Positions 1 through 64,000 of a DNA stretch of 64,000 nucleotides are shown here, one piece after another. Position 1 is the stretch's first letter; each line of letters starts with the position of its first letter. Origin of the DNA: Candidatus Methanosuratincola subterraneus. Lineage in GTDB: Archaea; Thermoproteota; Methanomethylicia; Methanomethylicales; Methanomethylicaceae. The notes below the pieces were generated by a model. That model had not been told where the DNA came from. It did not search any database and was given only the letters and a program-made list of their open reading frames with translations. A program made the position numbers and the translations under genes. The stretch covers positions 1 to 64,000 of the forward strand of contig RXGA01000004.1 in assembly GCA_004028775.1 (NCBI GenBank), written 5' to 3'.

Positions 1-1
1 C

Positions 2-478
2 AATTACTCGGCCTATGACCCTGGCAACTCTTCAACTAACGTCGCCATAGTGCTCTTCTTTGACGGCTATAAGGAAGACTACCAGGTGAAGTGCTACCAG
101 ACCGAGCTCCAGTTCTTCAGCTACTACAAAGATAACGTGTATGCCAATAGAGTGAGTTACTTTGAGTGGAGGGGCGACGGCGTTGCGCAGTTCAAGCTCG
201 CTGACAACCTCCAGCCCGGCGAGCGCAAGCACTACTCGATTGACTTGGTTCCTTATGTCCAGCAGATGATGGACTACTACAAGCTGGACCACGTGAAGCT
301 GAAGCACGTAGAGATATTCACGGAAGCCTACAAGGGCTACTGCGAGTTCGAGGTCTACCAAGCCAAGATTTACGTGGACCAAAACATGGCTTCGCCCCAC
401 ATGATAAAGCCCCTCACAGCGATCCTCATTGGGATAGGCTTCTGCGCCATTGCCCTTCTGATTTTCATCAGGCGATAA
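2..478 (+). CDS. C-terminally anchored surface protein (partial, 5' end outside window)
   Basis: The frame is open from the left edge, so this is the C-terminal 158 residues of a larger protein. The visible part is rich in aromatic residues and looks like a beta-sandwich ectodomain. It ends in one hydrophobic segment (about residues 136-156, ending LLIFIRR), which would anchor it with a very short basic cytoplasmic tail. Strand order and the ends of the domain resemble the next gene (both have a YQ-x-L-F segment, then an IDL segment, then a closing VDQ/IDN strand), so the two are probably paralogues. No enzymatic motif is visible. It probably belongs to the integrated element that ends at tRNA-Ala. 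Confidence 0.7.
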   Translation, partial: NYSAYDPGNSSTNVAIVLFFDGYKEDYQVKCYQTELQFFSYYKDNVYANRVSYFEWRGDGVAQFKLADNLQPGERKHYSIDLVPYVQQMMDYYKLDHVKLKHVEIFTEAYKGYCEFEVYQAKIYVDQNMASPHMIKPLTAILIGIGFCAIALLIFIRR

Positions 479-543
479 TCTTCAGATAATTTCTGAATTA
501 TTCTGAAATTCATTTTTAAGAATTAATTTTGATAATCCCTATC

Positions 544-1549
544 ATGAAACAGAGTGCTTTTGGGAAAGTCGGGACTGCGCTCCTGGCGTTAGTCATAGCC
601 TTTTCCGTTGTCGCGCCTGCACTGACGCCTGTCTCAGCGGCGCCAACCGTCCCCTCAACGAACAACTACCCCTTCGTTTATGACACTTCGCTGTCCAACC
701 CTAGAGACCCTAAGCAAGTCCTATTCTATTCCAGAACTGCCCAGAACCTTCCTGACGGGTCTTGGTATCCTAATCTTGGCTTCGACGCTGATTGGTTTGG
801 GATGAATTTCGCTGGGTATGACTTGGGGTTTGGAGGTGTCCCGTATGGGACCGTATCACTCAACGCATACAGCAATTACGACCTGTTTTGGGGAGGGCGT
901 GGCTGGTCTAATGCATTCATACACCAGGGTAGACCACCCTATGTTGGCGGTGTCTATGAAGGGCACTTCAAGGCTGGGTCAAGCGCAGGTGTTGCTATAC
1001 CTGTCGATGGAATAAGGTATGACATGAACACACAGGAGCCAACAGGGAAGTATTACCTCTACATAACTGCAACGCTCAACGTAGATAGCCTCTATAAATG
1101 GCAGAGTTCAAACGGACTTCTCGTTGCCCTCTTGTTCCAATATGAGTTCCAAGATGGGTCACTGAGCCTATACGATTCCCCTGCCAACACCAACCACTAT
1201 CAATCTCTGCACTTCGACATATTCCTGCACAGATCTGGGAAGATTGCTAACATTCCCTACTATTGGAGTTCTGGAGGCTGGTCCAACACTCTGGGGGATG
1301 CCTACAACGGGGACCGCCATGTTCAGTACATCTATAATGGCAGGATGAACATAGGGCAGACTTATACTTTTGCTATTGACCTCGGTGACACCATAAACCA
1401 TCTGAAGAGCTACTTCCCGCCTGTTAATGCTATGGATGGGCTACCTACTGCAAGGGCCATTAATCCTGCGCTATGTCCAGGTAAGTGCTGAAACTTGCGG
1501 GGGACACATCGGTGCAACTATTGATAACGTGGAGTTCATAGTCAATTAA
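544..1549 (+). pseudogene. Secreted beta-sandwich protein, frameshifted near its 3' end
   Basis: The ATG at 544 gives an N-terminus with a typical signal peptide (a Lys, then a hydrophobic stretch ending VSAAP). A TTG at 529 is an alternative start. Frame 1 runs to a stop at 1489-1491 and ends in an implausible tail (NPALCPGKC). From 1436 the next frame reads MGYLLQGPLILRYVQVS and closes with IDNVEFIVN at a stop at 1547-1549, a natural last beta strand. A one-base shift around 1430-1440 (the ATGGATGGG area) therefore explains the break. Whether it is a real mutation or a consensus error cannot be told here. The body has many W/Y/G residues, no catalytic motif and no C-terminal anchor. It resembles the upstream gene and could be a carbohydrate-binding or S-layer-like protein. 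Confidence 0.6.
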
Positions 1550-1564
1550 ATTCTCTTCTTTTTT

Positions 1565-1798
1565 TTATCTGGCTGAAGACTTCCCCTTCTTCCACTTGTA
1601 TATTTTATAAATGAGGTAGATTGGGCAATACACAAGTGATACATATAAGCCCAAGCCAGGAAGGACGGCATAAACGTAAAACCACAGGACACCAATATGA
1701 AATAGGGCTTCAGCGATCGGGACGATCCAGAGCAACGCAAGGAAGACAAACAGCCAATCATACCATCGCAAATCTTTCAGCCTCATAATTCCAATCAT
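1565..1798 (-). CDS. Small two-helix membrane protein
   Basis: This 77-residue protein has two hydrophobic segments (about residues 14-36 and 38-62), a WYDW motif before the first, and a basic C-terminus (KWKKGKSSAR). The first ATG was chosen; a second ATG five codons downstream is possible. It is convergent with the frameshifted secreted gene. It sits between that gene and the integrase, so it is probably cargo of the same element. The family is not recognised. Confidence 0.55.
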   Translation of the reverse strand: MIGIMRLKDLRWYDWLFVFLALLWIVPIAEALFHIGVLWFYVYAVLPGLGLYVSLVYCPIYLIYKIYKWKKGKSSAR

Positions 1799-1823
1799 AA
1801 TAAAAAAGAAATTTATTTCTTGC

Positions 1824-2633
1824 CTAGCCGAGCACCTTCAGCCCCGCTTTGTCGTATATCGCCTTCAGGTTTTCCAGGGAGTAGTCGGTGTAGTGCCTCG
1901 CCAGGACGCTCCTCGGAATACGACCCTGGAAGGCGTCGATGAACCTGTCCGGGACCCCGAGCCGAGCCATCTCGTTCGCGAACCAGAAGCGGAGGACCTT
2001 GGGGGTGACGTGGGCGCCCGATCGCTCCGCGGCCTCCTTCCACGCCCTTTTGAAGCCCGGCATCCACACGGGGAAGAGCTTTTCCTTCCGGTCCTCCCTC
2101 GCGGCCAGGTACTCCTCCAGCCTTTCCTTCGCCTCCACGTTGAAGAACCCGTACCAGTTCCTCTTGGTGCTCCCCGCGTGGGCGTCGGGTGTCAGGACCC
2201 CTCGATCGAGGTCGACCTGGCGCTTGGACAGCGAGAGCACCTCCGCCCGCCGCAGGCCGGACGACGCCAGGACCAGGAAGATCGCCTGGTGCTTAAGCGG
2301 GAGGCAGCCGTGGAACCTCGCGAGCCCCTCCCTCGAAGGCAGCGCCAGCAGCGAGGGCTCCACCCGCGGCATCCTGAAACCCCCCACGGCAGACCCATCG
2401 CCCAGGAAGTCGCGGAAGTACCTCCTGAGTGCCTTGATGGCATTGGCTTTCGAGGCCGGGCTCCCGTTGTACGCTGCCAGGAAAGCCCTGACGCCTTCCT
2501 TTGAGTGAGGAAATCCGGACGCCAGGAAGAGCTTGACGTAACGCGAGTGCTCCTTCACGGTCAGCGGCTGGAGCCCGAGGTCGACCGCCAGGAACTCCCC
2601 GAACTCCTTTAAATGACCATCAAACTCCCCCAC
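1824..2633 (-). CDS. Archaeal tyrosine recombinase (integrase)
   Basis: The protein has an N-terminal SAM-like core-binding domain (about residues 1-95) and a C-terminal catalytic domain. Visible catalytic positions are Arg in SSGLRRAEV, Lys in GSTKRNWY, Arg in PKVLRFWF (His of the usual HxxR replaced by Lys), and the nucleophile Tyr in ARHYTDYS. The GTG at 2631-2633 is the first sensible start. The frame stays open upstream through tRNA-Ala to 2975, but that part is tRNA-derived. Transcription runs in the same direction as tRNA-Ala(CGC), whose 3' end is about 110 bp upstream. This arrangement fits an element integrated into that tRNA gene and extending left out of the window. The region is GC-rich compared with its neighbours. 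Confidence 0.85.
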   Translation of the reverse strand: MGEFDGHLKEFGEFLAVDLGLQPLTVKEHSRYVKLFLASGFPHSKEGVRAFLAAYNGSPASKANAIKALRRYFRDFLGDGSAVGGFRMPRVEPSLLALPSREGLARFHGCLPLKHQAIFLVLASSGLRRAEVLSLSKRQVDLDRGVLTPDAHAGSTKRNWYGFFNVEAKERLEEYLAAREDRKEKLFPVWMPGFKRAWKEAAERSGAHVTPKVLRFWFANEMARLGVPDRFIDAFQGRIPRSVLARHYTDYSLENLKAIYDKAGLKVLG

Positions 2634-2648
2634 ATCGTACGGTACGAT
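2634..2648. promoter_or_regulatory. Perfect 7-bp inverted repeat upstream of the integrase start
   Basis: ATCGTAC-G-GTACGAT is a perfect inverted repeat directly adjoining the proposed GTG start of the integrase. It could be an operator or a recombinase arm site. No direct evidence beyond the symmetry. Confidence 0.35.
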
Positions 2649-2743
2649 GGTGCCTTCCCTGCGCTCTTTGCTTCCCGGATGACTTGGACGAATAAATCCC
2701 GAAGGTTTTTGGTCAAGCTTTTTGCCATCAAGGGCAAAAAGGT

Positions 2744-2818
2744 TGGTGGACTGGGTGGGATTTGAACCCACGACCCCCTGCGTGCGAGGCAGGTGATCTG
2801 CCGCTAATCTACCAGCCC
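2744..2818 (-). tRNA. tRNA-Ala(CGC), CCA encoded
   Basis: On the minus strand the acceptor arms GGGCTGG and CCAGTCC pair (one G-U). The anticodon stem CCTGC/GCAGG encloses the loop CTCGCAC, giving anticodon CGC. The T arm GTGGGTTCAAATCCCAC is canonical, and discriminator A plus CCA are encoded. No intron. The integrase lies just downstream of its 3' end, so the 3' half is the likely attachment site of the element to the left. Confidence 0.95.
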
Positions 2819-2899
2819 TCGGAGAACACAATCTTTGGCGAAATTTAAACTTTGTTGGATGGAAAAAGATAAATTTGTAAGACCTTACTTTTTCAGCGG

Positions 2900-2974
2900 G
2901 GGCTCGTAGCTCAGCTTGGTATGAGCACTCGACTGATAATCGAGTGGTCGAGGGTTCAAATCCCTCCGGGCCCA
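2900..2974 (+). tRNA. tRNA-Ile(GAT)
   Basis: Acceptor arms GGGCTCG and CGGGCCC pair. The anticodon stem CTCGA/TCGAG encloses CTGATAA, giving anticodon GAT. The T arm is GAGGGTTCAAATCCCTC. No CCA is encoded and there is no intron. It is divergent from tRNA-Ala, and the 80 bp AT-rich gap between them carries TATA-like elements for both directions. Confidence 0.95.
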
Positions 2975-2977
2975 CTT

Positions 2978-3319
2978 TCAGACTTTTTCCCTCTTAATTT
3001 CAACCATTTTGATCCTGAAAACCAAGGTCTTTCCGGCCAGCGGATGGTTACCCTTGGCGCCGTATCCCTTGGAAGGGGGGACGATTACTTCCTTTTCCTC
3101 GTTTAACCTCATGCCAATTAAAGCCTCTTCGAAGCCAGGTATAACTTGTCCCTTCCCGATTATTACAGACAAAGGTTTGTAATCTCTGGATGGGTTGTAA
3201 ATCCCTGCTTTGATTGCCTCCTTTTCCATTGAGGTATCAAAAACTCTGCCTCCTTGGAATTTTCCGACATAATGTACCCTTACCAAATCTCCTTTCTGTG
3301 CCTTGATCTCTTGAGACAT
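2978..3319 (-). CDS. FKBP-type peptidyl-prolyl cis-trans isomerase, single domain
   Basis: This 113-residue protein starts MSQEIKAQKGDLVRVHYVG. It has the FKBP core: VHYVGKF, GRVFDTS, the active-site segment GKGQVIPGFEEALIGM and a C-terminal VFRIKMVEI strand. It would catalyse prolyl isomerisation and act as a small cytosolic chaperone. The ATG at 3319 was chosen because GGTGGA lies just upstream of it. In-frame ATGs at 3331 and 3394 would add an unconserved leader. It has the short archaeal form, with only a small insert where long FKBPs carry an IF domain. It ends 4 bp from tRNA-Ile and is convergent with it. Confidence 0.93.
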   Translation of the reverse strand: MSQEIKAQKGDLVRVHYVGKFQGGRVFDTSMEKEAIKAGIYNPSRDYKPLSVIIGKGQVIPGFEEALIGMRLNEEKEVIVPPSKGYGAKGNHPLAGKTLVFRIKMVEIKREKV

Positions 3320-3528
3320 ATATTCCACCATTCCAGCTACAAAGCTATCTATACTAGCGCTGTTTATTCGCATTTTGCTATCATGAAAGTTCATAAAAGT
3401 GGGTCTGATGATGTTTTTTATTTAGAGACGGCATTTATTGTGGGATCAAAATGTAAGTAATAGACAATGCCAATGACAACAATACTGCTTGAAGAAACAA
3501 CGAGCTATTGAAAGTTCAAGGCGTAACA

Positions 3529-3538
3529 AATATATTTA
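3529..3538 (+). promoter_or_regulatory. Probable TATA box of the rRNA operon
   Basis: AATATATTTA is the best archaeal TATA match upstream of 16S and would place transcription start near 3560. That leaves a leader of roughly 220 nt before mature 16S. Confidence 0.5.
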
Positions 3539-3559
3539 GGCGTGGTAAGTAGGTGGGTG

Positions 3560-3783
3560 CACGAACTGTGATCAACGTCAACCGCGACCTATCGGCGGCG
3601 CTGATCATGACCTGACGGGCCCAGCCCGAGGGGTGATTGATCGCTCTCCGGTCGCGGTTATAGTGATGGGGACCTGAATAACGCCAGCGTGCCAACGCCG
3701 CTGGGACGATTTAGGTCTTACAATGGACTCGACAAACAACCATGAAATATGGTTGGGGTAATAACGGGCCTTGCGGACGTTAA
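3560..3783 (+). ncRNA. Structured 5' leader of pre-rRNA with two strong hairpins
   Basis: Hairpin 1 has a perfect 10-bp base (3580-3589 with 3650-3659, AACCGCGACC/GGTCGCGGTT). Above it are a 7-bp stem (3600-3607 with 3638-3644, one bulge) and a 5-bp tip (3616-3620 with 3624-3628). Hairpin 2 has a 9-bp base (3671-3679 with 3709-3717, one G-U), a 4/4 internal loop and a 6-bp stem (3684-3689 with 3699-3704). It is followed three bases later by ACA at 3720-3722. The rest forms the 5' arm of the 16S processing stem. No protein-coding gene is seen between 3320 and 3783. The hairpins may be leader structure or an embedded guide RNA; this is not decided. Confidence 0.5.
3724..3768 (+). other. 5' arm of the 16S pre-rRNA processing stem
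   Basis: Three blocks here pair in order with sequence just after 16S. TGGACTCGAC (3724-3733) pairs with 5320-5329, TATGGTTGGGGT (3748-3759) with 5296-5307, and CGGG (3765-3768) with 5289-5292. Such a long-range stem brings the two ends of 16S together for cleavage by the splicing endonuclease. The middle block can alternatively form a local hairpin with 3738-3744. Confidence 0.8.
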
Positions 3784-5280
<1,497 letters not shown>

Positions 5281-5451
5281 AAGAAAGACCCGCTAACCCC
5301 AACCATACATGAAAGTAATGTCGAGTCCAAATCATAGATGCAACTATGGAGGAAACTCCATAGTGAAGGGCGTAGTAGGAAAGGTGCGAGGGCACCGGAC
5401 TTACGATGAACGCCATGCACAGGTTCCAGTGTTTCCGGCACCAGACTAGGT
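5281..5451 (+). other. 16S-23S spacer with processing arms and a GAAA-capped hairpin
   Basis: The spacer is short and has no tRNA-Ala. It holds the 3' arm of the 16S stem (5289-5329). A perfect 9-bp hairpin follows (ACTATGGAG 5343-5351 with CTCCATAGT 5356-5364) closed by a GAAA tetraloop. Next is a small GGTGC/GCACC hairpin near 5380, then the 5' arm of the 23S stem (5411-5436). That arm pairs with 8564-8588, including 13 perfect bp CACAGGTTCCAGT/ACTGGAACCTGTG, extended by CGCC/GGCG outside. Confidence 0.8.
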
Positions 5452-8560
<3,109 letters not shown>

Positions 8561-8590
8561 ACTGGAAAACTGGAACCTGTGTGTGGCGAG

Positions 8591-8626
8591 CCAATATTTT
8601 CTAATCTTATTTTTGTTTATTTGCCA
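8591..8626 (+). terminator. Oligo-T terminator after the 23S gene
   Basis: Beyond the 3' arm of the 23S stem the + strand becomes T-rich (TATTTTCTAATCTTATTTTTG), typical of archaeal termination. No hairpin follows. Confidence 0.45.
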
Positions 8627-8754
8627 AAGTTTTAATTTACTGATCCGGCGGCTGACAGAAATAAAGCGGCTTTTTAGAGATCGGACCCTCAGCATATATT
8701 AAAACTCGCACTAAAATAATAGCAGCAGAAATTAAGCGGAAGTGGATTGGATTT

Positions 8755-10281
8755 ATGGGAATGTCTGTATTGGAAGATTATGAAAGACTTCTTTTGAAGT
8801 ACAGGGATCTGGCGGTTCTGGCTTCTGCAAAGGGGGTTCTCCAATGGGACACGGAGACAATGATGCCCCCAGGCGCATTTGATCTACGCGGACAGCAGTT
8901 GGCACTACTTTCTAAGATAGAGCACAGCATGATCACAGACAGGGAGATAGGCGAACTATTGGATAAGATAAAGAAAAGCCAAGGATATGAATCCCTAGAC
9001 CAAGTTCAGAAGCGAAACGTGTACCTGATAAGGAAGCAATATGACGAAAATACAAGGCTCCCAGAAGAGTTGGTAACGGAGACAGAAAGGCAGGCCATAG
9101 CCTGCTATAAGCAATGGAGGGATGCAAAGGCCGCCAAGGACTTTAAGATCTTTGAGCCAGAGCTCAATAAGATGTTTGAGCTGAAAAAACAGGCCGCAGA
9201 GATACTATCGGAAGTGAAGGGTGTAAAGACTCTTTATGACGCGCTTGTCGACTTCTTCGAACCCAAAGTCTCTGAGGAAGCAATCAGAAACACTTTTGAC
9301 CAATTGAAAAGCAGGCTCATACCGATAATATCAAAGTATTCATCTTCCCAGCCGAACGCGGATTGGTTGAAAAGGCCTGTGCCACATAACATGCAAGTCG
9401 AGATCGCGAAAAAAGTGGCTGAATTCATAAACTACGACATTAGCGGAAATAGCGCCAGGGGGAGGATCGACCCTACTGAGCATCCTTTCACCATTGGATA
9501 TTACGACGATGTTAGGATAACGACCCACTATTATGAAGACAACTTCACGTCCTCACTTTTCTCGGTGCTCCACGAAGGGGGGCATGCGCTGTACGAGCTG
9601 AACTTGGATCCAAGCTGGAAGTACCAGCCCGTCGGCACGGCCTGCTCATTCGGCTTCCATGAATCGCAGTCTCGATTTGTGGAGAACGTGGTAGGAAGAT
9701 CCAAGTATTTCTGGACATACTTCCTCCCAATAATAAACAAGTTGACTTCAGGGCAGTTTTCAGACATCGACATGGCGGAGGCGCTTAGAGCAGTAAACAG
9801 CGTCAAGCCATCGAAGATCCGTATTGAGGCTGATGAAGCCACCTATGCGCTCCACATAATAACAAGGTTCGAGATCGAGAGTGCATTGTTCTCAGGGAAA
9901 GTGGACGTTAAAGATCTCCCCCAGGTCTGGAACGAAAAATACTCGAAGTACCTAGGCGTAGAGATCCAAAATGATGCCGAAGGAGTCCTCCAGGATGTCC
10001 ATTGGGCACACGGATACTTCGGGTACTTCCCATCGTATGCCCTAGGCAATATCTACTGTGCTCAAATACTAAACAAACTCGAGAAAGAGGTGGAGGACTG
10101 CTGGACGGAGATAGAGAAGGGCAACTTCGAGCCAACAAGGCAATGGTTGACCAAAAACATCCACAGGGCAGGAAACCTCTACGACCCCATGGAGCTCCTA
10201 GTGAAGGTAACCGGTGAAAGCATAAACCCGAACCATTTTGCAGACTATCTCGAAGGCAAATACAGGACCATTTACGGTTAA
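8755..10281 (+). CDS. Carboxypeptidase Taq (M32 metallopeptidase)
   Basis: The 508-residue length is standard for family M32. The zinc-binding HEGGH lies at residues 273-277, with HESQS at about 301-305 supplying the third ligand and catalytic support. Other family hallmarks are the N-terminal QWDTETMMPP and the late VHWAHGYFGYFPSYALG block. The family removes C-terminal residues from peptides, with broad specificity, in the cytosol. A TATA-like CATATATTAAA at 8693-8703 drives it independently of the rRNA operon. The ATG at 8761 is an alternative start two codons in. Confidence 0.96.
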   Translation: MGMSVLEDYERLLLKYRDLAVLASAKGVLQWDTETMMPPGAFDLRGQQLALLSKIEHSMITDREIGELLDKIKKSQGYESLDQVQKRNVYLIRKQYDENTRLPEELVTETERQAIACYKQWRDAKAAKDFKIFEPELNKMFELKKQAAEILSEVKGVKTLYDALVDFFEPKVSEEAIRNTFDQLKSRLIPIISKYSSSQPNADWLKRPVPHNMQVEIAKKVAEFINYDISGNSARGRIDPTEHPFTIGYYDDVRITTHYYEDNFTSSLFSVLHEGGHALYELNLDPSWKYQPVGTACSFGFHESQSRFVENVVGRSKYFWTYFLPIINKLTSGQFSDIDMAEALRAVNSVKPSKIRIEADEATYALHIITRFEIESALFSGKVDVKDLPQVWNEKYSKYLGVEIQNDAEGVLQDVHWAHGYFGYFPSYALGNIYCAQILNKLEKEVEDCWTEIEKGNFEPTRQWLTKNIHRAGNLYDPMELLVKVTGESINPNHFADYLEGKYRTIYG

Positions 10282-10336
10282 TCAGGTTTCTATCATTAAA
10301 ATATAATTTTTTAATGTTTTATATGAGAAACTTATT

Positions 10337-11185
10337 TTAAGTGCAAGATCCGTTTTTCTTCGAGAGTGCTTTTTCCAAAATCAAAAAAGCCTCGTCGAGG
10401 CTGGATGGGGTCTCATCGACCAAACCCCTTGCCTTCAGCTTCATGAATAGGCGCGAGATCGCAGGAGGCTCCAGTGAGGCCTTGCTCAGGAGCGGCTCAT
10501 TGGTTATTATCGACTTGACAGGTCCCTCTGAGATCACTTTTCCATTTTCCATTATCAAGACCCTTTCAACAAGCTCAGGGAGCGCCTCGACATCATGCGT
10601 GGAAACTATAATGGTCATACCCTGTTTGTTCAAGAGCGTGATGAGTTGGACAAGGCCTCTCCTCGATTTTAGGTCGAGGTTGGCTGTCGGCTCGTCAAGT
10701 ATGAGCAAATCAGGGGAGTTCACCAGCGCAGTCGCTAAGGAGACGCGCTTTTTCTCACCGTAGCTGAGGCGGTAGGGAGAGCGATTCTTCAGGTGGGAAA
10801 CCCCGAGCATCTCAAGGGTTTCCAGGGAACGCCTGTTTGCTGAGTCCTTGTCGACCCCAAGATTCCTGAGTGAATATGAAACGTCCTCTAGCACCGTATT
10901 GTTGAATAGTTGATCTTCTGGATCCTGGAACACTATGCCGATCTTCGATCTCAGGCGCTCAAACTCTTTTGATCTTGTCGAGACGCCGAAGACTTGCACA
11001 TCACCAGAAGCCGGAACAAACAGACCAGCGAGGAGCATTGCGAGTGTGGACTTGCCGGCTCCATTAGGACCAAGGATCCCGACGCGCTCTCCTTTCTTGA
11101 CTTTGAAGGAAACGTCCCTGATCGCCTCTAGGTTTGCAGAATATCTGTAGTTAACCCCTTCAACATTGACGATAGTTTCTTGCAA
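10337..11185 (-). CDS. cbiO: Ni/Co ECF transporter ATP-binding subunit (CbiO-type)
   Basis: This 282-residue ABC ATPase carries Walker A GPNGAGKST, Q-loop FQDPEDQLF, signature LSYGEKKRV, Walker B LLILDEPTANLD and switch histidine STHD. The FQDPEDQ form is typical of ECF transporters. It energises metal uptake with CbiQ and CbiM. It is the last gene of a tight minus-strand operon, with only 3 bp between it and cbiQ. The C-terminal 60 residues are the usual ECF ATPase dimerisation extension. Confidence 0.93.
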   Translation of the reverse strand: MQETIVNVEGVNYRYSANLEAIRDVSFKVKKGERVGILGPNGAGKSTLAMLLAGLFVPASGDVQVFGVSTRSKEFERLRSKIGIVFQDPEDQLFNNTVLEDVSYSLRNLGVDKDSANRRSLETLEMLGVSHLKNRSPYRLSYGEKKRVSLATALVNSPDLLILDEPTANLDLKSRRGLVQLITLLNKQGMTIIVSTHDVEALPELVERVLIMENGKVISEGPVKSIITNEPLLSKASLEPPAISRLFMKLKARGLVDETPSSLDEAFLILEKALSKKNGSCT

Positions 11186-11188
11186 GCA

Positions 11189-12010
11189 TTACACCCGAAT
11201 AGTAAGGATTAGCAGTAGAAGAGAGGAAAGCAGTGCTAAAAAAGCTATGTCTGAAAAGTTTGGTCTCCATCTGCATGGGCTTGCCCTGGATGAGATTGAA
11301 AAGCCCCTGGCACGCATTGCAAGATAGACCCGATCGGAACGTTCATGAACCCTAACTAGCAGGGCGGTTATGACCCCAGAGATCCCTCTGAGATCCTCCA
11401 AACTAAGACGATTCCGCTTTTTGAAGGTCCTTGCGTCCCTAGCCAGAAGCATTCGCATGGACTCGTCTATGGAGAGGAAGACGTATCGGTATGTTAGCGC
11501 CAGCGTTTGTGTAAACAAGCCAGGCAGCCGAATGGCACCCAAAAACGAGAGCAAACCGTTTATGCCCCCGACCATGGTGATCAGAACCGCCACACCCACA
11601 CATAACCACACCCTCAGTACGAACTCAGCAACTCTCAGCACCCCCTCATAACTTACAGTCAACAACAAAGACCCTAAACTCGCAGACCAAAGAAACGTCC
11701 CTGGGGTGATTAACGGGATCGGTATGACAATGATTAATGAGAACAAAGGTATTAACGAAGTCTTGAGAAGGTAATTCCTTATATTCACTCCCGAAATAAG
11801 GACCAAGGCGCCTACCAGTAGCAACATCAGCGAAAGCGCAAGGATCGAATGTGTTAGCAGAGAAGCGAAGATAATCAGGATGAGCGAAATGTTCCTTGTC
11901 AGCGGGTCGATCCTGTGGAGGATCCCGGGATGCGAATTGCTCTCCTCGACGTAGAGCAAATACTCAAGCCCAGAAAGCAGACCCCTCACGGAGATCGGAG
12001 CGTACTTCAA
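11189..12010 (-). CDS. cbiQ: Ni/Co ECF transporter transmembrane subunit (CbiQ-type)
   Basis: The 273-residue protein has several hydrophobic helices and two ECF T-component signatures. These are an Ala-Arg-containing coupling motif in LLARDARTFKK and a second in YLAMRARGFS, which contact the ATPase. It starts inside the end of the cbiN-like gene (ATGA overlap at 12007-12010), indicating translational coupling. It forms the membrane coupling unit of the metal importer. Confidence 0.92.
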   Translation of the reverse strand: MKYAPISVRGLLSGLEYLLYVEESNSHPGILHRIDPLTRNISLILIIFASLLTHSILALSLMLLLVGALVLISGVNIRNYLLKTSLIPLFSLIIVIPIPLITPGTFLWSASLGSLLLTVSYEGVLRVAEFVLRVWLCVGVAVLITMVGGINGLLSFLGAIRLPGLFTQTLALTYRYVFLSIDESMRMLLARDARTFKKRNRLSLEDLRGISGVITALLVRVHERSDRVYLAMRARGFSISSRASPCRWRPNFSDIAFLALLSSLLLLILTIRV

Positions 12011-12351
12011 GATGTAGATACACCCTTTAAATTATGCGATGATGAGAGGATTTTGTAGACTCCGAACGCTACGATTAAGACCAATAGAACAGAGACAAAT
12101 CCTAGCAAGAAGTTTACCAGAGGATCTTCGAGACCAGGTATGGCATACTCTGGGAATGGAGCAGGAAGCAATGAGAAGCCTTCGAATCCCAGCTCCTCTG
12201 CCTTGACGTCAAGAGTCTCAATTGACTCTGAGAAAACGAAAGTGCCCATCGCAACCAACACGGCAGCCACCACCATCCCAGTCAACAGCCATTTTTTGTT
12301 AGGATGGTCCAATTTGCTTTTGTCCAGATTTTCAATGGAGTTCTCACTCAT
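12007..12351 (-). CDS. cbiN: CbiN-like accessory subunit of the Ni/Co transporter
   Basis: This 114-residue protein has an N-terminal helix (about residues 24-44), an extracellular loop and a C-terminal helix (about 83-105). The loop segment ETLDVKAEELGFEG matches the position and pattern of the PDGLE motif of CbiN/NikN proteins, though the motif is diverged. Its overlaps with cbiM (8 bp) and cbiQ (4 bp) support its assignment as the N subunit. It is needed for metal insertion into CbiM. Confidence 0.8.
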   Translation of the reverse strand: MSENSIENLDKSKLDHPNKKWLLTGMVVAAVLVAMGTFVFSESIETLDVKAEELGFEGFSLLPAPFPEYAIPGLEDPLVNFLLGFVSVLLVLIVAFGVYKILSSSHNLKGVSTS

Positions 12352-13027
12352 TCATTACACCACCAGCAGATGGAATCAGAACTGAAAGACCTCTGTTAAG
12401 AGTCAGTATTGAAGGCCTGATCTTTATCGTGCTGTATACGACAACGAGGGTTACGAACCCTTCAGCAAGACCGATCACCGAATGATGGATGCCCATCGCA
12501 GGGACAGCGATAGATACACCATACTGGAAAATTGGGGCTGAAAGACCCAGCTCAAGGCCTGCCGCCACTGCGCCCAGCACATCGCCAAGGAACGCACCGA
12601 AGAATATCCCGAAACTAACTGCGCCCCTTCCTCCTTTTTTGGAGACGAGCAAGTAGACGGCATATGGGACCATCACCCCTATTATGGCCATGTTCAGTAT
12701 GTTTGCCCCAAGGGCAGTGACCCCGCCATCCGCGAAGAGGAAACACTGCAGCACAAGTATAATTGCCATTGATATGCTTCCGAGCCAAGGACCCAAGAGA
12801 ATGCCCAAGGCGGGTGCTCCCAGCAGGTGCGCAGTAGTGCCGCCAATTATAGGGTAGTTAACCATCTGGACGGCAAAAAACAGTGCTGTCAGCAGCGCCA
12901 TTAGTGGGACGAGGCGATCGTCCACATTCCCTTTAACCTTTCTGAAAGAAATTGCTAAAACGGAAATTGCGAAAACATAAGTAATCACTATTATCGGTAA
13001 AGATAGGAATCCATCAGGTATGTGCAT
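12344..13027 (-). CDS. cbiM: Ni/Co ECF transporter substrate-binding subunit (CbiM/NikM)
   Basis: The start MHIPDGFLS at 13027 gives the N-terminal Met-His-x-x-Asp-Gly metal-binding loop that defines CbiM/NikM. A longer upstream frame runs into the RNase P RNA and is not used. The 227 residues hold about six helices, and GTTAHLLGAPALGILLGP is another conserved segment. It captures Ni2+ or Co2+ outside the membrane. Nickel fits better given hypF nearby in the genome and a NikR-like site in front of the gene, but sequence alone does not separate the two metals. Confidence 0.92.
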   Translation of the reverse strand: MHIPDGFLSLPIIVITYVFAISVLAISFRKVKGNVDDRLVPLMALLTALFFAVQMVNYPIIGGTTAHLLGAPALGILLGPWLGSISMAIILVLQCFLFADGGVTALGANILNMAIIGVMVPYAVYLLVSKKGGRGAVSFGIFFGAFLGDVLGAVAAGLELGLSAPIFQYGVSIAVPAMGIHHSVIGLAEGFVTLVVVYSTIKIRPSILTLNRGLSVLIPSAGGVMNE

Positions 13028-13034
13028 ATTAATC

Positions 13035-13062
13035 GTGTTATTTTTGTTAAAATGTGTAATAC
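13035..13062. promoter_or_regulatory. NikR-like inverted repeat upstream of cbiM
   Basis: GTGTTA-N16-TAATAC lies 8-35 bp upstream of the cbiM start. The half-sites and the 16-bp spacer match the layout of NikR operators (GTATGA-N16-TCATAC in E. coli). This is a candidate site; no nikR gene is in the window. Confidence 0.4.
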
Positions 13063-13150
13063 TTAAGGATTTTGTTACATATGGAACTAAGAAACATGGT
13101 CGGAACGGAATAAAATGAAGGAAAAGATTTATCGCACGCTGCGTAAGCAA

Positions 13151-13470
13151 GCTTTGGGGCGAGTTGGCGGGCGACTGACGGACCCTTCTGGGTCTGAGGA
13201 AACTCCACCCTCCATGTGGAACCGCGATGCCGTGAGGCATAGGGGGAGACCCCTGCTCTTGGAGCAGAAACGAGACGCCCGGAAGCGGATGTCAATGACT
13301 TGGCTCTAGCCGTCGAGAATGCTTCCGGTCACGTTGAAACGGCCAATCCGCGGGGAGCAAGGGCAAATAGAGGTCCATGAGGCCCACACGAGACCCGGGT
13401 AGCCTGCATAGTCGAATGTCGCCTAAAACAGAAGGTGGGTTACGGCCAACACGCCCCATCCCAAGGCAGT
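13151..13470 (+). ncRNA. rnpB: RNase P RNA (archaeal)
   Basis: The two universal P4-forming segments are present: GAGGAAACTCCACCC at 13196-13210 and ACAGAAGGTGGGTTA at 13428-13442, which pair through CCACC/GGTGG. P1 is TGGGGCG (13155-13161) with CGCCCCA (13452-13458), and P3 is GACCC-TTCT-GGGTC (13181-13194). A TATA-like AGATTTATC at 13125-13133 places transcription start near 13151. The RNA is the catalytic subunit that matures tRNA 5' ends. End positions are approximate. Confidence 0.92.
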
Positions 13471-13584
13471 TATTTTTGAAATCAATAGGGTGCATTTTCA
13501 TTCAAGCTATGTCATTTTTTATTTTAATAAACGCTAATAAATAAAGATTATCAATATTTATGTACAATTATTTTAAGGTATTGA

Positions 13585-13824
13585 ATGAAAAATAAAACCA
13601 AGATGAAGTCGACAGACAAAGTTAAATAATTTGGTATAGCAGAGGGCATAATTCTATTTTCCTCGATTTTGATTTTACATAGCGTCTGGACCATTCTTGA
13701 CAATTACTTAGGCGAGAACTGCCTTTTCGAGATCTAGGCACTGGGCATAATATTGATGGCATTTGCATCATACATACTCAATCGGAAGTCTGAATGCACG
13801 ACCAACGAGCTTAAAAAGAAATAA
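13585..13824 (+). pseudogene. Small membrane-protein gene with two in-frame stop codons
   Basis: From the ATG at 13585 one frame reads 80 codons to the terminal TAA at 13822. It is interrupted by TAA at 13627-13629 and TAG at 13735-13737. Between the stops the translation is protein-like: a hydrophobic helix (GIILFSSILILHSVW), a loop (DNYLGENCLFE) and a second helix (LGIILMAFASYI), then a basic tail ending LKKK. Both stops could come from CAA/CAG by a single C-to-T change. The 380 bp between RNase P RNA and the ECF gene otherwise hold nothing recognisable. Family unknown. Confidence 0.45.
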
Positions 13825-13851
13825 CGAAGTTTGTCAAAAACAAAAGTCAAC

Positions 13852-14583
13852 ATGCATATACGAAAGCATATTAAAAAGCAAGATTTTTTACCTCTCATGG
13901 AAGCGCGAACGATCTCAATCGTGGGACTGATGGCAGCTGTTTATGCAGTAGTGACGCTCTTGCCAGGATTTCCAGTAATTGGTGCGCCAGGATCCGAGAT
14001 AGATCTAGCAAGGAGCCTAGAGCCGATTTATGGGATCATGATGGGCACTTATTTCGGCCCTTTGGCTGCTTTCCTAGGGGCGATCCTGGGAAAAATACTG
14101 AGCGGGGAGAGCGGAAGCCTACTTTTCACTCCTCTTGCGCTAGCATCGACATTGAGCGCCGCACTAATCTACAAAGGGAAGGCCGGGAAGATCCCTGGCT
14201 GGACCATCTCGGGGCTAATTTTGACTGTAATGATTGCCATTTGGAGCACCACACAGCAAGCACATAATGCACCCTATTTTGCGTTGCCACACGTCGCAGC
14301 AGCAGCAATAGCATTTGGAGCAGGGGGCAAACTCAACAAATCACTCAGGAGCGGCAAGATGGAAATGGCGCCGGGGGTATTTCTTGTTAGCTTCATCTCC
14401 ACAATGACAGGCAATATGCTCGGGAATTTGATTTTTGTAGCAGTGTACAACCCAAGCCCTTATTTCTTTGTGCCTATGCTTGCGATAACTTTGCCTGAAA
14501 GGCTATTTATTTCACTGGCTTCAACAATAATTGGAGTGCCACTGATTGTTGGGGTCAGAAGAGTGGCTAAATTGAGCACATGA
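13852..14583 (+). CDS. ECF transporter S component (substrate-binding membrane subunit)
   Basis: The 243-residue protein has about six hydrophobic helices and an N-terminal amphipathic segment. It shows the pattern of ECF S components: a small membrane protein with PIYGIMMGTYFGPLAAFLGAI and a GNMLGNLIFVAVYNP segment. Its substrate cannot be read from sequence. It has no ATPase or T subunit of its own and would need shared ones, possibly CbiQ/CbiO encoded 2 kb away. The ATG at 13852 (MHIRKHIKK) was chosen; a TTG at 13831 is possible. Confidence 0.7.
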   Translation: MHIRKHIKKQDFLPLMEARTISIVGLMAAVYAVVTLLPGFPVIGAPGSEIDLARSLEPIYGIMMGTYFGPLAAFLGAILGKILSGESGSLLFTPLALASTLSAALIYKGKAGKIPGWTISGLILTVMIAIWSTTQQAHNAPYFALPHVAAAAIAFGAGGKLNKSLRSGKMEMAPGVFLVSFISTMTGNMLGNLIFVAVYNPSPYFFVPMLAITLPERLFISLASTIIGVPLIVGVRRVAKLST

Positions 14584-14629
14584 AAAGCTCATATCTGCGG
14601 TTCATAAGATTCTGGAGAGTCCCAAACAT

Positions 14630-14720
14630 GCTTTAGTCTTTTCGATATTTTCCCATCTACCCTAGACCGCCTGGGGCCAGTTCTCCTGATTTTGGGGATT
14701 TTTCTTTTCAAGACTAAAGC
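14630..14720. repeat. 11-bp perfect inverted repeat enclosing 69 bp
   Basis: GCTTTAGTCTT (14630-14640) and AAGACTAAAGC (14710-14720) are perfectly complementary. The enclosed sequence contains a smaller CTGGGGCCAG palindrome (14671-14680). It lies between the convergent ECF S-component and tsr3 genes. It may be a small structured RNA or the ends of a miniature element; nothing decides between these. Confidence 0.4.
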
Positions 14721-14802
14721 CATTTTGTGTCGTATAATAGTTCACTGTCGAAGTATTTAATCCTATTCCAAGGCATTAAACGAAATAAAATTCGACTATT
14801 GT

Positions 14803-15339
14803 CTAACTCTTTCCTTCATGGTTGGTTACCCCATAAAGCGACAGGTACTCTCTCTCGATTTCCCTAATTTCTTCCTGGGACTTTGCTTTTGAGTATAGAG
14901 AGAGAGGCTCGGCGTTCAGAGTTAAGAAGGCAGCACCCCACTTCGCCTTCGACAGCAGTAAAGAGGAATCTTCAGCGAAACCCATTATGTATAGGGCCGC
15001 AGCCAGAGCCTCAAGGGTACTCAGCCGGTAAGGGACAGAGTAGTTGACTGGGTTGGCTGCCAGCAAGAATGGAAGCTTTCTTTGAGCCAGGCTGCGCGGG
15101 ATCCGTTCTGATTGGAACTGGTTCCAAGAGCAGTCTATCGCTGCGAGAGCTCCCCTGGATACGATTTCTTTGTCGCCTGGCGAGAGTACGTTCTCGCAAA
15201 ATGGATAAAGCAACAGGCTGCCGCGAGGTATTCCGCGGATGTTGTATACGATCTCAGCGAGGCGCAACTTCCCCAGTTTAAGCGCTGTACATTTTTTCAC
15301 ATCGCACTCGCGTTTATGGTAAATGTATATCCTTGGCAA
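14803..15339 (-). CDS. tsr3: Tsr3: 16S rRNA aminocarboxypropyltransferase
   Basis: This 178-residue protein matches the Tsr3 (DUF367) family. It has an N-terminal YHKRECDVKKCTALKLG block, a central AIDCSW, the signature RKLPFLLAANPVNYSVPYRL, and STLEALAAALYIMGF. The family transfers the aminocarboxypropyl group of SAM to a hypermodified uridine of small-subunit rRNA. It is divergent from the RAM-domain gene. The start is at the first ATG, which gives the usual short N-terminus. Confidence 0.93.
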   Translation of the reverse strand: MPRIYIYHKRECDVKKCTALKLGKLRLAEIVYNIRGIPRGSLLLYPFCENVLSPGDKEIVSRGALAAIDCSWNQFQSERIPRSLAQRKLPFLLAANPVNYSVPYRLSTLEALAAALYIMGFAEDSSLLLSKAKWGAAFLTLNAEPLSLYSKAKSQEEIREIEREYLSLYGVTNHEGKS

Positions 15340-15406
15340 ACAAGGCGCCCCACATCAGGATTTAAAATACTTAAGCCGCATATAACATTGATTTGACTGT
15401 GGGAAA

Positions 15407-15643
15407 ATGATTGCCTTCATAATGATAAACACTTCTGCCGGGGCAGAGGAGGAAGTCTTCAACCAGCTCTATAAAATGGAGGGTGTCTTGGAAGCCCACC
15501 TAGTGTACGGCGTCTACGATATACTCGTTAAGGCTGAAATCGAAGAGACTAAGGATAAAGAAAAAGAGGACGTCGTGGGAAGGATCCGCCAGATTAAAAA
15601 AGTGCAGTCCACAATGACTCTAGTCGTCTTAAAAAGCCATTGA
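15407..15643 (+). CDS. Stand-alone RAM (Lrp/AsnC effector-binding) domain protein
   Basis: The 78 residues form one alpha-beta RAM domain: IAFIMINTSAGAEEEVF, then EGVLEAHLVYGVYDILVKAE, then a final MTLVVL strand. It lacks the DNA-binding half of Lrp/AsnC regulators. Such stand-alone domains assemble into rings and bind amino acids or act as partners of full-length Lrp proteins. It is 13 bp upstream of tiaS and probably co-transcribed. Confidence 0.9.
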   Translation: MIAFIMINTSAGAEEEVFNQLYKMEGVLEAHLVYGVYDILVKAEIEETKDKEKEDVVGRIRQIKKVQSTMTLVVLKSH

Positions 15644-15656
15644 AAGGTAGCACTAC

Positions 15657-16982
15657 ATGCCGACATACCACCTGGGTATCGACGACACCGATTCCCTAAA
15701 GAAAGGGTGCACGACCTACGTCGGCGCCCTACTCATGGAAAGGCTGCTTCCGCAAGCCACTTTCATTGATTTCCCCAACCTAATACGGCTAAACCCAAAC
15801 ATCCCATGGAAGTCAAGGGGGAATGCGGCAATCTGCCTGAGAATCTCGACCCCAATGGACTGCGATTATATTCTGAAGATGGCAGAGGAGGTCGTTGAGG
15901 AGAACAGGGATCGGCAGGACGAAAAGAACCAACCAGGCATTGCCCTCGTACAAGGCGAGGTGCCCGACAGGCTGAAACGCTTTGGGAGGAGAGCGCTGTA
16001 CGACGTCATTTCTACCGAGGATGCAATTTGCCTGGCGCGCGAGTTGGGCATAAAGTACAAGACGATTAAAGGTGGAAGGGGACTAGTCGGAGCCCTTGCA
16101 GCGATAGGGAACACGCTCGAAGGTGACCACACATATGAATTGATAGTCTACAGGAAAAAAGAGACGTGGGAAAGACCAAGGCAGGTTGATCGAGAAAGCG
16201 TTGTAGAGATGGACAAGGAAACATACCCCTACACCTTCAACAACCTCGATTATGAGACGGGCAGAGTCCTGATCACGCCACATGGTCCAGACCCAATACT
16301 CTTCGGTGTAAGGGGCGAGAGCCCAGGCGTACTCAAGCAAGCTCTAAAGCTGCTAAAGTTCTCTGGCGGAGAGAGATGGGTCATCTACCGTAGCAACCAA
16401 GGAACAGAGGCCCACTTTGTAAACAAATCATCTGTGGCTGAACTGAGACCGTACCAGGCCGCAGTTATAGAGGGGGAGTTGACAGGGGCCCCTAAAGTGA
16501 TCCGCGGCGGGCACGTAATAGCAGAGCTTGGCGACGCGACAGGAAGAATCGATATTGCAGCATACGAAAAGTCAGGAGGTGTCCAGAAGGTTTTGAGAGA
16601 TCTCCTGCCAGGAGATCGTGTGCGTGCCTACGGCGGGGTGAACCCACACGAAGGGGAGGCGCCAAAGCTTACGCTCAACTTGGAAAAACTCGAGGTCCTG
16701 GAGCTGGTATTAGCGATAGCCAGGAACCCCGTTTGTGAAAAATGCAAGGTCAGGATGAAAGCCAAGGGCAGAAACAAGGGGTATAAATGCGAAAAATGCG
16801 GCAAGGAGGCGAAGGAGCCCGTAATGGAAAAGCTGGAAAGGAAGGTAAAAGAAGGTGTTTTTCTCCCTCCCCCGAGATCGGTTCGCCACCTCACGAAGCC
16901 TCTGCAAAGATACGGGATGGAAAAGACCTGGGTAGGCGTCTCAGTAGATTCCTTTTTCGGCCTTATCAATGCCAAGGACTAG
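15657..16982 (+). CDS. tiaS: TiaS: tRNA(Ile2) agmatidine synthase
   Basis: This 441-residue protein begins MPTYHLGIDDTDSLKKGC, containing the GIDDTD signature. It continues through the TiaS domain, an OB-fold (about residues 275-360) and a C-terminal zinc ribbon with two Cys-x2-Cys pairs (CEKC, CEKC, about residues 359-381). TiaS attaches agmatine to C34 of the CAU-anticodon tRNA-Ile so it reads AUA. The target tRNA is not in this window. Its 3' end overlaps a convergent hypothetical gene by 42 bp. Confidence 0.95.
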   Translation: MPTYHLGIDDTDSLKKGCTTYVGALLMERLLPQATFIDFPNLIRLNPNIPWKSRGNAAICLRISTPMDCDYILKMAEEVVEENRDRQDEKNQPGIALVQGEVPDRLKRFGRRALYDVISTEDAICLARELGIKYKTIKGGRGLVGALAAIGNTLEGDHTYELIVYRKKETWERPRQVDRESVVEMDKETYPYTFNNLDYETGRVLITPHGPDPILFGVRGESPGVLKQALKLLKFSGGERWVIYRSNQGTEAHFVNKSSVAELRPYQAAVIEGELTGAPKVIRGGHVIAELGDATGRIDIAAYEKSGGVQKVLRDLLPGDRVRAYGGVNPHEGEAPKLTLNLEKLEVLELVLAIARNPVCEKCKVRMKAKGRNKGYKCEKCGKEAKEPVMEKLERKVKEGVFLPPPRSVRHLTKPLQRYGMEKTWVGVSVDSFFGLINAKD

Positions 16983-17228
16983 CCTTAGAAAACCAGGGTC
17001 GGAACCCGCAGGAGGGACAACCAGATCAGTATGCCTAAATGCTTCAACAGGAATTCCTTTCGTGACGACAAAGGAATGCAACTCGGACAACTTTTCCTTG
17101 AATTTCTCATCATCTCCCTCTTCCAACATTCGAAAAAGAGCTTCCCCAGCCCGGATGATTCCGCTTTCCAAGGTTGCAGGGACCTCATACTTGCCCTTAT
17201 TCGAGAGAAGGACGATCATGCTCCGCAC
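16941..17228 (-). CDS. Hypothetical protein, 95 aa
   Basis: The family is not recognised. The protein is mostly helical and acidic in the middle (MLEEGDDEKFKEKLSELHSF), with a hydrophobic N-terminal strand (SMIVLLSNKGKYEVPA). A second Met at residue 4 is an alternative start. It overlaps the end of tiaS by 42 bp in convergent orientation. Composition and the clean reading frame favour a real gene. Confidence 0.6.
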   Translation of the reverse strand: MRSMIVLLSNKGKYEVPATLESGIIRAGEALFRMLEEGDDEKFKEKLSELHSFVVTKGIPVEAFRHTDLVVPPAGSDPGFLRLVLGIDKAEKGIY

Positions 17229-17270
17229 GGGAATAAATGAAGCGCCCAGGCTTATAGAAATTTCTTAATT

Positions 17271-17366
17271 TGGTAGCGGGGGGTGGATTTGAACCACCGA
17301 TCTCGGGGTTTCTCAACCGACGGGGCTTATGAGCCCCGCGGGATAACCTGGCTACCCCACCCCGCT
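17271..17366 (-). tRNA. Initiator tRNA-Met(CAT) with an 18-nt intron
   Basis: The body AGCGGGGTGGGGTAGCC with A1-T72, an anticodon stem of GGGG/CCCC and encoded CCA marks the initiator. The anticodon arm reads CGGGG-CTCATA-[intron]-A-CCCCG. The intron is 17310-17327, between positions 37 and 38. The splice region forms a textbook bulge-helix-bulge: central helix CTCA/TGAG with 3-nt bulges TAA and AAA and an inner GCC/GGT helix. Cutting at the usual sites restores the 7-nt loop CTCATAA. Confidence 0.95.
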
Positions 17367-17522
17367 ATTCGGCATAAAATTACCGTTTTCAGAAAAGAAA
17401 ACAAGGGGCTAAACTTATAAACTTTTCATAAAGACCAAACTAACCGAGATTCTGGTTGTTGGTTTTGTAAAGAAAGAGTCAAAGCTTTAGTGCAAAACAA
17501 AGAACTATAATTACTGGTCAAA

Positions 17523-17852
17523 ATGCGAGCTCTAGAACATGTGCAGAAAGAAGGAAAGATGATCCCAATGGTGAAAGGTGGAGAGCGATTCTTCCTGAAA
17601 ATATTTGAGCGTAATTCGATTTTCTCGGCTGATCTATGGGTATTCGACACTTACCCCGGCGATGAGTTCAAGGGCATCCCAATTAGGATCAACCATTTGA
17701 GCGCTACAGCCCCGTCCTTCGGAGAGCTTATCGCAGCCTATAAGAGAATGGGGTTTAAGGTGCTCCACCCGTACCATAAATACCCAAAGTGGTTCCTCGA
17801 CAACGCCTTTGAGGAAAAGGTCAACATGTATTATCGCGGAATGCGGACCTGA
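17523..17852 (+). CDS. Hypothetical protein, 109 aa
   Basis: No family is recognised. The protein is soluble and mixed alpha/beta, with many aromatic residues (ADLWVFDTYP, PYHKYPKWF) and no signal peptide or metal motif. Its end overlaps the next minus-strand frame by 32 bp. The ATG at 17523 was used; internal Met residues at positions 13 and 16 are alternatives. Confidence 0.6.
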   Translation: MRALEHVQKEGKMIPMVKGGERFFLKIFERNSIFSADLWVFDTYPGDEFKGIPIRINHLSATAPSFGELIAAYKRMGFKVLHPYHKYPKWFLDNAFEEKVNMYYRGMRT

Positions 17853-18018
17853 ATAGGCTTAGAAGGACCGAAATCTCGTTTTCACTGATCTGCAAAAGAT
17901 TTGACAAACCATTCACCAATTCTTCTACGGCACCAGATTCCATCTTTTCTAGATCCAATCCAAGCGAGATGATCTTGGCAAGAACATTGGCCGGGCTTGG
18001 AGGGGAAGGCTTGATCAT
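17821..18018 (-). CDS. Hypothetical small protein, 65 aa
   Basis: This is a helical, acidic, Leu-rich peptide (ISLGLDLEKMESGAVEELV, then ISVLLSLFRS). It overlaps the preceding plus-strand gene tail by 32 bp. It could be a real small gene or a chance frame; the regular heptad-like hydrophobic pattern slightly favours a gene. Confidence 0.4.
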   Translation of the reverse strand: MIKPSPPSPANVLAKIISLGLDLEKMESGAVEELVNGLSNLLQISENEISVLLSLFRSAFRDNTC

Positions 18019-18138
18019 AGGAAGTTCACTAATTTTTATCTTATTGCTGTGTTAATAAGCTTTGACATCAGATCAAAGTGCCGTCGGGTAAAAACGCTAG
18101 CGGCAGTTATTTTATAGGAAAAAATAGATGATTATCTT

Positions 18139-18414
18139 ATGAAAATCGAATTCTTCACCAGCGAGACTTGTGCAAACTGTAAGATGCTGAAGAAACACTT
18201 GAGAGCGGTTCTTGGCGAAATTGGGGAGGATTATGATAAGGTCGTTTTGGAAAAAAGCATCGAAAACAGCGAGGTGTTGGCTGAACTATTAATGCTCAAT
18301 ATTGACTCGGTGCCGATAATCCGGATCGGGGAAGACATATTTGGCTGGGAAAAGCTCAAGGACAGGGCCAGCCTAAAAAAGATATTGATGGACCATAAAA
18401 ATGATTTTAGATGA
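18139..18414 (+). CDS. Small thioredoxin/glutaredoxin-like protein
   Basis: The 91 residues form a thioredoxin fold with the active-site pair C11-A-N-C14 after the first strand (IEFFTSETCANC). It has a cis-proline strand SVPIIRIGEDIFGW and a final helix. It would act as a cytosolic thiol-disulfide reductase or carrier. The TATA-like TTATTTTATAGG at about 18108 and the short leader fit a monocistronic gene. It is convergent with the next gene, 8 bp away. Confidence 0.85.
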   Translation: MKIEFFTSETCANCKMLKKHLRAVLGEIGEDYDKVVLEKSIENSEVLAELLMLNIDSVPIIRIGEDIFGWEKLKDRASLKKILMDHKNDFR

Positions 18415-18422
18415 TTAGGACA

Positions 18423-18995
18423 TTATACCATCGCCAGGGCGCAGATTATGCGACCTATCAACAAGTCCACCTTTCCAAAACACTCCTTCAGTTTTTCAAG
18501 GTCCCGAGTATAGTAGTAATCCCCTTCATCGTTGACTAAAAAGTCGCCACCCTTGTAGGTAATCATCGAATCCACGAACTTCAGAATTTCGCATATGAGC
18601 ACATGTACGGAAAGTGGCGCAAATTGGGTCTTTACAAAAGTGTAAGGCAGTTGCCAGACGCTTTCTCCGCCTAACTCATAAAAGGTTATTTCGAAAGACT
18701 CGCATGCAGGGTGCAAGTCAGCCAGGATGCCCTTCTTCTTTGTCGGTGTGCGAGGCTGCTTAGTATTTGGCCTGAAAGTGTAGACGAAAGATCCTTTTTG
18801 GACCCAGGACGGCACTGGTTTCAGATTGACCAAAGCCTTAGCCCTCTCAAAGTCCTCATCCGACTCAAACCCATCCAAAGGTTTTATGTCAGTGACGTTG
18901 TTTTCCCTGAGCATTTCTTTGACCTGGGTCAATATTTCCGAGATGTAATCCTCGTTGCATAAAACAACGCCTCTGTAGTGAATGGTCACCCCCAT
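18423..18995 (-). CDS. Hypothetical protein, 190 aa
   Basis: The start MGVTIHYRGVVLCNEDYI at 18995 has a GGGGGA ribosome site 6 bp upstream, so the longer upstream frame was rejected. It is a soluble mixed alpha/beta protein with no transmembrane segment. I do not recognise the family. It is divergently transcribed from the small zinc-finger gene at 19090. Confidence 0.7.
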   Translation of the reverse strand: MGVTIHYRGVVLCNEDYISEILTQVKEMLRENNVTDIKPLDGFESDEDFERAKALVNLKPVPSWVQKGSFVYTFRPNTKQPRTPTKKKGILADLHPACESFEITFYELGGESVWQLPYTFVKTQFAPLSVHVLICEILKFVDSMITYKGGDFLVNDEGDYYYTRDLEKLKECFGKVDLLIGRIICALAMV

Positions 18996-19089
18996 ACAAC
19001 ATCCCCCAATAAGGTATTCGCTTTTTAAAAGCAGAGGGGGCAATTGTGAAAGATTTTTATGTTCAATTTGGGAAGTCTTCTCGATCAAA

Positions 19090-19263
19090 ATGGTAAAAGG
19101 GGTCTGCTGTATCTGCCACAAGAATATCGGCGGTTTTTTAGAAGAGAGAGCGTGGAGATGCGAGGGCTGTGGCAGGCTTTACTGCAAGAAGTGCGTTCCT
19201 AAGAGAAAAGGGCTATTGTCGGATCACCCCGTGTGTCCCAGGTGCGGCAGAATGTTGAAGTGA
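19090..19263 (+). CDS. Small treble-clef/RING-like zinc protein, 57 aa
   Basis: The ATG at 19090 (MVKGVCCICHKNIGG) begins a protein with four Cys-x2-Cys pairs or near-pairs: CCIC, CEGC, CKKC and CPRC. This is enough to bind two zinc ions. The order resembles FYVE/RING-type or zinc-ribbon fingers that mediate protein or RNA contacts. No other domain is present. It shares an intergenic region with the divergent hypothetical gene. Confidence 0.75.
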   Translation: MVKGVCCICHKNIGGFLEERAWRCEGCGRLYCKKCVPKRKGLLSDHPVCPRCGRMLK

Positions 19264-19593
19264 CGAGTTGCACGGCTTTTAGTCATAGATAATTCAATCA
19301 AAGCTTTTTTCTAGAAAAAGCAAACAGAAAAGATTTGTCTACTTTTCAAAGAAATATGGTGGACTGCGATGCAAGTCTATAAAGGATCCAAGGCACGAGC
19401 AGCGTAATATCAGGAAATATCGCACGTCCTGTCAAAGCCTCAAGGAGCAAGAAGAACTCAAGCAGGGCCTTAATGAGATTTGCGTTTTGATGGGTAGGTT
19501 CTTCTGATCCTGTACCTATTTGGAATTGTTCCCGATGAAGCCAGGATTCTGCACGGGCTTTTGTAGAACTTAATGATTGTAAGATAATATTGT
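19264..19593 (+). other. Gene-poor stretch with a possible coding remnant at 19325-19507
   Basis: No complete gene is seen. One plus-strand frame is open from 19325 to the stop at 19505-19507 without a convincing start. It reads protein-like, basic sequence (VYFSKKYGGLRCKSIKDPRH, then RKYRTSCQSLKEQEELKQGL). The composition resembles the end of a DDE transposase, but this is a weak impression. Confidence 0.25.
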
Positions 19594-19899
19594 TTAAATC
19601 TTGTTTACAATATCATTGAATTCCTTTGCGAGTTGTTTCAGCTGGTCTTTAGTCCAAGCACGCTTTATCTCCAAGAGCGCTTGAATTATCCTGGCTGTAA
19701 CTTCGTCATTCGGATAACATTTCTTTTCCGTAGCCAAATATCTGTAAAGTTGTGTCCTTGAAATGTTTGTTATCTTTGAGGTCTTGTATATGGAGCCGTA
19801 GACTTCTAGGAGGTTTTTCAGGAATAGTATTCGATACTCGTTCGGGATGTATTGTGAAATCAGTTGTATTATCTCAAAAGAGGAGTTGGTTCGGGACAT
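19594..19899 (-). CDS. Helix-turn-helix DNA-binding protein
   Basis: The start MSRTNSSFEII (residue 8 of the longest frame, 19899) gives a 101-residue protein. The segment YGSIYKTSKITNISRTQLYRYL is a clear HTH with a recognition helix near SRTQLYRYL. A C-terminal helical tail (TKDQLKQLAKEFNDIVNKI) may mediate dimerisation. It is the first of several regulators in this AT-rich region and faces away from the long non-coding stretch upstream. Target genes are unknown. Confidence 0.7.
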   Translation of the reverse strand: MSRTNSSFEIIQLISQYIPNEYRILFLKNLLEVYGSIYKTSKITNISRTQLYRYLATEKKCYPNDEVTARIIQALLEIKRAWTKDQLKQLAKEFNDIVNKI

Positions 19900-19920
19900 T
19901 TTGATCGGATAATTATGCAA

Positions 19921-20997
19921 TCTTGGATTATAAGAGGGTGACCCCTCTCTTTCGATTGCACTATATTATCCTTGCATCGACTTCAGAAAGAGGTAGATAT
20001 GTAAATTTAAGAGCAGTCTTACAAAAAAATTAGACTGAAAGTCTTTTATATAGATAGGACGTTATGAACATTTACACTATTTTTTACTAAAGGTAGTAAA
20101 TAATACTAATAGTATACACTTCCAGGCGAAGAATAGGGGTGCCAGGGTTTGATGGTTCGCTCTTGGCGATTACCTAATCTATTTAAAGTTAATCCTCCTT
20201 TTTTTAAATGTTCATTTAAAACAGGCTTCCAGTAGAAATACACTGTGGATTTTGTAAAAGCTTGTTCAAACAGCATCCAACTATTGGGTCAAACAAGGGC
20301 CTCAAACTATTTAGCAGTCTTTTTTCAAGGCTAGCTAACTCGTTTTATGTAACATAGTAGATACATAAAAAATCCAGATTCTTGCCTGCTGGAGGTCTGC
20401 AAAGCCATATGAAAATGTTTGTTTTATGTAACTATAGTGTTACAACTTATCATCAAAACTCGATAAAATAATTCACTTTTAAACGGTCTATTTTAAACTC
20501 ACATTGACATCCTGATTTCCTATATTTAAAGTTATCTATCATCAGAGGCTCTGTTGATGGTATTTTTAGATTTTTGATGGTGTGTTTAGATCATCAAATC
20601 TTGAAGTCTTGGTAAAAAATAATCTAGATGCTTTCCTCTCTGATCCCAAAAAGTGACTTTGTAATAGTTCATTAAAGAGCGACGCCATTACAGAGCGCGG
20701 TTTTAGCATCATTTTCATGTCATAGTCACAATGTGATATTAATGCTTTGGCATCGTGCTAGGCCGCGTTACAGTTCACCCCTTCACTTCCACTCGAAGTT
20801 AGTGAATGAACTAAATATGAAAGTATTTTGCTCTAATTCACTTGTGATTTACTCCATTGAGTATAAACGTTCGAATTTTTCCTTTTTTTTTACATAATCA
20901 TCATTAAAATTTTCTTATTTTACAACGCTATGAAAACCACAATACACTCATATACTTGTGAAGGAGTTAACTCTAGCTGCTACTGTGGTGGGGTCAT
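19921..20997. other. AT-rich 1.1-kb stretch with repeats and decayed frames
   Basis: No gene with a convincing start and family is seen. On the minus strand two short frames read protein-like sequence. One is at 20566-20718 (MKMMLKPRSVMASLFNELL..., 50 aa, open upstream to 20757). The other is at 20106-20276 (MLFEQAFTKSTVYFYWKP..., 56 aa). A third fragment between them (around 20470-20555) contains CQCEFKIDRLKV. They may be pieces of one broken gene. The stretch also carries a GTTTTATGTAAC direct repeat, a 19-bp tandem repeat around 20552-20592, and GTGA/TCAC palindromes. Confidence 0.35.
20347..20444. repeat. Direct repeat with TGTA-N10-TACA palindromes
   Basis: GTTTTATGTAAC occurs at 20342-20353 and 20421-20432. 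Each copy starts an 18-bp dyad: TGTAACATAGTAGATACA and TGTAACTATAGTGTTACA. The second has perfect 6-bp arms. The equal length and flanks suggest two binding sites for one dimeric regulator. Confidence 0.35.
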
Positions 20998-21405
20998 GTG
21001 AAACGCATTAAGATCGAAATCTGTGACACTAACGGCGAACAAATCACAGTAGCGTTAAGTGGGCAAACGGCCAAAGACAAGCTCCTCAAGATTCTGCAGA
21101 TTATAGATAATGAAACCACAGTTCAAACACCCACATCCACAACTACAAAGACCACTAAAGAAAAACTTCTCAATGTGATTACCGAGGACTTGAGCAAAGT
21201 CTGGTTCACGAGCAAGGATTTGTCTCTCCTGTTCCAAGAACGTTTTCATGAACCAATCAAGCCTAGTACTATTTCCACATACTTAACGAGGCTCTATAGT
21301 AATGGATATCTGGAACGAAAAGGAAACAGGGCTTGTTGGCAATATAGGTTGGTATCCGACCTGCCTGCTGATAAGATAGACTTGAGAATGGTTAATGAGC
21401 TGTGA
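20998..21405 (+). CDS. Winged-helix regulator, 135 aa
   Basis: A GTG start at 20998 follows a strong GGTGGGGT ribosome site. The N-terminal 40 residues form a beta-rich segment (KRIKIEICDTNGEQITVAL). A Thr-rich linker (TPTSTTTKTT) follows, then a winged-helix domain in which TSKDLSLLFQERF and KPSTISTYLTRLYSNGYLER are the HTH and wing. It is convergent with the next regulator, 3 bp apart. TCACTTGTGA at 20838-20847 lies upstream. Function beyond DNA binding is unknown. Confidence 0.75.
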   Translation: MKRIKIEICDTNGEQITVALSGQTAKDKLLKILQIIDNETTVQTPTSTTTKTTKEKLLNVITEDLSKVWFTSKDLSLLFQERFHEPIKPSTISTYLTRLYSNGYLERKGNRACWQYRLVSDLPADKIDLRMVNEL

Positions 21406-21408
21406 TTT

Positions 21409-22041
21409 TTAGACCTGTGCGGAGGTCTGCGTCTCCTCGAGCACAATCTTCTTGATCTCCTCGGGCACAATGTATGAATAAGGCCAGGTCGTTTCGTCCC
21501 TGATTATTTTCTTCTCATCAGCCAACTTCTTCAAAGTCCTGGCTACATGTTCCCTGGCTTTGTTAATTGCGGACGCAATTGGCGTAGCGCTTTTTGTGCT
21601 CGGGTTCTCAATCAAGTACTTTATGATGGCAATTTCGGTTTGGTTCAGAGATTCTTTGCGTTCAGGTGCCTTCTGATCTGGGGTCGCAGTTCGTAGGGCC
21701 GTAGGTGTTGGTGTTGTTGAAGGTATCGTTGCCAGTTCTTGTATTGGCGTCTGGGTCTGCAAGGGCGGTTGAAGTCTGCTCGGCTCTGTTTTAGTTGTTT
21801 CCTGCGACTTCGGAATTGTTGGAATGCTGGTTATGTTGGGTTGTCCGGCATCTCTATCCGCAATGTCTGTGATCTTGTCGTTGATCCTCTGTAGATCCAG
21901 TCTTATTCTGCCAATGTCCGACTCCAAGAAGGTGATATACTCTTCTATCCTCCTCAGTCTTTCCACTAGATCTCTCCTTAGAAGCGCAAGCTCAACCTTG
22001 AATTCGTCCATCACTTTCTCGCTTCTGTCTTGGAAGCTCAC
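21409..22041 (-). CDS. Coiled-coil winged-helix regulator
   Basis: This 210-residue protein starts at GTG 22041 (ATG at 22011 possible). Residues 5-62 form a long coiled coil (LRRDLVERLRRIEEYITFL, then IGRIRLDLQRINDKI). A Pro/Thr/Gln-rich linker spans about 70-130. The C-terminal 75 residues are a winged helix of the MarR/TrmB kind (NQTEIAIIKYLIENPSTKSA, then NKAREHVARTLKKLADEKKI). Three GTGA/ATCAC palindromes lie in its promoter region, suggesting autoregulation. The partner or signal is unknown. Confidence 0.75.
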   Translation of the reverse strand: MSFQDRSEKVMDEFKVELALLRRDLVERLRRIEEYITFLESDIGRIRLDLQRINDKITDIADRDAGQPNITSIPTIPKSQETTKTEPSRLQPPLQTQTPIQELATIPSTTPTPTALRTATPDQKAPERKESLNQTEIAIIKYLIENPSTKSATPIASAINKAREHVARTLKKLADEKKIIRDETTWPYSYIVPEEIKKIVLEETQTSAQV

Positions 22042-22064
22042 TCATGACACCTTTGTAGCGCATC

Positions 22065-22074
22065 TTAATATCAC
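22065..22074. promoter_or_regulatory. Half-conserved GTGAT/ATCAC-type site
   Basis: TTAATATCAC repeats the right half of the palindrome at 22164-22178 and lies 24 bp upstream of the coiled-coil regulator start. Confidence 0.3.
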
Positions 22075-22110
22075 TTTGTAATTTTGATATTTTAAGGTTT
22101 TCGGTTGTGA

Positions 22111-22125
22111 GTGACTTGTTATCAC
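22111..22125. promoter_or_regulatory. Palindromic site GTGAC-N5-ATCAC
   Basis: GTGACTTGTTATCAC is a 15-bp dyad (GTGA/TCAC arms) 70 bp upstream of the coiled-coil regulator. It has the same length as the site at 22164. Confidence 0.4.
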
Positions 22126-22163
22126 AAAAATTTATTTACCTGTGCACTACCACTCACATTAGC

Positions 22164-22178
22164 GTGATTTAATATCAC
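22164..22178. promoter_or_regulatory. Palindromic site GTGAT-TTAAT-ATCAC
   Basis: This is a perfect 5-bp inverted repeat over 15 bp between the coiled-coil regulator (promoter side) and the 3' end of the HTH-CBS gene. Near copies occur at 20733-20743, 22065, 22111 and 25128. Confidence 0.5.
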
Positions 22179-22191
22179 TAAATCCTCACAA

Positions 22192-22755
22192 TCACAACGA
22201 ATGCTTGGCGATTAGGTCTATTTTGGTCACGATTCCTACCATCGTTCCATGATCACTCACTAGGACGGCAGGGCTCTTAGTAGACAATAAGCGTACTACT
22301 TCGTCAATGTCTGTGTTAATGCTCACAATAGGAAATCCGTCCTCCACAAAACTTTCGACTTTTTGTTTAAAGAGGTCTTTTATCGATCCTTTGGCGACTT
22401 CTTTTAGTATTGTCTCCTCCCTTATGCTTCCCACAACCTTCTCATTTTCTACGACGGGAAGTTGTGAAATGCCATTTTTCCACATTAACTCTACTGCCTT
22501 CTCGATGGTCTCGTCAATTCCAATGGTTATTATTGGAGTATGCATTACATCTTTTATTTTGGCCTTATTCCCTTCTCCGGCATTTAGCGCCGCGAGGATC
22601 TTGCGCAAAGTGGATATTCTCGGATCGATGCTTCCTGCTTCAATCCTGGCAATTAGTGCCTGGCTCACACCGGCCTTTTTCGCTAGTTGTGCTTGAGTCA
22701 GTCCAGCCTTCTTTCTCATTGCCCTGATATCGTGCGGAGTGGGCAAAGAGACCAT
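22192..22755 (-). CDS. HTH (XRE) plus two CBS domains, transcriptional regulator
   Basis: The start at 22755 (MVSLPTPHDIRAMRKKAGLT) follows an AAGAGG ribosome site. The longer frame upstream overlaps the hypF start region and is not used. Residues 8-62 are a Cro/XRE helix-turn-helix (LTQAQLAKKAGVSQALIARI). Residues 70-187 are a CBS pair that probably senses an adenine nucleotide. This HTH-CBS architecture is common in archaea, with unknown ligand. It is divergent from hypF with 57 bp between starts, so it is a plausible hypF regulator. Confidence 0.85.
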   Translation of the reverse strand: MVSLPTPHDIRAMRKKAGLTQAQLAKKAGVSQALIARIEAGSIDPRISTLRKILAALNAGEGNKAKIKDVMHTPIITIGIDETIEKAVELMWKNGISQLPVVENEKVVGSIREETILKEVAKGSIKDLFKQKVESFVEDGFPIVSINTDIDEVVRLLSTKSPAVLVSDHGTMVGIVTKIDLIAKHSL

Positions 22756-22812
22756 ATAATAGCCTCTTTTGATAATATCTAGATGATGATTATTTAGGTT
22801 ATGGTGTAGTGT

Positions 22813-25131
22813 ATGGGGGTTCGGCGCGCACATCTTTACATCCGAGGGTCAGTCCAAGGAGTCGGCTTTAGACCTTTTATCTATAGCCTGGCGACCTCCA
22901 AGGGACTTTGCGGATTTGTTTCGAATTTGGCAGATGCTGGCGTCGAGGTGGTTGTTGAAGGCGACGAGTCTGCTCTTAAGGAGTTTATTGAAGACATTCC
23001 AAAGAAGAAACCCTCTGTTTCACGCATAGATGAGATTGAGATAACTTGGAGCGAGCCCAGCTATGACTTCTCGGGATTTAGGATCTCGGAAAGCCAGGAA
23101 AGAATAATTTCTGTGAGATCTGTGATACCTGTGGATCTGGGTATCTGTGATTTATGTATCACAGAAATTATAGGTGAAAGTCGGTATAGTGGTTACCCTT
23201 TCACTTCGTGTGCGCAATGTGGTCCGCGCTTCACAATGATTCGCAAACTACCGTACGATCGTGTGAACACGTCGATGGGCGCCTTTCCTTTTTGTCCTGA
23301 ATGCCTGCGCGAGTATCTCGATCCAAAAGATCGCAGGTATGATGCGCAAGGTTTTGCATGCCCGCAATGTGGCCCAAAATTGACACTTTTAGATGCTTCT
23401 GGAAAAAAAGTAGAATCAAAAGATCCAATTTGTTCGGCAGCCGAGTTGCTTTTAGAGGGTTCAATTGTTGCAATTAAGGGGATTGGTGGTTTTCACTTAG
23501 CCGTAAACGCCTTAGATGAGTCCTCGGTATCGGAGCTAAGGAGAAGAAGACGTCGCCCCAAACAACCATTCGCAATAATGTCTCTTTCAATCGAAAAAAT
23601 AAAACACTTTGCAGAAGTAGGGGCGGTCGACGCTCAGCTACTGCTCTCCCCAGCCCGTCCTATTGTCCTCATGAAAAAATCAGACGCATACAATCTCGCA
23701 GACTCTGTGGCTCCCGGCCTTAACTTCATAGGCGTCATGCTGCCCTACACAGGTATTCATCTTCTTTTATTGCGCGCTTTCCAAAAGGAAGCTCTGGTTA
23801 TGACTTCTGCAAATTATCCTGGCAGGCCGATGATTATCGATGAAAAAACTGCCCTGACCGAGCTAAATGGCGTTGCAGACTACTTCCTAATCCACAACAG
23901 GGAAATCGTAAATCGGTGTGACGACTCTGTGATTAAATCTTTGGGAGCTGATAGCGTCTTTCTGAGAAAATCCCGTGGGTGCTCTCCATCTTACCTTCGT
24001 GTTGGGTGGTCGGTAGGCAATAAGTACATACTTGGTCTAGGTGGAGAATTGAACAATAATGCCTCTCTTTTTGTGAAAGATCAAATTATAACGACACAAC
24101 ACATAGGAGATGTTGACGAACTAGAAACTTTGGATTTTATGAAAAATGCAATTACCTTTATTGAAAAAACGTATGACCTTAAAAAACCTGATGTGATCGC
24201 TTGCGACATGAATCCAGCCTTCTTGACAAGACGTTACGCAGAGGAGCTCTCTGAAGAAGTGGGTTCCTCCATCATCCACGTTCAGCATCACCACGCGCAT
24301 GCCGCTGCATTGATGGCTGAGAATGGGATTGGCTTGGATGAGCGCATTTTGGCAATAGTGATAGACGGGGCTGGCTATGGACTTGACGGAAATTCGTGGG
24401 GTGGAGAGATAATCGTCGCTGGGTACTCCGATTTCACTCGTGTAGCGCATCTTGAGCCGCATGCAATGCCAGGAGGGGACATGTGCGCGTATTACCCTGC
24501 CCGGATGCTTGCCTCGATCCTAAGCTCAACAATGTCTAATTCAGATGTTGAAAAACTGTTAGAAAATAATGCAAATAAGTACTTTAAACATGGAATTGAA
24601 GAATTAAGGATAGTTTTAAAACAGTGCAAAGAACCAGGGGCATTAAAAACAACAAGTTTAGGCAGATTTTTGGACGCACTCTCTGTTGCACTTGATGTTT
24701 GCTGGCTAAGGACGTATGAGGGGGAGCCTCCTATGCGCTTGGAGTCTCTAGCACTTTCTGGCAATCCAGGCGAAATTGAACTAATGCTTGAGTATGTAAG
24801 AGAAAATGGAGTATATGTATTTAAGACCGGTAAATTAGTAAATGAAATTTTTGATATAAAAAATCGTTTCAACAATAAAGATATTGCTTTTGCGCTGCAC
24901 AAATGTATAGGCAACTCTCTGGCCGAGGTTGCATGCCTGCTGGCCGAACAATATGGCATTGAAACAATCGGACTCACAGGAGGGGCGGCTGCAAACATTT
25001 TAATTTATAATTCCATAAAATCTAAAGTTTTAAAAAATAACAAAAAATTCATAAACCATAAAAATTATCCTTGCGGAGATGGTTGCGTTTCCTTAGGACA
25101 ATCCCTTGTTGCTTCTTCGCGTATCTTGTGA
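22813..25131 (+). CDS. hypF: HypF, carbamoyltransferase for [NiFe]-hydrogenase cyanide ligand synthesis
   Basis: The full-length 772-residue protein has all four HypF parts. An acylphosphatase domain contains GSVQGVGFRPFIY (residues 13-25). Two zinc-finger units follow (CDLC, CAQC, CPEC, CPQC, about residues 110-185). A YrdC-like domain spans about 200-380. A Kae1-like C-terminal domain contains HHHAHAAALMAENG (about 493-506). HypF makes thiocarbamoyl on HypE from carbamoyl phosphate and ATP. A GTGAT-TAAT-ATCAC palindrome overlaps its stop codon. No other hyp gene is in the window. Confidence 0.97.
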   Translation: MGVRRAHLYIRGSVQGVGFRPFIYSLATSKGLCGFVSNLADAGVEVVVEGDESALKEFIEDIPKKKPSVSRIDEIEITWSEPSYDFSGFRISESQERIISVRSVIPVDLGICDLCITEIIGESRYSGYPFTSCAQCGPRFTMIRKLPYDRVNTSMGAFPFCPECLREYLDPKDRRYDAQGFACPQCGPKLTLLDASGKKVESKDPICSAAELLLEGSIVAIKGIGGFHLAVNALDESSVSELRRRRRRPKQPFAIMSLSIEKIKHFAEVGAVDAQLLLSPARPIVLMKKSDAYNLADSVAPGLNFIGVMLPYTGIHLLLLRAFQKEALVMTSANYPGRPMIIDEKTALTELNGVADYFLIHNREIVNRCDDSVIKSLGADSVFLRKSRGCSPSYLRVGWSVGNKYILGLGGELNNNASLFVKDQIITTQHIGDVDELETLDFMKNAITFIEKTYDLKKPDVIACDMNPAFLTRRYAEELSEEVGSSIIHVQHHHAHAAALMAENGIGLDERILAIVIDGAGYGLDGNSWGGEIIVAGYSDFTRVAHLEPHAMPGGDMCAYYPARMLASILSSTMSNSDVEKLLENNANKYFKHGIEELRIVLKQCKEPGALKTTSLGRFLDALSVALDVCWLRTYEGEPPMRLESLALSGNPGEIELMLEYVRENGVYVFKTGKLVNEIFDIKNRFNNKDIAFALHKCIGNSLAEVACLLAEQYGIETIGLTGGAAANILIYNSIKSKVLKNNKKFINHKNYPCGDGCVSLGQSLVASSRIL

Positions 25132-25141
25132 TTAATATCAC
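25128..25141. promoter_or_regulatory. Palindromic site GTGAT-TAAT-ATCAC overlapping the hypF stop
   Basis: A 14-bp perfect dyad, a near-identical relative of the site at 22164-22178. It is followed by another ATCAC at 25145. In this position it cannot repress hypF initiation, so it may act on an antisense or downstream transcript, or be incidental. Confidence 0.35.
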
Positions 25142-25239
25142 GAATCACAACAATATCAAAGAGAGACGTCTTGAATCGGCACCTTTCTTGGAATTTACAG
25201 AAAGAGGCCCATGAGGACTACTAGAAACACCATCAAACA

Positions 25240-25258
25240 GCATGATCGTGCATCATGC
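25240..25258. terminator. Hairpin between convergent hypF and DUF2070 genes
   Basis: GCATGAT-CGTGC-ATCATGC is a perfect 7-bp hairpin. ATCAT/ATGAT and ACTCGA/TCGAGT dyads follow downstream. The 240 bp gap has no gene; structure at convergent 3' ends suggests a transcript end or a stability element. Confidence 0.3.
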
Positions 25259-25375
25259 CAAACCCTTGATATTCTTCTATTATCATGAGTTGATGATGAT
25301 CCTATGAAAAACCTTCATTTTCCATGGATGCCGTGACTCGATCCGACAAATGTGACTGGAAGTCGAGTGTGTGAT

Positions 25376-27157
25376 TCAAAAAATTAAAAAAAGCACGGTA
25401 GCAAAAATGATGGGTGCCCCGAGTAACCAAACTATCCCCCGTTTTGCAACATGTATCGACTCTTCGGTCAGCGACCACAGCATTTCAAGCCCTTGCTGCC
25501 CGAGCAGGTTCACGTCCCTTAAAACGTGTTTAGAAAATTCGACTCCACACTTGGAGATCTTAGACTCCGCCTCTTTTACAGTTTTGACTATTTTTTTGAT
25601 TAGCGCCCCCTCTGGAACGATCTTTCCGAGGACGTGGTACCCTTGCCCTCCAGCTGTGCCCGTCACCACATGCGTGTCTGTGGTTGCTATCTCAGAAATC
25701 TCGTACCCGATCTTTGAGAGCTCTTCTTTTATTCTTTCCCTGATGCCGCACATAAGGTTGTTACCGTCAAGCGAGACGAAGGCTGCCTTGCAGCTGTTGA
25801 CTTGGGTTACCAGAACCATTACTCCGCCTTCGCCAATTCCGTCCTTCCTGGTGAACCCCTCGAGCCTTGACTGCGAAAAGCCTGCAAACAAGTCTCCCGT
25901 TTCCTCGGCTGCCGCCAAAGACTTTTCTAAAGCTGCAAGGAGATCTTCCTCATCTTGTTTTTCAAAAGGCTCATATTCCTTGTCCATCGAATTATGTGCA
26001 TCCACCACGACTCCATCAAAATAGCCTTTTTCGGCTAATTTTTTGATGCAGATGTCGTGCACATGCCTAGGCAAATCCTCTGTGGGGATAGGGGATCTGG
26101 TAATCACAACTAGGGGGGTTTTACCAAAAATCTGGACGGTGACTGTGACCCTTCCCACCTTGCTGCTCGATGGCTTTGAGGCTTTGAAATCGCCTTCGGA
26201 GTAATTGGCGTTAATCACTGCGCTTATTGCCCTCCTGCAATCCTCGCTTGAGACTGGATCGTCTTCGTGGGTCGTGGGGGTGTGGAATATGAGCGGGACT
26301 ATCCCTGCCCCAGCTAAGCTTTCGGCCAGGGCAGTAGGCAATGCCGCGCCCCCCACGTTTCTAAAAGGACCCGGGTGAACTAAGGGAGCAACAAGGAGAC
26401 ATCTTCCATTTTCATTTTTGAAACTGAGTGTCCTGATTTCAACATCCTTGGTAACTGAAAGCCTTTTCAGGTCATTTTCAAGAAATTCGCTTTCGTCAAG
26501 AATGAATGAGGCTATGAAAGACCTGAACAAGGAAACGCTCCCAACGCCAAGGATTTTTTTCCCAACGTCCTCTATCCTTGAATAATAGAGTTTCGCAGTC
26601 ATGATTGAGACTGCGCAAGTCAGGATAAACATGAGAACTCCATAAGCAAAAAGGATCCCTTCAAAAATAAAGATCACAGCTGAATGCACGAGTACTATTG
26701 AAGTCGGTTGCGCCAGGCTTTCAAACAACTCTCTGATGCCTTTATCCTTGGAAACTGCCGCAATAACTATGTATTCGTAAACAACTACGACTCCGCAAGT
26801 CAGGAAATATGTTCGCTCGAGGATCAAACTGTTTACAAATGCCTTGGCTAATAGCCCGCCAATCAATATGCCAATCCCGACAAAAATTATTCCGAATAAA
26901 ATCAGGCCTAACGCTCTCCTTGCAGTCAAAAACCCGTCCTTCTTGCATATCATATGCCCGCATATTATTCCTGACAAACCAAGCGAGATCGCACCGTCAA
27001 TCAGACCAACAGTGATCCCTTCTGAGCCCAATGCAAGCCAGTATGAGATGGTGCAAAACAACATTCCAATAAGCATGATTTGGACTGCTAAGAATGATTT
27101 GCTGGGCAAACTAAAAAAAGATCTATACTTTTTCATCAATTGAGAAGTAAAGTCCAA
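25376..27157 (-). CDS. DUF2070 family archaeal membrane protein
   Basis: This 593-residue protein has about six transmembrane helices in the first 200 residues, a large soluble domain and one final helix. Family features are LLVAPLVHPGPFRNVGGAALP, FHTPTTHEDDP, VVVDAHNSM and a late TDTHVVTGTAGGQGYHVLG. The conserved His/Asp residues hint at a metal-dependent hydrolase, but the family function is not established. It is convergent with hypF and divergent from the MBL nuclease gene. Confidence 0.9.
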   Translation of the reverse strand: MDFTSQLMKKYRSFFSLPSKSFLAVQIMLIGMLFCTISYWLALGSEGITVGLIDGAISLGLSGIICGHMICKKDGFLTARRALGLILFGIIFVGIGILIGGLLAKAFVNSLILERTYFLTCGVVVVYEYIVIAAVSKDKGIRELFESLAQPTSIVLVHSAVIFIFEGILFAYGVLMFILTCAVSIMTAKLYYSRIEDVGKKILGVGSVSLFRSFIASFILDESEFLENDLKRLSVTKDVEIRTLSFKNENGRCLLVAPLVHPGPFRNVGGAALPTALAESLAGAGIVPLIFHTPTTHEDDPVSSEDCRRAISAVINANYSEGDFKASKPSSSKVGRVTVTVQIFGKTPLVVITRSPIPTEDLPRHVHDICIKKLAEKGYFDGVVVDAHNSMDKEYEPFEKQDEEDLLAALEKSLAAAEETGDLFAGFSQSRLEGFTRKDGIGEGGVMVLVTQVNSCKAAFVSLDGNNLMCGIRERIKEELSKIGYEISEIATTDTHVVTGTAGGQGYHVLGKIVPEGALIKKIVKTVKEAESKISKCGVEFSKHVLRDVNLLGQQGLEMLWSLTEESIHVAKRGIVWLLGAPIIFATVLFLIF

Positions 27158-27231
27158 CTGATTATCATCTCATCGATAACTTGCTATTCAACAAAAGTTA
27201 AAAACTTATTCAGAAGAACCCTGTATGTCGG

Positions 27232-28227
27232 GTGCGGTGTTTGTTCTCGGTAAAATGGCAGAACGGGGTTCTTGTGGAGTCAAAAGGGTTTTCCATAGTT
27301 CTCGACCCTATGAAAAAGGTCGAGTCCGCAGACTTTGCATTCATTTCCCACGCCCACATGGACCACACTAATGCCTTTACCGACTCCAACAAAATCAAGT
27401 ATTCGACTAAAGAGACAGCCGCACTCTACGAAGCAGTCGCTGATCGAAAGACAAAAAACGTCGTATCATGCGCCTATGGTCAGAGTCTCTCCGTCCATGA
27501 CACGAGACTAAAAGTGGTGAATTCCGGGCATGTTTTTGGTTCAGCAGCGCTCCTTCTAGTGCATGACAATGTGACTTTTTTTTACACGGGAGACTTCAAT
27601 TTTGCTAATACATTAACCCAGAATGCCATCTCCCCTCAGGAATGTGATATTCTCGTTATCGAGACAACCTATGGCCGTCCAGACTTTGTTTTCCCCAGCC
27701 GTGAGGACGTCTATGACCAGATAGTTCAGTGGGCTGCCTCCACAATAATGCATGGCGATATCCCTTGCTTCCTGGTTTACCCCGTCGGAAAGGCACAGGA
27801 GATTACGCGGCTGTTCAACCTCTTCACCTCAATCCCGGTAGTCACACACCCTTCAATAACGAGGGCAAATGCAACCGTGAACTCGTTCGGGGGAGACCTG
27901 GCTTTTTATGACCTAGCCGGTGCTGGAGAGGAAATACTCAAGTCAGGTAATTGCGTATGCCTCTTCCCAACTTCCCTCAATAGCAGGGCTATAAAGATGG
28001 TATACCCGAGAGCCAGGGTGGCGACAGTAACCGGTTGGGGGCTGACCTTCGGAAAAAGAAGCGCTGACACAACTTTCGTCCTCAGCAGCCATGCTGATTA
28101 CCTGCAACTATTGAGCTTCGTTAAAGAATGCAACCCGAAAAAAGTCTATACGATCCACGGTTACTCAGAAATCTTTGCTAACAAACTTAAAAGGTTGGGG
28201 TTCGATTCAGCCCCTCTTGAAGTCTAG
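27232..28227 (+). CDS. Metallo-beta-lactamase fold nuclease
   Basis: This 331-residue protein shows the MBL signature SHAHMDH (residues 39-45), the GHVFGSAALLL segment, FYTGDFNF, and a late LSSHADYLQLL. The pattern is that of archaeal MBL exonucleases related to the beta-CASP/CPSF group. It has a shortened central region, consistent with RNA or DNA end processing. It starts at GTG 27232; another GTG lies two codons downstream. It ends 4 bp before the convergent Sec61-beta gene. Confidence 0.88.
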   Translation: MRCLFSVKWQNGVLVESKGFSIVLDPMKKVESADFAFISHAHMDHTNAFTDSNKIKYSTKETAALYEAVADRKTKNVVSCAYGQSLSVHDTRLKVVNSGHVFGSAALLLVHDNVTFFYTGDFNFANTLTQNAISPQECDILVIETTYGRPDFVFPSREDVYDQIVQWAASTIMHGDIPCFLVYPVGKAQEITRLFNLFTSIPVVTHPSITRANATVNSFGGDLAFYDLAGAGEEILKSGNCVCLFPTSLNSRAIKMVYPRARVATVTGWGLTFGKRSADTTFVLSSHADYLQLLSFVKECNPKKVYTIHGYSEIFANKLKRLGFDSAPLEV

Positions 28228-28231
28228 CTAA

Positions 28232-28399
28232 CTAGCCGAAGAGGACATGTGCCAGAATTACGGTCCCCATCAGCATGATCGATGCAATAACGACGTAGTG
28301 GGGTCTTATCTTTATTCCATGCGTCTCATCTTCGAAGAACCTCATCAACCCCGCGCCAGACATTGGCATTGGCGCCCTTTCTTTCTGCTTACCTGGCAA
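28232..28399 (-). CDS. secG: Protein translocase subunit Sec61-beta (SecG)
   Basis: The minus strand encodes a 55-residue protein: a basic N-terminus (GKQKERAPMPMS), the conserved SGAGLMRFFEDE, KIRPHYVV and one hydrophobic helix ending HVLFG. This is the standard archaeal Sec61-beta layout: cytosolic tail plus a single C-terminal membrane anchor in the SecYEG channel. The TTG at 28399 fits the GAGGTGG ribosome site 5 bp upstream. A GTG at 28408 would add three residues. Confidence 0.93.
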   Translation of the reverse strand: MPGKQKERAPMPMSGAGLMRFFEDETHGIKIRPHYVVIASIMLMGTVILAHVLFG

Positions 28400-28500
28400 A
28401 GCAACCACCTCTTCAGGAGATCACTCCATTATTTTTAAACATTATGTATATTATGCCCTTAATCCAATAATAAGTTGTTTCTTGCTAGGAGGCATCTCTA

Positions 28501-29819
28501 TGCCAGATTCAAACAGAGAAAAGTTCGAGCGCGTCCTGAAAAGTATAGAGGATCACCACCGTGCATTAACAACCTCCTTACCAATGATAGCCAGCGAAAA
28601 CGTCCCGAGCCCTTCGGTTAGGGAAGCCTTGGCAAGCGATTTTGGAAACCGATATGCCGAAGGCTGGGTTGGCGAGCGTGTTTATGCGGGGTGTAAATAT
28701 CTAGATGAAGTCGAGAGCATTGCGATCGAATTGGGGAAAGCCCTCTTCCATGGCGAATTTGTTGACGTAAGACCCATCTCAGGCGTTTTCGCAAACCTGG
28801 CGACCTTCTCCGCATTCACCAACCCGGGGGATGTGATCTTCTCGTGCTCCATACCAACTGGGGGTCACATAAGCCATGCCAAGGAGAAGTTGGGCGGCAC
28901 GGCCGGATTGATAAGGAAGCTTGACGTTCAGAATTATCCATTTGATATAGATGATTTCAACATCGATCTAGACGAGACCGAGAAGATGGTTCGTGAATTG
29001 GATGCTCAGGGCAAAAAACCGAAGATGTTTATCCTTGGCGCGAGCGTGTTTCTCTTCCCACACCCCGTTAAGGAGATAGTGGATCTTGCGAAGACTTACG
29101 GTGCGAAGGTAGTTTACGATGCCGCTCATGTAGCAGGCCTAATTGCTGGCGGGATCTTTCAAGACCCCCTGAACGACGGCGTGGACGCCATGACTATGAG
29201 CACCCACAAGACCCTGGCAGGTCCGCAGCATGGTACCATCGTTTCATGGGAAAAGTACGCAGAACCATTAAAGAAGGCTGTTTTCCCTGGTTTGTCGAGC
29301 AATCACCATCTTCATGCAGTGGCAGGGGTTGCAATAGCATTCGCGGAGGCTATGGAATTCTACAAGGAATACGCAAGGGCGATTGTGATGAATTCCAAGG
29401 CCTTAGCACAAGCTCTTTATGAGCGCGGCATAGATGCCCTCTATGAAAAGAGAGGATTTACTGAGTCGCACATAGTTCTAGTTGACGTCACCAAATACGG
29501 CAACGGCTTTGAAATTGAGAAGAAATTGGAAGCTGCTAACATTATCGTGAACAGGAACCTTCTTCCTTACGACAAGAAGATGGGGAGGGACTACAGGGCT
29601 CCTGGCGGGATCCGGCTTGGTACACAGGAATTGACACGCCTTGGGATGAAGAAATCAGAGATGGTAGAGATCGCTGAATTGATGAAGTCAGTTATAGTTG
29701 ATGGGGACGATCCAAAGGAAGTGGCCCAAAAGGTTTCAGAGCTGCGTGCCCCGTTCCAGAAGGTCCAATACTGCTTCTCTAACCAAACCGATGCCTATCA
29801 GCATATAAAGATAAGATAA
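28501..29819 (+). CDS. glyA: Serine hydroxymethyltransferase
   Basis: This 438-residue PLP enzyme starts at ATG 28501, with AGGAGG 7 bp upstream. Family motifs are [36 protein letters not shown] and the PLP lysine in TMSTHKTLAGPQHG. It interconverts serine and glycine with a tetrahydropterin C1 carrier. In a methanogen this would be tetrahydromethanopterin or a relative, which is an inference. It lies 33 bp upstream of the CBS gene. Confidence 0.96.
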
Positions 29820-29852
29820 ATCTGATAATTGAAATTCATAAGGCGATAGCGT

Positions 29853-30683
29853 TTGAAAGTATCTGATTTGATGAACCAAAATGTAATGTACGTAGAAGTC
29901 CCAGGGAGCAGGGATCAGGTCCTCAGGATTCTACAGGAAAAGAAGATCTCTGGGATGCCTGCTGTAAAAAAGGGAACGAAACAACTGGTAGGAATAATCA
30001 CCAGAGAAGATATCCTGAGGCACCCTGATGAGGAGCAGATCGCTCTCATAATGAACAGGAACGTAATTAGTCTGGATATTGACGCTTCCTTTGATGAATG
30101 CCTGCGTATAATGAAAGAGAAGGGCTTTCGAAGGATTCCGGTAGTCTCGAAGGGAGAGTTGAAGGGGATCATTACAGTGGGCGATATAGTCCACAAAATA
30201 ATCGCCAATTCCTCCTCGACTGCAAGGGTCTCTGATTATATGCGCAAAAAAATGTTAGCAATTTGGGGCTCGACCCCTGTTAACATAGCAAGCCAAATAA
30301 TGCACATGGCCGGGGAGTATGTCGCCCTTGTGCTGGACAATGAAGAAAGAATTGCTGGCATCGTCTCAAACACCGATTTGATACGACTAGTAGAGATGAA
30401 ATTGGAAGAAAAAAAGTCCGTCTTGAAGTCCGGATCAGAGTCCCAAGAATGGGATTGGGAGACTTCCTCAGTGCTCTATATCTCCAAAGAGAGGATTTCT
30501 TTGCCTTCCATTCCTTTCCATCAGATCATGTCCACCCCATGTATAACCATCAGTGAATCATCAACTATAGCCGAATGCGCGAACATAATGCTAAGGCATA
30601 ACATAGATCAGTTGCCCGTCACAAACCTCCGGGATAAGGTGGTTGGGATCATCTTTGACATCGATCTGGTGAAGTCACTGTGA
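29853..30683 (+). CDS. Four-CBS-domain protein
   Basis: The 276 residues contain two CBS pairs and no other domain: MKVSDLMNQNVMYVEVPGS, then VISLDIDASFDECLRIMKEKG, then MRKKMLAIWGSTPVNIASQI, then IMSTPCITISESSTIAEC. Such proteins bind adenosyl ligands and regulate partners. The TTG start at 29853 is the only sensible one before MNQNV. The last 9 bp overlap the convergent PolD large-subunit gene. It is probably co-transcribed with glyA. Confidence 0.9.
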   Translation: MKVSDLMNQNVMYVEVPGSRDQVLRILQEKKISGMPAVKKGTKQLVGIITREDILRHPDEEQIALIMNRNVISLDIDASFDECLRIMKEKGFRRIPVVSKGELKGIITVGDIVHKIIANSSSTARVSDYMRKKMLAIWGSTPVNIASQIMHMAGEYVALVLDNEERIAGIVSNTDLIRLVEMKLEEKKSVLKSGSESQEWDWETSSVLYISKERISLPSIPFHQIMSTPCITISESSTIAECANIMLRHNIDQLPVTNLRDKVVGIIFDIDLVKSL

Positions 30684-33600
30684 CCCGATGAACTGCTTCA
30701 GGTCAATTGCCTTTTCTGAATGATTTTTGGCGTTTCTATTCTCCTCATTTTCTTGGTCTTCGTTTATCAGCATATTGAGGCCTCTGCCGATAAGCGCTAT
30801 CTGCTGCTTGACAAAGGGGCTCAGATTGTATCTTTCAGCGAGAGTGGTAGCCGCTTCAAGATACTTCTTGACGTTTCCCTGGTGCACAGTTAAAATCACG
30901 TTCCCCTGGCACTTCAGGCATATGCCTTTCAGCGGCATCCTGCGGTACTTTGCCCCACACTTCGTGCATCTTAGGTTTTGGGTCGAAAACGCCCTCAAGT
31001 TGCCCGCCAGGTCTGGTATGAAGTGATGTTTTAGCAGCCTCTCTGCAACGTCGGTACAGTCTACAGCCAGAATTTTGTCTGCTAGGCATAACTGCCTCTC
31101 TACTTTGTCAATCATCGACTTTATTTGATCATAGAGCGTCGTAAGGGGACCACGATCGATCCTTTCAGTATGGATTGAGAACCTCAGACCGCTGTACTGC
31201 TCTGGGGTTCTCAATTTGTCTTTTACAATATTGAGGCATTTCAAGGCTTCCTTAGGCTCTCTATACTCCTCACACATTCTGTAAAATTCGAGCGGGAGCG
31301 GTGCAGTAGTCTCCATGTTGTGGCATTCGTCGTCGACTTCTGTAGGATCTATTGTAGTGGTCACCACAAGCGGAGCATCCATCAGACCGCCTATCTTATC
31401 TGGCAGGTATGCTTTTGAAAAGTCTATGAACGCCTCCAGAGCAAGCATTATTGCGTCTTCATCACCGTCGCAGTTTCTCCTCTTTGCTGCGTGCCAGAAA
31501 GGATGCGCGTAACAGACCTTGGCTTCAGTAAACCCTATCACCCTGCCTATTATGCCTGCTGAAGTGTGTGGCGCCAACCCTATCACGATGTGCCCAACGA
31601 GGTCTTCGTAATTATTGAGATTGTAAAAAGGAGCCATGCCATAGGTCTTAGTCAACATCTCGTCGACGTATCTGGCAGCCCTGAGCAGGTACTCTCCACA
31701 ACTCTTTGGGACTATTACGTCCTGAACTTTCAATTCGAGAATTTGGTCTGGTTCATTCAGATCTTTACCAAAAATATCTTTGGTATACCCCAATGCTTTC
31801 AGTTTCTCAACACTGACATGGGCTTCAGCTGGCTTGAAGTGAGTCAAAGGGGCATTCGTAATGTCGTATCTTACCGTTCCATCTTTGTATACGAATATCT
31901 TGTGCTTGCTTCTCAAGAAGCCCTTGTCTAATATCTCGGGCACCTTTGTGGGGTTGGACAGCCCCTTAACGCCCTTTATGGCTGCATCTTTCCTTATCCC
32001 GTACTTTCTTACAAGTTTGGGGAATTCCTCGAGGGATATTGATCTTTGCTCATATGGAACCGCTTCGGCCCCGCACTGGGGGCAGACCTCTTTCCCGCTT
32101 TCACAGGTGAAATAGTTCCTTTGGTTGCAGTTGTTGCACTTGTAAATTTTAACCGTCATTTCTCCGCATATTGAGCAGACTCTTTCATAGGTTGTTCGGT
32201 TGCATTTCCTGCAATGCCTTATGTTGATTGTCGTAACGAAGCTCTTGTTTGAAGCCGCTTTGACCAAGTCCCTTTGGGGGCCACCAGCAAGTCCAACAGG
32301 GAATAGGACATGGGTCGGGGGGCTCATTACCCTCTCACGTGCCTTCTCTGGTCTTCCCATTCGAGCGCCAATGAAGCTTCTCCCCTTTGCCCTCAAAACA
32401 ATTCCCGAGGTTTCACTTAAAAATTCAAGTGGGGATCGAAGCGAGGATGTCTTTTCTGAAGATAACAGCGCCTCTAAAATTGGAAGATCATCAAAAACCA
32501 ACATGCCCTCCACTTTTCGATGGGGTATACAAGCAAGCTCCAGAAATTCCTTCACCTCTTTTTGCGGTAACTTGAACCTGTTCCCTTGGCGTTCTGAGGT
32601 AAACCATTTCTTAATCGCAATGATTTCCTCTACCTTTAGCCTCTCCCAGAAATAGGTGTACCTGGGGTGGAGGGGTGCTCCTAGCACCTTTGAGATAGAA
32701 AGTGCCTCTTCAGGTGTTGGCTTGACCAATGTTGGATGGTTAATGAAATCATTGAACCTCTCCACCATTATTCCAAGGCGATCCGAAGCGAGGTCATTCC
32801 GACCATTGAATTTCTGCTTAATTTCGAGCTTCATTTCCTCGGCCCAAATCTCTTCGCAGTAGCCAGGCGGCATCAACCTGTGATTATTCTCAAGAAACTC
32901 CCCATATGCAACAGACATATCCCCAAGAAAAAGTATCTTGTCGACCTGTTCTTTTACACGCTCGGCTGTGACCTCATCTTCAAGCCTTAGTACGTCGCCA
33001 TTCTTAAGCTTCACAATTGGTCCTTCAATGCCATCTACAGGCGTTATTGTTGCACTTTTTCCTGGTCTCTCGACTCTTAGTTGAGTTCCAACTGCTATGA
33101 AGCTCTCAAGGATGATCATGGTGACTGGGTTTATCCCTACACAAGCCAGACCTGTGTTCCTGGCTCTCCCGTACCTCAACCTGAAGCCGCCAAACCTCGA
33201 AGGGTGAGCGAATATGGGTCTTCCACCGACTATATCGACAAGGTATTTTATGTCTGGAGAAATTCCAGTAAATTCTTTTTCTTCTTTCTTTTCTTCTTTC
33301 TTTATTTTAGTTAGCCAATCCCAATCAGTAAAGCCTAATTTTTCGACTACCTTTTTCAGCTTTGAAGCCTTGCCATATACGCCGTCGTTAACAACTCTCA
33401 GCGCCCCCCCTCTAACGCAATTGGTTTCGATTCTGGGGAGATTTCTATATACTGAAACTTGAATGTTGTCCGTCTGAGGACCAGTGATCTCGATTGGTAT
33501 GTTCGGGAGGAGCCGCCTCAAATCGTCGTCAGAAGGGTGGTATTGGAAGTTGGAGACCTTCCTCTCGTACAACCTCAACTCTTCTATGAACCTCCCGATC

Positions 33601-34127
33601 TCTTCTTCAGTGATCTTATACCTGTCCAGATGGAGCAGCTTCCTGATCTTCTCGGCAAAAAGGACTGTCAGTGCCTGCTCAGTGCCTCCAGCTGACCTCA
33701 TCGGTCCTGCATAGTAAACTGCTAAATACTTGCTACCGTCTGGGTTCGTTTTAATTTTCAGCTTCTCGATGCCTTGGAGGGGCGCTGCCGTTATACCCTC
33801 AGTGACGATTGCCAGGGCCGTTCGCATCGCGTAATCTGCCGCTTTTTCATCCTCGAACTTGCCGTATTTTCCGTTGACTATCTCCTCAATTATCGTAAAT
33901 CCTGTCTGCTCCCGTGAATACTTCAGGTCTAGCTCTCTGATCCTTTCAGCAACTCCTTTGAGGCCTATCAACCCCTCAACTCTTGAAGCCAAATCTTGGG
34001 CTTTGTAGATCTCAACATATTCCTTGGGATCCAAACCTTTTTTCCTGGCTTCCTGTGCAAGTGAGTAAAGTTCTGAAGTCCTATTTTCCAATGACTGAAA
34101 ATACTCTGAATGCTCCCCTGAAGTCAC
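30675..34127 (-). CDS. polC: DNA polymerase D large subunit (DP2)
   Basis: This 1,150-residue protein is the catalytic subunit of archaeal family D replicative polymerase. The N-terminal part includes AVYYAGPMRSAGGTEQA. The active-site acidic cluster is NCDGDEDAIML at about residues 885-895, inside HPFWHAAKRRNCDGDEDAI. Zinc ribbons occur at about 635-680 (CRKC, CSIC, CNNC, CPQC) and 1055-1080 (CTKC, CLKC). No intein interrupts it. It starts within the end of the preceding kinase gene (4-bp overlap). The small subunit DP1 is not in the window. Confidence 0.98.
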   Translation of the reverse strand: MTSGEHSEYFQSLENRTSELYSLAQEARKKGLDPKEYVEIYKAQDLASRVEGLIGLKGVAERIRELDLKYSREQTGFTIIEEIVNGKYGKFEDEKAADYAMRTALAIVTEGITAAPLQGIEKLKIKTNPDGSKYLAVYYAGPMRSAGGTEQALTVLFAEKIRKLLHLDRYKITEEEIGRFIEELRLYERKVSNFQYHPSDDDLRRLLPNIPIEITGPQTDNIQVSVYRNLPRIETNCVRGGALRVVNDGVYGKASKLKKVVEKLGFTDWDWLTKIKKEEKKEEKEFTGISPDIKYLVDIVGGRPIFAHPSRFGGFRLRYGRARNTGLACVGINPVTMIILESFIAVGTQLRVERPGKSATITPVDGIEGPIVKLKNGDVLRLEDEVTAERVKEQVDKILFLGDMSVAYGEFLENNHRLMPPGYCEEIWAEEMKLEIKQKFNGRNDLASDRLGIMVERFNDFINHPTLVKPTPEEALSISKVLGAPLHPRYTYFWERLKVEEIIAIKKWFTSERQGNRFKLPQKEVKEFLELACIPHRKVEGMLVFDDLPILEALLSSEKTSSLRSPLEFLSETSGIVLRAKGRSFIGARMGRPEKARERVMSPPTHVLFPVGLAGGPQRDLVKAASNKSFVTTINIRHCRKCNRTTYERVCSICGEMTVKIYKCNNCNQRNYFTCESGKEVCPQCGAEAVPYEQRSISLEEFPKLVRKYGIRKDAAIKGVKGLSNPTKVPEILDKGFLRSKHKIFVYKDGTVRYDITNAPLTHFKPAEAHVSVEKLKALGYTKDIFGKDLNEPDQILELKVQDVIVPKSCGEYLLRAARYVDEMLTKTYGMAPFYNLNNYEDLVGHIVIGLAPHTSAGIIGRVIGFTEAKVCYAHPFWHAAKRRNCDGDEDAIMLALEAFIDFSKAYLPDKIGGLMDAPLVVTTTIDPTEVDDECHNMETTAPLPLEFYRMCEEYREPKEALKCLNIVKDKLRTPEQYSGLRFSIHTERIDRGPLTTLYDQIKSMIDKVERQLCLADKILAVDCTDVAERLLKHHFIPDLAGNLRAFSTQNLRCTKCGAKYRRMPLKGICLKCQGNVILTVHQGNVKKYLEAATTLAERYNLSPFVKQQIALIGRGLNMLINEDQENEENRNAKNHSEKAIDLKQFIGSQ

Positions 34128-34702
34128 AGAAGCGCCCCTCCTAATTCAACAACCATTACCATTAATAAAGGCATGATAAAGTTGTCATCAAAACCGAAAT
34201 CTATCAGATCAATTAAGCAGAAGACAAATCCCAAAACTATTGAAACAATCAGACTTCCACCTAATGATAATGATATGAAAAATGCTGAAAGCCCACCTGC
34301 TGCAGTCCCTTCCCAGCTCTTTCCATTTTTCAAGCGGTGCCTCCCGATCCCAGTCCCAATTATTGCAGCTGCCGCATCTGAAAGTAGGGCAGCGCTTAAC
34401 CCAACCACCACTGAAAATTCCTTAAAGAAGTAAATCGAGACGACTGCTGCTACGCAAAAATATACGTTGGCAGCAATTGCAGTCCTCTCCTTCATTCTCT
34501 GAATCATGGAAGCCATTCTCGGCAAAGGAAATAATGAATGCACCCTGACTCTAACATATTCCAAAACAACAAACACCAAAAGCGCCATTGCAGTATATAG
34601 TATTGTCAAATCCCTTTGGAAAAAAATATAAAATAATGGGACAGAGATGCCGGTCAAATGAATGGATTTTCTAACGAACTCTTTTTCAAGCTCCTCTCTC
34701 AT
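34124..34702 (-). CDS. CTP-dependent dolichol/phytol kinase-like membrane protein
   Basis: This 192-residue protein with about six hydrophobic helices belongs to the CTP-transferase/dolichol-kinase fold. The opening EFVRKSIHLTGISVPLF and the key SDAAAAIIGTGIGRHRL, then NGKSWEGTAAGG, are diagnostic. It should phosphorylate or activate an isoprenoid alcohol at the membrane. It follows GGGP synthase with a 17-bp overlap, tying it to ether-lipid or polyprenol metabolism. Substrate is not fixed by sequence. Confidence 0.85.
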   Translation of the reverse strand: MREELEKEFVRKSIHLTGISVPLFYIFFQRDLTILYTAMALLVFVVLEYVRVRVHSLFPLPRMASMIQRMKERTAIAANVYFCVAAVVSIYFFKEFSVVVGLSAALLSDAAAAIIGTGIGRHRLKNGKSWEGTAAGGLSAFFISLSLGGSLIVSIVLGFVFCLIDLIDFGFDDNFIMPLLMVMVVELGGALL

Positions 34703-35447
34703 TTACCCCTTCCTCAATTCCCCCGATGATCTCTTTCAGCCCGACTATGCCTCTCTCTTCAACAACATTCCCTGTCACTATTATCTCGGCTCCTGCTTTT
34801 GCCAGCTCCTTGGCCTGCTCCCTTGTCTTTATTCCGCCTCCAACAACCAGTCTAACCTCCGAAGCAACTTTCCTTACGAGCTGGACCATGCTAGGTGGAA
34901 CAGGTGCTTCAACGCCAGAGCCCCTCTCGAGATAAACAAACCTCATTCCCATGTATTGGGCAGCCAAAGAGTATATGGCAGCAACCTCGGGCTTGTCATG
35001 GGGTATCGTCATCGCCTGGCTTATGAAACCTGCAGTCCCTCCTGGACTTATTATTATGTATCCAAGGGGTATCGCCTCAAGATTATACGCCCTGACCGTC
35101 CTGGCACCAATTGCCTGCGCTCCAGTAATGTAGTAAACATTGCTTGAGTTCAGTACAGACATGAACCATACTGCGTCGGCGTACCTGCTTATCCCGAAAA
35201 GACTGCCTGGGAAGAGGATCACGGGGAGGCTAGAACCTGACTTCAAACCCTTTATCAGTTCATCAAGCAATTCACCGCCAACGCAAGTTGAACCGCCTAT
35301 CATGAAGGCACTAGTCCCAAGCTTCTCCCCTTCAAGAGCAATGGAACGTGCTTGTTCGGGCGTACATTTGTCCGGATCGATTAGCGTTAGATGTATGCAT
35401 CCCATTTTTCTTATCTGGTCGTTTAGATAGCTTTCAACTCGTCGCAT
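34686..35447 (-). CDS. Geranylgeranylglyceryl phosphate synthase
   Basis: This 253-residue TIM-barrel of the PcrB/GGGPS family contains HLTLIDPDKCTPEQA, GGSTCVGGELLDELI, YLERGSGVEAPVP and the phosphate loop VVGGGIKTREQAKELAKAG followed by IIVTGN. It joins glycerol-1-phosphate and geranylgeranyl diphosphate, the first ether bond of archaeal lipids. The ATG at 35447 (MRRVESYLND) was chosen because GGCGGGG precedes it. It overlaps the end of the Elf1 gene by 14 bp. Confidence 0.96.
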   Translation of the reverse strand: MRRVESYLNDQIRKMGCIHLTLIDPDKCTPEQARSIALEGEKLGTSAFMIGGSTCVGGELLDELIKGLKSGSSLPVILFPGSLFGISRYADAVWFMSVLNSSNVYYITGAQAIGARTVRAYNLEAIPLGYIIISPGGTAGFISQAMTIPHDKPEVAAIYSLAAQYMGMRFVYLERGSGVEAPVPPSMVQLVRKVASEVRLVVGGGIKTREQAKELAKAGAEIIVTGNVVEERGIVGLKEIIGGIEEGVNERGA

Positions 35448-35694
35448 TCTTTTCCCCGCCGTAATATTTGTCAACAAATTTTCCGTATGCGTCGACTGCC
35501 TGTTCTACCGATGATACTGCAACTTCATCATTGATGTTGCATCTTCCGCACTTGACCTCAGCAACACCCGCCTCTCTGTTGATTTCGATCGCAAGTGTCT
35601 TCTCTCCGCAGTTGGGACAAGGGAAAATCTTCGGTATGCTCTTTTTCATTCGGCGTACTGTCTTTTTCCTCTTCCTTCCACCCACAGTGATCAT
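35434..35694 (-). CDS. elf1: Elf1-like transcription elongation factor
   Basis: The 86 residues match archaeal Elf1: a basic N-terminus (GRKRKKTVRRMKKS), IPKIFPCPNCGEKTL, KCGRCNINDEV and the helix VEQAVDAYGKFVDKYYGG. The two Cys-x2-Cys pairs bind zinc. Elf1 contacts RNA polymerase during elongation. It is the first gene of a compact run: Elf1, GGGP synthase, CTP-dependent kinase, PolD large subunit. Confidence 0.93.
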   Translation of the reverse strand: MITVGGRKRKKTVRRMKKSIPKIFPCPNCGEKTLAIEINREAGVAEVKCGRCNINDEVAVSSVEQAVDAYGKFVDKYYGGEKNATS

Positions 35695-35755
35695 CCCTTC
35701 GAGTATCTTGCTTACCCTCTAAAAACATTCATTAATAACCTTTCTACAACCTGTT

Positions 35756-36844
35756 TCATCCAAGTTTTATTTTGCTCCATCGATTGACTGATAGCTCAAG
35801 GCCATTCGGTCCATACCTTGCGCTACAACCATCTATTCTTAAAACCATGCCAGGTCTTGCAGACTGTTTTATTTTAACTGCCTTATCGTTCCAAAAGACT
35901 ACCGGTATGACTGTCTCTTGATCTCTTAGCAGAATTCTGCAGTACTGTTTCCCAGCTTGGGTTGTGGCAAGATCAGGGTCGTTTTCAATAATGCCTTCCA
36001 CTACCAGATCTGGGTCCTCATCTTTGATCTCAAAGAGCCTAGTTACCCTTCTCTCATGAAGCTCATTTACGTCATCAAGATCTATTCTCACGCCATTCTC
36101 ATTATTTATGTGCAGCTCCGTTTCACCATTAAAATCCTTTTTAGTCATTCCCCCGAAGATCTCGACCGCCGCCCCTGCTTTGAGTTTAGATAGTAACTGA
36201 TCTGACGGGTTCCAAACCAAAACCTTCTGCTGTTTTTCACATTTTACAACAAAAGCCACGACCCTGCCACGTCTACCGTCGCTTGTAATGAAATCAATAG
36301 GATCAAAGACCCTCATTATCCTCCCTTTAATGGGGTTCGAGAATTCGGGCAAAACTTCAAGCTTCCCCTTTTGGCCAATGTGCACTTCAAGACCGTTCAA
36401 TCCCGTCTTTGTATATGCAGCAGTTATAGCAATGTTGCATCCCTCATAAATGCCTGAAATTAATTCTGTTTTTTCATCCCAAAGGACAAGGTTGCAGATC
36501 CCTGTGTCGTCTGCTATCCTTACCCTCAATACTTTCCCAAGACCCCCGTCTTTTTTCTTGAATTCCCTCAGATCTCCGATCCTTGATATTTTTGCTTTGA
36601 GGGAGACGTTGCTCAGGCCTGGTACAAGATCGTCGATTTTCAGTGAAGGTTTCTCAGGGCTGCTATCGTAAAGGTTGATTGCATTTTCCTTTGCAACCAG
36701 TCTGAGTGCTACATCGTCATTTACAAGGTATCCCAAATCCTTCTTCTTTGATTCAATGAGCTTTAGAATCTCCTCATCCGGCAAGCCTGTTATCTCTTTG
36801 TATTTTTTGAAAAGATCATCAAAGTTTGACATTCTAATCGCCAT
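35756..36844 (-). CDS. Replication protein A (OB-fold single-stranded DNA binding)
   Basis: This 362-residue protein has three consecutive OB-folds, seen as repeats of a VxVRIAD/VVAFVVKCE/CRILLRDQE strand with a following VLWDE/VLVWN/VVFWND strand. The middle-to-C-terminal part lacks the zinc finger found in some RPA41 proteins. It coats single-stranded DNA in replication and repair. The position beside the PolD cluster fits. Met5 is an alternative start. Confidence 0.93.
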   Translation of the reverse strand: MAIRMSNFDDLFKKYKEITGLPDEEILKLIESKKKDLGYLVNDDVALRLVAKENAINLYDSSPEKPSLKIDDLVPGLSNVSLKAKISRIGDLREFKKKDGGLGKVLRVRIADDTGICNLVLWDEKTELISGIYEGCNIAITAAYTKTGLNGLEVHIGQKGKLEVLPEFSNPIKGRIMRVFDPIDFITSDGRRGRVVAFVVKCEKQQKVLVWNPSDQLLSKLKAGAAVEIFGGMTKKDFNGETELHINNENGVRIDLDDVNELHERRVTRLFEIKDEDPDLVVEGIIENDPDLATTQAGKQYCRILLRDQETVIPVVFWNDKAVKIKQSARPGMVLRIDGCSARYGPNGLELSVNRWSKIKLG

Positions 36845-36897
36845 TGCAGATCAACAAACGAGCATTTCACTCAGGTAACCGCGCCAACTAAACCCAC

Positions 36898-37275
36898 CTA
36901 CAGGGTTTGCCCCTTCCATTCCTTATTGAGCCTTATAAAATCGCTGTCAAGCAGTTCGTAGCTCTCGAAAATCCCTCTTTCTTCAGCGAGGGCCTGGGCT
37001 ATCATGTGGTAACAAGCACGCGCCTTCTTCTTGATTACTACATTTATGTAAAAATCATCGCATTGACAGTACAATCCAGGTATCACATGGTATTCCCGCT
37101 CCTTGCCAACAACTATCCAGACTGTCCTCATACTGGGTTTGAACCTATACCTCTTTACAGCATAATTCTCAACAGCTTCAATGGCCTTGACAATTTTTGG
37201 TTTGTAGCCCTCCAAGACATCTTGATCTTTGGTTCCAAGTAACTTTTCAAGAAAAGCCCTGTCGAGTTCTTCCAT
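36898..37275 (-). CDS. SWIM zinc-finger protein
   Basis: The 125-residue protein has a SWIM motif: YCQCDDFY, then ACYHMIAQALAE, i.e. Cys-x-Cys-x(n)-Cys-x-His. A helical N-terminal half precedes it. SWIM proteins next to RPA or RadA-type genes are thought to assist recombination, as in the Shu/SWS1 complexes; here that rests on context only. The ATG at 37275 was chosen over an upstream TTG at 37308. It is probably co-transcribed with RPA. Confidence 0.85.
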   Translation of the reverse strand: MEELDRAFLEKLLGTKDQDVLEGYKPKIVKAIEAVENYAVKRYRFKPSMRTVWIVVGKEREYHVIPGLYCQCDDFYINVVIKKKARACYHMIAQALAEERGIFESYELLDSDFIRLNKEWKGQTL

Positions 37276-37339
37276 CTGGGACACTTTTTGAAGTATTGTT
37301 GACAACAAAATAAATAACTGTCTGTTTATCTGAAGCTCT

Positions 37340-38731
37340 GTGGTGTCTTCTTTGGACTATGACGTTATAATAGTCGGCGCTGGTCCAGCGGGAATGTTTG
37401 CGGCTTACGAGATTGTGGACAAGGCAAAGGATAAGCTTTCAGTTCTGGTAATCGACCAGGGATACGACGTTGAGAAACGGAAATGCCCGGTTCAGAATTA
37501 CAAGAGCTGCACCCGTTGCCCCGTCTGCAGCATAATGAGCGGTGTGGGAGGGGCAGGAACACTTTCCAGCGGTCTTCTAAATCTGAGGCCCGACATAGGC
37601 GGCGATCTGACCGAGTTTACCAGGGATGAAAGGGAAGCTTGGGATTTGGTCAATTATGTCGACTCCATATTTGTGAAATATGGGGCTCCGACGAAGGTTT
37701 ACAGTGGGGATGTTGACGAGGCAGTTAACCTCCAGCGGAGAGCCGCCTCTGTAGGCATAAAGTTCCTTCCGATTACGCAGCGGCATATGGGCAGCGATGG
37801 TGCCCCAAAGGTAATCAACAACTTCAAAGCGGACCTCGAAAGAAAAGGGGTAAAGTTTCTTTTAGGCACACACGTCAAAGACGTGAAGCAAAGCAAGGTG
37901 ATCCTCGATGATGGCACCGAGATGACTGCGAAATATGTGCTTTTGGCCCCTGGAAGGGTAGGAGCGAACTGGGCAGCTGAAATAGCCAAAAGGCTTTCCA
38001 TACCTGCAAAACATGAACCTATCGATATTGGGGTCAGAGTGGAGGTCCCTGCATTCGTAATGGAGCCAATAATCCAAGTGAACCGCGACCCTAAGTTCCA
38101 CATTTACACCGACACATATGATGACTTCGTAAGGACATTCTGCGTGAATCACCAGGGGTATGTAGTCAAGGAGGTCTACGACGGATTCGTAGGTGTAAAT
38201 GGGCACTCGATGACTGAAACGCTTTCGGAGAACAGCAACTTTGCATTTTTAGTCAGGGTCGTTCTAACCGAGCCGGTTGAGGATACGACTGCCTATGGGC
38301 GCTCAGTAGTACAGCAAGCAACTATACTTGGAGGGGGGGAGCCGCTCATACAGAGACTCGGCGATCTACGGATGGGCAGAAGGTCCACATGGACTCGGAT
38401 TTCCCACAGCCAAATCAAGCCAACGCTCCATTCCGCTACTCCCGGGGACATAGCTATGGCGATGCCGCATAGGATAGTCTCAGATATCATTGAAGGTCTC
38501 GAAAAGCTGGACGAGATCATCCCTGGAGTTGCAAGTTCTTCAACGCTCCTTTATGCCCCAGAAATCAAATTCTCTGCCAATAAATTCCAGGTTAACAAGG
38601 ATCTAGAAACTACTGTAGAAAACCTATTCGTTGCTGGGGACGGGGTTGGACTTTCACGGGGCATAGTCGGGGCAGCTGCAAACGGGATACTGGCTGGCAG
38701 GGGTATTTTAAAGAAGGCATCTCTGCTATAA
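37340..38731 (+). CDS. FAD-dependent oxidoreductase (COG2509-like)
   Basis: This 463-residue flavoprotein has an N-terminal dinucleotide-binding loop VIIVGAGPAGMFAAYE and a C-terminal FAD-closing motif NLFVAGDGVGLSRGIVGAA. A Cys-rich segment (CPVQNYKSCTRCPVCS, about residues 49-64) and GVGGAGTLSSGLLNLRP follow the first motif. The family is widespread in anaerobes; the substrate is not known. It starts at GTG 37340 or 37343. It is divergent from the SWIM gene. Confidence 0.88.
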   Translation: MVSSLDYDVIIVGAGPAGMFAAYEIVDKAKDKLSVLVIDQGYDVEKRKCPVQNYKSCTRCPVCSIMSGVGGAGTLSSGLLNLRPDIGGDLTEFTRDEREAWDLVNYVDSIFVKYGAPTKVYSGDVDEAVNLQRRAASVGIKFLPITQRHMGSDGAPKVINNFKADLERKGVKFLLGTHVKDVKQSKVILDDGTEMTAKYVLLAPGRVGANWAAEIAKRLSIPAKHEPIDIGVRVEVPAFVMEPIIQVNRDPKFHIYTDTYDDFVRTFCVNHQGYVVKEVYDGFVGVNGHSMTETLSENSNFAFLVRVVLTEPVEDTTAYGRSVVQQATILGGGEPLIQRLGDLRMGRRSTWTRISHSQIKPTLHSATPGDIAMAMPHRIVSDIIEGLEKLDEIIPGVASSSTLLYAPEIKFSANKFQVNKDLETTVENLFVAGDGVGLSRGIVGAAANGILAGRGILKKASLL

Positions 38732-38791
38732 TTCCATTTTTTACCGAATAAAATTATATGCCCGTTCATTTTTTATTATAAATGATGTAAT

Positions 38792-39508
38792 ATGTTGGAC
38801 CTAGGTAAGAATTTGAGTGATGCTTTTCAATACGCACAAAAACTTTTCAGCGACCTCGGGCGTCTAGTGATCCTCATTATTCTCAGCATAATACCTATAC
38901 TAAATTTCATAGTGATCGGCTACGCGGCGAAAGTTGCCCGCGAGAGCCCTGAGGGGAATGCCCCACCTCCGCTTACAGAGTACGCCTCATTGTTCATTGA
39001 GGGTCTTAAGATAGTGGTAGTCGCCATAATCTACATGATTGTCCCTCTGATTCTCATCGAACCTTCGATAATAGGCTTAATATCCATCCCAATGCTCCCA
39101 CATACCCCTGGGCTATTTGTAGGAGGAATTGCGCTGATCACTTTCATTGCTGGGCTCATACTTGGCATACTAGCAAGCATACTGTTCTACATGGGCATAA
39201 TGAACATGATCAAGAAGAACAGCTTCGGCAAGGCATTCGCGTTCGGAGAGATTCTAGAAGTAATCGGGAATGTTGGCTGGGGGATGTACATACTTTGGAT
39301 CATTGCCCTGGTCGTAATCGTTGCAATCATAGGTCTTATCGCAGCGATCCCTCTCGTCGGTTGGCTGATTTCATTGATAATTTCCCCTGCGCTCAGCGTG
39401 TTCATATTCAGATCTGCCGCACTTGTTTACTCTGCTGGCAGGCCCTCTTCTACCAATGAAGCATCGGCTGCAGTTCCGCCCCCGCCTCCACCGCCAGCCG
39501 CCCAGTGA
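38792..39508 (+). CDS. DUF4013 membrane protein with proline tail
   Basis: This 238-residue protein has about five to six hydrophobic helices with GYAAKVARESPEG in the first cytosolic loop, as in DUF4013 proteins. The C-terminus ends in a Ser/Ala linker followed by a run of prolines (about residues 226-234). A TATA-like element near 38752 (AAAATTATATG) suggests its own promoter. Function unknown. Confidence 0.8.
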   Translation: MLDLGKNLSDAFQYAQKLFSDLGRLVILIILSIIPILNFIVIGYAAKVARESPEGNAPPPLTEYASLFIEGLKIVVVAIIYMIVPLILIEPSIIGLISIPMLPHTPGLFVGGIALITFIAGLILGILASILFYMGIMNMIKKNSFGKAFAFGEILEVIGNVGWGMYILWIIALVVIVAIIGLIAAIPLVGWLISLIISPALSVFIFRSAALVYSAGRPSSTNEASAAVPPPPPPPAAQ

Positions 39509-39593
39509 CTTCCTTGAGTCTATGTCTCATGATAGCCGGCTCCATGGTCTTCCCTTGGAGTTCGGAGAATTCTTTTTTTATTTCTAGGATTTT

Positions 39594-39671
39594 TGGTGGG
39601 GCTGCCCGGATTTGAACCGGGGTCACCAGGGCCCGAGCCTGACAGTCTAGACCAAGCTAGCCTACAGCCCC
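39594..39671 (-). tRNA. tRNA-Pro(CGG), CCA encoded
   Basis: Acceptor arms GGGGCTG/CAGCCCC pair. The anticodon stem encloses CTCGGGC, giving anticodon CGG. The T arm is CCCGGTTCAAATCCGGG. Discriminator A and CCA are encoded. No intron. Confidence 0.94.
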
Positions 39672-39763
39672 TTAGGGAAATAAATGAAAAGCGTGCCCTC
39701 TTTATACTTTTTTATAGAAATAGTTTTTTACTTCCAGCCATAAATCTTCTGCCGGTGTAATGG

Positions 39764-40468
39764 GTGGAAGCTGCCAAGGAGCTGCTTATGAAGCGGATTA
39801 TAGGCGAAATTATCCTCTCCAATGAGCCCGGGGAGATCATGCGACGCTGGAGAGAGATCTTCGGAATCACCCAGCTTGAGATCGCAGATAAAATGGGGAT
39901 TTCCCCCTCGGTGATTAGCGATTACGAGGGGGGCAGGCGGCACTCCCCTGGAGCGACTTTCATAAAGAAGTTTGTAACTGGGATGGTCGACATCGATACT
40001 GCGCACGGGTCCAGGATTCTGAGGCAATTTTCTTCAATCATGAGAACGACCTCCGACGCAATCCTTGATCTCTATGAGTTTCCATCGCCTTTCTCTTTGG
40101 CTGAAGTCGCAAGAGCAATTGACGGAGAGTTCCTTGCATGCGAAGCCTATTCAGAAAAGAAAATCCTTGGTTACACTGTCGTTGATAGCATAAAGGCCAT
40201 TCTCTCGATGTCCGGAGCAGATTTCTATCAGCTGATGGGATCCACGGCTGAAAGGGCACTCATATTTACAAAGACCTCTACCGGGCGATCTCCTATGGTG
40301 GCCGTCCGGGTCACTCCATTAAAACCCGCTGCTATAGTGCTTCATGGAGTCACAAGGCTTGACAGGATTGCTGTCGCCCTTGCGAAGGCGGAGGACATCC
40401 CTCTGATCCTTTCGAAGAAAGCCAGCGTTGATGAGCTTGTAAAGTCGCTGCACCTGCTCCGCTCATAA
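39764..40468 (+). CDS. HTH regulator linked to mevalonate genes (COG1709-like)
   Basis: This 234-residue protein has a Cro/XRE HTH at about residues 26-62 (FGITQLEIADKMGISPSVIS). A large C-terminal domain of unknown ligand follows. Proteins of this architecture usually sit next to HMG-CoA synthase in archaea, as here (86 bp upstream). A role in sensing an acyl-CoA or isoprenoid intermediate is inferred. GTG start at 39764. Confidence 0.83.
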   Translation: MEAAKELLMKRIIGEIILSNEPGEIMRRWREIFGITQLEIADKMGISPSVISDYEGGRRHSPGATFIKKFVTGMVDIDTAHGSRILRQFSSIMRTTSDAILDLYEFPSPFSLAEVARAIDGEFLACEAYSEKKILGYTVVDSIKAILSMSGADFYQLMGSTAERALIFTKTSTGRSPMVAVRVTPLKPAAIVLHGVTRLDRIAVALAKAEDIPLILSKKASVDELVKSLHLLRS

Positions 40469-40554
40469 TTCGTTAAAAGTCGATTTTATAGTGCGTCAAA
40501 AATCGAAGTCCTAATATACTTGAGTGCAAAAAGGTTCTAGGCACGTGGAAGCTT

Positions 40555-41619
40555 ATGCGCCCAGTCATAGACGCTGTCATAACCGGATGGGGATCCTACA
40601 TACCTAGATATCGAGTAGCAGCAGAAGAGATCGCGAAGGTATGGGGGAAGTCCGCCAAGCACTTCAAGGAAGATCTTCTTATCGATGAGAAAGCGGTTGC
40701 CGGACTGGATGAAGATGTTGCTACAATAGCTGTAGAGGCTGCAAAGAACGCCGTAAGGAGGGCTGGAGTCGCGCCCAATGAATTGGGGGCTATATTTGTA
40801 GGCTCTGAATCGAAGCCATATGCCGTTAAGCCTACTGGCACAATTGTCGCTGAGGCAATAGGCGCCACCCCCAGACTCCTTTCAGCAGATCTTGAATTTG
40901 CCTGCAAGGCAGGAACCGAGGCCCTCCAATGCTGCATCGGCTTAGTGGGTTCTGGAATGATAAATTATGGAATGGCTATTGGAGCGGACACTGCGCAGGG
41001 CGCTCCTGCAGACGCATTGGAATTCTCTGCCGGTTGCGGGGGTACTGCCATAATCATGGGGCGCGGCGATAGAGTGACCGACCCGGTTGCCAAATTAGAG
41101 GCGTCAGTCTCCTTTGTAACTGACACTCCCGATTTCTGGAGGCGACCAAAAAAAGACTATCCGTCTCATGCAGAGGCCTTCACCGGAGAGCCAGCCTATT
41201 TCCACCACGTAATTTCTGCTGGAAAGTTGTTGATGGAAGAGCTGTCCCTACGACCGGAGGATTTCACTTATGCTGTTTTCCATCAGCCCAACGGCAAGTT
41301 TCCAATAAGGGCTGCCAAGATTCTGGGATTCAAAAAAGAGCAGATAGAGGCCGGCTTTTTAGTCCCATATATCGGAAATCTCTACGCGGGTTCTTCAGTG
41401 ACAGGTCTATCAGCAGTCCTCGATGTAGCGAAGCCAGGCGAGCGTATCTTCTTGGCGAGTTTCGGCTCCGGTGCAGGTAGCGATGCGTTTAGCTTCACTG
41501 TATGCGAGGGAATTGTTTCCAAACGTGATAAAGCTCCAAGGATTATCGATTACATAAGTCGTAAGAAGAACCTCGAATATGCGATCTATGCCAAGATGAG
41601 GCGTAAGATCGTCATGTAG
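40555..41619 (+). CDS. Archaeal HMG-CoA synthase
   Basis: The 354-residue length and fold match archaeal HMGS. The nucleophile is Cys in [13 protein letters not shown] (about residue 122). Further motifs are [20 protein letters not shown], the His of [10 protein letters not shown], and [11 protein letters not shown] near the end. It condenses acetyl-CoA with acetoacetyl-CoA to HMG-CoA for isoprenoid synthesis. It is followed at 14 bp by thiolase and then a DUF35 protein. In other archaea these three form one complex that channels acetoacetyl-CoA. Confidence 0.96.
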
Positions 41620-41633
41620 GAGGAGGTCTAACA

Positions 41634-42788
41634 ATGCGTAAAGTAGCTATAATTGGAACGGGGATGACTAAAGTTGACAAACATTGGAGGAAGTCACTCA
41701 AAGAGCTGTTTGGAGAGGCCGGGATTGCTGCGTTAAACCAAACCGGATCCCCTGCAATAGACTGCCTGATAGTTGGCAACATGTGTGCGTCAGACCTATC
41801 GGATCAGAACAACATCGGCGCTCTCCTAGCCGATTACCTCGGTTTTGTCCCCAATACTGCTTATCGCGTGGAGGCTGCCTGCGGCTCAGGCGGCGCAGCC
41901 TTCCTTGCTGCTTACTCTGCAGTCGCGTCTGGCATGTATGATGTTGTAATGACTGGCGGGGTCGAAAAGTTGACAGATGGGGTAGGGGGAAATACGACAC
42001 TTTCGTTAGGGAAGGCTGCTGATGCGGAGTATGAGCTATTTTACGGATCAAGCTTTGTTTCCCTGAATGCGATGATAATGCGCTACTACATGGATCATTA
42101 TGGTGTTCCAAGAGAAGCTTTTGCTGACTTTGCAGTTTTGATGCACAGAAACGGATCAAGGAACCCCTTCGCACAGTTGCCTTTTGAGATAAAACGCGAA
42201 ACTGTCCTCAATTCCGATATGATCTCGGACCCGATAACCCTCTTTGATTGTGCCCCTGTCGGAGACGGGGCGGCTGCGTTGATTTTGTGCCCTCTTGAAG
42301 ACGCCAAAAAATACTCAGATGATTTTGTCGAAGTCGCAGGCATCTCTGGCGCAACGGACACAATCAACATAGCCTCGAGAGAGAGTCTTTTGTCATTTAG
42401 ATCGACTGTTACTGCGGCCGACCGCGCATATAGGATGGCGCACATCTCGCCTGCGGATATTGATGTGGCTGAGATCCATGACACCTTCACCATTACCGGC
42501 GTACTTTCTTTGGAGGATCTTGGTTTCTGTGAGAGGGGCAAATTCCACAAAATGATGATGAATGGCGCTTTTGAACCTGGCGGCGTGGTTGCGGTGAACC
42601 CGAGCGGGGGGTTGAAGTCCAGGGGGCACCCTGTGGGGGCCACTGGTGCCTATCAGATTGCGGAGTTATTTTTACAGTTGACAGGAAGGGCAGGTAAAAT
42701 GCAAGTCCCAGACGCATCGATAGGCCTTGCACAGAATATAGGCGGCTCAGGATCGAGCACATACGTCACGGTCCTCAGGAGGGTCTAA
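41634..42788 (+). CDS. Acetoacetyl-CoA thiolase (archaeal SCP-x type)
   Basis: This 384-residue thiolase has the acyl-carrying Cys in VEAACGSGGAAFLAAY (about residue 83). It also has EIHDTFTITGVLSLEDLG and the C-terminal GHPVGATGAYQIAEL. It makes acetoacetyl-CoA from two acetyl-CoA. The reaction is unfavourable alone and is pulled by the adjacent HMG-CoA synthase in the shared complex. AGGAGG precedes its ATG. It ends 1 bp before the DUF35 gene. Confidence 0.95.
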   Translation: MRKVAIIGTGMTKVDKHWRKSLKELFGEAGIAALNQTGSPAIDCLIVGNMCASDLSDQNNIGALLADYLGFVPNTAYRVEAACGSGGAAFLAAYSAVASGMYDVVMTGGVEKLTDGVGGNTTLSLGKAADAEYELFYGSSFVSLNAMIMRYYMDHYGVPREAFADFAVLMHRNGSRNPFAQLPFEIKRETVLNSDMISDPITLFDCAPVGDGAAALILCPLEDAKKYSDDFVEVAGISGATDTINIASRESLLSFRSTVTAADRAYRMAHISPADIDVAEIHDTFTITGVLSLEDLGFCERGKFHKMMMNGAFEPGGVVAVNPSGGLKSRGHPVGATGAYQIAELFLQLTGRAGKMQVPDASIGLAQNIGGSGSSTYVTVLRRV

Positions 42789-42789
42789 A

Positions 42790-43185
42790 ATGTCGGTGCC
42801 AAGGTACTGGAGAGAGATCCCAAGGCGCACTCGACTCGAGACAGTGAAATGTTCTGAATGCGGAACAGTTGCCTATCCCCCTAGGGCACGCTGTGGAAAG
42901 TGCGGCTCGAGCAACTTCGAGAATTATAGACTGCCAGAAAAGGGGCGGCTGGTCACCTTCACAATCGTTAGGAATCCGCCAAAAGGCTTCGAAAAAATGC
43001 CGCCGTATATTATCGGCGTCGTGAGGCTCGAGGACGGGACCATCATCACCTCTCAATTGACTGACGTAGAGCCGGAGGACGTTAGTGTTGGCATGGAGGT
43101 AGAAGCCGCCTTCAGGAAGGTCGTCGAAGACGGGGACTCTGGAATAATACAATACGCAATCAAATTCAGACCTGTAGTCAAATGA
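42790..43185 (+). CDS. DUF35 zinc-ribbon/OB-fold protein of the thiolase-HMGS complex
   Basis: The 131-residue protein has a rubredoxin-like zinc ribbon (KCSECGTVAYPPRARCGKCGS, Cys pairs around residues 20-40) and a C-terminal OB-fold. DUF35 proteins bridge thiolase and HMG-CoA synthase and hold the shared CoA site. The gene abuts the thiolase stop. Confidence 0.94.
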   Translation: MSVPRYWREIPRRTRLETVKCSECGTVAYPPRARCGKCGSSNFENYRLPEKGRLVTFTIVRNPPKGFEKMPPYIIGVVRLEDGTIITSQLTDVEPEDVSVGMEVEAAFRKVVEDGDSGIIQYAIKFRPVVK

Positions 43186-43234
43186 CCTACATCTTTTTTT
43201 ACATCCTCGATGTCTGTTAATCAGGTGTGACGGC

Positions 43235-45508
43235 TTGTCTTCAGAACGGCTCATGGATTCCATTTTATCGGCCCTTTCTAACGAGATACGGGCCGAGGTG
43301 CTAAAGATGATAAGCATAGCCGGTCCGCTTTCTTTCACGGAGATTATGGAACGCCTAAATATGAACCCGAAGAGCGACGCCGGAAAGTTCGGGTACCACC
43401 TCAGGACTCTTATCGACTCAGAGCTGGTCGCCTCGGACGAAGCAACAGGAAAGTACTACTTGACACTCCTCGGACAAGATGTGGCTAACTTCGTTTACGG
43501 GGTGGAGGATGCTGTAAGAAGGAAGAAAGGAGAGATGCAAGTAAGGACCTCGAGTTTGACTATAGAGCCGTTCGATAGGAAAAAGATAATCCAGGCGTTA
43601 ATCAGGGAGGCAAACGTACCAAGGAAACTGGCAGAGTCGATCTCAAAAGAGGCTGAGGAGAGGCTTAAGAAATTACAGATAAGATACTTGACGGCCGCCC
43701 TCATCAGGGAATTCGTCAACGCAATCTTGCTAGAGAAGGGCTTGGAGGAGTATAGGCATTCTTTGACCCGTCTCGGGCAGCCTGTCTATGACGTTACTCT
43801 AACCATAGAGAACGCAGCCTACAAAGGCCTATCCTCTCCAAACGAGGTCCACTCGCTTGCAGGCGATGCGGTTTACGAGGAGTACATGTTGCTTAAGGTG
43901 CTTCCAAGGACCATTGCGGATGCGCACCTCAGCGGTGCAATCCACATCAACAATGCGAACTACTGGGTTTTGCGACCTGCTGATGTACAGCATGACCTTC
44001 GCCAATTCTTAAATGGCGAGTTGCCTCCCGACGGTACGGGTCTGACCGCCCCCTCGCATTATGCGCCCAAAAGCCTGAGAGGTGCGTTGTATGCTACACT
44101 TTGCCTCATCAAGACCTCCTCTGGGCTCGTGTCCAACGCCCAGACGTTGCCCTTCTTCAACGTCTTTCTTTCCCCGTTCGTTTCAGGGATGGGCGATGAT
44201 GAAATCCGTTCTGAACTAAGGGATTTTGTGTATGCTCTCAACGCGGTCATTAACGGTTCAAATGTTTCTGTAGGGGTTCAGCTAGAAACCTCTATACCTG
44301 ACTTCTTGGCTAGCTTGCCCATCGATAAGGGCTCTTCTTTGAGGTATGGCGATTTTAGCGATGATTCTGTCCGTTTACTAAAGCTCTTGATGGAGGTCAT
44401 GAGCGATCCAGATGGGGCGGGAAAGGTTTTCTTGAACCCTGCCCTCTTTCTAAAAATTAGCAGGAAAGCGCTTGTTACTGATTCTGGGCTTGAGTCTATC
44501 TCCAAGGCAAGCATAGTTACCAAAAAATGGGGGACTGTTTACTACATCAACCAGATCCATGAATGGCAAACCGAAAACGCGTCATACAACGCCGATCTTT
44601 CCCGGCTGGATTCCAGCTGGAAGGACTGGGAGCTTGGAACAATACGGTGCGGCATATTGGACAACATAACGATCAACCTCCCAAGGATTGCCTATGCCGC
44701 AAAAGGCAACGACGATAGGCTCATGGAAAGATTGAGGGAACTAGTGGAGCTATCAAAGGAAGCATTGATGATCAAGAGGCAAGTGATCCACAACAGGATG
44801 AAGGACAAACTCCTTCCCCTTTTCCAAGAACAGCTTTCTGGGACGCCATACTATCGGGTGGACGAGTCGGCAGGGATAGTGAGCTTCATCGGTCTCCCTG
44901 AAGCTGTGCAATACCACACAGGACTCGATCCTTCTGAGAATGCTGAAGCGCTCAAACTCTCGATAAGAATTGTCGAAACAATCAGGGATTTCTGTAAGGA
45001 ATCTGCACCGTCGATCCGAATCCTCCCATCATACATTACATTCGAGCCAGCCGCTCAGAGATTAACTAATCTTGACATTTCAAGCGGCTTGGTCGAGGGC
45101 AAATCTGTCCTTCCTTACACAGAGCACTCTGTGCTTCCGCTTACCAGGCCGGTTCCGCTGAAGAAGAGGCTTCAGGTTGAGGAGCTTTTCCAAAAATTGA
45201 CACTTGGCGGGCACTTCTTCAATATCCGACTAGAGGAGCCATTCCCTACATCAGAGATGATCTGCAACCACGTAAAAAGGATATCAGAGACCGCAGAAAT
45301 TGGGGCCTTCGGCTTTACAAGGGACTATATGTATTGCGGCAAATGCAGCAACATTTCAGCTGGTTTTCAGGATAGGTGCCCCCGATGTTCTCATTCTGGA
45401 GATCGCCTCCTCAAATACACGCGCGTTTACGGAAAATATCTGCCTTCAAGAAAATGGGGCAACAGTGAAAGGATGTTCGCTATGGAAACCCAGCGTTTTA
45501 TGCTTTAG
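43235..45508 (+). CDS. nrdD: HTH and ATP-cone fused NrdD-like anaerobic ribonucleotide reductase
   Basis: The 757 residues comprise an ArsR-type winged helix (about 1-88), an ATP-cone (about 105-190) and a class III reductase core. The C-terminus carries a zinc site (CGKC, CPRC) followed by RVYGKYLPSRKWGNSERMF, where the glycyl-radical loop is expected. RCGILDNITINLPRIAY matches the active-site Cys loop. The usual Cys in the HDL loop is absent: the segment reads NYWVLRPADVQHDLRQF. No NrdG activase is adjacent. It could be a true reductase or a diverged relative. It overlaps the convergent NAC gene by 11 bp. Confidence 0.75.
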   Translation: MSSERLMDSILSALSNEIRAEVLKMISIAGPLSFTEIMERLNMNPKSDAGKFGYHLRTLIDSELVASDEATGKYYLTLLGQDVANFVYGVEDAVRRKKGEMQVRTSSLTIEPFDRKKIIQALIREANVPRKLAESISKEAEERLKKLQIRYLTAALIREFVNAILLEKGLEEYRHSLTRLGQPVYDVTLTIENAAYKGLSSPNEVHSLAGDAVYEEYMLLKVLPRTIADAHLSGAIHINNANYWVLRPADVQHDLRQFLNGELPPDGTGLTAPSHYAPKSLRGALYATLCLIKTSSGLVSNAQTLPFFNVFLSPFVSGMGDDEIRSELRDFVYALNAVINGSNVSVGVQLETSIPDFLASLPIDKGSSLRYGDFSDDSVRLLKLLMEVMSDPDGAGKVFLNPALFLKISRKALVTDSGLESISKASIVTKKWGTVYYINQIHEWQTENASYNADLSRLDSSWKDWELGTIRCGILDNITINLPRIAYAAKGNDDRLMERLRELVELSKEALMIKRQVIHNRMKDKLLPLFQEQLSGTPYYRVDESAGIVSFIGLPEAVQYHTGLDPSENAEALKLSIRIVETIRDFCKESAPSIRILPSYITFEPAAQRLTNLDISSGLVEGKSVLPYTEHSVLPLTRPVPLKKRLQVEELFQKLTLGGHFFNIRLEEPFPTSEMICNHVKRISETAEIGAFGFTRDYMYCGKCSNISAGFQDRCPRCSHSGDRLLKYTRVYGKYLPSRKWGNSERMFAMETQRFML

Positions 45509-45848
45509 ACGAGAGGAGCATTATGGCTTGGGCGAGATCCCCATTTGTGGACTCTAGTGCCTTCTTGGCTTCTTCAAGGGATGCACCAGTCTGAGCTGAA
45601 ACAAGCTGGGCATCATCCTCTGATATCTCGACCTTTGCCCTCTCTTCAGTCTTTTCTTCGACTGCCTCCCCGACTATCTGGTATATTGTCTGCCCGCTAA
45701 CTTTCATTTGCGTTACTTGGGGATCAGGAATTACCAGGTTTTTGTCTTTGAAATGAATGGTGACCTTGAGAACTCCTGGCATTTCTTCGATCCCCATCCC
45801 CATCTTTTGCATCATTCTCCTCATTTCCCGGGGGCTCATTCGTTTCAT
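45498..45848 (-). CDS. nac: Nascent polypeptide-associated complex protein (archaeal NAC)
   Basis: The 116 residues hold a NAC domain (about 20-75, KVTIHFKDKNLVIPDPQVT) and a C-terminal UBA domain (about 78-115, DDAQLVSAQTGASLEEAKKA). It forms a homodimer at the ribosome exit and binds nascent chains. The Met/Arg-rich N-terminus (MKRMSPREMRRMMQKMG) is the ribosome anchor. It is the last gene of the PAN-PUA-NAC run, 6 bp after the PUA gene. Confidence 0.95.
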   Translation of the reverse strand: MKRMSPREMRRMMQKMGMGIEEMPGVLKVTIHFKDKNLVIPDPQVTQMKVSGQTIYQIVGEAVEEKTEERAKVEISEDDAQLVSAQTGASLEEAKKALESTNGDLAQAIMLLSSKA

Positions 45849-45854
45849 AGTAAA

Positions 45855-46364
45855 TCACTCGTCGCAGGTTCCTCTCCTTACATTTACGGCTATCCCTTTT
45901 TTAAAATGTTTCATCTCCTTGCCGCTCATCACAGCCTTGCCAACTGCCAATAGGTCACCTCTTGTATCGGTTATTATGACTTCTTCCCCCGCTCTTATCT
46001 TCAAATCCGCTTCCACTACGTGTTTGGCAAATAGGTTTCTTCCATTTTTGATGAACTCTGCAACTTCGTCCATGATCATTACTCTGTGTCTTGGCGGCTG
46101 GAAGGCTTGAAGCAATCTGTTTCCTCCTGGTACACTCAAAGCAAGATAGCCGTCGGAGGGCTTTAGCGTGGCAAGATGCTCGTCATTCAGGAATATTCCT
46201 TTTATTTTTCCTGTTTTTTTAGACCTTACCACTCTTATCTCGTCTGGAAAAAGCGCTTTCCCCGCTCCTCTGCCGAATTGATAATCCGCCACTGCCCTAA
46301 GCCTGATCAGCTCTTCTGGTGTGGTTTTGTCAGAGGTAGGTGCCGCTGGGTGCATCCTTAACAT
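45855..46364 (-). CDS. PUA domain RNA-binding protein
   Basis: This 169-residue protein has a PUA domain at its C-terminus (about 85-160: VMIMDEVAEFIKNGRNLFAK, then GEEVIITDTRGDLLAVGKA). An N-terminal domain containing YQFGRGAGKALFPD resembles the pre-PUA part of archaeal TGT-like proteins. It probably binds tRNA or rRNA. It overlaps the end of pan by 35 bp. Confidence 0.88.
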   Translation of the reverse strand: MLRMHPAAPTSDKTTPEELIRLRAVADYQFGRGAGKALFPDEIRVVRSKKTGKIKGIFLNDEHLATLKPSDGYLALSVPGGNRLLQAFQPPRHRVMIMDEVAEFIKNGRNLFAKHVVEADLKIRAGEEVIITDTRGDLLAVGKAVMSGKEMKHFKKGIAVNVRRGTCDE

Positions 46365-47517
46365 CCTCTTTCCTAAGGATCTTCTTTATCGCTTTGGCGA
46401 AGTCCTCCATGGTTATATGATCTCTGCAACTTCTGATTGCAAATAGGCCTGCTTCCGTGCAAATTGCCTTTATCGAGGCACCTGTCGCTCCTTGGGTAAG
46501 TAAGGAAAGTTGCTTTGCGTCCACCTCTTCCGAGACATTCATTCTCTTAAGGTGGATCTTGAAGATCGCCTCTCTGCCCTTTGCATCTGGCGGGGGTATC
46601 TCAATAATTCTGTCGAATCTGCCGGGTCTAAGCAATGCTGGATCGAGCAAATCAATCCTGTTTGTGGCACCTATTATTTTGACGTCCCCTCTGGGGCTAA
46701 ATCCATCAAGCTCGCTAAGCAGCTGTAAAAGGGTTCTCTGCACTTCCCTTTCGCCACTGATGTTGATGTCGGCTCTTCTGCCTCCAATTGCGTCAATTTC
46801 GTCAATGAATACTATGCTTGGGGCCTTGCTCCTCGCCATCTGGAAAAGCTCGCGCACCATCCTTGCTCCTTCGCCTATATATTTCTGAACCAGCTCAGAG
46901 GCGACTACCTTTATGAACCTGGCTTTCGTTTCGCTAGCTACTGCCTTAGCCATGAGCGTCTTACCGCACCCGGGTGGACCGTGGAGCAGAACGCCTTTTG
47001 GTGGTTCTATTCCAACCTTCTCAAAAATATCGGGTTTGAGTAGAGGCAGCTCTATGAGCTCTCTAAGTTCATTTATCTGTTCGTCAAGACCGCCGATCTC
47101 TGAGTAACTCACCTTGGGCGTTTCCAACACTTCCATCACTTGGACGTATGAGTCTAGAGTGTCTGGCAAAACTTCAATTACCGCAAAGTTCCTTTGGCTC
47201 AAAGACACCCTCTTCCCCGGTGCCAGCTTTGAGCTGTCCACTGTCCTCATGATATTCACGACAAGTGATGGCCCAGTTGAGCTCTTTACGACTGCCCTTC
47301 CGTCTGGAAGCAAATCTGTGATATAGCCTTCTACGTAAGGCGGGACGGTCAACTTCTCTATCTCGGCCCTGAGAACTTGCACCTCTCTCTGGAGCCTTTC
47401 CCTTTCGAAGAACCAGTCCCTCTTCTCGGCCTCAAGCTCTTGGGTACGCTGCTCCAGCTTCTTTATCTGCATCAAGAGGTACGTACTATCATCCTTGAAA
47501 CTAATATTTTCAGCCAT
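46330..47517 (-). CDS. pan: Proteasome-activating nucleotidase (PAN)
   Basis: This 395-residue AAA ATPase has an N-terminal coiled coil (about residues 10-60), an OB domain and one AAA module with Walker A GPPGCGKT, Walker B IVFIDEID, SRH and Arg fingers (LLRPGRFDR). The C-terminus ends TYL, close to the hydrophobic-Tyr-X motif that opens the 20S proteasome. It unfolds substrates for the proteasome, whose subunits are not in this window. Confidence 0.96.
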   Translation of the reverse strand: MAENISFKDDSTYLLMQIKKLEQRTQELEAEKRDWFFERERLQREVQVLRAEIEKLTVPPYVEGYITDLLPDGRAVVKSSTGPSLVVNIMRTVDSSKLAPGKRVSLSQRNFAVIEVLPDTLDSYVQVMEVLETPKVSYSEIGGLDEQINELRELIELPLLKPDIFEKVGIEPPKGVLLHGPPGCGKTLMAKAVASETKARFIKVVASELVQKYIGEGARMVRELFQMARSKAPSIVFIDEIDAIGGRRADINISGEREVQRTLLQLLSELDGFSPRGDVKIIGATNRIDLLDPALLRPGRFDRIIEIPPPDAKGREAIFKIHLKRMNVSEEVDAKQLSLLTQGATGASIKAICTEAGLFAIRSCRDHITMEDFAKAIKKILRKEDVKDAPSGTYL

Positions 47518-47586
47518 CTCACTACGCCCACTAGGGATAAATTTAGATTTACGTTCTACAGCATAAGATTCAGAACAGTGACTTTT

Positions 47587-48075
47587 ATGAATTGTGAAAT
47601 ATGCGGAAAGAAGATCGTTGGCTTTCCCGCCAGGGTCTCTATCGAGCAGTCGGTTTTGTTGGTATGCAAAGACTGCTCAAAATTTGGGACAAAGATAGAC
47701 CGAACGACAGCAAAGAAACTTGAGAGCGCTAGTCCTAAACCTGGCTCAAGGAAACTCGCTGTCAAGCCTCAAAAGAAAGACAGGTTCGAAGAGTTCATAT
47801 TGGTTGAGAATTATGGCGAGCTTATAAGAAAAGCCAGGGAAAATGCAAAGGTTAGCCGTGAAGAGCTTGCCAAGAGGCTTGGAGAAAAAGAATCTGTGAT
47901 AAGGAGGATCGAGTCAGGAGAGATGTACCCTACCGCAGAGCTCACGGTAAAACTAGAGCGCCTTCTCAAAATTAAACTGCAGGCTGCCATTGATCGTGCA
48001 GAAACCGGCTCAACACCGCCGATCACTGGCGTTACCTTGGGAGATGTGGCCATCCTCAAGGATAGCAAATCTTGA
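47587..48075 (+). CDS. mbf1: Multiprotein bridging factor 1 homologue
   Basis: The start MNCEICGKKIVGF at 47587 gives a 162-residue protein. An N-terminal zinc ribbon (CEIC, CKDC) is joined by a basic linker to a Cro-type HTH (about residues 82-135, VSREELAKRLGEKESVIRRI). This is the archaeal MBF1 layout. MBF1 contacts the transcription or translation machinery. Trm56 overlaps or abuts its 3' end. The longer upstream frame crosses the pan promoter and is not used. Confidence 0.93.
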   Translation: MNCEICGKKIVGFPARVSIEQSVLLVCKDCSKFGTKIDRTTAKKLESASPKPGSRKLAVKPQKKDRFEEFILVENYGELIRKARENAKVSREELAKRLGEKESVIRRIESGEMYPTAELTVKLERLLKIKLQAAIDRAETGSTPPITGVTLGDVAILKDSKS

Positions 48076-48106
48076 TAAAAGCATCGACGATTGGGTGCTG
48101 TTTGAT

Positions 48107-48634
48107 TTGCCAAGGATTGCAGTTTTGAGACTTGGGCACAGACCATCTAGAGACAAGCGCATAACTACGCATGTCTGCTTAGTTGCAAGGGCATTTGGTG
48201 CCGAAGGTGTTTTCATATCGGGCGTGAGGGATGAATCCATACACTCCACCATACAGAAAGTGATGGATGCTTGGGGCGGGGACTTCTGGGTAGAATTCGT
48301 CGGCAGTCCTATGAAAGTTCTAGATAAATGGAAAGCTTCGGGAGGTGTTGTTGCGCATCTCACAATGTATGGAATCCCGGTTAAACAGGTTAAGGATATG
48401 ATACCATCCGATAGAGATCTGCTCGTGATTGTAGGCGGAGAGAAGGTTCCGGCTCAGTATTATGAAAAGGCAGATTTCAATGTTGCAATCGGTAACCAGC
48501 CTCATTCTGAAGTTGCTGCATTGGCAATATTCCTCGACAGGATGACCGGCGGTGCTTGGGAGGGCATGCCCTTCAAAAACGCAAGACTTCGAATCGTCCC
48601 CTCGGAAAGGGGTAAAAATGTCGAACAGTACTGA
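48107..48634 (+). CDS. Trm56: tRNA cytidine(56)-2'-O-methyltransferase
   Basis: The protein contains VLRLGHRPSRDKRITTHV at the N-terminus and a SPOUT methyltransferase body (AHLTMYGIPV, LLVIVGGEKVP, IGNQPHSEVAALAIFLD), the Trm56 signature. It 2'-O-methylates C56 in the tRNA T-loop. The start is uncertain: TTG 48107 (MPRIAVLRLG, with GGGTG 9 bp upstream) gives the usual 175 residues. GTG 48095 is the alternative. It lies directly after mbf1. Confidence 0.92.
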   Translation: MPRIAVLRLGHRPSRDKRITTHVCLVARAFGAEGVFISGVRDESIHSTIQKVMDAWGGDFWVEFVGSPMKVLDKWKASGGVVAHLTMYGIPVKQVKDMIPSDRDLLVIVGGEKVPAQYYEKADFNVAIGNQPHSEVAALAIFLDRMTGGAWEGMPFKNARLRIVPSERGKNVEQY

Positions 48635-48707
48635 TGTAATAAGAAAGCTTTTTCAGAACATTCCTCAACATGTAATATGCTGCACGCTGTGGTCTGGTGA
48701 TCTTTGA
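48618..48707 (+). CDS. Possible 29-codon leader ORF coupled to TFE
   Basis: An ATG at 48618 follows a strong AAAGGGGT site by 4 bp and encodes 29 residues (MSNSTDVIRKLFQNIPQ...). Its TGA (48705-48707) overlaps the TFE ATG as TGATG. It starts inside the last codons of Trm56 in another frame. The ribosome site and the overlap are the only support. Confidence 0.3.
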   Translation: MSNSTDVIRKLFQNIPQHVICCTLWSGDL

Positions 48708-49210
48708 TGGCTAATGAGGCGTTGGCAATGATTGTGAAGGAGCTGGTTGGCGATGAGGCAGTGCAGCTTATTTTGTTATTGACGGAACAGGAAGAGACCA
48801 CAGATGATGAATTGATTGCAAAAACAGGAATGAAGTTAAACAACTTGAGAAAATTGCTTTATCAGCTTTTCGAGCAGAACCTCGTATCATACAGGCGCGT
48901 CAGGGACAAGGAGGCGGGGTGGTTCAAGTATTATTGGCGGGTAAATAGGACCGGCCTCAATATTTTACTAAACTCAAAGAAGAGGAAGGTGCTTAATAAA
49001 CTGAAGGAACGCCTCCAATACGAGACGAGCAATGTATTCTTCGTGTGCCCCAAAGATGGGGTGCGTTTTTCTTTTGAGGACGCAATGGAAACAAATTTTC
49101 AATGCCCTTCATGTGGCGGGAGACTAGATAGCCTGAACAATCAGGACATAGTCTTCATTCTTAGGAAAAAGATTGAGGAAATTGAAAACAACCTGAAAGA
49201 AGCAGAATAA
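48707..49210 (+). CDS. tfe: Transcription factor E (alpha subunit)
   Basis: This 167-residue protein starts at ATG 48707, with GGTGAT upstream. The N-terminal winged helix (about 1-88) contains TDDELIAKTGMKLNNLRKLL and a WFKYYW wing tip. A zinc ribbon follows (VCPKDGVRF, then CPSCGGRL). The second Cys of the first pair is Asp here, so only three zinc Cys are visible. A C-terminal helix (IFILRKKIEEIENNLKE) closes it. TFE helps open promoters with TBP, TFB and RNA polymerase. Confidence 0.95.
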   Translation: MANEALAMIVKELVGDEAVQLILLLTEQEETTDDELIAKTGMKLNNLRKLLYQLFEQNLVSYRRVRDKEAGWFKYYWRVNRTGLNILLNSKKRKVLNKLKERLQYETSNVFFVCPKDGVRFSFEDAMETNFQCPSCGGRLDSLNNQDIVFILRKKIEEIENNLKEAE

Positions 49211-49245
49211 AGTTTTAAAGGCGTTTTCATTTTTACGGTTGCTAG

Positions 49246-49321
49246 GGGCCGATAGTCTAGCGGTTAGGATCCCGCCCTTACACGGCGGTGGTCGCCGGTT
49301 CGAATCCGGCTCGGCCCACCA
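49246..49321 (+). tRNA. tRNA-Val(TAC), CCA encoded
   Basis: Acceptor arms GGGCCGA/TCGGCCC pair. The anticodon stem CCGCC/GGCGG encloses CTTACAC, giving anticodon TAC. The T arm is GCCGGTTCGAATCCGGC. A TATA-like AGTTTTAAAG lies about 35 bp upstream. No intron. Confidence 0.95.
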
Positions 49322-49399
49322 TTTCTTTCCATCTTTTAGATTCTAAATTACAATTTTTAGCTTTTCCAAAATGCAGTTTAAAAAGTAAAAAGATAGGTT

Positions 49400-49828
49400 T
49401 CAGAAGACCTCATATTCGGCGGCAAGATAGATGAGCGAGTCTTCCTTACGTTTCCCTTTGGACACGTTCTTTACCAAGTCGTAAGTGGTTATTATTCCCA
49501 CCAGCTTGCCCCCCTCCAAAACAGGGAGGCGCCTAATCATCTTGCTTACCATGAGTTTTGCTGCATCAATTATGTCCGCCTCCGGATCAATCGCCACCAC
49601 TGGGCTGGACATTATCTCTGAAACCTTGGTCTTTGAAGGTTCGCATCCCTTCGCTACACATTTTGTAATTATGTCCCTTTCGGTCAGGACCCCAACAATA
49701 TTGCCGTTGTCAGTAATTACTAGTGATCCAACGCCCTTATCGCCGATGACTTGCGCAGCCTCCACTATTGTTTTTTCCTTATTTATAGTGACTACATCCT
49801 TGGTCATTAACTCCTTTACTTTCTTCAA
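49400..49828 (-). CDS. Two-CBS-domain protein
   Basis: The 142 residues form one CBS pair (KVKELMTKDVVTINKEKTI, then EIMSSPVVAIDPEADIIDA), each followed by a GVLTERD or GIITTYD strand. It probably binds AMP/ATP or SAM and regulates a partner; none is fused. It is downstream of the radical-SAM gene on the same strand with a 44 bp gap. Confidence 0.9.
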   Translation of the reverse strand: MKKVKELMTKDVVTINKEKTIVEAAQVIGDKGVGSLVITDNGNIVGVLTERDIITKCVAKGCEPSKTKVSEIMSSPVVAIDPEADIIDAAKLMVSKMIRRLPVLEGGKLVGIITTYDLVKNVSKGKRKEDSLIYLAAEYEVF

Positions 49829-49872
49829 AGTTAGCCCCCATGGTTCAGTATTTTGCTTTTGTTATATTTGCT

Positions 49873-50970
49873 TTATGGGACGATCTCTGTGCTGTTGTTG
49901 AATTTGGGGTAGTCCAGCGCTTCGTACCCCATCCCTAAATCGTTCATTATAGCATATGCCTCGTTATTCACATTGCTGATCGCATCGATGGTATATTTTG
50001 TGACATTGCATATCTTCTTGAGCCCTCCTTCACCCCAATAGCGCTCCCGGTTCATGTACAAGCATCTTCCGCCGCAACCCCTGAGGTAGGCGCAACTTTT
50101 GCACTCTCCTACTATGCCACATCCGAGCATTTTGCGGCGCATCTCAGAATAGCTCGTCTGACCTAGTTTCCCAAGAAGCGCCCATTCGGCGTCGTAGGCG
50201 ATAGGGCAGGCCCTGATCTCGCCGTTCGGCAGAATTGCAATCGCGTTCACTCCTGCTCCACAGGGCGGGTTGCACCCGCCTTCTCTAAGCCTCTTTAGTA
50301 TCCCGAGAAAGGGGACAATGCCATGCACTCTCCCCCGCCTCAGCTCTTCAATCCAAAACTGCACCAGCCTGTCTATTCCAGGCTCATAGCTGTCTGAGCA
50401 CCATTTGTCAAAATCGATCCATGAGTCGCTCCATCCAACATCCAGTTGCCAATGTACGTGGTCGAATAATCTAAGATTAATGAGATGCAGGACATCGCTA
50501 TAGATATCAGTCCTCTCCGAGACTGCCATCCTTGCAATTAGGTCCCCTTCGTAGCCGTATTTTCTAAACGCTTTTGCGGCTTGCGTGACCTTTCGATAAG
50601 TCCCCAAGCCCCTGTATCCATCGGTAGTTTTCTCGGTCCCGTCAATCGACAAAAGGATAGCATCCATCCTCCTCCAGTAATCCCAATCAAGATTATCCCA
50701 CAAAGTCCCGTTAGTCTGGATCAAGAACTTCGCTTCTATGTTGTCCATGACCTGCCTTATCACACCTGCCTGTATTAGCGGCTCCCCTCCATAGAAAGCG
50801 ACAATCGGCTCGGGATCGTTTTCAATTAACTCCTTCAGCAATGACAGTTCGTAAGTAGGCATTGCAGGCACGCGCTCCTCTGGGAAGCTGCCCCCGCAAT
50901 ATTTGCATCTGAGGTTGCACTTACCAGTCGTGAGCACGAAGAATAGCAACTTCCTCGCCTTTCGAATCAA
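49873..50970 (-). CDS. Radical SAM/SPASM protein, putative peptide-modifying
   Basis: This is a radical SAM enzyme with the cluster motif CNLRCKYC near the N-terminus and YGGEPL. A C-terminal SPASM region has two groups of Cys (CNPPCGAGVNAIAILPNGE, CPIAYD, then CKSCAYLRGCGGRC) for auxiliary iron-sulfur clusters. It resembles an archaeal family annotated as peptide-modifying; the substrate is unknown and no precursor peptide is recognised nearby. TTG 50970 (MIRKARKLLFF) is the likely start. The longer frame would overlap the divergent PPC gene. Confidence 0.87.
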   Translation of the reverse strand: MIRKARKLLFFVLTTGKCNLRCKYCGGSFPEERVPAMPTYELSLLKELIENDPEPIVAFYGGEPLIQAGVIRQVMDNIEAKFLIQTNGTLWDNLDWDYWRRMDAILLSIDGTEKTTDGYRGLGTYRKVTQAAKAFRKYGYEGDLIARMAVSERTDIYSDVLHLINLRLFDHVHWQLDVGWSDSWIDFDKWCSDSYEPGIDRLVQFWIEELRRGRVHGIVPFLGILKRLREGGCNPPCGAGVNAIAILPNGEIRACPIAYDAEWALLGKLGQTSYSEMRRKMLGCGIVGECKSCAYLRGCGGRCLYMNRERYWGEGGLKKICNVTKYTIDAISNVNNEAYAIMNDLGMGYEALDYPKFNNSTEIVP

Positions 50971-51000
50971 TCCATTTTTATTCCCGATTACATAATTATT

Positions 51001-51438
51001 TTGGTGTCTGATGTGGGCATAGAAAAATACGAGTGCACTGGGGAATACATGTATAGCATACCTCACAACTCCGATCTTCTATCTTCTTTAAAGGTGGCTG
51101 CCGAGCGGCTCGGAATAGGTGCTGGCGTATTCACAGTGATTGGCGCTCTTAAGAAGGCGGTAATCCATTATTATGTCCAAGAGAAAAAACAGTACCACAA
51201 GATCCTTCTGGAGACCCCCTTGGAGATCGCCTCAGGCATTGGAAATATCGCGATAAAGGAAGGAGAGACAATAGTACATTGCCATGTCGTTTTAGCGGAC
51301 AAAGAAGGGCGATGCTTTGGCGGGCACTTGGGAGAAGGATCGATCGTCTTTGCAGGGGAAGCCTACATCAGGGCTCTCGATCCAAAAATAATAAGAAAAT
51401 ATGATGAGACTACCGGTCTAAACCTTTTATCAATATAA
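51001..51438 (+). CDS. PPC (DUF296) domain protein
   Basis: The 145 residues form a single PPC/DUF296 domain: IPHNSDLLSSLKVAAERLGI, then FTVIGALKKAVIHYY, then the conserved GNIAIKEGETIVHCHVVLAD with GGHL and AGEAYI. In plants this domain is joined to AT-hooks; the bacterial and archaeal single-domain forms make trimers with a putative metal site. Function unknown. The start may be TTG 51001 or GTG 51004. It is divergent from the radical-SAM gene. Confidence 0.88.
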   Translation: MVSDVGIEKYECTGEYMYSIPHNSDLLSSLKVAAERLGIGAGVFTVIGALKKAVIHYYVQEKKQYHKILLETPLEIASGIGNIAIKEGETIVHCHVVLADKEGRCFGGHLGEGSIVFAGEAYIRALDPKIIRKYDETTGLNLLSI

Positions 51439-51479
51439 TTACAATTTTTTTATAAAAAAAGAAACCCTTTTATCCTCTG

Positions 51480-52889
51480 ATGAGAAGACGGGATTCGAGG
51501 TCGGCTACAACGTCAAAAAAACAACGAGTGGCCTTCTCTTCTGTCGTTGCTGCTATTGCGCTTACTTCTATGAAGCTTGTAGTGGGCCTAGTGACTAACA
51601 GCCTTGGCATTCTCAGCGAGGCTCTGCATTCTGGTATTGATCTGATAGCAGCATTCACGACTTTTTACGCGGTGAGAAAGTCCGAAGCCCCTCCCGACTC
51701 GCTCCACATGTACGGGCACGCAAAGATCGAAAGTCTTGCAAGCCTCGTGGAGACCGTTCTGTTGTTCTTGACATGCGTATGGATTGTCTACGAGGCGATA
51801 TCTAGGTTGCTCTTCAAGACCGTGGAAATAGATCTTGGCATTTCCGCACTTGCCGTCATGTTGATTTCCATGGTGGTTGATTTAAGCCGTTCAAGAGTTC
51901 TCATGAAAACCGCAAAGGAGTACAGGAGCCAGGCGCTGGAGGCCGATGCAATCCATTTTTCCACGGATCTTATTTCTTCAGCCGTTGTGATTATCGGCAT
52001 CTTGATTTCGATGATCGGCTTTAAGCAATTTGATTCAATAGCAGGGCTCGGAGTGGCCGCAGTTACAGCTTTCATTGGCTACCGGATATTGAAGAAATCA
52101 ACCCACACTCTACTCGATGGTGCGCCTGCAGGGGTTGTTCAGCAAATCATCGAGAATGCTAGATCGGTGGAAGGGATCCAGAATGTAGGTCGCGTACGTG
52201 TTCGCGAGGCTGGAGCAAAAACTTTTGTTGACTTGGAAGTGCACGTAGACCGAGATCTTAGCTTGGAGGCTGCGCATGAGCTGGCCGAATCAGTTTGTCG
52301 CAACATACAAGAAACCATTCCCGGCGCTGACGTGGTGGTTCACGCCGAGCCCATTTCAACTTCTGATGCCACGCTAGTGGACAAGATGCGGCGTGAGGCA
52401 TCCAAAATGAAAGAGATCAAGAGCATAAGCAAGATCCAGCTCTCTGAAACAGATCATAAATTAGATGTTGAATTTAACGTAGAGATAGAAGGAACGCATA
52501 GCTTAGAGAGCGCACACGAGATCGCATCGGATCTGGAAGACAGGATAAAACAACTTGATAAAAAGATCTCCAGTGTTACATCGCACATAGAGCCTTATGT
52601 CGACAGAGTGTGTGAAGGGGAGCCTGCTTCATTCATGCGGGATCGCATTCAAAGGTTATTGGATTCCATTCTGCTTGATTTCCCTTCCGTCAAATCCTTC
52701 AAGAACTTGCAGGTAAAAAAGATCGGCGATACATACTCCCTAACTTTTTGCTGTGTATTCGACAAGACGCTCTCTCTCTCGGAGGCTCACCGTATCGCAT
52801 CAAAAATTGAGGTCGAAATCAAGGCAAGATGCCCTGAGATCGAGTCCATCTCCTTGCATATGGAGCCTGAACCAAACAAAAGTTTTTGA
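51480..52889 (+). CDS. Cation diffusion facilitator with three C-terminal metal-binding domains
   Basis: The 469 residues begin with a CDF membrane domain of about six helices (about 15-215), with zinc-site residues in SEALHSGIDL and YGHAKIES, and ADAIHFSTD. Normal CDFs have one cytosolic ferredoxin-like domain; this one has three. They end VVVHAEP (about residue 300), VTSHIEP (about 381) and ISLHMEP (about 465). Each is preceded by a SLE(S/A)AHE-type helix. It should export Zn2+, Mn2+ or Fe2+. The repeat is the unusual feature. Confidence 0.92.
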   Translation: MRRRDSRSATTSKKQRVAFSSVVAAIALTSMKLVVGLVTNSLGILSEALHSGIDLIAAFTTFYAVRKSEAPPDSLHMYGHAKIESLASLVETVLLFLTCVWIVYEAISRLLFKTVEIDLGISALAVMLISMVVDLSRSRVLMKTAKEYRSQALEADAIHFSTDLISSAVVIIGILISMIGFKQFDSIAGLGVAAVTAFIGYRILKKSTHTLLDGAPAGVVQQIIENARSVEGIQNVGRVRVREAGAKTFVDLEVHVDRDLSLEAAHELAESVCRNIQETIPGADVVVHAEPISTSDATLVDKMRREASKMKEIKSISKIQLSETDHKLDVEFNVEIEGTHSLESAHEIASDLEDRIKQLDKKISSVTSHIEPYVDRVCEGEPASFMRDRIQRLLDSILLDFPSVKSFKNLQVKKIGDTYSLTFCCVFDKTLSLSEAHRIASKIEVEIKARCPEIESISLHMEPEPNKSF

Positions 52890-52891
52890 TC

Positions 52892-53089
52892 TTACTTCTT
52901 CTTGAAGAAGTTGCAGGCTTTACTAGTCGCACTCTTCTTGGCTGCTGTCTTTCTGCAGTACCCCTGACCGCTTTTTCCCATTGCTGTAAACAACCCGCAA
53001 TCCTTGCAACTCATCTTCTTGAGGTCGATCGCTGGCTGCGCTGCAGACTGCTTCGCTTCTGCCCTGTTAGCAAACTTGCCCTCTGGCAT
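52892..53089 (-). CDS. Small Cys-containing basic protein, 65 aa
   Basis: Starts MPEGKFANRAEAKQ and ends KACNFFKKK. The second half has four Cys (SCKDCGLFT, GYCRKT, KACNF), a spacing that could hold one iron or zinc as in rubredoxin-like knuckles. It is convergent with the CDF gene, 2 bp apart. Family not recognised, but composition and the AT-rich gap before its start support a real gene. Confidence 0.65.
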   Translation of the reverse strand: MPEGKFANRAEAKQSAAQPAIDLKKMSCKDCGLFTAMGKSGQGYCRKTAAKKSATSKACNFFKKK

Positions 53090-53260
53090 CTAATCACCCT
53101 CTACAATCCAAAAATCGCCACCATCCTATAAGGTTTGTTTAGTTGACTGAAATGAACGGGTTTGAAAGAATGATCTATTAAATGACGGGCACCGTCAGGT
53201 TCTCCTTTATCTAAGTTTATTATTTGCCAGTCTGCTTAGTTTGAATCTGTTCTCAAAACC

Positions 53261-53269
53261 TTTATATTT
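53261..53269 (+). promoter_or_regulatory. TATA box of the micro-ORF unit
   Basis: TTTATATTT preceded by CAAAACC (BRE-like) is a strong archaeal TATA match. It places transcription start around 53288, just before the hairpin at 53292-53310. Confidence 0.5.
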
Positions 53270-53291
53270 GGAGTCGCTGCAACCGGATTAT

Positions 53292-53310
53292 TTGGAGGCT
53301 AGACCTCCAA
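53292..53310 (+). promoter_or_regulatory. Leader hairpin with GGAGG/CCTCC arms
   Basis: TTGGAGG-CTAGA-CCTCCAA is a perfect 7-bp hairpin 12 bp upstream of the micro-ORF ATG. One arm carries a full Shine-Dalgarno-like GGAGG that would be hidden in the stem; a separate GAGG at 53311-53314 serves the ATG. Confidence 0.45.
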
Positions 53311-53322
53311 GAGGCGAAAATA

Positions 53323-53379
53323 ATGTCAGCTCCAGCTCCAAAGAAGGAGAAGAAGAAACAGACTAAGCCAACTCAGTAA
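53323..53379 (+). CDS. 18-aa Lys-rich micro-ORF
   Basis: ATG TCA GCT begins an 18-codon frame (MSAPAPKKEKKKQTKPTQ) ending at TAA 53377. It has its own TATA box (53261), a leader hairpin, a GAGG site 9 bp upstream and a T-rich end at 53423-53430. The N-terminus looks like the basic tail of a small ribosomal or nucleic-acid-binding protein. It may be a truncated relic of such a gene or a genuine micropeptide. Confidence 0.4.
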   Translation: MSAPAPKKEKKKQTKPTQ

Positions 53380-53422
53380 TGGCATGCCTAGTTTAAAAAT
53401 ATTATAATCATTATACAATCAT

Positions 53423-53430
53423 TTTTTTTA
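53423..53430 (+). terminator. Oligo-T terminator after the micro-ORF
   Basis: A run of eight T residues follows an AT-rich ATTATAATCATTATAC dyad, about 45 bp after the micro-ORF stop. This fits archaeal termination. Confidence 0.4.
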
Positions 53431-53489
53431 ACAGAAAGAACCTTTGTCTAGCCCCGAGTTCCATGTGTGCCACATGAAGGTCGTATGGT

Positions 53490-53760
53490 CTAAAAAGGAC
53501 TAGCGCCTTCTTGAAATTCTCTCCGTTTCATCATCCCAAAAGCCTTCTTGTCGTTTTTTTGCCAATACCTACAAATTTTCAAACACCACGTTTCAGCATG
53601 ATGTCCGAAACCCCCACTCTTGCAGGATCTTCCGTGATTAGGCACACTCTTGAAGACTTTCGGGTAATCTTTCTTGAAGCTCAGTAACTATAAGCGAAGC
53701 ATCACGCTCTGGTCTCAGTGCTTTGCCTTCACTATGGTCTTAATCAAGGAACTTTACATT
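53490..53760 (-). pseudogene. Degraded Cys/His-rich protein gene
   Basis: The minus strand is open from 53687 to the stop at 53490-53492 and encodes SFKKDYPKVFKSVPNHGRSC, then GGFGHHAETWCLKICRYWQK and a basic end (MMKRREFQEG). The Cys/His spacing (C-x5-GHH-x4-C-x3-C) looks like a metal site. Upstream, coherent fragments continue in two frames, each cut by stops (EGKALRPERDASLIVTELQ). This implies at least one frameshift and several nonsense changes. A GTG inside (VPNHGRSCKS) could still start a 52-residue product. Family not recognised. Confidence 0.35.
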
Positions 53761-53876
53761 CTCGCTTCTGGTCATATTTCGCAAACTTTTATGCCATAAA
53801 AGCATTCGCCATTATTAGTGAAAAATAACTAACCATTTATTTTATTAAAAATTGAGAATTCATTGTTTTAATTCAA

Positions 53877-53954
53877 TGGCGGGTCCGGAGGGATTTGAAC
53901 CCTCGACCATTGACTTAGAAGGCCAACGCGCTATCCAGTCTGCGCCACGGACCC
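53877..53954 (-). tRNA. tRNA-Arg(TCT), CCA encoded
   Basis: Acceptor arms GGGTCCG/CGGACCC pair. The anticodon stem TTGGC/GTCAA (one G-U) encloses CTTCTAA, giving anticodon TCT. The T arm is GAGGGTTCAAATCCCTC. Discriminator G and CCA are encoded. No intron. Confidence 0.93.
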
Positions 53955-54039
53955 CAAAGTGATTCAAACATGCTGTTCCAATAAATATTTCTATATTAGC
54001 TAAAAACTAAATACTGGTCCGCTCTTAATCTTTTGAAAA

Positions 54040-54175
54040 GCGGGGATTCCCAAGTCAGGACAACGGGGCAGGACGCCGAGAGGCGTGCCAGACTTAAGAT
54101 CCGGGCTTGGTAGCCTTCGGATGGGTTATCCTGTGGCGAAGGCCTTCGTGGGTTCAAATCCCACTCCCCGCACCA
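54040..54175 (+). tRNA. tRNA-Leu(TAA) with two introns
   Basis: The ends GCGGGGA and TCCCCGC plus CCA, a D arm CCC/GGG, a long variable arm (GGC-GAAG-GCC) and T arm GTGGGTTCAAATCCCAC define a class II tRNA-Leu. The anticodon arm is split twice. Intron 1 (54073-54091, 19 nt) lies between positions 30 and 31, with BHB helix GGCA/TGCC, bulges GGA and AGA, and a CGCC-GAGA-GGCG hairpin. Intron 2 (54099-54127, 29 nt) lies at the canonical 37/38 site, with helix CTTA/TGGG, bulges AGA and TTA and a TCCG/CGGA, GGCT/AGCC hairpin. Removing both gives CAGGA-CTTAAGA-TCCTG, a perfect arm. Confidence 0.92.
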
Positions 54176-54299
54176 AAACTTTGTAAAAACTAACATTTAG
54201 AATGAAAACCGATTTTGAATTCACGAATTAACCCTCCGCTGCTTACCGAAGCTTGACAAGAAATGTGCCTTGAATGTCGTAGAAGTTAAAGGTCCGAAA

Positions 54300-55061
54300 T
54301 CACGTTTTCCTGAAGAGGTATGTTGCCCAGCCAATTGTTTCCCGCCCCCAGCGGAGGCACTTCTCTTTCTCCTTCCTGAACAATGCTAGGATCTCTTGGA
54401 AATCTGGGTCGTTCGGATTTTGCCGTATATAATCTTCCAAGCTCCACCAACCGAGCATCTCGTAATGGTCAAAGTCCTCTTTTGTGCTGTCGAGGGCGTA
54501 TATGCAGTTAAGCCCGCTGGCTTCTCCCAAGTGCACATAGTCTTTGTGGCTCTCGGCATACGACTCTGCAAATTCTCCGCTTTGGGGCATTCGTTTTCCG
54601 GCTGCTTGAGCCAGAATGGTTCGCCCACAAGTAGCCCTCCGGGCTTAGTCATGTCTTTTAGTGCTTTTAGGGTTACTTTGTACCCGTTCCAAATCCAAGT
54701 GGCACCGATGCAACTCGATAGGTCAAACAATTTTCCGTCTTGAGGTTTGCAGTCCTTTCCATCGATCTCGATAAAGTCAAGGAGCGCATCCGGAACTCTC
54801 AGCATAGCTTTTTTTCCGAGCTTCCTGTATGAAATAGGCGCTGATATCCACTCCCACTCCCTTGATCCGATAAAGCTCGCTCATTTTGACTAGAAATTCG
54901 CCCTTGCCGCATGCAATGTAAAGGGCTGTGCTCTCTGGTCCTAACTGGAGCTGATTAAGAAAGACTTCAAACCTCTCCCTGTTCAACGAGTTACAATAAA
55001 CGCACCTTTTCTCACGGATGCTGTAAAATTTCCATATGTCCAAGGGATTCCTCTCTTGCAT
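54300..55061 (-). pseudogene. SAM-dependent methyltransferase gene with two compensating frameshifts
   Basis: Reading from ATG 55061, the first part has a class I methyltransferase motif I (TALYIACGKGEFLVKMS) and motif II (VGVDIS). At the seven-A run (54809-54815 on this strand) the frame shifts. The middle part (54805 to about 54575) continues the fold in the next frame (LDFIEIDGKDCKPQD, then LKDMTKPGGLLVGEPFWLKQ). Near 54570-54590 it returns to the first frame and ends SLEDYIRQNPNDPDFQE, then WATYLFRKT. Without the two shifts it would be about 253 residues. The long A-run suggests either homopolymer slippage or a consensus error. Confidence 0.65.
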
Positions 55062-55115
55062 GTCTTGATTCGGAGCACAGAAATTTTTGCAAGATCAGTC
55101 TGGGTAGTTGTTTTT

Positions 55116-56075
55116 CTAAACGGGATAAGCCCCGCAGGTCCTGCAGAACTTTGACCCTTCCCTAAGCACGGACGTGCAGCATGGACAGTGCCGACCTTCC
55201 CCTGTCGCCTCGGGTGGACCGATCACCTCCCTGAAGACTTCGTAATAGACCAACTGTTCTTTGTCCCTGATCCTTACGCTGTCTACGTTAAAGTATAACT
55301 CTCTGCGCTCATTGAATAGTTCGTCGCTTATTTTCCTCTCAAAAAGTGAGGGAAGTATGTTTGTGCCCGTCCCGCGCTCGATCGGTGTTTTAGCCCGCCA
55401 TATGATTTCCTCTGGGAGCAGGCCTTCGTATGCCTTCCTTAGGATCCATTTTCCAAACAGCTTCCCATTCCTCTTCCCTACCTTAAATTCGACCCCCGCC
55501 CCCATGGCAAACTTTTTGATCTTTTCATCAAGGTAAGGCGCCTTCACGCTTATACCATAGTTCTTTCCAATGTCAAACGATGAGAAAGTCATCACTTTCC
55601 AGAGGTGGCGGAGCTCCTTTTCGATCTCTTCAGAAGCCTTGTTAATAATGAAATCGTAGCCGGCGAACAGCTCGTCAGCACCGTCCCCTGTTAATAAGGT
55701 GTTTGCACCCTCTTCTTTAGCAAATCCCATGCCAAGATATATTGCAAGACTATTCCTTACCTCCATCGGGTCGAATACGCCGAGGATTTTGATCAGCTTG
55801 GGCAATGCCTCGAAAACTTCTTCTATCCCAAATTCGAGTACCTTGTGTTCAAGGCGTAAGTGGTCGCTCACCATCCTTGCATACTTGAGATCCTGCGCAT
55901 CTGCCCCCTTCATTGCCACCGTATATGCCTTCACTTCTACGCATTTTGCCGCCTCATATGCCAGTATGCTCGTGTCGAGCCCGCCCGACAAAAGGATCCC
56001 CGTATTGAAATCAACACACCTGCCTACTGTTTCCGACAGCATTGCCCTTAGCTTCTCTTCGAGTCCCACGACCAT
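55116..56075 (-). CDS. Asparagine-synthetase-like ATP pyrophosphatase with zinc-ribbon tail
   Basis: The 319-residue protein has the PP-loop SGGLDTSILAYEA (about residues 29-41) and the AsnB synthetase motifs LLTGDGADELFAGYDF and KAPYLDEKIKKFA. It lacks the N-terminal glutaminase domain of AsnB. The C-terminus carries a zinc ribbon (CPCC, CRTC). It probably adenylates a carboxylate and transfers an amine, using ammonia or a partner amidotransferase. The true substrate could be aspartate or a tRNA/cofactor acid. Confidence 0.85.
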   Translation of the reverse strand: MVVGLEEKLRAMLSETVGRCVDFNTGILLSGGLDTSILAYEAAKCVEVKAYTVAMKGADAQDLKYARMVSDHLRLEHKVLEFGIEEVFEALPKLIKILGVFDPMEVRNSLAIYLGMGFAKEEGANTLLTGDGADELFAGYDFIINKASEEIEKELRHLWKVMTFSSFDIGKNYGISVKAPYLDEKIKKFAMGAGVEFKVGKRNGKLFGKWILRKAYEGLLPEEIIWRAKTPIERGTGTNILPSLFERKISDELFNERRELYFNVDSVRIRDKEQLVYYEVFREVIGPPEATGEGRHCPCCTSVLREGSKFCRTCGAYPV

Positions 56076-56109
56076 TTTTCTACCAACTTTCCTTTACGAT
56101 ATAATTTTC

Positions 56110-56653
56110 TTAAGAGGATTTCGAAAAACTTTGCTGATGCCCTTCGCCTTCTTTCCCGTTTTAAGGCGTCCCTATGCTAGGCATCTTTATTTTCCATCTT
56201 CTCTTCACTTTGTTTTCCCTTTTTCCATCATTTTCTACCTTCTTCGAGATCCTATGCTTGTACCTGCTCCTAAGGGTGAGCACCTGCATCAGGTTGAAGC
56301 AGAGGCAGGAGAACATCATCTTCACCTTCACCCTCGGAACGGTCGTGACCATGACGTGCCCTGCCCTGAAGACCCTCTTGAGCACCGCAAATACATACCC
56401 TCTCGATCGGCGCCCTCCTCCTTGATATCCGCAGGTTGCGGTAGGATGAGGCTATTATGGAGCGAAACCCCTCCCAGTCTATCAGGGAGGCTGCTTTCGC
56501 CAATCTGTCGTTATTCTTCAGGTACCTCTGGTAGTACTCGTTGAGGATGTAACACTCGAAAGAAGGCATGAGGATAACTGTTGTGCCCATGATCTTTAAG
56601 CATTGCGCTCCTTTTGGGAAAGGTTATAGGCAGGTTTTTCGAAAATCTCTTAA
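56110..56653 (-). mobile_element. Remnant insertion sequence with inverted repeats and TTAA flanks
   Basis: The ends are GAGGATTTCGAAAAAC (56114-56129) and, inverted, GAGATTTTCGAAAAAC (56634-56649), 14 of 16 identical. Each is flanked by TTAA, fitting a 4-bp target duplication. The 536 bp inside hold the start and end of a transposase on the minus strand, with the middle missing. It is therefore a non-autonomous deletion derivative. The transposase tail suggests the IS5/IS4-like DDE group. Confidence 0.7.
56161..56590 (-). pseudogene. Internally deleted DDE transposase
   Basis: The N-terminal part (from ATG 56590) reads YILNEYYQRYLKNNDRLAKA, then IDWEGFRSIIASSYRN, as at the start of IS5-group transposases. 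After about residue 60 the frame changes, and the C-terminal part reads KRVFRAGHVMVTTVPRVKVK and FNLMQVLTLRSR, typical of the end of such proteins. About 200 central residues, including the catalytic acids, are gone. Confidence 0.7.
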
Positions 56654-56699
56654 ATCATATGCACCTTTTTTTCCGGTTAACCTTTAAATTTATTAGCCG

Positions 56700-57320
56700 A
56701 TGCGCCGAACCCATTATGAGGTAATCCTGTTGAAGATCCCTGAAATTCTGGGTCTCCTGCTTTCGTGGTTCGTAATCACGCTCTGCTTCTCTTTATGGAC
56801 CCTGTTCGACTCTCCAGACCTTTTCCTTTCCGTATTCCTCCTGGTTGGATCATCGGCAGGTCTGGGTTTCTTGCTCCATGAGCTGGCCCACCGTTCAACG
56901 GCCAAAAGATACGGGTGCCATGCATACTACAACGTGTGGCTCTTGGGGATCATACTCGCCCTCATCATGTCTGTTGTTACGCGAGGCAATGTAATCTTTA
57001 CAGCGCTGGGTGCCGTGTATATTGTTCCAATGATGACTGCCCCCTCCCTAGATGTCAATGCGATGAAGAAGGTTTTTGGGGTGATTTCCCTCTCCGGTCC
57101 AGCGATGAACCTCCTCTTGGTTGCCTTCTTCTTCGCTATATCTAACCTGGGGGGAGTTTTTTCCCTTCTGGGGCTCTACGGGATGCGGATTAACCTCTGG
57201 CTTGCGGCATTCAACCTGATCCCGATCCCGCCTTTCGACGGGTACAAGGTCTTCTCATGGTCCAAGGCCATCTGGGCATTGTTTGCCCTGCCCTCCTGGG
57301 TCTTAGTTCTGTTTATGTAA
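56700..57320 (+). CDS. Site-2 protease-like M50 metallopeptidase
   Basis: The 206-residue polytopic protein has the zinc-binding HELAH in helix 2-3 (LGFLLHELAHRSTAKRYG) and the second-site motif NLIPIPPFDGYKV near the end. The DG of that motif supplies the third ligand. No PDZ or CBS domain is attached. It cleaves transmembrane segments of unknown targets. The gene starts about 50 bp outside the IS remnant, so its promoter region borders the insertion. Confidence 0.9.
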   Translation: MRRTHYEVILLKIPEILGLLLSWFVITLCFSLWTLFDSPDLFLSVFLLVGSSAGLGFLLHELAHRSTAKRYGCHAYYNVWLLGIILALIMSVVTRGNVIFTALGAVYIVPMMTAPSLDVNAMKKVFGVISLSGPAMNLLLVAFFFAISNLGGVFSLLGLYGMRINLWLAAFNLIPIPPFDGYKVFSWSKAIWALFALPSWVLVLFM

Positions 57321-57372
57321 CTGCAATAAGCAATTAAGCCTTGGGGCCATAGAATAGATCGGTGTCTACATC

Positions 57373-58539
57373 GTGCTGCCTTATGAGCTCAAGGTCTTGG
57401 AGGAGCTTGTTTCAATCAATACCGACTCAAACAAGAAGTGCGGATACGCGGAGTGTGCCTCCCTGATATCTGATAGGATGAGGGAGGTTGGGCTGAAGGT
57501 CGAAGTCTTCGATCCGGTTGCGCTTACGGGCGACGGGAAGAAGAGGCCTAACGTGGTCGGAACGTTGGACTTGGGGGCGGAAAGCACCCTGGGGCTGTTG
57601 ACTCACTATGACGTCGTGCCTCCGGGCGAGGGCTGGAAAAGGGATCCCTTCAGACTGACTATTGAAGGGGATCGGGCGTATGGGAGGGGGTCTGCCGATG
57701 ACAAATCTGCAATCGCCGCGTCTTTGGGTGCCCTCTCTCGCATTGGGGAGAAGGGTAAGTACAACGTAAAGTTGATCGCTTCACCCGACGAAGAAGTCGG
57801 GGGGCGTTGGGGGATAGGATACGTGATCAACGACCTCAATTTGAGGCTTGACTGCGGTGTGGTGGTTGATGCAATGCCTGATATGGTCTGCGTTGGGGCG
57901 AGCGGGATAGTTCAGGGGGAGGTGCTAGTGAGGGGGATCCAGGGGCACGCTGGGTACCCCCACAGGTCCGACAACCCGATCCCGAAGCTAGCCTCGCTCA
58001 TAAGGGAGTTCGAGAATTTTGCCCGATTCAGGGAGCGGAAACTCTCGAATATAGACGCCCCGCCGGGCTCTCCGAATAAGAAGCTTTGGGGTCGCTTCTC
58101 GTTCACAATCATAGGTGGCGGTGAAAAGGAAAACATAATCCCGTCAAATGCCTGGGCAAGGTTTGACATGAGGGTGCTGCCTGATGAGCCTTTGGAAGAG
58201 GCCAAGTTGGAGCTGATCAACTTCTTCAACAGATCCAGGGAAAATCTCAACATAGAAGCTGAGCTGAGAATTATGCTGGAGGACAAGGGCTTCCTGACGC
58301 CGCCCGAGCATCCTTTTGTCAAGACCTTCCTCAATGCGACCGCTTCCGTCTTCGGCGCCCCGCTACCCTTAGGCGCATCCTTGGGCGGGGACGACGGCAA
58401 ATTCTTGGCGTCCAAGGGTATCCCTGTGGTCAGCTACGGCGCGATCGCCGAGGATTCGCATTTCCACGGGACCGACGAATTCGTGTATATCCGAGACCTA
58501 ATGCATTTGAGAGACGTTCTAGTAAAGCTCATTAGTTAA
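57373..58539 (+). CDS. M20 family metallopeptidase (ArgE/DapE-like)
   Basis: The 388 residues contain the M20 metal motifs: LLTHYDVVPPGEGW, YGRGSADDKSA, ASPDEEVGG (general base Glu) and a closing AEDSHFHGTDEF. A dimerisation lid lies between about 175 and 290 (GHAGYPHRSDNP). It probably hydrolyses an N-acyl amino acid or dipeptide. GTG start at 57373. Assignment to arginine, lysine or DAP pathways is not possible from sequence alone. Confidence 0.92.
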   Translation: MLPYELKVLEELVSINTDSNKKCGYAECASLISDRMREVGLKVEVFDPVALTGDGKKRPNVVGTLDLGAESTLGLLTHYDVVPPGEGWKRDPFRLTIEGDRAYGRGSADDKSAIAASLGALSRIGEKGKYNVKLIASPDEEVGGRWGIGYVINDLNLRLDCGVVVDAMPDMVCVGASGIVQGEVLVRGIQGHAGYPHRSDNPIPKLASLIREFENFARFRERKLSNIDAPPGSPNKKLWGRFSFTIIGGGEKENIIPSNAWARFDMRVLPDEPLEEAKLELINFFNRSRENLNIEAELRIMLEDKGFLTPPEHPFVKTFLNATASVFGAPLPLGASLGGDDGKFLASKGIPVVSYGAIAEDSHFHGTDEFVYIRDLMHLRDVLVKLIS

Positions 58540-58570
58540 TCTTTTAAGGGTTCTTTACCTTTTTTCCTTC

Positions 58571-59668
58571 ATGCAACCTTATCTTGTCATCGCCACTATA
58601 AACGAATTGAAGAACTTGGAGCCGCTGAAGCGGGAACTAAATGAAACAAACACGAAGGTCATTGTGGTGGATGAGGGGAACCAAGAGATACGCATGAAAA
58701 ACGATCGGATACTGGAAGGTCTAGAAAGGTCGTACTACGGGCCAAACGAGCGGGAAGAGTGGTTCAAGTCAAGATTCGGTTCAGGGTACAAAAAATATCT
58801 TGAAGTGATCCCTGAAAGGGCGCACGCTGAGACCAGCTTCGGCTTCCTCGTTGCCTATGAGGAGGGCGCTGGATTCATCGTTGAGTTGGACGACGACGTC
58901 TTCATCAACGGACTGATCCCTGGACACAGGGACAACCTCTTCGGCGGGGGAGGTAAGACCGTGCACTCTAAGTCAAGGTGGTACAACACGCTAGACTCAA
59001 TTTCGCTGAGCAGGGAAGGTCGCTTCTTCCCCAGAGGGCACCCGTATTCCCCTGAGACTCGCGCCGAGGATTACTGTTGGGAGAGCTCGGGAGGGAGCTG
59101 CGTGCTGAATATGGGGCACTGGATTGGCAATCCTGACTTCGATGCCCTGACGATCCTTTATCACGGCGGGATGGACGGGAGGTGCGACGTCATGGGAGAG
59201 CGCCTGCTAAATGAAAAGGTAGTGGTTGGCAGAGGTACCTACTTTGCAGTCTGCAGCATGAACACCTCTTTTATCCCTAAGATCGTCCCTGCCTTCTACC
59301 AGCTTTACATGAATACTATGGGCATCGATCGCTTCGACGACATATGGTCAGGGATATTCCTTAAGCGGGTGGCTGACCACTTGGGGGACAGGGTCTGCTT
59401 GGGAAAGCCCGTGGGGACCCATCAGAAGCGCCCCCGCAGCGTCTTCAAGGACCTTAAAAGCGAGATGGACGGCATGATTCTCAATGAGTCGGTCTGGCGC
59501 TTTGTCGACGGCGATATCTCAGGGAGCTCCTATTCCGACTCGTACCTCTCATTGGCTGCCCTTCTCGAAAGGGGGGCTTCAACATTGAACAACGAGATAT
59601 ACAGGAAATTCCTCAACCTCCAGGTTGACATGATGAGGCGCTGGGTTGAGATAGTCGACTCAATCTGA
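58571..59668 (+). CDS. RGP/UDP-arabinopyranose-mutase-like protein
   Basis: The 365 residues match the reversibly glycosylated polypeptide family best known in plants. Motifs are VIATINELKNLEPL, the metal and nucleotide motif VELDDDVF (about 99-106), GNPDFDALT, SFIPKIVPAFYQLYMNTMG, RFDDIWSG and GTHQKRPRS. Plant members interconvert UDP-arabinopyranose and furanose. An archaeal role in making a furanose or other sugar nucleotide for glycans is inferred, and it fits the NDP-sugar genes nearby. Confidence 0.8.
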   Translation: MQPYLVIATINELKNLEPLKRELNETNTKVIVVDEGNQEIRMKNDRILEGLERSYYGPNEREEWFKSRFGSGYKKYLEVIPERAHAETSFGFLVAYEEGAGFIVELDDDVFINGLIPGHRDNLFGGGGKTVHSKSRWYNTLDSISLSREGRFFPRGHPYSPETRAEDYCWESSGGSCVLNMGHWIGNPDFDALTILYHGGMDGRCDVMGERLLNEKVVVGRGTYFAVCSMNTSFIPKIVPAFYQLYMNTMGIDRFDDIWSGIFLKRVADHLGDRVCLGKPVGTHQKRPRSVFKDLKSEMDGMILNESVWRFVDGDISGSSYSDSYLSLAALLERGASTLNNEIYRKFLNLQVDMMRRWVEIVDSI

Positions 59669-59689
59669 AGCCGGAGACCTAAAAGAATG

Positions 59690-60154
59690 CTAAAAGACGA
59701 GTCCAAGGAAAGTGACGAAAGCATAAATCATAAGCGCTGCCTCGACCACGCCAAAAGCTATTGCAGCCAATGCCTTCTTCTTTTCAAGGCCGAATAGGTG
59801 CGCAACAAGACTCCCAGTCCAGGCGCCGCTTCCTGGAACCGGCACTGCGACGAACAGCATCACACCAAAAAAACCGTATCTATCGATCTTTTCCTTTGCC
59901 TTTCTCCTGAGGGACCCGATGTACCTCAAATAAAGTGACCTGAGCCAGCTGTTCTCAGAACGGGTGATGATCAGTTGCTCTAACTTGGAGAGCACTAGTA
60001 GGAGAAATGGCACCGGCAGTATGTTGCCTGCTATGGACAGAAGGAGGACGCTGTTCGGCTCGATTCCTGCGAGAACCCCGTAGGGTATGGCGCCCCTGGA
60101 CTCGACGACTGGTGACATCGCCAGTATGAAGGTGTAGACCTCAGGAGACAGCAT
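59690..60154 (-). CDS. Small multidrug export family (COG2426) membrane protein
   Basis: The 154-residue protein has four to five helices and the family's N-terminal SPVVESRGAIPYGVLAG segment and central PVPGSGAWTGSLVAHLFG. A basic cytosolic loop (LRYIGSLRRKAKEKIDRYG) separates the halves. The family name suggests export, but transport has not been shown for archaeal members. Convergent with the RGP-like gene. Confidence 0.88.
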   Translation of the reverse strand: MLSPEVYTFILAMSPVVESRGAIPYGVLAGIEPNSVLLLSIAGNILPVPFLLLVLSKLEQLIITRSENSWLRSLYLRYIGSLRRKAKEKIDRYGFFGVMLFVAVPVPGSGAWTGSLVAHLFGLEKKKALAAIAFGVVEAALMIYAFVTFLGLVF

Positions 60155-60254
60155 TCGAATTGGGCCCCTTCCCCTCCATCATGCCGGGAGTGTCTAAAGT
60201 TGTCTTTCAAGTATTTATATGGTTTGCCGCAAAGATCTCACTGGTGCTTTTTCT

Positions 60255-61001
60255 ATGAAGGGAGTAGTCCTTGCAGGCGGGTACGCGAAGCGTCTGTGGC
60301 CCCTCACACTCGACACCCCGAAACCACTCCTGCCGATCGGCGACGGGACAATAATTGACTTCATAATTGCAAAGCTGAGGCAGCTGGATCTTGAAGAGAT
60401 TATAATATCCACAAACCAGCGGTTTGAAAGGCATTTCAACGAGTGGCTATCGAAAAGAGGGTACGCGAACGTCAGGGTCGTCCCTGAACCTTCGGAAAAG
60501 GAGGAAGAGAAGCTGGGGCCAACAAAAGCGCTTGAGCTTTTGGTCCGGGATTCTGGGGCGGACGACTACATCATAACCGCTGGGGACAACCTCTTCTCGC
60601 TCGATCTCCGGAGCATGGTCAATTTCTACAACATGGTCAACTCGCCAGTTATAGCGCTCTACGAGATCGCACGGAAGGAGGATGCCAGAAAGTATGCTTG
60701 CGTTTTAGTCGACGAAAACCTGATCGTCAGGAGATTCGAGGAGAAGCCTGAAAACCCGCCATGCTGCCTGGTCTCCACTGGGATCTACCTTCTCCCCTGG
60801 CGGTGCATCTCGCGGGTCAGCGAATACCTGAAAAGCGGGAACCCCCCTGACCCGATCGGGCGCTTCATCTGCTGGCTATCTGAGACCGAGAAGGTGTATG
60901 GCTTGAAGTTCACTGGATATTGGTATGATATTGGCTCGCTAGAGTCCTACAATGAAGCCAAGCAGGCATTCAAGGACCTCAAGTACGAGTCCTACGCTTG
61001 A
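60255..61001 (+). CDS. NDP-sugar pyrophosphorylase (nucleotidyltransferase)
   Basis: The ATG at 60255 (MKGVVLAGGYAKRLWPLT) gives 248 residues of the NTP-transferase family. Signature GG-x-x-x-RL and TPKPLLPIGD are at the N-terminus, with ITAGDNLFSLDL for metal binding and VRRFEEKPENPP. It joins a sugar-1-phosphate with NTP. TATTTATAT at 60212-60220 is the probable TATA box. There is no acyltransferase extension. The sugar is not determined. Confidence 0.92.
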   Translation: MKGVVLAGGYAKRLWPLTLDTPKPLLPIGDGTIIDFIIAKLRQLDLEEIIISTNQRFERHFNEWLSKRGYANVRVVPEPSEKEEEKLGPTKALELLVRDSGADDYIITAGDNLFSLDLRSMVNFYNMVNSPVIALYEIARKEDARKYACVLVDENLIVRRFEEKPENPPCCLVSTGIYLLPWRCISRVSEYLKSGNPPDPIGRFICWLSETEKVYGLKFTGYWYDIGSLESYNEAKQAFKDLKYESYA

Positions 61002-61056
61002 TTTTTTACTTTGTGAAAAGTTGGAATTTGAAAAATAAAATGCCCCTTTCCCGGAA

Positions 61057-62016
61057 TCATTTTGCGGGGAGAGGGCCAAGCGTCTTCACGAAGTATTCGA
61101 GGGTCTTCCTAATGCCATCTTTTATGCCGACCTTGGCCCTCCAGCCAAGCTCGATCTCAGCCTTGCTAACATCTGGCTCCGTAAGCTCGACGTCCCCTGG
61201 CCAGGAAGTGCCTCCCCTTGGATGTACCTCCACGCCCTCCAGGCCCAGAACATCGAACATCATCTGGGCTATCTGAAACACAGTGTATGATTCGCCAAGC
61301 CCGATGTTGTAAGCGTCGCCCGCGCACCTGGACCGCTCCGGAGCTGCCATGAAGGCATCTATGGCGTCATCTATGTAGAGGTAGTCCTTCTTCTGCTCCC
61401 CCGTGCCGAGTATCTCCAGCCTCCGCGTGTCCCTCAAGAGCTTCCTGTACAGGTCGAACATCAGGCCTTTGTTTGTCCTGGGGCCGTAGATGTTGAAGAG
61501 CCTGAGTATTACAGTGGGCACACCGAAGATCTCGCTGTACAGCCTGCAGTAGTCCTCAGCGGCTGCCTTCGAAGCCCCATAGAAGGAGCGGGGCACGAGC
61601 GGCTCGCTCTCTGGGGTTGGGATCTTCCTCGGCACACCATATACCACTGAGGATGAGGCGAAAACGACCTTGGCGCCGCATTCCTTGGCTGCCATGAGGA
61701 CGTTGTGGGTTCCTGCGATGTTGACTTCGAGGTCAAGGGAGGGGTCCTCCGTGGACTTGGGGACGGATGACTGTGCAGCTAGGTGGTACACGATCTCGCA
61801 GCCTCTGGTGGCCTCCAAGACCTTGCCGCCGTCCCTTATGTCCCCTTTCACAAATGTCGCCGCTCCTGACCTGAGGAGCCTGGAAACCCCTGATATGTCG
61901 CCCGCTGACAAGTCGTCCAAGATCTTTACGCTGGCGCCGTTTTCTATCAGCCTCTCGACAAGGTGCGTGCCTATGAACCCTGCGCCCCCTGTGACAAGGA
62001 CCTGCACTCCAACCAC
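61057..62016 (-). CDS. NAD-dependent sugar-nucleotide epimerase/dehydratase
   Basis: The 319-residue SDR-type enzyme has the NAD motif GGAGFIGTHLVERL, DDLSAGD after strand 2, the catalytic Tyr-Lys pair in YGASKAAAEDY and NIYGPRTN. It most resembles UDP-glucose/galactose 4-epimerases. It starts at GTG 62016 or GTG 62007. Together with the pyrophosphorylase and RGP-like genes it points to local glycan precursor synthesis. Confidence 0.92.
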   Translation of the reverse strand: MVGVQVLVTGGAGFIGTHLVERLIENGASVKILDDLSAGDISGVSRLLRSGAATFVKGDIRDGGKVLEATRGCEIVYHLAAQSSVPKSTEDPSLDLEVNIAGTHNVLMAAKECGAKVVFASSSVVYGVPRKIPTPESEPLVPRSFYGASKAAAEDYCRLYSEIFGVPTVILRLFNIYGPRTNKGLMFDLYRKLLRDTRRLEILGTGEQKKDYLYIDDAIDAFMAAPERSRCAGDAYNIGLGESYTVFQIAQMMFDVLGLEGVEVHPRGGTSWPGDVELTEPDVSKAEIELGWRAKVGIKDGIRKTLEYFVKTLGPLPAK

Positions 62017-62154
62017 CGCGATAACTTCGCATCCCCCAGTTAATAACGCTCACGCGCAGGATACACACAAAAGGTTCATTTTAATTACTAACGATTCATA
62101 AAGTATTAATCTGATTGGGCAGTCTATTAGCAGAGAAGAATTGAGGCGTTGGCA

Positions 62155-63330
62155 TTGAGGTACTTCACGAGCCCGTACAACTTCATCCAGCCAGACGTCC
62201 GGCGCGTAAAGATATACGACACGACCCTAAGGGACGGCGAGCAGACTCCTGGAGTAAAGTTCTCGAAGGAGCAGAAAGTCGAGATAGCGAGGAAGCTCGA
62301 CGAGCTCGGCGTCCATTCGATAGAGGCCGGCTTCCCCGTGATCTCGCAGTACGACGAGGATGCAGTGAAGGCTGTTGCGAACTCAAGGCTGGGGGCGCAG
62401 GTAATCTGCCTCTGCCGATCAAAGCAGAAGGACATTGACGCGGCGCTGCGGGCTGACGTGGACGGAGTCATTGTCTTCCTCTCGGTCTCCGACTTGCACC
62501 TCAAGTACAAGCTCCACACAGATCTCCAGTCTTCGGTAAAGATGGCTTCTGAGGCCATAGAGTACGCGAAGGCACATGGCCTATTCGTCCAGCTCTCCGC
62601 AGAGGACGCGACGAGGACTTCCCTGGAGAACCTATTTGCCCTATTCAAGGCTGCAGAGGAGAGGAAGGCAGACCGTCTGGGGATAGCGGATACCACTGGC
62701 TGCATCAGGCCGGAAGGGATGAAGTACCTGGTGGAGAGAGTAAGGAAGAACTTCAACATAGAGCTCTCAGTTCACTGCCACGACGACTTCGGACTGGCTG
62801 TAGCCAACTCCTTGGCGGCATACGAAGCTGGCATCGATGCGATATCCGTCTCCGTGAACGGGCTGGGGGAGCGGTGCGGCAACGCAGCTCTGGAAGAGGT
62901 TGTGATGGCTCTATACGCGCTTTACGGGGTTGACCTGGGCTTCAAGACCGAGGTCATCCAGGAGCTCTCGGAGATGGTGTCGAGGTTTTCGGGCGTCCCC
63001 ATACCGATAAACAAGGCGATAGTCGGGTCGAACGCCTTCAGGCACGAGTCCGGGATCCACGTTGCGGCCGTGATCAAGTGCCCGTTCACCTACGAGTCCT
63101 ATGAGCCGCAGATTGTCGGGCAAACCAGGCGCCTGACGTTCGGGAGGCATTCGGGAACAGAGGGGGTCAGGGAGAAGCTCAAGGCATGCAACTTCGAGAT
63201 CTCGGAGGAGGAGCTTGCCGAAGTGATCAAGACGCTGAAGCACCTTCCGGTCGACTCCAAGCCGATAGACAACGGAGAGCTCTGCGACTTCGTGAGCAGG
63301 GTTCTTCGGGAAAAGGGACTCAGGAAATGA
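62155..63330 (+). CDS. aksA: Homocitrate synthase family protein (AksA-like)
   Basis: The 391-residue protein has the LeuA-family motifs [37 protein letters not shown] and [14 protein letters not shown]. It also has [11 protein letters not shown]. It lacks the long C-terminal regulatory domain of isopropylmalate synthases, as do AksA and NifV. AksA extends 2-oxoglutarate for coenzyme B synthesis. TTG 62155 lies 8 bp after GAGG; TTG 62149 is too close. Its stop overlaps mtxX, which supports the methanogenic reading. A LeuA or CimA role is not excluded. Confidence 0.85.
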
Positions 63331-64000
63331 TCGGCAGCCTACTGATACACGAAATGGCGCTGAAGAGGAGGGCAAGGGTCGCGATAGGCTGCGACTTCTC
63401 CTCGAAGACCTCGCCTCTCCTCCTCAACTCTCTTCTCTTCGCGACTAGGGAGCGATATATTGAGCCCTTGCTGGTTGCCGATCGCCTGCCTGGGAACGAA
63501 GAGGACTCTGAAGGCGTTGTTGGGAACGAGATACCCGCGATCATTTCCCCATCGCCCTGGGAAGACCTCGTCCAACTCCTGAAGGGGGGCGTGGTCGACT
63601 CTGCAGTTAGGGGGAACCTGAGCTCGAGGAAGGTCGTCCCTGAGCTAAGAAGCGCATTCGGTTGCACCAATCTCTGTAGGGCTTCGCTCCTTGAGGTCGA
63701 AGGGAGGCTGGTGATGCTAGCCCCTGTTGGCATAGACGAGGGCGACTCCCAAGGGGATCTGCTCAACGTTGTAGATGGGTGCAGTCGCCTGGCCTCAAGG
63801 TTGGGCATGCCCTTCAGGGTGGCAGCCATCTCAGGGGGGAGGCTCGAGGACAGGGGGAGATCCTCACGCGTAGACAGGATGCTTGATTCGTCTGATGCTC
63901 TAGTTGGAGCACTGAAATCGAAAGGGATCGATGCTGCCAATTTCGGGGTGGAGATTGAGCGGGCTGTCGACGAGGGCTTTACTTTGATTCTCGCACCGGA
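63327..64000 (+). CDS. mtxX: MtxX, methanogenesis marker protein 4 (partial, 3' end outside window)
   Basis: The frame starts at ATG 63327, overlapping the aksA-like stop as ATGA, and runs open to the window edge (224 residues). It matches MtxX: a phosphate acetyl/butyryl-transferase-like fold with SAVRGNLSSRKVVPEL, LAPVGIDEG, AISGGRLEDRGR and the beginning of a LILAPD motif. MtxX is restricted to methanogens and relatives; its reaction is unknown. This is the strongest lifestyle marker in the window. Confidence 0.88.
   Translation, partial: MIGSLLIHEMALKRRARVAIGCDFSSKTSPLLLNSLLFATRERYIEPLLVADRLPGNEEDSEGVVGNEIPAIISPSPWEDLVQLLKGGVVDSAVRGNLSSRKVVPELRSAFGCTNLCRASLLEVEGRLVMLAPVGIDEGDSQGDLLNVVDGCSRLASRLGMPFRVAAISGGRLEDRGRSSRVDRMLDSSDALVGALKSKGIDAANFGVEIERAVDEGFTLILAP

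Follow-up and report, generated by a model that had tools for sequence, protein, structure and literature searches.

The window analysed here comprises 64,000 nucleotides of Candidatus Methanosuratincola subterraneus (contig RXGA01000004.1, positions 1 to 64,000), a member of the archaeal class Methanomethylicia, formerly Verstraetearchaeota. Alongside archaeal rRNAs and RNase P, it carries a class II tRNA gene, tRNA-Leu(TAA), which by direct reading occupies positions 54040–54175 of the forward strand and is interrupted twice. Direct reading together with ARAGORN on the intron-free sequence places the 5′ exon (tRNA nucleotides 1–30) at 54040–54072 of that strand, where it contains the acceptor 5′ strand, the D arm and the first 4 nt of the anticodon stem. 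Running ARAGORN on the joined exons then delimits two further forward-strand segments. The middle exon (54092–54098, nucleotides 31–37) reads A31 C32 T33 TAA G37, with the anticodon at 54095–54097. The 3′ exon (54128–54175) supplies nucleotides 38–73, including the discriminator A at 54172, and ends in an encoded CCA at 54173–54175. Removing both introns in silico leaves 88 nt, encoded CCA included, which ARAGORN identifies as tRNA-Leu(taa) with an intact anticodon stem and the loop CTTAAGA. The initial annotation had predicted this restored stem and loop from introns of 19 nt at 30/31 and 29 nt at 37/38, and its coordinates proved exact. The gene is poorly served by standard tools. With both introns present, ARAGORN called no tRNA on it, its intron option included; with one intron left in, the tRNA was still found as a single-intron form. 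The RF00005 model returned only a misaligned 16.5-bit match. Several orthologues do not encode CCA at the corresponding position (ACCT, ACTA), so encoding of the 3′ CCA is variable within the family.

Intron 1 (ACGCCGAGAGGCGTGCCAG, 19 nt, 54073–54091, forward strand) lies at 30/31, inside the anticodon stem, and is defined by the sequence and by covariation among orthologues. Its inner helix is CGCC/GGCG with a GAGA loop. The 5′ strand of its central helix, G25 G26 C27 A28 (54067–54070, forward strand), is kept in orthologues and pairs with TGCC at 54086–54089; G25 doubles as the 3′ end of the D stem. Bulges of 3 nt each, G29-G30-i1 and i18-i19-A31, flank the central helix GGCA/TGCC, so that central helix, both bulges and inner helix are all complete. 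The outer helix consists only of G24-C32 and G23-U33, which use D-stem bases for which the D stem competes. A strict hBHBh′ motif requires a stable outer helix, and that of intron 1 has a low folding probability; we therefore class the motif as relaxed (HBh′-like) rather than strict. The central helix itself reaches only moderate probability in the folding model.

The position of intron 1 is fixed by comparison. In the window, splice registers 29/30, 30/31 and 31/32 all yield the same mature RNA. Registers 29/30 and 31/32 could be ruled out because flanking bases differ in orthologues, and three of these (L008, L010 and L004) keep the stem paired only with 30/31. All 28 distinct orthologous introns have standard pairs at the first three positions of the inner helix, built from 3, 5 and 5 pair types, whereas shuffling expects about 2 of 28 introns with three such pairs. 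Given these compensatory pair types, the hairpin of intron 1 is not a product of chance. Conservation of the central helix is no independent test, since the search pattern included that helix.

Intron 2 (ATCCGGGCTTGGTAGCCTTCGGATGGGTT, 29 nt, 54099–54127, forward strand) occupies the canonical 37/38 position according to ARAGORN, RNAfold and the orthologues. Its central helix joins CTTA on the C32–A35 side (54093–54096) to TGGG (54122–54125) and includes two G-U pairs, and its inner helix joins TCCG (54100–54103) to CGGA (54118–54121). Like intron 1, it has the archaeal bulge-helix-bulge (BHB) arrangement, with a 3-nt bulge on either side of a 4-bp central helix. Its outer helix is provided by the anticodon stem, and this stem is interrupted by intron 1. 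Sequence and fold model agree that the two introns are nested, the intron-2 motif being complete only once intron 1 is gone. The initial annotation had described complete BHB motifs at both introns. This stands for the central helices, inner helices and bulges, but the outer helix of intron 1 is weak and that of intron 2 conditional. A C/D-box guide within intron 2 was considered and set aside, as 29 nt is too short and no C or D boxes were seen by eye.

We found that this locus is the only source of tRNA-Leu(UAA) detected in the genome. The remaining four Leu genes have the anticodons CAA, CAG, TAG and GAG, the last assigned by direct reading where ARAGORN calls Phe, and a scan of the genome for a Leu(TAA) gene that was intronless or had a shorter intron 2 came back empty. 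TTA accounts for 91 of 11,643 codons (0.8%) in 28 long open reading frames of the window. With TTA codons in use and no second Leu(TAA) gene, the gene looks essential. It is hardly credible that it is instead a decaying pseudogene, with the true tRNA-Leu(UAA) elsewhere or missed by the assembly. Standard finders did overlook the gene and the assembly is about 97% complete, but the mature tRNA is perfect after intron removal, the introns covary, the gene is conserved across the family and the genome yielded no second copy, on which grounds we rejected this reading. An alternative intact gene, which the initial annotation had named as the circumstance that would demote this one, is thus not in evidence.

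Several observations concern other tRNA genes of the same genome. ARAGORN marks 17274–17366 of the window (reverse strand) as '???'; the sequence resembles a Met(CAT) tRNA that bears an additional hairpin, TCGGTTGAGAAACCCCGA, close to the variable region; this hairpin is probably a non-canonical intron. A tRNA-Val(CAC) gene that ARAGORN mis-folds (L115, G000:C6:51252-51384) likely has an intron near the junction of D stem and anticodon stem. Two tRNA-Ser genes (L112 and L113, G000:C6), with anticodons CGA (called Ala by ARAGORN) and TGA, have a near-identical 37/38 intron in common. Finally, the intron of a tRNA-Lys(TTT) gene (L101, G000:C6:481264-481390) contains GAGACC, complementary to GGTCTC in the variable loop and T stem, possibly by chance.

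An intron within the stem was expected to need a splicing endonuclease of relaxed specificity, and the genome encodes a suitable candidate. It has two EndA homologues in separate genes, a catalytic alpha and a non-catalytic structural beta, both of which score above the cut-off of the NCBIfam EndA equivalog model. The alpha protein (185 aa) is closest to Aeropyrum pernix EndA alpha (E=1e-48) and retains the motifs VYEYG, HAPF and VRKK with the catalytic Tyr, His and Lys. Its K41-P42-K43 aligns with the A. pernix loop K44-P45-R46, which has been shown to matter (PMC12397907). The beta protein (178 aa) reads KEPAKYLV at the catalytic His site and thus has no His there. Judged by these features, the predicted endonuclease is of the (alpha-beta)2 type and carries the crenarchaea-specific K-P-K loop of broad-specificity enzymes. 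EndA of this type has been linked to non-canonical and multiple introns (PMC4033280, PMC4090602), and the predicted enzyme would be expected to cleave non-canonical introns here.

We consider it highly probable that the locus encodes a functional, essential tRNA-Leu(UAA) whose two nested BHB introns are spliced sequentially by an (alpha-beta)2 endonuclease. We infer the excision of both introns, its order and the ligation of the exons. In the pathway we propose, the endonuclease, with its broad-specificity loop, would cut intron 1 at 30/31 first, accepting a relaxed motif. Joining of the exons, a step performed in archaea by RtcB, would rebuild the anticodon stem and with it the outer helix of the intron-2 motif. 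The canonical 37/38 intron would then be cut and the exons joined to give the mature tRNA. That the order of excision matters, since the anticodon stem is intact only after removal of intron 1, had been proposed from the start; the sequence and the folding model point the same way.

The distribution of the two introns was surveyed with the 136-nt gene as query against 41 genomes, followed by pattern scans. The two-intron gene is present in 15 of 22 family genomes, that is, in all 15 from which the gene was recovered; in the other family genomes, most of them incomplete assemblies, it was recovered in no form. This comparison bears out the same two introns throughout the 15 family genes and supports the 30/31 register. 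Three genomes of the same class from two sister families (G022, G023 and G039) have intron 2 without intron 1. In one scan of named genomes, the intron-1 form was found in Methanomethylicota, Bathyarchaeota, a Njordarchaeum, Micrarchaeota, one Woesearchaeota genome and others. When 398 genomes of the phylum were scanned, matches to the pattern were confined to this family and a single genome outside it, although that pattern requires TGCCANACTTAAGA, so variants are missed. Two further arrangements of tRNA-Leu(UAA) were observed: four genes from Bathyarchaeota and the Njordarchaeum (L030, L035, L038 and L052) carry, in addition to the introns at 30/31 and 37/38, an apparent third one in the D arm, and five from Micrarchaeota (L031, L040, L046, L049 and L051) have the 30/31 intron alone, without a 37/38 intron.

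The minimum-energy fold of the precursor (RNAfold) contains a relation on which the initial annotation was silent. The D-arm segment CCAAGTC-A-GGA at 54050–54060 pairs through 10 bp with the segment TCC-G-GGCTTGG in the 5′ part of intron 2 at 54100–54110, which is antisense to it; both are read on the forward strand. The same register recurs in orthologues, as TCCCTGACTTGGG in L014 and L016, TCCGACTTGGG in L013, TCCCGGCTTGGG in L011, TCCATAGGCTTGG in L010 and TCCGACTTG in L008, and wherever it is kept the base facing U16 is A or G, either of which pairs. The register is shifted in L015 and mostly lost in L018. At 37 °C, antisense pairing of about 9–11 bp dominates 11 of the 12 modelled family precursors, with L018 the exception (6.7 bp), and at 55 °C it contributes −1.3 to −6.4 kcal/mol in family precursors. 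Compared with shuffled introns, the duplex energy gave p values of 0.000–0.08 in 14 of 15 genes and 0.25–0.92 in five controls, and shuffling of the loop only within whole precursors gave 0.00–0.05 in 10 of 11 testable orthologues, against 0.45 or more in controls; because the family sequences share ancestry, these values are not independent. With a D arm that is almost invariant across the family, true compensatory changes cannot be counted.

Outside the family the picture differs. The antisense contribution is essentially 0 in G022, G023 and G039, in two Bathyarchaeota-type genes and in the Leu(CAA) intron of the same genome. Introns similar to intron 1 occur in Bathyarchaeota and Micrarchaeota without the antisense segment. 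A general tendency of this genome's introns to pair with the D arm was discarded as an explanation, as 12 other intron-bearing tRNAs are mostly near zero, a few reaching 1–2.6 kcal/mol and none behaving like the present gene. The pairing is thus a lineage-specific feature. In the open-access literature we found no archaeal tRNA intron described as pairing with the D arm, a weak negative.

The pairing could well be an inherited coincidence without a role, a reading we stop just short of calling probable. The order of splicing would then follow simply from the need of intron 2's outer helix for intron 1 to be gone, and nested introns are known to be ordered with no such device (PMC3978253). About 8 nt suffice for the pairing, which probably had a single inherited origin; L018 does without most of the segment and other lineages with intron 1 do without it altogether. 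In Methanosuratincola, GGCT could also be conserved through its pairing with AGCC in an apical hairpin within intron 2. Coincidence sits less easily with the CTTG core, which 14 of the 15 family genes retain even as the remainder of the loop varies in length, sequence and structural context, with the 11-nt perfect complement in L014 and L016, or with relatives without intron 1, which show no such pairing.

Folding models of the precursors suggest what a role might look like. By nearest-neighbour energies, which leave out tertiary contacts, modifications and protein, the full window precursor prefers the antisense fold by 5.8 kcal/mol (37 °C) or 3.7 kcal/mol (55 °C); without intron 1, this preference drops to 1.9 and 0.3 kcal/mol. 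In the 55 °C window model, removing intron 1 raises the intact anticodon stem from 0.00 to 0.61 and the intron-2 inner helix from 0.00 to 0.63, and reduces antisense pairs from 9.7 to 3.5. The antisense pairing excludes intron 2's own motif because both need TCC and the pairs cross. It also occupies the 5′ strand of the D stem, leaving G23–G26 free for the intron-1 motif. In L014 and L016, deletion of intron 2 lowers the modelled central helix of intron 1 from 0.83–0.92 to 0.02–0.05.

These shifts in anticodon stem and helix, together with the effect of deleting intron 2 in L014 and L016, are consistent with a switch that causes intron 1 to be removed first. Intron 2 might thus act as an intramolecular folding switch that chaperones the removal of intron 1 and enforces the order. 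Its antisense segment would open the D arm so that the intron-1 motif can form, the same pairing would hide intron 2's own splice motif, and removal of intron 1 would tip the balance to the tRNA fold, releasing the antisense. We put this forward tentatively and regard it as possible but doubtful. Antisense pairing persists after loss of intron 1 in L008, L013, L014 and L016, where at 55 °C it is still favoured by about 2–5 kcal/mol, and little of it is left in L018. In other lineages, a similar intron 1 is presumably spliced with no such pairing, and compensatory changes are lacking, with the D arm hardly varying.

The D stem is almost absent from the model of every full family precursor and is back in several once intron 1 is removed. 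This behaviour and the pairing data would also accord with quality control, whereby the antisense blocks a tRNA-like fold and end processing, modification (for example, of G15) or charging must wait for splicing. We think this unlikely: the single-intron Leu(CAA) precursor of the same genome lacks such pairing, so the role would have to be special to the two-intron gene.

Sequential splicing of nested introns, our preferred account of the gene, has precedent. Multi-intron archaeal tRNAs, with up to three introns, are established, and nested, order-dependent introns are already known (Sugahara 2007 and Tocchini-Valentini 2009, as cited in PMC3978253). The multi-intron pre-tRNAs of Thermoproteales and others described there likewise combine one non-canonical intron with one at 37/38, and their last motif can form only once the other intron has gone. 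The present gene differs in its clade, Methanomethylicia, and in an intron 2 that can pair with the D arm. The tRNA-Leu(UAA) of Caldiarchaeum subterraneum, reported in PMC3293823, is the same isoacceptor with more than one intron. The split tRNA-Lys(CUU) of Nanoarchaeum and Staphylothermus (PMC3218864) also has a BHB processed at exactly 30/31 in the anticodon stem, but it is a different tRNA, trans-spliced from halves through a canonical hBHBh′ motif. The euryarchaeal tRNA-Trp intron with a box C/D guide (PMC4090602) similarly takes a second maturation role by pairing with its own tRNA; the 29-nt intron 2, in contrast, has no visible C/D boxes, and the role proposed for it is folding order, not modification. 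With multi-intron tRNAs, 30/31 junctions and forced order all in the literature, the core of the initial annotation is right but not new in kind, and the two-intron arrangement is ordinary for archaea, known but uncommon.

Together, these results extend well-supported 30/31 anticodon-stem introns to Methanomethylicia. Families with and without intron 1, and with and without the antisense segment, form a natural series on how removal of multiple introns is ordered. A cultivated relative, M. petrocarbonis LWZ-6, grows best at 55 °C (PMC12244365), which makes two-intron splicing testable. If the proposed switch is true, a tRNA intron would take part in the splicing of the intron next to it.
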